IMG/VR virus record: IMGVR_UViG_3300028031_000012
Coordinates: 1 to 25,631 of that record
DNA: 25,631 bases
Reading direction: 5' to 3' (one strand)
Origin: a virus
Both the position numbers and the translations under genes were made by a program. Below the pieces are notes generated by a model. That model saw only the letters and a program-made list of their open reading frames with translations, was not told where the DNA came from and did no database searches. Shown piece by piece: positions 1 through 25,631 of this stretch (positions are counted from its first letter, which is position 1; each line of letters begins with the position of its first letter).

Positions 1-3
1 CGG

Positions 4-207
4 TCATACATTGTCTTTCTTGTCTCCGAATACAGGAACCATATAATCAAATTTAGTTTTTTCAATTGACATGGATTTTTTCAAAATGCTTCTAATAAGA
101 TCACCAACATCTACACCCCTGGCTTGCGCTACACAGCGTAATTGCTCGTCTAATGTGTGCGAAAGCCTGAATGTTTGGCTAGCTATCTTTTTTTCCTCGT
201 TTAACAT
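4..207 (-). CDS. Arc-like ribbon-helix-helix DNA-binding protein
   Basis: A 67-residue protein. Residues about 8-19 can form the DNA-contacting beta strand (ASQTFRLSHTL), followed by two helices (DEQLRCVAQARG and DVGDLIRSILKK). That is the size and layout of Arc/MetJ/CopG-type repressors, which bind operators as dimers. It is the second gene of the leftward transcript that starts with the Cro-like gene and lies just after an intrinsic terminator, so its expression probably depends on readthrough. Its TGA stop overlaps an ATG (positions 7-5, minus strand) in the ATGA arrangement used throughout this genome, so another gene probably begins there and leaves the window. A role as a lytic-phase repressor, like Arc in P22 immI, is inference; the fold call is fairly safe. 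Confidence 0.8.
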   Translation of the reverse strand: MLNEEKKIASQTFRLSHTLDEQLRCVAQARGVDVGDLIRSILKKSMSIEKTKFDYMVPVFGDKKDNV

Positions 208-216
208 TCTTTACTC

Positions 217-246
217 AAAAAAAAGCCCCGAGTTTTTACACCCGGG
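217..246 (-). terminator. Intrinsic terminator between cro-like and arc-like genes
   Basis: On the minus strand CCCGGG pairs with CTCGGG (one G-T pair) around an 8-base loop, followed by GC and eight T. It would end most transcripts from the Cro promoter before the Arc-like gene. If an antitermination system exists, this is a natural target, comparable to lambda tR1. Confidence 0.75.
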
Positions 247-258
247 ACAAAGTTCAAT

Positions 259-301
259 GCCACATTCAAGGAGGAAATCCGCACTAATCCAGCAATGTGG
301 C
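259..301. repeat. 8-bp inverted repeat in the cro-arc spacer
   Basis: GCCACATT at 259-266 is repeated inverted as AATGTGGC at 294-301, with 27 bases between. It lies just downstream of the Cro-like stop codon and upstream of the terminator. It may be an operator or an RNA stem near the terminator; the role is unknown. Confidence 0.4.
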
Positions 302-317
302 CATACTGGGGCGGGAT

Positions 318-536
318 TCATGCGGCTTGCTCAGATCCAAATACATCCGGGCGAAGCTGAAATCTATTAACTCGACCATCTAGAGCCTCATCAATTAATC
401 GGGCTTCGATAGCTGGAACTTTTAGATCACGGTTTAGCCAAGTTGAAATGTGTGATTGCTTACGGCCTATAAGCTTTGCGAGAGCTGTTTGGCCACCAGC
501 GATTTCTATCGCTTTCTCTAGATATTTTGTATTCAT
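318..536 (-). CDS. Cro/YdaS-family HTH regulator
   Basis: A 72-residue DNA-binding protein. Residues 14-36 (GGQTALAKLIGRKQSHISTW) form the helix-turn-helix, followed by the vPAIEARLIDEAL helix and the C-terminal LRPDVFG signature typical of YdaS/Cro-like proteins encoded opposite phage repressors. I chose the ATG at 536 rather than in-frame ATGs at 548 and 545, because those lie inside the -10 box (544-549) of its own promoter. With start 536 the mRNA would be leaderless or nearly so. It is divergent from the CI-like repressor, as Cro is in lambda, and should act early in the lytic switch by occupying the shared operator. Confidence 0.88.
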   Translation of the reverse strand: MNTKYLEKAIEIAGGQTALAKLIGRKQSHISTWLNRDLKVPAIEARLIDEALDGRVNRFQLRPDVFGSEQAA

Positions 537-543
537 GTAGCGC

Positions 544-572
544 ATCATAACTCATTTGCGTTATTCAGTCAA
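544..572 (-). promoter_or_regulatory. pR-like sigma-70 promoter of the Cro-like gene
   Basis: On the minus strand TTGACT (572-567), a 17-base spacer and TATGAT (549-544) form a near-consensus promoter with one mismatch in each box. Both operator half-sites (CATTTGAC and CGCAAATG) overlap the -35 box and the spacer, so a bound repressor should block RNA polymerase. The predicted start of transcription is near 537. Confidence 0.85.
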
Positions 573-585
573 ATGCTTTTGCGTT
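553..585. promoter_or_regulatory. OR-like operator, copy 1
   Basis: This 33-bp block carries the half-sites CATTTGCG (553-560), its inverse TCAAATGC (569-576, partner CATTTGAC on the other strand) and a degenerate third CTTTTGCG (576-583). It reappears inverted at 1372-1404 with 28 of 33 bases identical. It sits between the divergent Cro-like and CI-like genes and covers the Cro promoter, so it is the likely binding site of both regulators. Confidence 0.8.
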
Positions 586-620
586 TTGATTTTGATTTAA
601 ATATATGGAGTAATTGCAAA

Positions 621-1283
621 ATGGCATTAGGAAAGCGTGTAAAGCTCAGGCGAGAACAACTCGGACTGACACAAAAAGAACTCGGCAAGCTGGTCGGCCG
701 GTCTATATCTTATATACAATCTCTAGAGAATAGAGACTCAAGGAAAACACAAAATGTTAACTTATTAGCTGATGCATTAAAGACTACAGTATTGCATTTA
801 GAGACTGGTAGAGAGGTAAAAATTCACCTGGATGCAATAAAATTACAAATCCCGAGTAACTGCCAAAATAGTGAACTTGCTCACAAAACCATTAATTTTG
901 TGCCGCTAATATCGTGGGAAGAAGTTGGCGGTCTGCCTAAAATAATTAATGTAACTGATATAGGGAAACAGTTTCAGATGATTCCATGTATACAAAATCG
1001 GTCTAATGATGCTTACGCTCTGGAAATTTCCGGCGACTCAATGTCAAGCAGTGGGGTAGATTCATTCCCATCTGGCACGAAAATAATCATTGACCCAGAA
1101 AGATCAGCGGATAATGGAGACTTCGTTATTGCGATGATAAATGGCGATGATCAGGTTGTTTTCAAGCAACTTATAATTGATGGATCGCGTCAATATCTCA
1201 AGTCATTAAACTCTCAATACCCCATCATTACAGAGCAATTCACAGTGCTTGGCCGACTTATATCTTCCATTAAAGATTATTAA
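621..1283 (+). CDS. CI-like phage repressor (HTH + S24 peptidase domain)
   Basis: A 220-residue LexA/CI-type repressor that would maintain lysogeny by binding the operators at 553-585 and 1372-1404. The N-terminal HTH_3 domain is at about residues 5-60 (LTQKELGKLVGRSISYIQSL). A linker follows, then the S24 domain with catalytic Ser140 (GDSM) and Lys182 (VVFKQL). The scissile-type motif ISWEEVGG places Val102-Gly103 where Ala-Gly or Cys-Gly is usual. I chose the ATG at 621, which has GGAG 10 bases upstream and begins with a normal repressor N-terminus. A longer reading from 573 would start inside the operator and add 16 residues with no family resemblance. An intrinsic terminator follows the stop. 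RecA-stimulated self-cleavage is the expected induction route. Confidence 0.93.
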   Translation: MALGKRVKLRREQLGLTQKELGKLVGRSISYIQSLENRDSRKTQNVNLLADALKTTVLHLETGREVKIHLDAIKLQIPSNCQNSELAHKTINFVPLISWEEVGGLPKIINVTDIGKQFQMIPCIQNRSNDAYALEISGDSMSSSGVDSFPSGTKIIIDPERSADNGDFVIAMINGDDQVVFKQLIIDGSRQYLKSLNSQYPIITEQFTVLGRLISSIKDY

Positions 1284-1306
1284 ATAAACCGCTGTACCAA
1301 TTCTAG

Positions 1307-1333
1307 ACCCGTTGCATTTGCGGGTTTTTTATT
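1307..1333 (+). terminator. Intrinsic terminator after the repressor gene
   Basis: ACCCG (1307-1311) pairs with CGGGT (1321-1325), followed by a run of T. It insulates the repressor transcript from the second operator/promoter just downstream. Confidence 0.8.
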
Positions 1334-1371
1334 GCCTGTTCTAAAATAAATATAATATTAATTTAATAAAT

Positions 1372-1404
1372 AACGCATTTGCATTTGACTTATTAACGCA
1401 AATG
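1372..1404. promoter_or_regulatory. OL-like operator, copy 2 (inverted)
   Basis: This is the inverted copy of the 553-585 operator, 28 of 33 bases identical. It contains CATTTGAC and the inverse of CATTTGCG overlapping the pL-like promoter, plus a tandem extra CATTTG half-site at 1376-1381. The pair reproduces the lambda OL/OR arrangement on the two sides of the repressor gene. Confidence 0.8.
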
Positions 1405-1413
1405 AATTAAGCT
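1385..1413 (+). promoter_or_regulatory. pL-like promoter of the plus-strand early operon
   Basis: TTGACT (1385-1390), a 17-base spacer and TAAGCT (1408-1413). The -10 is weak, but the element aligns base for base with the strong Cro promoter in the inverted operator copy. The predicted start is near 1420, about 24 bases before the first gene. Confidence 0.7.
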
Positions 1414-1443
1414 CCACTTATCAACTTAATAAACGAACAGAAA

Positions 1444-1611
1444 ATGAAAACACATACAAAAACAATTCAAGGCCAAAAAGTAACAGCTTACAACGATAGC
1501 AACGCTGAATGGGTTGTTCAGTTGAATGACCACACTGATCGTTTTGATATGCGTAATTGGACTATGAAAGACGCAATGAGCTTTATGGTTGAGATTTGGG
1601 GCAATAAATAA
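1444..1611 (+). CDS. Small protein, first gene of the pL-like operon
   Basis: A 55-residue protein I do not recognise. It begins about 24 bases after the predicted transcription start and its TAA overlaps the next ATG (TAATG). It is acidic to neutral and lacks the arginine-rich motif of lambda N, although it has N's position. Being first behind a repressor-controlled promoter, it should be made immediately on infection. Tryptophan-rich patches (AEWVVQL, MRNWTMKDAM) suggest a small folded domain. Confidence 0.75.
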   Translation: MKTHTKTIQGQKVTAYNDSNAEWVVQLNDHTDRFDMRNWTMKDAMSFMVEIWGNK

Positions 1612-1835
1612 TGGTTCACCATTTTTGCAAAGGTAGCCTTAAATTTGCTCGACTTGAAGCTAAACGTTTAAGTATAAAAATACCTCCAATATCAAGCTCT
1701 GAAATGCATACAGAGAATTATGCCGTTTTTCTTGGTGATGACTGGTACTCAGAACATAACAGCTGCTGCGTTTGGGCTGCTCGATCTGAAGCCATCTATG
1801 ACTTTATAGATACACGAGATAGAAATGGCAATTGA
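1611..1835 (+). CDS. Hypothetical early protein
   Basis: A 74-residue protein with no family I recognise. It is translationally coupled to the preceding gene (TAATG) and overlaps the next by 11 bases. It has a basic N-terminal third (KGSLKFARLEAKRL) and an acidic, tryptophan-containing C-terminal half with a Cys-Cys pair. Confidence 0.7.
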   Translation: MVHHFCKGSLKFARLEAKRLSIKIPPISSSEMHTENYAVFLGDDWYSEHNSCCVWAARSEAIYDFIDTRDRNGN

Positions 1836-2010
1836 ATTTGAAAAATCAAACAACTGCTACGTTAAAGCATTTGAGCTAGACAGTGAAGGCTTACGAAAGC
1901 CGGGGTCTGTTATGACTCAATCTGTCGAAGCAAATCTTTCGCTGGCAATACTTGAAAAGCTTGAAGAGATTCGCATAGTTCTTGTCGATATCAAATTTTC
2001 CGACCTTTAA
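1825..2010 (+). CDS. Hypothetical early protein
   Basis: A 61-residue protein of unknown function, mixed alpha/beta by appearance. It starts inside the end of the previous gene and is preceded by a GAGATAGAA ribosome-binding stretch. The C-terminal part (LSLAILEKLEEIRIVLVDI) looks like a helix followed by a strand. Confidence 0.65.
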   Translation: MAIEFEKSNNCYVKAFELDSEGLRKPGSVMTQSVEANLSLAILEKLEEIRIVLVDIKFSDL

Positions 2011-2026
2011 TAAACGAGTAGAGAAG

Positions 2027-2257
2027 ATGAATCAAGAATCAGTATTACAAGATATTAAAAAGCAAGCTGAAAGCGACACAGAGAAGAAAAACGTTACTGT
2101 CGTTTTCACCACTGAAAATTTATTAACTGGTCGCATTGGTCTTCCTATCGAAATTAGATATCAGAAAACAGCGAAAACTGGTCGCGTTATGGATAAGAAA
2201 GAAAAGACATATTTCTTTCCTATGTACGATCCATTTACCGGCAAAAAGGTTAAGTAA
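2027..2257 (+). CDS. Hypothetical early protein
   Basis: A 76-residue lysine-rich protein, unrecognised. I chose the ATG at 2027, which has an AGAGAAG-type ribosome-binding stretch and follows the previous stop. A longer reading from 1982 would overlap the upstream gene. The middle is beta-rich (NVTVVFTTENLL, GLPIEIRYQKT). The TAA overlaps the next ATG. Confidence 0.7.
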   Translation: MNQESVLQDIKKQAESDTEKKNVTVVFTTENLLTGRIGLPIEIRYQKTAKTGRVMDKKEKTYFFPMYDPFTGKKVK

Positions 2258-2529
2258 TGACAATCGGCCACGCATTAGCAGAACCAACCGAAAAGCCAGA
2301 TACATTCGAGGCAGAGGTTGAGTATCACATCATGAACAGAGCGCGCGGAATAACAGAGCGCCTCTACAGGACTGAAGAAGCTGACCAGGCCATTGATAAC
2401 TTCCACCATGATCTGTACGCCCTATTAAGCGACAGAGCCAACTGCATGTTTGTACACCATCCTATTTTTAAACAATTCAAAACCCTTTACGAAGAAGCGG
2501 CAGAGAGTTTTACGGAGCATAACGAATGA
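2257..2529 (+). CDS. Hypothetical early protein
   Basis: A 90-residue, mostly helical acidic protein with several His and Tyr residues (FHHDLYALL, FVHHPIFKQF). Family unknown. It is coupled to its upstream neighbour by TAATG and to the next gene by ATGA. Its 3' end carries the first copy of a 17-bp junction repeat (2513-2529). Confidence 0.7.
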   Translation: MTIGHALAEPTEKPDTFEAEVEYHIMNRARGITERLYRTEEADQAIDNFHHDLYALLSDRANCMFVHHPIFKQFKTLYEEAAESFTEHNE

Positions 2530-2688
2530 ATGCAAAATTATTTTCCTTGTCGATGTTTATGACTGTCATCCCATGGGGTTACTTTCCTAATACTTTGGGG
2601 CTTGCGCTAATCGGCCTTGCTGTTCAGTTAGTAGGTTTATTTATTCTCATTTTTAAACACAAAGAAATATTCGGAGCATAACGAATGA
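2513..2688 (+). repeat. 17-bp direct repeat at two gene junctions (2513-2529, 2672-2688)
   Basis: CGGAGCATAACGAATGA occurs exactly at 2513-2529 and 2672-2688. Each copy supplies a GGAG ribosome-binding site and an ATG for the gene that follows, so the two copies flank the 51-residue membrane protein gene as a cassette. Confidence 0.85.
2526..2681 (+). CDS. Small two-helix membrane protein
   Basis: A 51-residue protein starting at the ATGA overlap with the previous gene, with GGAG 9 bases upstream. Two hydrophobic segments (about residues 5-20 and 24-44) are joined by a short turn containing Pro-Asn, and the C-terminus is short and basic (FKHKEIFGA). It should insert in the inner membrane as a hairpin. 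Its position in the early operon suggests a host-modifying or exclusion role, but nothing in the sequence shows which. Confidence 0.7.
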   Translation: MNAKLFSLSMFMTVIPWGYFPNTLGLALIGLAVQLVGLFILIFKHKEIFGA

Positions 2689-2972
2689 GCAGGTATATGG
2701 AATGTTTTTACATTGATAGCAATGGCAAAGAATTACAGATAAATGTTACCGCTGATTTTGAAGACAGTGACTTTACGACATCTATATTTGATTCGTATAA
2801 AAGCCATGAAACAAATATCAAAGACGCTGGTTTTATAATCTATTTGCGTGATCCAGACGGAGATATAGTTGATTCAATGCCGATTTGTTCTGAAAGCTTT
2901 TCCATGATTACCGGAGAGCCAGTTCTAACCGAAAAGGAATACATAAAAATTGATCAAAGGTGCAACAAATGA
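2685..2972 (+). CDS. Hypothetical early protein
   Basis: A 95-residue acidic protein, probably beta-rich (MECFYIDSNGKELQINVTAD, GFIIYLRDPDGDIV). No known family recognised. It is preceded by the second copy of the junction repeat, which supplies its GGAG, and it ends in an ATGA overlap. Confidence 0.75.
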   Translation: MSRYMECFYIDSNGKELQINVTADFEDSDFTTSIFDSYKSHETNIKDAGFIIYLRDPDGDIVDSMPICSESFSMITGEPVLTEKEYIKIDQRCNK

Positions 2973-3121
2973 ACAAACAATACCGCGTCAAATGGGAATA
3001 CAAAGGCTTTGAAGGTTATGGCAAGCCGCTATCAAAAGAAATAGCCCAGAAGACCGCTGATGACATGAAGTCGGCTAATCCTGAATGTGATTATAAATAC
3101 TCGATAGAAGAGGTTAAGTGA
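2969..3121 (+). CDS. Small hypothetical protein
   Basis: A 50-residue protein (starts MNKQYRVKWEYKGFEGYGKP). It starts at an ATGA overlap with the previous gene and its TGA overlaps the next ATG (TGATG). A beta-hairpin followed by a helix (KEIAQKTADDMKSANP) is plausible. Function unknown. Confidence 0.7.
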   Translation: MNKQYRVKWEYKGFEGYGKPLSKEIAQKTADDMKSANPECDYKYSIEEVK

Positions 3122-3303
3122 TGTATTTCTTAATGTCCAAATACGGCCACATGCTAAACGGTAACGGTTCGATGATGACCTTCGCCAGTATTGAATCTAT
3201 CGAGTCTTATATTGACGATGTTGACAGACTGGGCAACGACACGGACAAGATGAATTTTAGTCCCATTTATGTTGCAGATGGTGATGAGGGTGTTAAGTCA
3301 TGA
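3121..3303 (+). CDS. Small hypothetical protein
   Basis: A 60-residue acidic protein, unrecognised. I chose the ATG in the TGATG overlap at 3121; a GTG three bases earlier is the alternative. It ends in an ATGA overlap with the next gene, so it is part of a coupled string. Confidence 0.65.
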   Translation: MYFLMSKYGHMLNGNGSMMTFASIESIESYIDDVDRLGNDTDKMNFSPIYVADGDEGVKS

Positions 3304-3587
3304 TGACAGATAGAGAAATAATCGAAGTTGTCCAGGCTCATATTGATGGAAAGGATATACAGTTTAAAACTACAGGAAATACAGAATGGAGATCACCTGA
3401 TAATAATGGCCTCTTTTGGCAATTCTATGATTGTGATTATCGGGTCAAGCCAGAGCCGCGCAAGTTTTGGATTAATAAATACTTTAGTAATCAAGACACC
3501 GTTTATGACAATGAATACTCTGCAAAAAACAGCGTGATACTTGGCGGAGAAACCATCGAATTAGTAGAGGTTATGAAAGGTGAGTGA
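3300..3587 (+). CDS. Phage protein with YRVKPEP motif
   Basis: A 95-residue protein resembling a common but uncharacterised kind of early phage protein. An N-terminal helix is followed by a region naming a W/F-rich strand and the CDYRVKPEPRKFWI motif (about residues 44-58) that I know from many phage hypotheticals. A second ATG three bases on (3303) could be the start. It overlaps its neighbours at both ends. Confidence 0.8.
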   Translation: MMTDREIIEVVQAHIDGKDIQFKTTGNTEWRSPDNNGLFWQFYDCDYRVKPEPRKFWINKYFSNQDTVYDNEYSAKNSVILGGETIELVEVMKGE

Positions 3588-3759
3588 AATAAAATTATTC
3601 GTATCTAAAGAACTGCTTATAAATCTTTACAATCTCGGGTATCACTCTGGGCACCATGACACTGTTGAAGCGTGCTATACAGATATTTTCCCTCAAGATA
3701 TGAAAACTTTCCATGCAGACGAAGTTATCGAAATAATAGAAGACCTTAAGGATGATTAA
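3580..3759 (+). CDS. Small phage protein, GTG start
   Basis: A 59-residue acidic protein read from a GTG that overlaps the previous gene by 8 bases, with AGAGG 9 bases upstream. The motif LYNLGYHSGHHDTVEACY resembles small uncharacterised proteins seen in many phage early regions. No function can be assigned. Confidence 0.7.
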   Translation: MSEIKLFVSKELLINLYNLGYHSGHHDTVEACYTDIFPQDMKTFHADEVIEIIEDLKDD

Positions 3760-3762
3760 CTC

Positions 3763-3981
3763 ATGGTCATGACAATAAACGAACAGTCTGAAGTAGATAA
3801 GTTTCTTTACACGAAAACGCCAAAGCTATTAGACAGAATAAAGCTATCAGATCATGAAAAGAGAATTTACAAGATGAGAAAAAAAGGCATGAGTGCAACT
3901 CAAATTGGGAAGAAATTAAACATCATGGCTCAGACAGTCCACAGTTCTTTGAGCCACATTAAAAATAAGGGTTGGAGGTAG
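3763..3981 (+). CDS. Small HTH protein (sigma-70 region 4-like)
   Basis: A 72-residue protein. The C-terminal half (LSDHEKRIYKMRKKGMSATQIGKKLNIMAQTVHSSL, about residues 28-63) has the spacing of a LuxR/sigma-region-4 helix-turn-helix, with the recognition helix at IMAQTVHSSLSHIKNK. The N-terminus is short and charged. It is probably a DNA-binding regulator of the phage or host. Autorepressors of this size sit beside anti-defence genes in other phages, but its membership of a continuous operon gives no specific support for that. Confidence 0.7.
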   Translation: MVMTINEQSEVDKFLYTKTPKLLDRIKLSDHEKRIYKMRKKGMSATQIGKKLNIMAQTVHSSLSHIKNKGWR

Positions 3982-3982
3982 T

Positions 3983-4162
3983 ATGAATATTTTACTTAAG
4001 ATAAATGAACACGATCCAGACATGGTTGAAATGTGGGCAGAGCCTGAAGTTATGTTAATGAGCGTTTTTCATATTGATTGCTTACAGAGTAGACCTCTAT
4101 TTGAAAAACTACGCGAAGATAAACAAGTTCATACGAATCTAACGATTGATTTTACCAAATGA
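3983..4162 (+). CDS. Small hypothetical protein
   Basis: A 59-residue acidic protein, unrecognised, with GGAGG (3974-3978) upstream inside the end of the preceding gene, 4 bases before the ATG. It ends in an ATGA overlap with the next gene. Methionine-rich centre (DMVEMWAEPEVMLMS). Confidence 0.65.
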   Translation: MNILLKINEHDPDMVEMWAEPEVMLMSVFHIDCLQSRPLFEKLREDKQVHTNLTIDFTK

Positions 4163-4365
4163 ACTCAATAATCACATACAAGCAAGGCGAAGAAGCGTCA
4201 AGACTAGCCCACTGGGAATATATTAAACGAAGCCTTTTCGCTCTTAAATTTGAATTAGCAAACCGAAGAAACAGACCTCAACGATTAAAGGTAACAGACC
4301 CAATCGATATCGGGTGTTTTAGGGTTGTTGATAGGGATGCTTTTAACAAGGTGATGAAATCATGA
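4159..4365 (+). CDS. Small basic hypothetical protein
   Basis: A 68-residue basic protein with a helical middle (AHWEYIKRSLFALKFELANRR) and a short beta-like end (VTDPIDIGCFRVV). No family recognised. Coupled by ATGA overlaps at both ends. Nucleic-acid binding is possible from the charge but not shown. Confidence 0.65.
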   Translation: MNSIITYKQGEEASRLAHWEYIKRSLFALKFELANRRNRPQRLKVTDPIDIGCFRVVDRDAFNKVMKS

Positions 4366-4562
4366 GCAAAAGCACAGAAGAAGACAGAGAAGAAGTTAGG
4401 TATTTTAATGGATTTTTTGTTGGGTCACTTAACGATACAGAATTAGCGTCATTTGATCGGTGCGTTGCTGACGGTTTAGCTAGTTATGATTACGGTCATA
4501 ACGCCGGATTTTTTGGATTAGCGAAAGTTAAATTAAATAAAATTTATTCTATAGATAGGTGA
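4362..4562 (+). CDS. Small hypothetical protein
   Basis: A 66-residue acidic protein, unrecognised. It starts at an ATGA overlap and ends 4 bases before the annealing-protein gene. Glycine/aromatic-rich C-terminal half (YDYGHNAGFFGLAKV). Confidence 0.65.
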   Translation: MSKSTEEDREEVRYFNGFFVGSLNDTELASFDRCVADGLASYDYGHNAGFFGLAKVKLNKIYSIDR

Positions 4563-4566
4563 AAGC

Positions 4567-5493
4567 ATGACCAAACTAGCAACAATTGAAAAGAAGGTTT
4601 CGCTTGATTATTCCGGTTTCTTCCAGCCTGGTACTGTTGATTTATTAAACGAAGATTTGGCGAAGGAAGATGTTAAACAAAGAGACGGCACCGGAAAGCA
4701 AAAACTTTCTTATATAGCCTCATTCCACGCTATCAATGAAGCAAATCGTATCTTCGGTTTTGGTAACTGGTCAACCGAAATCATGCACCTTCAGCAGATA
4801 GACAAAACAGAGTACACAAAACCCGCGTACGAAGCTGGCGACCCACCGAAGGACATGATTTCAATATCTTACAACTGCCATTTAAAACTAACTATTTCCA
4901 ATGGTCATCGATCTGTTTCACACGAGGATACTGGTTTTGGTAATGGTGTTGCAGGTAAAACCGCTTACGGTATTGGGAGCTGTATTGAACTAGCTTCGAA
5001 AGAAGCTGTTACGGATGCGCTCAAGCGTTGTCTTCGCTACTACGGGAATAAGTTTGGCCTATCTCTATATGATAAAGATAGCGCGCCTGTAGGTTCCTTA
5101 GAGATCGAGAAAGCAAAGGTTGTCACACCTGAACAGCTTGATAATCTTCGCAGCCTGTACGAAGCCAGGGGTATTGATGATCAATGGGTGATAACTGCCA
5201 TCAAGACTGAAAACTACCCGAATAATGAATTAGAGACTATGCGCTTCGACTGGTATGAATTAGCACTCAGAATTACAACAGATTTCAAGCTGGATGAAAT
5301 CACAAAAGCTAATTATGAAGAAGATATCAAAAAGGTTATTAAACTGCTTAATAATCCAGCGAATTTTACCATGCTGAAAGCTACTTTTCAGGAAGCCTGG
5401 GAAAAGACTGGCGCGCAGGGAGATAAAACCAAACAACTTGAAGTGCAGAAAATATATGAACAACTTAAGACAAAATTTGAGGCGGGATCATGA
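4567..5493 (+). CDS. Rad52/22-family single-strand annealing protein
   Basis: A 308-residue recombinase-type protein that would anneal complementary single strands during phage recombination and replication. The Rad52/22 core (about residues 25-170) shows its usual landmarks: LSYIASFHAINEANRIFGFGNW, a central beta sheet (MISISYNCHLKLTI), HEDTGFGNG, and the helix ASKEAVTDALKRCLRYYGNKFG followed by LYDK. The rest is a charged, mostly helical C-terminal tail that may bind partners such as SSB. AGGTGA lies 4 bases before the ATG. The next gene (Gp157-like) overlaps by ATGA, a common pairing in phages. No partner exonuclease gene is seen in the window. Confidence 0.93.
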   Translation: MTKLATIEKKVSLDYSGFFQPGTVDLLNEDLAKEDVKQRDGTGKQKLSYIASFHAINEANRIFGFGNWSTEIMHLQQIDKTEYTKPAYEAGDPPKDMISISYNCHLKLTISNGHRSVSHEDTGFGNGVAGKTAYGIGSCIELASKEAVTDALKRCLRYYGNKFGLSLYDKDSAPVGSLEIEKAKVVTPEQLDNLRSLYEARGIDDQWVITAIKTENYPNNELETMRFDWYELALRITTDFKLDEITKANYEEDIKKVIKLLNNPANFTMLKATFQEAWEKTGAQGDKTKQLEVQKIYEQLKTKFEAGS

Positions 5494-5984
5494 AACTTTA
5501 TGAATTGACAGAACAACACAGAGAGCTTGCTGTTTTAGCTGAATCAGACGAGGGTGATTTATCAGAAGCCCTGGCCGATACCTTTGAAGCTCTTGAAGGC
5601 GAGTTTAATGATAAGGCTATCTCGGTCATTCATGTTGTTAAAAATATGGATGCAGATGGCGACGCAATTGATAACGAAATCAAACGACTTCAAGCGCGTA
5701 AAAAATCAGTCCAGAATAAACAAAACTGGATGCGTGAATATCTTCGATCCAATATGGAAGCCTCTGGTATATCAAAAATCGAATGTCCTATTTTTACCAT
5801 AGCTTTAGCCAAAGGCCGCGACATTGTAGAAATTACCGATGAAGGCAAAATCGATGCAGAATATTTGAATATCAAGACATCAGTCACACCGATAAAAGCC
5901 GATATTTTGAAGGCGCTGAAGGAAGGAAAGGAAGTATCTGGATGCAGGCTTTCTAAATCAAACTCTTCCCTGAGAATCAAGTAA
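5490..5984 (+). CDS. Siphovirus Gp157-family protein
   Basis: A 164-residue protein matching the Gp157 family by length and layout: an N-terminal helical segment (MKLYELTEQHRELAVLAE), a long coiled-coil-prone middle (about residues 50-90, DNEIKRLQARKKSVQNKQNW) and a small C-terminal beta domain ending in SGCRLSKSNSSLRIK. The family is widespread beside phage annealing proteins and has been linked to phage resistance in streptococcal hosts; its biochemical role is not settled. It overlaps the annealing-protein gene by ATGA, so the two are co-translated. Confidence 0.88.
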   Translation: MKLYELTEQHRELAVLAESDEGDLSEALADTFEALEGEFNDKAISVIHVVKNMDADGDAIDNEIKRLQARKKSVQNKQNWMREYLRSNMEASGISKIECPIFTIALAKGRDIVEITDEGKIDAEYLNIKTSVTPIKADILKALKEGKEVSGCRLSKSNSSLRIK

Positions 5985-6008
5985 CTAGCCGCATAACCAG
6001 GAATAGAA

Positions 6009-6203
6009 ATGAGCCTTACTTTATATGAAATAAACAGTTCCATTAATGACGCCAGAAGGACAATCGAAAATGCAGATGAATCGACTGAACGTATGTGTCG
6101 TTTAATTATTGGCCGGTTAAGGCATGTTGAATCTAGATTTGTATTAAAAGAGATTAAACGCGAGCTGCGAGACTACAATATGAATACAGGTACATGGAAA
6201 TGA
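6009..6203 (+). CDS. Small hypothetical protein
   Basis: A 64-residue, arginine- and glutamate-rich helical protein with an AGGA ribosome-binding site. No family recognised. Its last codons overlap the start of the next gene (ATGA). Confidence 0.65.
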   Translation: MSLTLYEINSSINDARRTIENADESTERMCRLIIGRLRHVESRFVLKEIKRELRDYNMNTGTWK

Positions 6204-6589
6204 ATGAACTAATCTACAGGCCGATAGCTGAATATAACCTTTATGAGGCTGTGGAAAATTACGGCATTTGGCTGCGGTATCGAGACCAGGGTGATGAACT
6301 GATTAATCATACCAGGGTTTCTGCCCTTATTGAAAATGAGGATATAACCCACTTCTGCTACATACATAAACCAGTAATCCCTTTTGAGCCTGTAGAGGGT
6401 AATGGTTATATGTTTAAAGCAATACTTGAATCTAGTGAATGCTGGTCGTTTGATATTCTGAGACGCGTTGAAAACAGTAATACTAATTCTGTTTTTTACA
6501 TAGCTAAATCTGATTTTTACTATACGGAATGCCGCCCTTGCACAATCGAAGAACGCGACAAATACGTGCCTGTTGAGATAGGGGAATAG
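6200..6589 (+). CDS. Hypothetical early protein
   Basis: A 129-residue acidic protein, rich in aromatic residues and with five cysteines, unrecognised. I chose the ATG in the ATGA overlap at 6200 over the in-frame ATG at 6194, because this genome uses that junction repeatedly. The spaced tryptophan/tyrosine strands (YGIWLRYRDQGDE, FYIAKSDFYYTECRPCT) suggest a beta-rich fold. Confidence 0.7.
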   Translation: MNELIYRPIAEYNLYEAVENYGIWLRYRDQGDELINHTRVSALIENEDITHFCYIHKPVIPFEPVEGNGYMFKAILESSECWSFDILRRVENSNTNSVFYIAKSDFYYTECRPCTIEERDKYVPVEIGE

Positions 6590-6591
6590 TT

Positions 6592-6831
6592 ATGAGTCAT
6601 TCTTATATGGATTACGATAATCCAAAATTATCCGGTCAGAAGGCTTTTCTTAGGGGTTTTGAAAGAGTAGACAATCCGGTAAGTAGTAGAACTGAAGCAA
6701 ACGCTAGAATACATTGGGATGACGGATGGGTAAAGCAGAGCAAAATAAAATGCAAAGGAATTGAAATTCTCCCTGGATCATGGAGCGGATGCACTCAAAC
6801 AGGCGGCGATTGTCCGGTTTGCGGTTTGTAA
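6592..6831 (+). CDS. Small RMF/CrpP-like protein with C-terminal cysteine knuckle
   Basis: A 79-residue protein. The N-terminal half (KAFLRGFERVDNPV ... HWDDGW, residues 17-46) has the A-x2-RG-F, NP and W-x2-GW landmarks of the RMF/CrpP-like fold; this is a resemblance by eye. The C-terminal end carries GCTQTGGDCPVCG with Cys54, Cys67, Cys74 and Cys77, a plausible zinc site that I know from other phage hypotheticals. Ribosome or RNA binding would follow if the RMF likeness is real; that is inference. Confidence 0.7.
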   Translation: MSHSYMDYDNPKLSGQKAFLRGFERVDNPVSSRTEANARIHWDDGWVKQSKIKCKGIEILPGSWSGCTQTGGDCPVCGL

Positions 6832-6869
6832 ATTGTAACAACTAACAGAAGGCTATCAGGTAAATAGTT

Positions 6870-7100
6870 ATGCCAAACATTACAGAGCGAACTGATGAAC
6901 TCGTTGAGGAATTAATTTACTGTGATCTACGAAATAGCATCGGACTAGATAAAGCTAAGTCAATAGTTCGTAGAGCGCTTAGAAGACAGGATATTTTAGA
7001 ATCAAGATTTCGTCATATACATGTAAATAAACATGATGGAACCGATACCTGTAAAGAATGCGGTTTCGATTTACGTGACCCAATCCATGTAGGGGAATAG
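6870..7100 (+). CDS. Small zinc-finger-like phage protein
   Basis: A 76-residue protein with a helical N-terminus (ELVEELIYCDLRN, SIVRRALRRQ) and a C-terminal HIHVNKHDGTDTCKECG FDLRDPIH segment. Cys61, Cys64 and the surrounding histidines (49, 51, 55, 73) could bind zinc. The CxxCGxDLRDxxH ending recurs in small early proteins of many proteobacterial phages, function unknown. It lies between the two copies of the 24-bp repeat. Confidence 0.75.
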   Translation: MPNITERTDELVEELIYCDLRNSIGLDKAKSIVRRALRRQDILESRFRHIHVNKHDGTDTCKECGFDLRDPIHVGE

Positions 7101-7102
7101 TT

Positions 7103-7318
7103 ATGAATACAAGAAAGGTAGTTATTTACGAATACAAGAAAGCCAAAGGACAAACTCACTTTGAAAAAGTTTCAGTCGGGCATGGGTTATTTCATCAATT
7201 CGGTATGGATTACGAAGAATTTGAAAATGGCACGGGAAACTATTCAACAGCGATTGTTGAAATGCCTGACGGAGAAGTAAAGAATATTCCGGTTGAATTA
7301 ATAGTTTTCAACAACTAA
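7103..7318 (+). CDS. Small hypothetical protein
   Basis: A 71-residue protein, beta-rich by appearance (RKVVIYEYKKAKG, STAIVEMPDGEVKNIPVELIVF), a pattern common in small phage SH3-like or OB-like proteins but not diagnostic. It is headed by the 17-bp junction repeat. Confidence 0.7.
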   Translation: MNTRKVVIYEYKKAKGQTHFEKVSVGHGLFHQFGMDYEEFENGTGNYSTAIVEMPDGEVKNIPVELIVFNN

Positions 7319-7336
7319 CAGAAGGCTATCAGGGTG

Positions 7337-7462
7337 ATGATTAATTATAAAAAAGGGCATAAGGCAACACTGTCAGTATTTGCTGACCTGCTCGTATATG
7401 AGTTTATGTCGGGTCTTGTGTCCTTTTTTATAAGGTATAACAGTCTATCCAACAGGAATTAA
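7337..7462 (+). CDS. Possible 41-residue protein within hairpin region
   Basis: An open frame read from ATG (or the GTG three bases earlier) after the 24-bp repeat, with a hydrophobic middle (LSVFADLLVYEFMSGLVSFF). It coincides almost exactly with a strongly folded DNA/RNA segment (7345-7433), so the frame may be incidental to a structural element. It has no recognised relatives. Confidence 0.4.
   Translation: MINYKKGHKATLSVFADLLVYEFMSGLVSFFIRYNSLSNRN
7345..7433. repeat. Long-armed inverted repeat with internal hairpins
   Basis: TTATAAAAAAGG (7345-7356) and CCTTTTTTATAA (7422-7433) are perfect 12-bp inverted repeats, extendable by five further pairs including two G-T. Inside lie GTCAG/CTGAC (7372-7376/7383-7387) and GACCTG/CGGGTC (7385-7390 with about 7410-7415); these two share bases, so they are alternatives. 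It could be a structured RNA, an attenuator or the remains of a small mobile element. Confidence 0.7.
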
Positions 7463-7464
7463 TA

Positions 7465-7620
7465 ATGAATAACCCATTTAAAGCAATACTTCGATATTTA
7501 GAAATATGGTTGTGCAAACGTGATTTTAATCGATTGTCTGAAGAAGACAAAGAGGCTATGAGATACCTTGGAGCCGACCCCGAAACAAGAATTAAAAATG
7601 GTGGTTTTGACTATGAATAA
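7465..7620 (+). CDS. Small hypothetical protein
   Basis: A 51-residue charged, mostly helical protein (starts MNNPFKAILRYLEIW), with ACAGGAA upstream as ribosome-binding site. Its end overlaps the next gene by 8 bases (ATGAATAA). The sequence EEDKEAMRYLGADPE suggests a short helical hairpin. Unrecognised. Confidence 0.65.
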   Translation: MNNPFKAILRYLEIWLCKRDFNRLSEEDKEAMRYLGADPETRIKNGGFDYE

Positions 7621-7792
7621 CGATCTAAACCAGCCAAATGAATACCCTGACCAAACAGGTAAATATTGGGAGTTATTTAATCATCTAGCCAACGAGCATG
7701 GCATCACGTTACTCGATGAGGAAATGGATCAGATTAAAATAATTTGCGATAGATTAAACCAGCCAGATGAAAGCAAATCATTAAAAAATTAA
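7613..7792 (+). CDS. Small hypothetical protein
   Basis: A 59-residue acidic protein. I chose the ATG at 7613 that overlaps the previous stop; a longer in-frame reading from 7568 would overlap the upstream gene by 53 bases. The motif LNQPNEYPDQTGKYWELF is not one I recognise; the sequence LNQPDES near the end partly repeats LNQPNEY. Confidence 0.65.
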   Translation: MNNDLNQPNEYPDQTGKYWELFNHLANEHGITLLDEEMDQIKIICDRLNQPDESKSLKN

Positions 7793-7804
7793 ATGGAGTA
7801 GAAA

Positions 7805-8020
7805 ATGTTAAAAACAACTTACGAATGTGATTTATGCAAAAAGAAATGCGCTATAACTTCTCAGGGTCATGCAGGGGCAATTATTAATGAAAATATTAGT
7901 TTAAATTATGGGTATATTGATAAAGTTAATTTCCCTCCTGGATGGGTAAATATTGGTACTAGCGCTGTCTGTGAGAAATGTTTTGACTTAACGAAAAGTA
8001 TTAAAAAACGTAAAACATAA
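7805..8020 (+). CDS. Small zinc-ribbon-like protein
   Basis: A 71-residue protein with two CxxC pairs (Cys8/Cys11 and Cys56/Cys59) about 45 residues apart, typical of a zinc ribbon, and a basic tail (SIKKRKT). GGAG lies 8 bases before the ATG. Nucleic-acid or protein binding is likely; the target cannot be told. Confidence 0.75.
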   Translation: MLKTTYECDLCKKKCAITSQGHAGAIINENISLNYGYIDKVNFPPGWVNIGTSAVCEKCFDLTKSIKKRKT

Positions 8021-8042
8021 CTACAAATCGACCACAATATTA

Positions 8043-8249
8043 ATGATCTTCCTAAGTCCTGAAGAAACCGTATTGCTGACTGGCTATCAAAAGCAGAAAT
8101 GCCAGTGCAATTGGCTTGCTAAAAATGACATACAGTTTATTGAAAATCACTTAGGACATCCGCAGATATTAAAATCAGAAATTGACAACAGAATACAGGG
8201 AGGTGTAAAACGTGAAGTCCTGCCGCACTTTGAAAAAATCAATGGGTAG
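8043..8249 (+). CDS. DUF4224 protein, candidate recombination directionality factor
   Basis: A 68-residue protein matching DUF4224: FLSPEETVLLTGYQKQKCQCNWL then NDIQFIENHLGHPQILKSEI, with the leading ELxxLTG-like HTH helix and a W-containing second helix. The family is found directly upstream of phage tyrosine integrases, as here, where it overlaps the integrase start by 38 bases. By position and size it is a good candidate for an excisionase-like or integrase-assisting DNA-binding protein, but the family has no settled function. Confidence 0.85.
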   Translation: MIFLSPEETVLLTGYQKQKCQCNWLAKNDIQFIENHLGHPQILKSEIDNRIQGGVKREVLPHFEKING

Positions 8250-9216
8250 ATCCAGAACAATAAATAAAAAGTTTCCGCCTCATTTTCACCAGTCTGGAAA
8301 CAACTATTATTTTGTGTCTTCTAAGCTCCCTCGTAGATGGGTTAACCTGGGACAAGACTACAGGCTTGCATTAACTGAATGGGCTTCTCTGGCAAGCTCT
8401 GGCGGAGATACAGGTACTATCAAATCAGCTATTGAGCATTACAAGATTCACGAGCTACCAGCTCAGGCAAAGAATTCACAAATCCAGCGAGGCTACCTTT
8501 TAAAACAGATTGATTTGATCTTTGGTCATATGAAATATTCCCAGTTACGAACAGTACACGTTAATCAATATCTGAGAACTAAAAAAGCCAAAGTCGCTGC
8601 AAATCACGAGATTACTTTATTATCGACTATATTCAGATATGCGATTAATAATGGTTGGACTGATCACAATCCTTGTGTTGGCGTGAAGATGAATAAGGTT
8701 AAAAAGAGAGAGCGGTATATTACTGATCTTGAGTTACAGGAACTGAGAAACCACGCTTCAGACAGTATGCGCTGTATGATCGATCTAGCATACCTTACTG
8801 CTATGCGTAGGGGCGATATCCTGGCCTTAAAGCTCTCAGACATATCCGAGCAAGGTATTCAAGTTAAGCAGCTCAAAACAAGCAAGAAACAACTGTTTAA
8901 GTGGTCGACCGCGCTTCGTGAAGTGATTGCCAGGGCAAAGAAAGCTCGCAAGACCAGGAATATAACTTACTTATTCACAAGCGAACACGGATCTCAATTG
9001 ACAGACTCAGGATTCAATAGCGCATTCCAGAGACTTAAAAGAAAGATCGGCATAAAAGATACTCATTTTCATGACGTTCGCAGCAAGTCAATTACTGACG
9101 CTAAACGATTAAAAGGTTTGGATTACGCTCAAGCCCTGGCCGGACATGCTAACCAGTCGATGACAGAGCATTATATTAAACAGCGTGAAATAACTACTGT
9201 GGAGCCTTGGAAATGA
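8212..9216 (+). CDS. int: Tyrosine site-specific integrase
   Basis: A 334-residue recombinase that would insert and excise the genome at att. The N-terminal part includes an arm-binding segment and the core-binding SAM-like domain (about 65-160); the catalytic domain spans about 165-330. Catalytic residues: Arg199 (TAMRRGD), Lys near 225 (KTSKK), His287 and Arg290 (HDVR), His312 (AGHAN) and Tyr321 (EHYIK), all present. I chose the GTG at 8212 because GGGAGGTG lies 6 bases upstream. The ATG at 8242 gives a more family-like MGRSRT start but has no ribosome-binding site. The putative attP lies 285 bases downstream. Confidence 0.95.
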   Translation: MKSCRTLKKSMGRSRTINKKFPPHFHQSGNNYYFVSSKLPRRWVNLGQDYRLALTEWASLASSGGDTGTIKSAIEHYKIHELPAQAKNSQIQRGYLLKQIDLIFGHMKYSQLRTVHVNQYLRTKKAKVAANHEITLLSTIFRYAINNGWTDHNPCVGVKMNKVKKRERYITDLELQELRNHASDSMRCMIDLAYLTAMRRGDILALKLSDISEQGIQVKQLKTSKKQLFKWSTALREVIARAKKARKTRNITYLFTSEHGSQLTDSGFNSAFQRLKRKIGIKDTHFHDVRSKSITDAKRLKGLDYAQALAGHANQSMTEHYIKQREITTVEPWK

Positions 9217-9500
9217 ATATTAAAAATAGCATATTGCTGTCAGGACAACCGGATTTTACTGATAATACTGGTGACGACCTTCAGCCAGGAGAAGCGCCTG
9301 CCGGGAATAGATTGTACTCAATGTATCAAATTCGAAACCCAACAAGAAACGCTGTGATCATCGAGTATACCGGCGATATCGTCACGGGTAGCAGTCTGGG
9401 CAATTGTGGTCTTATTAGAACAGTTTCAATCGAATGCAAGGATGAAGCCATGATGCAATTTTTGCAGGCTAAAGCAAGTAGATTAATGAATGCCGGATAA
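9213..9500 (+). CDS. Hypothetical protein downstream of integrase
   Basis: A 95-residue protein, unrecognised, starting at an ATGA overlap with the integrase gene (an ATG at 9207 is the alternative). Beta-rich middle (MYQIRNPTRNAVIIEYTGDIV) and a helical end (EAMMQFLQAKASRLMNA). It is the last gene before the putative attP, so it may be separated from the integrase promoter's control region only after integration. Confidence 0.75.
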   Translation: MNIKNSILLSGQPDFTDNTGDDLQPGEAPAGNRLYSMYQIRNPTRNAVIIEYTGDIVTGSSLGNCGLIRTVSIECKDEAMMQFLQAKASRLMNAG

Positions 9501-9512
9501 TCCGACATTGAG

Positions 9513-9757
9513 AATTTTGTAGGTGAATTGTAGGTTAGATAAGGATATGGTTATATAGATCAGAGTTAACTTATTGATATTTAAAGAGTTGGTGTTTTAA
9601 GAATGTCAGTGAATTCATAATGACTCCTTATACCGCTCATTCTATCTCAAGTTACTGATTTATATAATATTTCAAGGATTGAATAACCTACAAAAACAAT
9701 AATTTACGTCTCGTAAGTTGTTGATTTTATTAATGACAGTTAAATTTTGTAGGTGAA
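9513..9757. other. Putative attP region
   Basis: This gene-free stretch holds four copies of a TTGTAGGT motif: AATTTTGTAGGTGAA at 9513-9527 and identically at 9743-9757, ATTGTAGGTTA at 9527-9537, and an inverted one at 9685-9696. Two perfect matches to the IHF consensus WATCAANNNNTTR lie on the minus strand at 9567-9579 and 9714-9726. Arm-type repeats and IHF sites outside a central core, next to the integrase, are the layout of a lambda-type attP. The core should lie between about 9580 and 9684; I could not match it to a tRNA end. A small palindrome, TTACG-TCT-CGTAA, is at 9704-9716. Confidence 0.6.
9718..9746 (+). promoter_or_regulatory. Weak candidate promoter before 9761 gene
   Basis: TTGTTG (9718-9723), a 17-base spacer and TAAATT (9741-9746). 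It overlaps the second IHF site and the last TTGTAGGT repeat, so it would be sensitive to integrase complexes. Only three and four consensus matches, so low weight. Confidence 0.3.
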
Positions 9758-9760
9758 GAA

Positions 9761-9991
9761 ATGAGTTGTGATAGATGCGATAAGTGCGGCGGTGAAAAGA
9801 CATACGAAAATCAAGCCGTACTGCCATTAAACGGCAAAGCAGTTTGTATTGATTGGTGTATCCACCGGATTGTATCAGCGCTCAATGCGGCAGGAGTTAG
9901 GACGATAGCTTGTTGCTGTGGTCACGGCGATAAAGATGGTCGAATTGATCTTGAAGACGGCAGAGTTCTAACCATAAAGGCTAAATTATGA
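9761..9991 (+). CDS. Cysteine-rich phage protein
   Basis: A 76-residue protein with Cys3, Cys6, Cys9, then CIDWCIHRIVSALNAAGVRTIACCCGHG and a DGRIDLEDGRVL ending. The C-x-x-C-I-x-x-IVxALNxxG...CCGHG pattern recurs in small phage proteins of unknown function; a metal site from Cys29, Cys33, Cys51-53 and His55 is plausible. AGGTGAAGAA, part of the last attP repeat, is its ribosome-binding site. It ends in an ATGA overlap. Confidence 0.8.
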   Translation: MSCDRCDKCGGEKTYENQAVLPLNGKAVCIDWCIHRIVSALNAAGVRTIACCCGHGDKDGRIDLEDGRVLTIKAKL

Positions 9992-10221
9992 AACTCGTAA
10001 ATATAGAAAAATCAGAAAACAAGGACGCCATCGAAATGCTGGAAGAAGTTATTGAAAAAGTAAAATCTAAAAATATAACTGCTGTTGGTGTTTCATGGGT
10101 TACTAGCAGAGGTTCAATAGGCGGCGATATGAGTAGTGGTGACAATAATATAATGATGTGGGCATCACTTCAGCATAACGCGAATAGCTTTTATAACGAT
10201 ATTATCAATAAGGATGATTAA
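9988..10221 (+). CDS. Hypothetical phage protein
   Basis: A 77-residue protein. An N-terminal helix (DAIEMLEEVIEKVKSKN) is followed by strands (ITAVGVSWVTSRG) and a serine/glycine loop with IMMWASLQHNANSFYNDI, resembling small uncharacterised proteins in many phages. Coupled by ATGA to the upstream gene; the next gene starts immediately after its stop. Confidence 0.75.
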   Translation: MKLVNIEKSENKDAIEMLEEVIEKVKSKNITAVGVSWVTSRGSIGGDMSSGDNNIMMWASLQHNANSFYNDIINKDD

Positions 10222-10620
10222 ATGAAATATTTATTAGTGGTTTTGTTGCTGGCTGGGTGTGGGATTGAGGATGAATTTTATAGCACAGATAATTTATATA
10301 TCGAGGATAATATCGACTTCACAATTAAGTACACTTTTGAATCTGAGAAGCTGACAGACAGGGTTCGGATCTGGTGGCAGGAGACAAACGATTGCATGAA
10401 TGAATCGTATACCGTAGAAGGTTTTATAGTTGAATATTTAAACGGTCATGAAGTCACTATCGGCAAACAAGGCAAGCAACAAGGGTTTTCTATCACTGTA
10501 ACTAAGGATGATTTAAAAACAGGTCACTGGACTAGGCATGAATTCCAACATTTTATTAAATGGCTGCGTGGTGAATCAGATAGTGATAATAAAAAACATG
10601 TTAACTGGATTCAGTGTTAA
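10222..10620 (+). CDS. Predicted lipoprotein with HExxH motif
   Basis: A 132-residue protein. The hydrophobic signal (YLLVVLLLAGC) ends in a lipobox with Cys13 as the lipid-attachment residue, so the mature protein should be anchored facing the periplasm. Near the C-terminus is HEFQH (106-110), the metallopeptidase HExxH signature, with His126 16 residues later as a possible third ligand. Cys58 and the terminal Cys132 could form a disulphide. The body is beta-rich. It is the last plus-strand gene and its stop overlaps the end of the convergent fibre gene. An envelope role (lysogenic conversion, superinfection exclusion or lysis) is possible; protease activity is unproven, since the domain would be very small. 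Confidence 0.75.
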   Translation: MKYLLVVLLLAGCGIEDEFYSTDNLYIEDNIDFTIKYTFESEKLTDRVRIWWQETNDCMNESYTVEGFIVEYLNGHEVTIGKQGKQQGFSITVTKDDLKTGHWTRHEFQHFIKWLRGESDSDNKKHVNWIQC

Positions 10621-11564
10621 TCAGGTATTAACCAAAAATTAAAATCACCATCTGTTAATGTTCCAGCGTCACTTTTTAAATATATTGACATACCATTTAC
10701 CCCGTTTGATTGCCCCGAAGCAATTAACGTTGCTGAACCTGTTGCTGATGTAGCAAAGACGCTGTAAGCGGTGGTATTTAAATTATGTGTAATATTGTAC
10801 CGCCCTGTGGTTGCATGGGAAGGAATGGTAAATCCGCTATTTCCTGAAATTGTTGTGCCAGCGCTATTTCCCCTACCATGATAAGCATTACCATTGTTAA
10901 TCAGCGCTTCTTTTCCGCCTTGTTTTAAAGTCCCGGTAGTGACATCAACATCGCCGGTATTTTTAAGCGTTAAATTAGCTTTTATTGTTGTGCCGTTTGT
11001 ATCGTATTTCCTTAGATTAAATTCATCTGCTGATTCGTCATAAATAGCAAACCCACGTAATACGCTATTTTCTTCAAACCTTATTGCGGTATCATTTCCA
11101 GTATCAGCGTTTAAAGTCACCACGGTTGCTGCTGCTGAGTTGTTTATTGTTACATTGCCTGGTAGCGTTCCAGCAGGCATAGATTGATTCGTCCCACTCA
11201 ATACACCTAATGCAACCGTTGTCAGGCTGGCTGAGAGGCTTCCAGTGTCCGTTACTACTGTAACTGTAGTGTCAGGCGCTGAATAAGTTGAAGCCGTGAT
11301 AGTGGCGTATATAGTGGTTGCATCAGTTATTTTTAACCTGCGGCCAACGTCATAAGTTCCGGTTAAATCAGTCGCAACTGTGAAAGTCGTTGAACTTGCA
11401 TGTGCTGGTGAATGTCCGGCGTCGAACCATTGTAGATCGTCGAATACTGATCTTAGATCGGCCTGGACTGTTCTCATTCCGTTGTTAACCGTCGAAGGCA
11501 ATTGTAATTCTGGGAACTCCGTGGTATTCGATGATGCTGTGGTAGACCAATCTTTTACGGGCAT
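10617..11564 (-). CDS. Tail fibre protein
   Basis: A 315-residue protein, last gene of the late operon. The N-terminal part (KDWSTTASSNTTEFPELQLP ... MRTVQADLRSVFDDLQWF, about 1-50) resembles the virion-attachment end of phage fibres, followed by a beta segment (TFTVATDLTGTYDVGRRLKI). The middle is made of threonine/asparagine-rich strands typical of trimeric beta structure (VTINNSAAATVVTLNADTG), and the end (about 235-315) looks like a receptor-binding tip. It would bind the host surface. GAGAG precedes the ATG. A terminator separates it from the upstream late genes, and it converges with the lipoprotein gene with a 4-bp overlap. No endosialidase or hydrolase motif was seen. Confidence 0.85.
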   Translation of the reverse strand: MPVKDWSTTASSNTTEFPELQLPSTVNNGMRTVQADLRSVFDDLQWFDAGHSPAHASSTTFTVATDLTGTYDVGRRLKITDATTIYATITASTYSAPDTTVTVVTDTGSLSASLTTVALGVLSGTNQSMPAGTLPGNVTINNSAAATVVTLNADTGNDTAIRFEENSVLRGFAIYDESADEFNLRKYDTNGTTIKANLTLKNTGDVDVTTGTLKQGGKEALINNGNAYHGRGNSAGTTISGNSGFTIPSHATTGRYNITHNLNTTAYSVFATSATGSATLIASGQSNGVNGMSIYLKSDAGTLTDGDFNFWLIPD

Positions 11565-11580
11565 AATTTTCTCTCGTGCA

Positions 11581-11605
11581 ATAAAAAACCCGCTCTACAC
11601 GGGTT
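11581..11605 (-). terminator. Intrinsic terminator upstream of the fibre gene
   Basis: On the minus strand AACCCG (11605-11600) pairs with CGGGTT (11592-11587) around 7 bases, followed by T5. It would reduce late readthrough into the fibre gene. Confidence 0.75.
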
Positions 11606-11627
11606 AAAAAGTTTGTGCTATTATTAA

Positions 11628-11750
11628 ATGATGGATGAATTAATAGCTTTTACGGACTCTATTATTCTCGCAATCGGTATAGACCCGATTATGCTAGGCT
11701 GGTTATTGTCGATTCCTATCGCTATCTGGATCCAGAAGATATCCTCCTGA
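11628..11750 (+). CDS. Possible 40-residue membrane peptide on the opposite strand
   Basis: A plus-strand frame filling the gap between two minus-strand late genes and overlapping the end of one by 48 bases. It would encode a short acidic start (MMDELIAFTDS) and a hydrophobic helix (IILAIGIDPIMLGWLLSIPI) with a basic end. No Shine-Dalgarno is visible; a TATTAT box at 11619-11624 would give a nearly leaderless mRNA. It may be chance. Confidence 0.25.
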   Translation: MMDELIAFTDSIILAIGIDPIMLGWLLSIPIAIWIQKISS

Positions 11751-13754
11751 TCCATACAATAAAGGCATCCCGTAAGGGGTATTTAATTTGTTTTGGTTCA
11801 ACAACAAGCCTGGGTTCATTATTTGTTTAGCTGCTCTACTGTCAGCCATTGAGCTTAATGGATCGGTAATCATAGGTTTGATAAACGGCGCGCTTTTCCC
11901 TAGATTCAACAACCCACCCATAACGGTAGTTCCTGAATTTGAATTATTTACCGCGCTGGCTGTTGGTTGAAACTGTTCGTAATTAGAGACATTTCTAATT
12001 GTTTTAAGCTGATCGATTTCAGACTTTGTAAAGAATAGTTTTAACTTATTATCGCCAATATCTTTAATGGCTCTATGTAATCCAGCACTGCTTAATTTAG
12101 CGGTATCGCCGCCTCTTTGATTCAATGCTTTGTCTTTAATAAAACCCATTATTTGATTGCGAACAGTCTGCATAACTTCAGGGTCTTTTTTGATTTCATT
12201 CGCAAGTTTCGAAACATCTTTAGTGTCGGCGGATTTGTTTAATACAAACTTTTCCATGAAATTATCCAGATCGACACCTTTTTTATCAGTTGCTGACTTA
12301 ATGCCTTTTGAGCTTTCTCGCCATACCATTAATTCCCGGTTGGCTTTTCTGGCTTCTCTAAAAGAATCCATCGCACCCTTTGATATCTTTCCTCTCATAG
12401 GAGTTTCGACAAGTGCCTGCTTTACCGCACCTGCCGCCATTCTCACATTGCCGTCGGGATTAGTCATGGCATTTGATAACACAGTTTCCATAGTATCAAT
12501 AGTATTCACATTAAACGGAACCTCCCTGGCCTCACCTAACAATGATTTTTGTCCGTAAGAAACCTCATTCAGCATTGTCTTAACTTCTGGTGGTAGAAAA
12601 GCATTGCTGTTTTTCTGTCTCATTAATTCATCTGCGCGGGTTACAAACCATGATCTATCAAGCGGAATTTCTCGTCCTTCCTGGGATTCGGCCATTTTAT
12701 ATAATGCGTTTTTCTTTGCATTTAATGCGCTGTCTTTGGTTTGTATTAACCCTGTGATTGACTTGCCGCCTGCGGCTCTTGTATAGCCTTGTGAGGCACC
12801 TAAATCGTCCAGCCCTTGCAAGAGTGAAGCTTCATTTTCATTTGTGATGTTACCTAGCCTTTGTAAGTTTTTATCACTGGTATTCATCCCAATTTTGGCC
12901 AGGTTTTTCTGTTGTGTTATGTCTGCTGGGTTTAAAGTAATAGAACCTTTAGTTGGTGTTGCGTTGACCTTCTCGTACTCGACCAGACGTTTTAATCCGG
13001 CTTCGTCAACATCACCATTTTGCAAAGCTTTTGTTACTTTCTCTTTAATCGCGCCCATTGCATTAGGAGTAATGCCCTGGGTTTGAACGCCAGTCCGTTG
13101 AATGACTTTATCCACTAATTCATCAGTGACATTATTTAAAAGACTTTTCGCTTTCATTGGTAAAACATTACTAGCCGTTTTAGCCATAGAAGCCACACCA
13201 GCAGGAGCAATACCGGCTAACAATGAGGATACAACTTGAGAGGTTGCTCCACCACCTTGTAGTTTTGATTGCTCACCCGCCGCACCTGATGACATCGCCG
13301 AAACGCCTTGTAACATTGGCGAAGTAGTCAAAGACTTCCCTAAATACTTAGATATCTCTTGAGGCGCTTTTGATAACAATCCACCAGTACCGACAAAGCC
13401 ACCACCACCTGATAAGAATTGCTGAGCTTTACCAGATATTTTCTCACTGTCAGTGTACGGTTCGGGAAGTCCAGCTTTATCCATATAGTAATCAGCCGCC
13501 CCTGAAACGCTCATTGGCACATCCAGGCCGATTTTGTTCATACCGTACCTTAGTGGTTCGGTTAGAATATTAGCAGTATCAGCAACGCCCTGAACTACGT
13601 TACGAGCCATTAAACCCGCCGCCCTGGGCAATGTCTGTTCTGGGACTGCCTGAGTATCCATACCCTCTAATTGTTGCATGGTCATCTTAGCGAGATTCAC
13701 ATCACCGCTTTTTAATGCCAGGTCAGTTAATTTTAATAACTCGTCCCGTGTCAT
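11703..13754 (-). CDS. Probable ejection (internal virion) protein, large
   Basis: A 683-residue, mostly helical, alanine/glycine-rich protein with no transmembrane anchor but a long glycine-rich amphipathic N-terminal region (FLSGGGGFVGTGG, SSLLAGIAPAGVASMA). Length, composition and place at the end of the late operon, after the nozzle gene, fit the DNA-ejection proteins of P22-like podoviruses (compare gp16, gp20), which leave the capsid ahead of the DNA and build a conduit across the envelope. The assignment rests on synteny and composition; I see no catalytic motif such as a lytic transglycosylase ExxxS. ATGA overlap with the upstream gene. Confidence 0.7.
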   Translation of the reverse strand: MTRDELLKLTDLALKSGDVNLAKMTMQQLEGMDTQAVPEQTLPRAAGLMARNVVQGVADTANILTEPLRYGMNKIGLDVPMSVSGAADYYMDKAGLPEPYTDSEKISGKAQQFLSGGGGFVGTGGLLSKAPQEISKYLGKSLTTSPMLQGVSAMSSGAAGEQSKLQGGGATSQVVSSLLAGIAPAGVASMAKTASNVLPMKAKSLLNNVTDELVDKVIQRTGVQTQGITPNAMGAIKEKVTKALQNGDVDEAGLKRLVEYEKVNATPTKGSITLNPADITQQKNLAKIGMNTSDKNLQRLGNITNENEASLLQGLDDLGASQGYTRAAGGKSITGLIQTKDSALNAKKNALYKMAESQEGREIPLDRSWFVTRADELMRQKNSNAFLPPEVKTMLNEVSYGQKSLLGEAREVPFNVNTIDTMETVLSNAMTNPDGNVRMAAGAVKQALVETPMRGKISKGAMDSFREARKANRELMVWRESSKGIKSATDKKGVDLDNFMEKFVLNKSADTKDVSKLANEIKKDPEVMQTVRNQIMGFIKDKALNQRGGDTAKLSSAGLHRAIKDIGDNKLKLFFTKSEIDQLKTIRNVSNYEQFQPTASAVNNSNSGTTVMGGLLNLGKSAPFIKPMITDPLSSMADSRAAKQIMNPGLLLNQNKLNTPYGMPLLYGSGGYLLDPDSDRNRQ

Positions 13755-14935
13755 TGCTGATTCCCGTAGGTATCGTTAAATTGTCTTTTCAGACGTTCTA
13801 ACTCTGAAGTATTGTTATTTTCTTCATCATTTGGCGCGGTTGGTTGAGGCATGTTTTTAATGAAATACTGCTCCCATGTTAGCCTTGAATCATTTAATCC
13901 ATATGAACCTTTTGCGGCTTTATGGTCGAATATATCGTTTTTGTTTAAATATTCTGACCAGGCGGTTTCCGATCCTTTTAAATGTCCAAATTGATCAAGA
14001 TACCATTGACGAAAATCCGTCCGGTCTATTTTGTTTTGTTTCGCTGCTTTTAAACCTAACCCAACATTGGTATTAGATTCTTGAGGTTTGCTTGAACCTA
14101 CTGTCGCGCTTTTAAACATAGCAACGTCACGATCAGAGGCCGCACCGGGCATTCCTTGGCGCATAGCAGGGGTCATTTTATCCTGTAACGATTGCATTTC
14201 TGAAAACCCTTCATCAAATGCTGATCGTATTGTTGACGCCCCGGGGATAGCCATACCACCGCCGGTATAGTTTTCTTTGTTCAAATACATAAATCGGTCA
14301 ATATCGTTGATCATTTGTTTATCGACTTCGGCCGCTTTTCTCTCTTCATCGACTTTCGTTTGACCTCTAAGCAATAATTTAGCTTTGGTTTCTTCCGCTA
14401 CTTTTGAACTACGGATATTTTTAACCGGGTTAATACTTGGAAGACGGTTATTATTAGAGGGCGTTTGTGTTGGAATTTGTGACTGATTTTGATTGCCTAC
14501 CATATCAATATAAGTGTTAGGTTTCGGCGTATAAGGTAACCCGGCGTTTTGCATGGAACCAAACGGGTCTTGAGGGTTATAGAACATTTTCTGCATCTGA
14601 CCGTCAGGCGCGCCCATAACACCCATTTGGAAATTAGGCGGTTTTACTGGCGGATTATTTAACTTATTAGTTTGAGCTTGCAATTGTTGCATCTGCAAAG
14701 GGTGTAATTCTCCCGCTCTCTGATCCATCACAGACTGTCGGTCATCCTGCAAAGCTAATCGCTCGTTCTGCTTTGCTATTTGGTTTTGATCAGCGTTAAA
14801 CTGCGCGCCTTGCAATAAACCTTGAGCGCCGTATTGCTTCCACTTCTCAGCCTGGTCTTCGTATTTTGAACCTAAAAGACCCATACCGGAAATCAGCATT
14901 GATAATGCTTGGGGGTTGTCTAGTAGTCCTTTCAT
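13751..14935 (-). CDS. Probable ejection (internal virion) protein
   Basis: A 394-residue protein. The hydrophobic N-terminus (MLISGMGLLGSKY) is followed by a Gln-rich helix (about 40-90), a proline-rich linker (90-190) and a helical C-terminal half ending LERLKRQFNDTYGNQQ. The segment KMTPAMRQGMPGAASDRDVAMFKSA is typical of internal virion proteins in podophages. It overlaps both neighbours by ATGA, so the three ejection-type proteins are made together. Confidence 0.7.
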   Translation of the reverse strand: MKGLLDNPQALSMLISGMGLLGSKYEDQAEKWKQYGAQGLLQGAQFNADQNQIAKQNERLALQDDRQSVMDQRAGELHPLQMQQLQAQTNKLNNPPVKPPNFQMGVMGAPDGQMQKMFYNPQDPFGSMQNAGLPYTPKPNTYIDMVGNQNQSQIPTQTPSNNNRLPSINPVKNIRSSKVAEETKAKLLLRGQTKVDEERKAAEVDKQMINDIDRFMYLNKENYTGGGMAIPGASTIRSAFDEGFSEMQSLQDKMTPAMRQGMPGAASDRDVAMFKSATVGSSKPQESNTNVGLGLKAAKQNKIDRTDFRQWYLDQFGHLKGSETAWSEYLNKNDIFDHKAAKGSYGLNDSRLTWEQYFIKNMPQPTAPNDEENNNTSELERLKRQFNDTYGNQQ

Positions 14936-15921
14936 CCGAATAAACCTCCTGAATAAAGACTCGCACCAATACTGCCCAAACCTAACAGCTTATCGAAGCT
15001 TGAAGACTTAGGTCTGTCTGGTGGTTGAGTGCCTTGTAATTGACCGACAATATTGGAATAGTTTTGTAAGTTGTTCCAGCCAGAATTCGAATTGTCATAA
15101 TTCTGAGCATCAATTCTATCTCCGAGACCTTCCATCATTGCGGCATTGCCGTATTGAGCCGTATTTAATCCGGGCATCATGCCCGCGGCGTTCAACTGTA
15201 AACCGGCGCCTTGTAGGTTTCTATTTAAACCGGCATCGAATGAATTACTGGCTGATTGCATTCCTGAAAGGTTACGGTTTTGCATTGAGTCGAAAGCACC
15301 GCCGTATAGATTAGTGCCGAAGTTCTGTAGAGTATCTCCGGTTAATTTAGCATGCGCACCAGATTGACCTCTGCCGGCCATACCAAACATTGAATTCATT
15401 CGGTCTTGAATCTTATCGGCGCCTTGATCGTACATGCCGTCTAAGTATTGATTTTGCTGTGCTCCGAAGTCTGCAAGCTGTGATTGATAAGGATTGCCAT
15501 TAAAACCCTGCATAAATGAATTTGAACCGTCCTGTATGCCTTGTACGGCGTTTATTGCACCAGTTACAGGGTTTGAGCCGCCTGCCATGTTTCTGATCAT
15601 GTCCTGCGAATTTAGAGAGTCCTGGCCGAAGTCTCTTGTGTTCCCACCATCACCATAAAGACTCGCTGCCTGGTTGACTCCAAACAATCCAGCGTCTTTT
15701 ATCTTACCAAACTCAGGCGCGACATAGCCTTGACCTGGTAACTGACCGCCTTGTGAGTAAGCATCAGTAAAAGCGTTACCTCCTGACTGGAAACTATTCG
15801 TATAGTTGTTATAACCTGAAGGATCATAACCGTCGTGGCCTGGGTTTAAGCTCGACGCATAAGGATTATTTTGTGTTTGATTCCACTGGTTCTGATTCAT
15901 CATTTGCGGTTGTGTGATCAT
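14932..15921 (-). CDS. Probable internal virion protein, Asn/Gln/Gly-rich
   Basis: A 329-residue protein of very biased composition: the N-terminal 100 residues are Asn/Gln/Tyr/Gly-rich and probably disordered, the middle contains repeating helical turns around DRMNSMFGMAGRGQSGAHAK and NRNLSGMQSASNSFDAGLNRNL, and the end is glycine-rich (LLGLGSIGASLYSGGLFG). Phage internal virion or ejection proteins often have the SGAHAK-type segment. First of three adjacent proteins of this kind. Confidence 0.65.
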   Translation of the reverse strand: MITQPQMMNQNQWNQTQNNPYASSLNPGHDGYDPSGYNNYTNSFQSGGNAFTDAYSQGGQLPGQGYVAPEFGKIKDAGLFGVNQAASLYGDGGNTRDFGQDSLNSQDMIRNMAGGSNPVTGAINAVQGIQDGSNSFMQGFNGNPYQSQLADFGAQQNQYLDGMYDQGADKIQDRMNSMFGMAGRGQSGAHAKLTGDTLQNFGTNLYGGAFDSMQNRNLSGMQSASNSFDAGLNRNLQGAGLQLNAAGMMPGLNTAQYGNAAMMEGLGDRIDAQNYDNSNSGWNNLQNYSNIVGQLQGTQPPDRPKSSSFDKLLGLGSIGASLYSGGLFG

Positions 15922-15923
15922 AA

Positions 15924-16217
15924 TTATCCTATGATTATGTAGTCGTAATTTCTAGTGGTTCCAGCGCTTGCATGAGTCAATACAAATGACCCATTTAATT
16001 TACTGGATAAATGGATATTCTCACTTGCAGCGTTTGAATTGGTTGGTATGAGTAAAACAGTTCTATCCTCACCCATCTGTTCATCGGTCACGGTTGTTGT
16101 GGTGCTGGTTAAAGTTAAAGTAACGGTTTTTATCACCGGAATTAACTGATTGGCTAACTGAGCGATTAACCTTCTGTGTTCAATATCGCTCGAATGAACG
16201 ACCGGGACATTGTTCAT
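15924..16217 (-). CDS. Small virion-region protein
   Basis: A 97-residue protein of a type common beside podophage nozzle and ejection genes: a helix (IEHRRLIAQLANQLIPV) then a beta domain (VTLTLTSTTTTVTDEQMG, TVLLIPTNSNAASENIHL, GSFVLTHASAGTTRNYDYIIIG). The family is thought to be structural but its place in the virion is not known to me. ATGA overlap with the nozzle gene. Confidence 0.75.
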   Translation of the reverse strand: MNNVPVVHSSDIEHRRLIAQLANQLIPVIKTVTLTLTSTTTTVTDEQMGEDRTVLLIPTNSNAASENIHLSSKLNGSFVLTHASAGTTRNYDYIIIG

Positions 16218-17656
16218 CGTTTACCACTGTTTTTAGTCTTTACCTCGACACCAATAGCGTGTTCAAAATCTCCTGAAGTTTTTACAGTGATTCTGTGGTA
16301 CCGGGCATTGGTTCTAAAATTGGCCTTACCAGATGAATCTACAGAGGTATAAGCTGTTTCAACCATTGAGTTTTTCAATTGGCTTCTGTGTGCTACCTTA
16401 ACTGTCGTAGTACCGTCAACTATCGGCCTGACTTCAGTAAGCCTGGTCAATCTATTGTCGGTAGATATCTCGCCTGTTTCGATTTCGGCGGCCAAGTTCG
16501 TGCCGGTGAAGTAACTTAATTTATTGTCTGTATTAAAAGCCGCTAACTTAAAAGAGCCACCTTGCCATATTGGGTTATCCAGGGAAGCGGTTAACGTATC
16601 CATATTACCGAATGCGTCTAAGTCTTCCAGGGTATAAGCTGAACTCGCGCCCTGTAGAACCATTTGACAATCAATACTTGAAGTAGCCCATCTTTGTGAC
16701 TTGTAGTTATAGCTAATTAAAGAATCTGGGACACCTGAGCTTGAAGCTATTGACGGATATGACCACACAACTATTCCCCTTTCAGGATCAACAGCAGAGG
16801 TAATATTATCTAAATATGAATCGTTCACATTAGATAGAAACCAACGGTCTATTTTATTCATACCGATAGGGTCAGAAACCGAACCATTTCTTAATACATA
16901 AAACCCATCTTGAGCCAGGTAGTAAATATCAGATCCATATTGAACAACTGATCCAGCGGCGGAAGTGCCTCGACTTGGCTCTATTTCATCAAACTGAAAG
17001 ACTAAAGGAGTTCCGACATAAGTCATTCTTTGAATAGATCGAGATTGAAATACTATTCCGTACTCGCCGCCGATAACTCTCTTAACAGCGCCGCCTTTGC
17101 CTTGTATGTCTTGCTGGTCTGACTGATTAGTGCCTACTGTCCAGGCTGTCTCATCGTTAAACCCTGACCATCTGACACGGTTGGTTACGTTGCCATCAGT
17201 AGAGTCGAAGGTATTACCAAAGACTACAAAATCTCTGATAGTCGTAATCGTTCGGCCTTGTGGAGGGGTTCCTGTTAAATCTGCAAAAGTAGTACCGCCC
17301 AATGCTAGTATTTGAGGAGTATCACCCATCTTTGAGGCAATGACATTTTCACCCCAATTGATGAAGTTCCATCTCTCTGAGTTGTCTGTGTATCCTCCGG
17401 ACTTAGAATAGTCAGTCGGTGTAACGCCAACTATTCCATATAGTTTAGTTTTGTCGCCTGCGTAAATGTAATTATTGCCAGTCGAATCTTTGAGTGTTAC
17501 CGCACCTATCGAAGGATTAGTTAAAGCGTTTGATTGAGCTGCCAGACTTTTTTGTGGATTATACGAATTAACCCCCGGCGTGACGTTATGAGCCAGACTT
17601 GAAACATTCGTATTTAAGTCCGCAACATCAGGCGCTAATTCACCAAATGGAATCAT
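16214..17656 (-). CDS. P22 gp10-like packaged-DNA stabilisation / nozzle protein
   Basis: A 480-residue beta-propeller-type protein that would close the portal channel and join the adaptor to the tail. It shows the expected motifs: N-terminal PFGELAPDVADLN with LAHNVTPGVNSYNPQKSL, propeller blades around RTITTIRDFVVFGNTFD, RVRWSGFNDETAWT, GAVKRVIGGEYGIVFQSRSIQRMTY and DIYYLAQDGFYVLRNGSV, and a SPIDLISYNYKSQRWA-like blade. These match the SU10/P22 nozzle family. It follows the adaptor gene with an ATGA overlap, the usual order. Confidence 0.9.
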   Translation of the reverse strand: MIPFGELAPDVADLNTNVSSLAHNVTPGVNSYNPQKSLAAQSNALTNPSIGAVTLKDSTGNNYIYAGDKTKLYGIVGVTPTDYSKSGGYTDNSERWNFINWGENVIASKMGDTPQILALGGTTFADLTGTPPQGRTITTIRDFVVFGNTFDSTDGNVTNRVRWSGFNDETAWTVGTNQSDQQDIQGKGGAVKRVIGGEYGIVFQSRSIQRMTYVGTPLVFQFDEIEPSRGTSAAGSVVQYGSDIYYLAQDGFYVLRNGSVSDPIGMNKIDRWFLSNVNDSYLDNITSAVDPERGIVVWSYPSIASSSGVPDSLISYNYKSQRWATSSIDCQMVLQGASSAYTLEDLDAFGNMDTLTASLDNPIWQGGSFKLAAFNTDNKLSYFTGTNLAAEIETGEISTDNRLTRLTEVRPIVDGTTTVKVAHRSQLKNSMVETAYTSVDSSGKANFRTNARYHRITVKTSGDFEHAIGVEVKTKNSGKR

Positions 17657-18249
17657 GGTACATCCGACAACTGAATAGAGAGCGCGCCCTTTACCTGGTC
17701 TTGACTATTCAATGAATTAATAGCACTGCCATATTTCCCTTCATATTTAAAATATGCGTCATCATCGCCAATAAAATCCGCCGCCTCCATTAAACAAGCG
17801 AACAAATATACATTTGGATTAATAGTCATCAATCTATTCGTCAAGTCAGTAGCTAAGTCTGGCTTCGCAATATAAGTGTAAGTAGCTGTGTAACTAGAAT
17901 CAGGAGTAGGAGCGAAATAAACTGTATTCGCTTCAATCGTGTAAGATACCGGCCGCCCTGCAAAGTTAGAAGCGTAACGAGAATGGAAACTGTCTGGTGT
18001 TATGTAATCGAGTGTCGGGAAAGTTCCGTTAAGTTTTATTCTCACTAAGCCTTTAAAGTTGGCTGGCAAAGCTTCACTACCGGACGATATCGCAAGGGTA
18101 GTCGTAGTATGCAATTCGTTTGTTTCTAGGTCTGTCGCAATCCTGGACTCAGCCAGCGCTATAAAATCAGGGATATACGTACCTAAATCATCTCGGTTGA
18201 TAAAGTTCGCTATCGCTGTTTGCAAATCTGAATAATTAGCTAGTGCCAT
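17653..18249 (-). CDS. Head-tail adaptor protein
   Basis: A 198-residue protein resembling the phage adaptor family of SU10-like podophages. The N-terminal helices (YSDLQTAIANFINRDDLGTYIPDFIALAESRIATDL) are followed by a beta domain (LVRIKLNGTFPTLDYITPDSF ... YTIEANTVYFAPTPD) and a helical end (YLFACLMEAADFIGDDDAYFKYEGKY). It would form a dodecameric ring under the portal. Next to the nozzle gene, as expected. Confidence 0.88.
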   Translation of the reverse strand: MALANYSDLQTAIANFINRDDLGTYIPDFIALAESRIATDLETNELHTTTTLAISSGSEALPANFKGLVRIKLNGTFPTLDYITPDSFHSRYASNFAGRPVSYTIEANTVYFAPTPDSSYTATYTYIAKPDLATDLTNRLMTINPNVYLFACLMEAADFIGDDDAYFKYEGKYGSAINSLNSQDQVKGALSIQLSDVP

Positions 18250-18572
18250 TATATTTTTCCATCAATTGCTTTGAATTTGGCGTTGTCGGGGTCGTTAAGA
18301 TACTGAGTAAGATATTTTGTATTAGCGAATAACTCTTGAGCTGAAATGAATTTCTTCTCACCCCATTTTCTAAATAGAGTCATATCAACCGAACCGGCAT
18401 AGTTCATTACTTGAGAGCCATAATTCTTGCCCTTTTTAGCTTCTCTAAGCCTTTGAACTCTACGAGTTAATGGATCAATATCTGTGCGACGCTGAATAAC
18501 CGCTGTATTGTCATGCTCGCAATAATGAAATATTTCCTGCGTATTCCCATTATTGGTTAATATCCGTTTCAT
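18249..18572 (-). CDS. Small late protein of podophage head cluster
   Basis: A 107-residue basic protein, uncharacterised, of a type I associate with this position in podophages. Predicted helical, with an Arg/Lys-rich middle (RRTDIDPLTRRVQRLREAKKGK) and MTLFRKWGEKKFI. Coupled to neighbours by ATGA and TAATG. Confidence 0.75.
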   Translation of the reverse strand: MKRILTNNGNTQEIFHYCEHDNTAVIQRRTDIDPLTRRVQRLREAKKGKNYGSQVMNYAGSVDMTLFRKWGEKKFISAQELFANTKYLTQYLNDPDNAKFKAIDGKI

Positions 18573-18736
18573 ATCTTGACCTTAATCGCTCCAACGTCCT
18601 GGAGCTTTTTAGCCATTTCAACAGGGATAGAAACCTCTTGATTTTCTTCAGACGTTTCGCCATTTGGCAGACCGATCTTTCTGACAGTAATACAATCAAC
18701 CATCTTTTCTTTAGCCTCTGTCTTTTTAGTCGCCAT
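18569..18736 (-). CDS. Small late protein
   Basis: A 55-residue lysine-rich protein (starts MATKKTEAKEKMVDCITV), ending AKKLQDVGAIKVKI. The pattern V-x-R-x-IG ... VP-x-EMAK-x-L-x-x-GAI resembles short conserved ORFs in phage head-joining regions. It overlaps the upstream gene by 11 bases and the downstream gene by ATGA, so it is well supported despite its size. Confidence 0.75.
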   Translation of the reverse strand: MATKKTEAKEKMVDCITVRKIGLPNGETSEENQEVSIPVEMAKKLQDVGAIKVKI

Positions 18737-19079
18737 CTTTCTTACCCTCTAAATGAAATGTGAATGTGAATGAGGGAGACGTTCCCCCTATGGTGCAAAG
18801 CAATCTCGCTCTGAGACCTGCTGGACGTGTGAATACCTTCCGTTCAGTAGTCGCCCCGGTCGCCTGGGTCATGCTGGTGTGCGTGTACCAGGTAGTACCT
18901 TTATCGGGTGATGTTTGATAATTGATATCAAGAGTCTCGGAAGTCCCGCTAGAAGCCGTGACGTTTAAATATCCGACAACTTCATCGTAGTTAGCTGGCC
19001 AATTACCACACTCTTGATTGAATGTTGCTGTGCGTGCTGCCGAAGGAATAACTTCAGCTATTTCGTGCTTACCTCGCAT
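18726..19079 (-). CDS. Probable head decoration or head-associated protein
   Basis: A 117-residue beta-rich protein: DEVVGYLNVTASSGTSETLDI, a typical W/Y strand (SPDKGTTWYTHTSMTQ) and TIGGTSPSFTFTFHLEGK. The same kind of small beta protein follows the capsid gene in many phages and may decorate the head or sit at the vertex. I chose the ATG at 19079, which has GGAG 8 bases upstream; the in-frame ATG at 19094 sits directly after the terminator's T run with no ribosome-binding site. Confidence 0.75.
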   Translation of the reverse strand: MRGKHEIAEVIPSAARTATFNQECGNWPANYDEVVGYLNVTASSGTSETLDINYQTSPDKGTTWYTHTSMTQATGATTERKVFTRPAGLRARLLCTIGGTSPSFTFTFHLEGKKDGD

Positions 19080-19093
19080 TTTTGTTACTCCCA

Positions 19094-19125
19094 TAAAAAA
19101 AGCCCACCCGAAGGCAGGCTTTTAA
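19094..19125 (-). terminator. Intrinsic terminator after the major capsid gene
   Basis: On the minus strand GCCTGCC, a TTCG tetraloop and GGTGGGC (two G-T pairs), flanked by A4 and T7. It should lower expression of the genes downstream relative to the capsid protein. Confidence 0.8.
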
Positions 19126-19141
19126 AGGTTGAGGTTAAAAA

Positions 19142-20098
19142 TTAACCGTTGGTATCAGTGATCATTCCGTGTGCATTTGGTGCGCACACTTCGAGAGTAG
19201 TCTCCCAGATCATTTGACGTTTGATGTTGTCACCAGTCGCGCCTAGTTCCTTAGTGAATACAGGTCTTAGGGTTGCGCATGACAGATACTCTGGATCGAT
19301 GGCGTAAACATTATCACCGACCAGGTAACGACATGGTGTTACTTGCAGGGTATGGAAATCACCTACATATACATCCACGGCATTAACCAGTTCTTTATCG
19401 TCTTTATCAACGAAGTGAGTACCGCCACCAGTGAAACCGGAAGTCACGCCCTTGTTAGTCGCACTAACGACCAGCATCTTGGGATCACCACCGTTTGTAT
19501 AGCAACTCTCAAGGACTGTAGTTAACAGAGCCTCGGTAAATGCTCGGTCTGTACCTGCTGTCAGAAGGTCTGAACCATCACCAGAAGATACCGCACCACC
19601 TGAGCCTAAACTCACGTTAGCGGTGAGATAAGTAGACAATGACGCCATTTCGCGGGCGGTTGTTGCGTTGCCAGCTACTTTAGCGTTGCCTAGTGCAATA
19701 CCGTTATCCAGTAGTGCAAACTCAGCATCAAGCTTAATCTCTTTAAGCCTACGGGCTGTTTGATAAGCCACTTCAGACTTACGACCGGCTGGATTCATGC
19801 CCCGATCTTGAGTACCAGAGATTGTGATTTCCTTTGACAGAATTTGAGTCTGGTTGTTAAGGCGAACAGTCGGTGTAATTGCATCACCTGTAGCGTCATC
19901 GCCTTCAATAGAAGCGTTAGCTGCTGCTGTTGCGAGTGCGTCTGTTTGCCATTCGTGCAACGTGTTAGTTGCTTTGGATTTTTTGATCGCGCTCAATACC
20001 AGAGTTTCCTCGGGCGATACGTCGAATATCATGTCTGACAAATCCTCACGGTTACCTACCGCATCATATTTGTCAAAAGTATTTGTTGGTTGAGCCAT
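19142..20098 (-). CDS. Major capsid protein, SU10/DUF5309-like
   Basis: A 318-residue HK97-fold coat protein. Recognisable: N-terminal TNTFDKYDAVGNREDLSDMI and VSPEETLVLSAIKKSKATNT, HEWQTDALATAAANASIEGD, the PTVRLNNQTQILSKEITISG strand, GRKSEVAYQTARRLKEIKLDAEFALLDN (spine helix), and a C-terminal MLVVSATNKG ... VDVYVGDFHTLQV ... PVFTKELGATGDNIKRQMIWETTLEVCAPNAHGMI. These match the SU10 major capsid family. GAGGT lies before the ATG. The scaffold gene is immediately upstream and a terminator immediately downstream. It would assemble the icosahedral or elongated head. Confidence 0.92.
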   Translation of the reverse strand: MAQPTNTFDKYDAVGNREDLSDMIFDVSPEETLVLSAIKKSKATNTLHEWQTDALATAAANASIEGDDATGDAITPTVRLNNQTQILSKEITISGTQDRGMNPAGRKSEVAYQTARRLKEIKLDAEFALLDNGIALGNAKVAGNATTAREMASLSTYLTANVSLGSGGAVSSGDGSDLLTAGTDRAFTEALLTTVLESCYTNGGDPKMLVVSATNKGVTSGFTGGGTHFVDKDDKELVNAVDVYVGDFHTLQVTPCRYLVGDNVYAIDPEYLSCATLRPVFTKELGATGDNIKRQMIWETTLEVCAPNAHGMITDTNG

Positions 20099-20102
20099 TG
20101 TG

Positions 20103-21197
20103 TTACCTCATACGAGCTTCCAATGCTGCCGCGACATCTGATAGCTTCCCGGTCTTTTTGACCTTCTGCATTAAACTGTTTTGCCGCTTAGCATTCTGAT
20201 TTACATTTTGACGTGCATTAGGCTTCAATAGCTTTGGAGCTTTCTTTAGTTTCTTCTTCGCAATGTCGATATCATTACCAGCTTTTACCCCTGACATGAT
20301 TTGCTTTGCCATGAGTATTAATCGGTGATCGTTGACCTTGTGAAGTTCTTCTGCTGAATATCCAAAACCTGATAGAACATCACTTACCTGCTTGCTTTCG
20401 GCTTCTCGTACTTTAACGTCTGACCAATCAGGGATTTTAGAAAGCAACATCTCGTGTTCCTTTTGTAAGAACTCGGTATCTTTCTGTTCCTTCTCAGTCT
20501 TCTGTTTATCGACAAGTTCCTGGGCTTGCTGGCTAGCGGTGTTTATCGCTTGATCCATTCGTGCCTGTCGCTCACCGAACTCTTGACGCTTAATTAGATA
20601 TTGACTGGGATCAGACTTTTGTAACTCAGTCCAGTTAATAGCATGGAATTCATGCGTTATCTGTTCTTGAGCGTATCTGAAAGCCATACCAGCTTTTTCT
20701 AATTCAGTGCTTAGTTCGGTCTGCGCTTTAACCTGCTGTTCGTCAAAAACTCGTTTGTCTTCGATTAAGGCAGTATTCTTGCGCGTGTAATCAGCTTCTA
20801 ATTGGTAGCCTTTTTTGAACTCGGCCAGAGATAATTCCGTGTCCTCACCGTTAACCTTTGAAGTCATCTTGATGTTGTCTAGAAAGTCTTCGACCTTCAT
20901 TCCAACAGCTTCTGCCAACTCGCTAACCGTGTGAAAAGAATCTTCTGCCTGTTCGTCTTCGGATTGCTCCGAATCAATAGCGTCGGTTTCTTCTGATTCT
21001 ACTTCTTTGGCATCCTTGTCCAGTTGTTCCGTAACCTCGTCCTGGTCTTCCTGTGTATCAACTTCCGTTGAATTGTCGGGAGTTTCCTCCGTAATTTGCT
21101 CAGCTTCTTCAGTCTCATATCGTGCTAATAAGGCTTCTGTCGCTGAGTCTACATTCGTGACTTTGACAGAATCGCCCTTCTGGGTGGATTCACTCAT
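20103..21197 (-). CDS. Capsid scaffolding protein
   Basis: A 364-residue protein with a strongly acidic, disordered N-terminus (about 20-90), a linker (VKVEDFLDNIKMTSKVNGED), a long coiled coil (about 145-250, rich in Gln/Glu/Lys) and a basic C-terminal helical hairpin (KKKLKKAPKLLKP ... SDVAAALEARMR) of the kind that binds coat protein. Order portal-scaffold-coat and the 4-base gap to the coat gene fit. It directs procapsid assembly and leaves before packaging. The ribosome-binding stretch is a weak GAG 8 bases before the ATG. Confidence 0.85.
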   Translation of the reverse strand: MSESTQKGDSVKVTNVDSATEALLARYETEEAEQITEETPDNSTEVDTQEDQDEVTEQLDKDAKEVESEETDAIDSEQSEDEQAEDSFHTVSELAEAVGMKVEDFLDNIKMTSKVNGEDTELSLAEFKKGYQLEADYTRKNTALIEDKRVFDEQQVKAQTELSTELEKAGMAFRYAQEQITHEFHAINWTELQKSDPSQYLIKRQEFGERQARMDQAINTASQQAQELVDKQKTEKEQKDTEFLQKEHEMLLSKIPDWSDVKVREAESKQVSDVLSGFGYSAEELHKVNDHRLILMAKQIMSGVKAGNDIDIAKKKLKKAPKLLKPNARQNVNQNAKRQNSLMQKVKKTGKLSDVAAALEARMR

Positions 21198-21263
21198 AGT
21201 GTTTTCTCGGTTGTGTTAAAATATATTCTGATCAGTGGCTTACTGTATACGCACAGCGTTTCA

Positions 21264-21400
21264 TGGGCTGATTCACATTTTTGGAATCAGTAGCCGGTTA
21301 AATCCCGGCTGGTCACTGGTCAATAAATCAAGTACCAGTATTTCTGGTACTTGATTGTTTGATTGGCACCCGGCTTATAAAGGCAACACCCTGCCGGGTT
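21264..21400. ncRNA. Highly structured intergenic region, candidate RNA element
   Basis: Four hairpins lie in a row in the gene-free gap before the scaffold gene: CTGATTC/GAATCAG (21268-21274/21284-21290), AGCCGG/CCGGCT (21292-21297/21305-21310), a perfect 13-bp stem AATCAAGTACCAG/CTGGTACTTGATT with a 5-base loop (21326-21356), and ACCCGGC/GCCGGGT (21368-21374/21393-21399). None ends in a good T run on the minus strand, so they are not ordinary terminators. A cis-acting leader of the scaffold/capsid mRNA, or a small RNA, would fit. Confidence 0.5.
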
Positions 21401-21427
21401 TAGGGCGACTGATACTTGCCTGATTGT

Positions 21428-21604
21428 TTAATGGTGTTCGACATCTATTACTAAACACTTGCACTCATCTTCACTTCCTTTTTGAATAGTATCTATTTCA
21501 AAATCGTTTGTGGTGATATAAGCGTGTATTCCTTCCCATGTAGCCATAACAGGTAATTCACTGCCATACTTTTCAAGCTCATTTATCAGCTCTATAACCG
21601 TCAT
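21428..21604 (-). CDS. Small late-region hypothetical protein
   Basis: A 58-residue acidic protein starting MTVIELINELEKYGSELPVM, a pattern common in small phage proteins. I chose the ATG at 21604, which has GGGGA 4 bases upstream. Longer readings from 21649 or 21685 lack a ribosome-binding site, and the latter overlaps the upstream gene. Function unknown. Confidence 0.7.
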   Translation of the reverse strand: MTVIELINELEKYGSELPVMATWEGIHAYITTNDFEIDTIQKGSEDECKCLVIDVEHH

Positions 21605-21650
21605 TGTTTCCCCGGCTATAATCCCTGATTTGTGTATGAATTGTTTCATA

Positions 21651-21899
21651 CTAAATAACTTGTAGTTCAGGCTTAGCCTGTTCAAGCTTGCCTGTGTTGA
21701 CTTCGTTTACTATCATCTTTTTAACTTGCTTTAAACATTGGAGACAGAGCATTAATTGATTAGACATTGCCTCTTGATCTAATCCTACGTCTTCAATCTG
21801 ACTGACAAGGTTCTCTCTGACATTCACGAACGCATCGATGAACATAGGATTGTTTAATAACTGATCTGCTTCCGCTGCTTTGATTTCTTTATCGTTCAT
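21651..21899 (-). CDS. Small late protein between portal and scaffold
   Basis: An 82-residue helical acidic protein (KAAEADQLLNNPMFIDAFVNVRENLVSQIEDVG). The LLNNPMFIDAF...R..L..QIED pattern is one I associate with small uncharacterised proteins in phage packaging clusters. Coupled to the upstream gene by an ATGA overlap. Confidence 0.75.
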   Translation of the reverse strand: MNDKEIKAAEADQLLNNPMFIDAFVNVRENLVSQIEDVGLDQEAMSNQLMLCLQCLKQVKKMIVNEVNTGKLEQAKPELQVI

Positions 21900-22111
21900 G
21901 TTGAATGACCTGCGTATTTATGACAATCGCATGTAAAAAATGGATTGTTATTTTTAAATTCCGCTAAAGCAATAGCGTTATTTACTGCGGGCTTGGTTTC
22001 TTTTTCATCCCAACAAAAACCCCCTTTTGTTTTTATATGTAGCTCACCATCGCAATAAACATTGTGGTGGCCTCCTTGGTGAACTAATTGGTAAAGTAAT
22101 TTATGCTCCAT
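21896..22111 (-). CDS. Small late hypothetical protein
   Basis: A 71-residue protein, His- and Cys-containing (HQGGHHNVYCDGE, FFTCDCHKYAGH), unrecognised. A metal site from the C-terminal CDCH and nearby histidines is possible. It starts at a TAATG overlap with the 14-codon mini-gene upstream. Confidence 0.65.
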   Translation of the reverse strand: MEHKLLYQLVHQGGHHNVYCDGELHIKTKGGFCWDEKETKPAVNNAIALAEFKNNNPFFTCDCHKYAGHST

Positions 22112-22155
22112 TAATATCTCTTTTTTGGCGGTCTTTTCTGTTTACGTTTCTTCAT
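22111..22155 (-). CDS. 14-codon basic mini-gene (MKKRKQKRPPKKRY)
   Basis: A 14-residue peptide, ten of whose residues are Lys or Arg. Its ATG overlaps the portal stop (ATGA), AGGT lies 7 bases upstream, and its TAA overlaps the next start (TAATG). The exact junctions at both ends make chance unlikely. It may be a nucleic-acid-binding peptide, or may exist to couple translation of the next gene to the portal. Confidence 0.55.
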   Translation of the reverse strand: MKKRKQKRPPKKRY

Positions 22156-24458
22156 TGAATACCTACCGGCAGACCTTCTGCGTCTTTGATTATTGTCCTG
22201 ACTTCCCCTGTTCCAATGTTACGTACTCCAACAGGTGACCCGTTATCATCTCTGACTATTTCTTTTGGCTGGTTCATGTCTGATATGATCTGACTCATCG
22301 ACATAATGGTGTTGTTCATTTCATCCCTGGCTGCCATAAACTCACCGCCATCTGCCGCACCTAAGTCCATTTCCTTCAGTTGAATCTTGGTTAGGTTGTC
22401 TTTGTCTGTTTTGTATTGATCCATTGCAAGCTTTTCATCGTTCTGGGCATCTTTGAGTTGCATTTCAAGCTGGTCAATCTGTGCTTCTAATGCCTTAGCA
22501 CCAGCGGCATTATCAACCTTTTCGGTCTCGATGCTGACCTTCATTTCGGCTATTTGCCTGTTGTACTCTGACTCAACCTGTTTGAAATAGTCTTCACGTT
22601 GAGCCTTGGCCTGGTCGAATTGCATCTGGGCGGATTTAATCTGCGCGTCCTGCTGCAATCTCATGACCTCAACCTGACGTTTGTCCTGTTCAATCTTGGC
22701 ATTAGCTTCAATCATAACCATGTTCGGATCGGGCTGTTGGGGCTGGGGTTGTTGTGGTTGTGAGTTCTCAGGGTTCATAAAGTACTTATCCACGTTCTTT
22801 TCACCTACTGATTCAGTGAGTAAACGACGTGCGTTGTAAACGTTTTGAGGGTTTAGCATAGTACCCATACCTCCCTGCTGTATTAGTTTGTCCTGCTCCA
22901 TGATGATAACCTGAGCGGCTGACATCTTTTGACGCCTTGAGCTTAAGCCAATACCGACATTACACGTCATGGATTCACGCTTACGCCATTCTGTTGGGTT
23001 AACCTCTGACCATTGTCCGTTGAGCTTCATCCATTTAGTATCGCCGTGTTTAAGCTCTAAATGATGAATCTTTAGGAATATATCTTTCACACACGTCTCA
23101 GCCAGTACCCTGACTAAAAACTCTATTCTTTGGTCGGCTTTCTCAATAGCGCCCATGAAAGCGCCTTCGGTAGACTTGGCTAATATATCAGCATCCAAAC
23201 CCATTGAGTTACGGGTAATGCCTGACCTGCCTTCCTTCTGCATGTCGATCAATTCAAGTAATGGAATGACCTGACCAATGACCGGGGATACTGGTTCGGT
23301 TTGCACGTCACCGTCGTTTGTTATTCTAATAACGCCGTTGTTGTTATTCGATAGAACGTCATCAAGATTAGCACCTGTCTTCACCAACGTCCTGGGGTTG
23401 TTCATCTTGCCCATGTTGGTAATAAGCTGGCGCATGAAGTAAGTCTTCAAATCTTGCAGATCCATAACGGACTCGGCGACTGACATCATGATATGTTTGT
23501 GAGGCATCAAGATTGTAGCGGCTGATACGTAAGGCATGTAGTCAGTTGGCTCGTTCTCGAATATCTTATTGCCGATCTTAATGACTCTGCGGCGTTCGGC
23601 TATGTCGTCATCATCCCAGTCCAACAACATAATACATTCTTCAACTGTGAACTTTCTTAGTGCCTCGTGGCTTTCGTCTTCAGTTAGTTGGTTCTCATCT
23701 GTGTAGAATCTTCGGTTGGTTTCTTCAGATGTGTATCTGTTCTCACCTTGCACCATCCTTAAATCTTCGGCTTTATACCCTAACTGAACTAAGTCGGAGA
23801 ATGTCTTTTCAGCTCTATGGCAAGTGAACTCGCAATCGTCCAGGTTTAAACCAATGTGGTTATCATCGATTTCCATTTCTTCCTCTGGAATCGGTATTAC
23901 TTTAATCTTTCCTCGTGTCATGGTTCGCTTGATTTCTATGTCGTACAAACCATATTCATTCAGGTCATAACCTACTACCTCGACCTCATCATCGTTAACA
24001 ATCATCGATAGTTCGATGTCGTTCATGTTGTAGTAGTTTTCTATCTCGACTACTTCGCGCTCATCCCTAACCACTTTCAGATAACTGTTGGGGTTTAATA
24101 GCGCTGACTTGATTAGTTGGTGAAGTATTACAAAGCCATTGTTATCCTGATTGAAGATATGCTGGACTGCGTCAGTCTCTTGCTGAGCTGACATTTCATC
24201 TTGTGGATCTACCGGGTCAAACTCTACTACTCGGTCGCCTGATGAGAACACACGCATGATAGAAGGCATTGCCCATTCGATAGTCTCGAAGACTTCTCGT
24301 GTAGTGAACTTTGAACTACCTTCTTGCTCATTGCCGTACAGTTCACCCATATAACGGTCAAAGATAACCTGTCTTTGATTGGTAAGCTGGCCGCCTTCTT
24401 CGCCCTCACCGTATGAGAGCTTATTTTCTATGATCGATATTAGTTCTAAATCTTCCAT
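22152..24458 (-). CDS. Portal protein
   Basis: A 768-residue protein forming the packaging vertex ring. The N-terminus (SRMDLE-like start, QRQVIFDRYMGELYGNEQEGSSKFTTREVFETIEWAMPSIMRVF) is the P22/SU10-type portal signature. The wing and stem follow, including VRVLAETCVKDIFLKIHHL and the FILMPHKHIMMSVAESVMDLQDLKTYFMRQL segment. A Gln/Pro linker (about 575-590) leads to a long coiled-coil-rich C-terminal part (590-740), like the barrel of large podophage portals. The ATG at 24458 shares bases with the terminase stop (TGATG); a TTG one codon earlier is the alternative. It directly follows terminase. Confidence 0.92.
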   Translation of the reverse strand: MEDLELISIIENKLSYGEGEEGGQLTNQRQVIFDRYMGELYGNEQEGSSKFTTREVFETIEWAMPSIMRVFSSGDRVVEFDPVDPQDEMSAQQETDAVQHIFNQDNNGFVILHQLIKSALLNPNSYLKVVRDEREVVEIENYYNMNDIELSMIVNDDEVEVVGYDLNEYGLYDIEIKRTMTRGKIKVIPIPEEEMEIDDNHIGLNLDDCEFTCHRAEKTFSDLVQLGYKAEDLRMVQGENRYTSEETNRRFYTDENQLTEDESHEALRKFTVEECIMLLDWDDDDIAERRRVIKIGNKIFENEPTDYMPYVSAATILMPHKHIMMSVAESVMDLQDLKTYFMRQLITNMGKMNNPRTLVKTGANLDDVLSNNNNGVIRITNDGDVQTEPVSPVIGQVIPLLELIDMQKEGRSGITRNSMGLDADILAKSTEGAFMGAIEKADQRIEFLVRVLAETCVKDIFLKIHHLELKHGDTKWMKLNGQWSEVNPTEWRKRESMTCNVGIGLSSRRQKMSAAQVIIMEQDKLIQQGGMGTMLNPQNVYNARRLLTESVGEKNVDKYFMNPENSQPQQPQPQQPDPNMVMIEANAKIEQDKRQVEVMRLQQDAQIKSAQMQFDQAKAQREDYFKQVESEYNRQIAEMKVSIETEKVDNAAGAKALEAQIDQLEMQLKDAQNDEKLAMDQYKTDKDNLTKIQLKEMDLGAADGGEFMAARDEMNNTIMSMSQIISDMNQPKEIVRDDNGSPVGVRNIGTGEVRTIIKDAEGLPVGIQ

Positions 24459-25631
24459 CAAATAATCTCAGTGTGTACGTTTAAGGGTCTGTCCCATCCG
24501 GTTATTGTTTCTACGTTATGACTTTGGGCAAAACCCATAAATGCATCCGCGCCATTACTAGCCCAGTCGTGGTGTGGATTTAATTGGTATGCGTCGTCTT
24601 CGTCACGATATTTATATCGATAGTTGCAGAGCGCTTCGAAACCTTTATCCATTCGCCTGGCTCTGGTCTGCATATCCTCATCTTCTACATCGAGGTAGCC
24701 TTCGCATTCTTTAACAGGCTTATGCTTATCGTCTGCAAGATGAAACCAGCAATTCGGAAACACATCCCGTGCTAATTGAATAGCGAGGTTCTTTTCTTTT
24801 ATTCGGTCTACCTTAACGACTGGCTTTACACCGCCATCTTCAAACTGTTGGGCTATGTTTCGTTCCATACCTAGCCTTTCGTGGAAGGCATCATGAGGCA
24901 TGTAGTGTGACCCATAGTTATAGTCAAGCTTTTTGATAGCTCGGACGTAATAAGCTACTTCCTCAAGTCTTCCTTGAAAGTAATCAATAAACTGGTATTC
25001 CTTGCCTACCTTCTGCATAAACCAGAAAGCTGTCGGGTCGTGCTTACCAACATCAGAGTATGTCTTAACCTCTGCCGTTTTCTGAATAGGGATGTAAAGT
25101 CTGCGCTTTGGTGTTTTATCTACTTCCGCAATCTGCTTACCAAATATCGCACCCTCAGCCAGCTTCTTTAGCTCGCCTTCCCATATATGCAGATACTTCT
25201 CAATATCTTTTTCCTTCATTTCGTTCATTTGTTTCTTTAGAACGTCTGTGAAGTATGGGTTGTCATCGTGATTGACTTTAATCACCAATGAACTACCAGG
25301 CGGTTTGTCAATTACAAACATTTTATGAATGTAATCGAACTTAAACCTGGTGTTGTATGTTATCCAAATCTCTGAGCCTTCTGCTCTTATTGTTGGATCG
25401 ATAATGTCCCAACTGTTTTCAGTGAGACTGTGGCCTTCTTCTATCCAGCATATGTCTACACCTTCAGTTGACTTAATCTCTTCAGTGTTGTGCTTAACAC
25501 CTAGAAATATAAACTCAGATCCGTTGATGCCTTTTATGCTTGTTTCAGTAATAGTGAAGAAGTTTTCTAGCTGAAGCGCTTTTATCTGATCTCTTAACAA
25601 TCTATGGACTGACTGCTTAATAGACTTCTGA
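24458..25631 (-). CDS. terL: Terminase large subunit (5' end outside window)
   Basis: At least 390 residues of the packaging ATPase/nuclease; the frame stays open to the right edge, so the start and Walker A motif are missing. SIKQSVHRLLRDQIKALQLE and FLGVKHNTEEIKSTEGVDICWIEEGHSL show the phage terminase ATPase with Walker B (ICWIEE), followed by the coupling region (EIWITYNTRFKFD). The RNase-H-like nuclease shows its acidic residues in TYSDVGKHDPTAFWF, MPHDAFHERLG and NGADAFMGF. It drives DNA into the procapsid through the portal, whose gene follows by TGATG overlap. The internal TTG at 25600 is not the start. Confidence 0.93.
   Translation of the reverse strand, partial: QKSIKQSVHRLLRDQIKALQLENFFTITETSIKGINGSEFIFLGVKHNTEEIKSTEGVDICWIEEGHSLTENSWDIIDPTIRAEGSEIWITYNTRFKFDYIHKMFVIDKPPGSSLVIKVNHDDNPYFTDVLKKQMNEMKEKDIEKYLHIWEGELKKLAEGAIFGKQIAEVDKTPKRRLYIPIQKTAEVKTYSDVGKHDPTAFWFMQKVGKEYQFIDYFQGRLEEVAYYVRAIKKLDYNYGSHYMPHDAFHERLGMERNIAQQFEDGGVKPVVKVDRIKEKNLAIQLARDVFPNCWFHLADDKHKPVKECEGYLDVEDEDMQTRARRMDKGFEALCNYRYKYRDEDDAYQLNPHHDWASNGADAFMGFAQSHNVETITGWDRPLNVHTEII

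Follow-up and report, generated by a model that had tools for sequence, protein, structure and literature searches.

Gene content and layout of the region

The DNA analysed here (the window, 25,631 nucleotides) is a complete IMG/VR record, IMGVR_UViG_3300028031_000012, that has no end repeats and is therefore probably a fragment. The genes and terminators around its repressor gene are as follows.

4..207, minus strand: CopG-like (ribbon-helix-helix-like) gene, 67 aa, in the cII position (open reading frame; weak Pfam match)
225..248, minus strand: terminator following cro, where lambda has tR1 (9-bp stem, T run; folded)
318..536, minus strand: cro-like gene of YdaS type, 72 aa (PF15943, 63.8 bits, cut-off 30)
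621..1283, plus strand: cI-like repressor gene, 220 aa, HTH plus Peptidase_S24 (Pfam)
1305..1327, plus strand: terminator after cI (8-bp stem, T run)
1444..9216, plus strand: early operon from PL (open reading frames, Pfam)

The cI-like and cro-like genes diverge from a gap (OR) in which predicted operators overlap the promoter PR, and beyond cI a second set of the same operator sequence (OL) lies at a promoter, PL, that faces away from the repressor gene. The early operon that follows holds small genes, Rad52 (4567-5493), Gp157 (5490-5984) and, at its far end, the integrase (8212-9216), so that the order reads leftward cro, OR, rightward cI, OL, early operon, int. Portal and terminase genes are on the minus strand at the opposite end of the contig, which is where they would be expected if the PR operon continues to them past the contig break.

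Among solved structures the repressor is best matched by the lambda repressor, with a likeness that covers most of its length. Its Ser140 and Lys182 fall opposite the catalytic pair of lambda in the alignment and, together with its domains, place it among HTH plus S24 repressors for which self-cleavage is predicted. The aligned cleavage site is V102-G103 (bases 924-929) where lambda has A-G, a difference that might slow self-cleavage. The recognition helix reads S30-Y-I-Q-S34.

The cro frame starts at ATG536 (the open frame runs on to 548), and its product is similar to the solved Cro protein 3bd1. The gene downstream of cro and its terminator matches CopG_antitoxin at E=0.0065, below the cut-off, and the contig ends just beyond it; none of the proteins tested matched an N-like or cII family. 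Between cro and the terminator, the minus strand at 258-300 carries inverted arms, GCCACATT ... AATGTGGC, a possible RNA element; the RNA from cro to the next gene does not fold clearly more strongly than its shuffles, and Rfam gave no match.

The collections searched (viral contigs and genome contigs) hold no close relatives of the window. In viral contigs the repressor found one weak match (L004) and the integrase none, while the search of genome contigs returned one unrelated HTH protein (L023). The records of phages related through the capsid or Rad52 protein (L020-L022) contain neither an S24 nor a YdaS gene.

An inverted pair on either side of the repressor gene

Bases 553-585 and the reverse complement of 1372-1404 are identical at 28 of 33 positions, as the original prediction had reported, and a weaker likeness extends around them across 539-602 and 1355-1418 (46/64). 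Both intergenic regions are AT-rich and bear promoters, and the match might be suspected of being a chance similarity of such DNA. When the two regions were shuffled 2,000 times with dinucleotides preserved, however, the best inverted 33-mer had on average 19.2 matches (sd 1.1; maximum 24) and none reached 25/33, and a motif taken from another contig (L009, below) picks the same places; chance can for practical purposes be dismissed. Elsewhere in the 25.6 kb only a local hairpin (21320-21362) provides an inverted 33-mer with at least 26 matches, and the window contains no other distant inverted pair as good as this one.

Promoters and predicted operators

The likeness of the two copies can be resolved into the following elements.

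544..572, minus strand: PR, TTGACT-17-TATGAT (10/12 consensus match; same register in L009 and L138)
586..614, plus strand: candidate PRM, TTGATT-17-AGTAAT (weak; inferred from a reading of the sequence)
1385..1413, plus strand: PL, TTGACT-17-TAAGCT (read from the sequence; aligns with PL of L009 and L138)
549..562, no strand assigned: OR1 (predicted), AACTCATTTGCGTT (joint rank 1 of 25,618, L009 motif)
572..585, no strand assigned: OR2 (predicted), AATGCTTTTGCGTT (rank 5 of 25,618, L009 motif)
1372..1385, no strand assigned: OL2 (predicted), AACGCATTTGCATT (joint rank 1 of 25,618, L009 motif)
1395..1408, no strand assigned: OL1 (predicted), AACGCAAATGAATT (rank 7 of 25,618, L009 motif)

A promoter with TTGACT and a 17-bp spacer, facing away from cI, had been proposed for each copy. 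Both can be recognized where they were placed: PR has TTGACT at 572-567 (minus strand) before TATGAT, and PL has TTGACT at 1385-1390 (plus strand) before TAAGCT, with a start expected near 1420. The proposal needs qualification for PL, which is weak by consensus because its -10 box shares only T, A and T with the consensus (3/6); PL is absent from the list produced by a consensus promoter scan. The same scan of the window did not pick the candidate PRM, which ends 6 nt upstream of ATG621.

Between the -10 box of PR and the ATG of cro there are 7 nt in both the window and L009, and 6 nt in L138, and therefore the cro mRNA looks leaderless and probably is; there is no Shine-Dalgarno sequence near ATG536 of the window. 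From the DNA, cI and cro both look leaderless (536-549 and 609-621, with inferred starts). Alternatively, the GGAG at 607-610, upstream of the cI ATG621, could be a ribosome site on a longer cI mRNA.

The ranks given above derive from a second contig, IMGVR_UViG_3300009408_000531 (L009), which was found via its Cro and whose repressor HTH is 53% identical to that of the window over 66 aa. Its cI/cro gap contains three perfect palindromes, AACGCGATTGCGGT, AACGCATTCGCGGT and ACCGCATGTGCGGT, and a weight matrix built from these alone (n=3) was scanned over 25,618 positions of the window. Four of its top seven sites are the predicted operators; the remaining three, at 11950, 13086 and 21966, are among structural genes. 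When the half-site columns were permuted to give 1,000 motifs, 952 of these had none of their top seven sites in the two regions, and 4 had four of them there.

The operators are thus most likely to be 14-bp palindromes of the form AAYGC-N4-GCGTT, two per arm and spaced by 23 bp within each arm. OR1 would sit in the PR spacer, touching the -10 box, and OR2 abuts the -35 box, its centre 42.5 bp from the cI ATG; OL1 (only a moderate match to the motif) and OL2 have identical placements on PL. No OR3 is visible, the next-best site of the OR region scoring far lower with the L009 motif.

The operator-promoter cassette in other phages

The distal half of the arrangement can also be sought in L009, where the matrix from its own gap also picks out ACCGCTTTTGCGGT and ACCGCGTTTGCGTT, which flank TTGACTTAT at a distance of 4.2 kb from OR; this second pair is likely to be its OL/PL. 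Where lambda has rexAB, between cI and the likely OL (approximately 5739-9470 of the reverse complement), L009 has ~3.7 kb of additional genes.

A search of viral contigs with the DNA pattern TTGAC-N4/5-AMCGC-N4-GCGTTAT returned 26 stretches, most of them chance matches or other promoters. Close site pairs (at most 1 mismatch) occur in two contigs only, that of L009 (stretch L109) and IMGVR_UViG_3300004151_000021 (stretch L111). The locus on the latter, L138, was reached through the promoter pattern and has, at a leftward TTGACT promoter, a distal pair with 23-bp spacing, AACGCAAATGCGTT and AACGAAAATGCGTT. Its cI/cro gap, 3.1 kb from this promoter and bounded by the genes for an HTH repressor of 140 aa and for a YdaS-type Cro, has a pair of its own, AACGAAATTGCGTT and AACGCAATTGCGTT, 34 bp apart with TTTACA as the -35 box. 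This second pair was not used in finding the contig and therefore constitutes independent support. Some unrelated contigs have a TTGAC box with AACGC-N4-GCGTT in the spacer (L108/L113 on IMGVR_UViG_3300031578_000055, L119, L122 and L127); these promoters possibly belong to a different regulator whose site is similar.

In L009 and L138 the cassette takes the form [AAYGC-N4-GCGTT]-TTGAC-N4/5-[AAYGC-N4-GCGTT]-(-10), at OR and at the distal promoter alike, and the operator corresponding to OR2 (the middle one in L009) is centred 42.5 bp (L009) or 43.5 bp (L138) from the cI ATG. The five cassettes aligned from the three phages can be written [AAYGC-N4-GC.TT]-TTGAC-N4/5-[AAYGC-N4-G.GTT]-A, with the -10 box beginning at the last T. 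The supporting contigs are only these two, both metagenomic and otherwise unrelated to the window. Their repressors have no S24 domain and therefore support the DNA-binding part of the interpretation only. A nearby inverted pair was also looked for in other YdaS-cro loci, and none was clearly above shuffles; an OL at 3-4 kb, as in L009 and L138, falls outside the range of that comparison.

These alignments bear on what the proteins would recognize. The original prediction had taken CATTTG-type sequences as the repressor half-sites, and CATTTG and CAAATG are indeed present at both ends of both copies, so that the operator might be a 23-bp dyad, CATTTG-N11-CAAATG (553-575 and 1382-1404), within the same OL/OR arrangement. 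We consider this improbable, and the CATTTG half-sites probably wrong. The AGTCAA between the paired operators is the -35 box, and the "CAAATG" of the window appears to be mostly this box read backwards. Conservation in related phages had been suggested as a check, and neither L009 nor L138, which share the helix and promoter layout, keeps the dyad; what is conserved across the three phages is AAYGC-N4-GCGTT flanking TTGAC. The exact 23-bp dyad pattern matched nothing in viral contigs, and we have rejected it as the operator. The inverted operator-promoter pair itself is confirmed in outline, with its binding unit corrected to the predicted 14-bp palindrome.

The same comparison applies to the notion that the pair is a terminal inverted repeat, or a recombination site at which a repressor cassette inverts or moves. 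A gene between inverted repeats does resemble a small element of this kind, but both copies fall on promoters, conservation is in the letters of the operator palindromes, the -35 box and the -10 box, and the DNA between the copies encodes no recombinase. In L009 and L138 the O2/-35/O1/-10 unit flanks different DNA, at 3-4 kb spacing, and we regard a mobile cassette as very improbable.

Paired sites at PR and PL accompany an x-I-Q-S recognition helix in the window, and among 75 HTH loci only the L009 contig and L138 share that helix; among the loci scanned, close pairs of good sites are likewise confined to these two contigs. The one named phage matched by the L138 repressor, AsXd-1, has a different helix that lacks I-Q-S, and its cI/cro gap has no matching operators. 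Helix and operator correlate across the three phages, which falls short of proving a code. On balance we incline to the view that the three loci define a previously undescribed code, x-I-Q-S with AAYGC-N4-GCGTT, in a fixed O2/-35/O1/-10 cassette. On this view phages without other relationship, and with dissimilar C-terminal domains in their repressors, have the cassette in common, and the switch of the window and of L138 works without an OR3, from two operators on each arm and with leaderless mRNAs of cI as well as cro.

Comparison with known immunity regions

The region is like the immunity region of lambda in its core features: divergent cI and cro with OR between them, OL/PL past cI and facing away, and an S24 repressor. 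The lambda OR2 is centred ~42 bp from the start of PRM and of cI, and OR2 of the window, at 42.5 bp, is at this activating position. In contrast to lambda, which has 17-bp operators in threes on each arm, the window has 14-bp operators in twos; it also has a YdaS-type Cro and no rexAB, and its arms are 0.8 kb apart as opposed to ~2.3 kb. Phages 21 and CUS-3 are similarly compact, their best inverted arm matches being 819 and 822 bp apart compared with 829 bp in the window, but they have another operator sequence and match at 18-19 of 25 bases as against 23 of 25. The inverted match of the window is the strongest of those compared (imm21, CUS-3, a P2-like phage and a Helicobacter prophage); the P2-like Shewanella phage and the Helicobacter prophage gave no inverted pair in this comparison. 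Phage 434 has a 14-bp palindrome and a related HTH domain, but the outer bases of its operator are ACAA/TTGT, whereas those of the window are AAYGC/GCGTT.

The nearest experimentally tested system is CP-933P of E. coli O157:H7 (the PaaR2/YdaS/YdaT region), in which PaaR2 and YdaS each repress PR and a distal PL that has the same repeats (PMC8630535). As in the window, a YdaS-type Cro diverges from the repressor, repeats are found in the cI/cro gap and at the distal PL, and the repressor mRNA, predicted to be leaderless in the window, is leaderless (PMC8630535). CP-933P differs in that PaaR2 is small and without sequence similarity to lambda CI, in its 18-bp repeats (consensus GTTTAGTAA; three at OR and three at OL), and in the toxin-antitoxin genes inside its repressor operon (PMC8630535). 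N15 resembles the window in having OR plus a two-operator OL, and PY54 in its leaderless cI and cro mRNAs; however, both are linear plasmid prophages (telomere phages), the OL of N15 controls a plasmid replication gene, and PY54 has a single Cro operator (PMC4488713).

Proposed working of the switch

The mirror-image lambda immunity region of the original prediction is supported by gene content and order, by the promoter positions and by the cassette in two independent contigs. We therefore put at nearly 90% the probability that a temperate phage has its immunity region here, as a mirror image of the lambda circuit, with a repressor that acts on paired 14-bp palindromes. From the sequence we infer that the S24-type cI would bind the AAYGC-N4-GCGTT pairs, with their 23-bp spacing, at OR (549-585) and OL (1372-1408), and would thereby block PR, which serves cro and the lytic operon beyond it, and PL, which serves the recombination genes through int. 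If the cI mRNA starts at the ATG, OR2, 42.5 bp upstream, would be placed where bound repressor could touch polymerase, and from this site cI probably activates its own promoter, which is weak and looks leaderless. Competition for the sites of cI probably comes from the YdaS-type Cro, and DNA damage would be expected to trigger S24 self-cleavage.

A repressor loop from OL to OR across ~0.8 kb is a prediction of this scheme. It is quite possible, although we would wager slightly against it, that OR and OL are bound separately and that the common operators merely co-regulate PR and PL: co-repression may need no more than a weak PL and two operators on each arm, and the repressors of L009 and L138 do without an S24 domain. 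Against this, the window repressor has a CI-like C-terminal domain, the part through which lambda CI oligomerises, and the separation of the arms is workable for a loop.

Under the mirror-image lambda interpretation, the window provides, from an uncultivated phage, a compact switch whose operators, promoters and start sites are predicted exactly. If there is truly no OR3, Cro would need to shut off cI by competing at OR2 and not at OR3. The comparison of three phages ties the recognition helix of a repressor to a DNA sequence, and the operator family common to three unrelated phage contigs is the most useful part of the finding.
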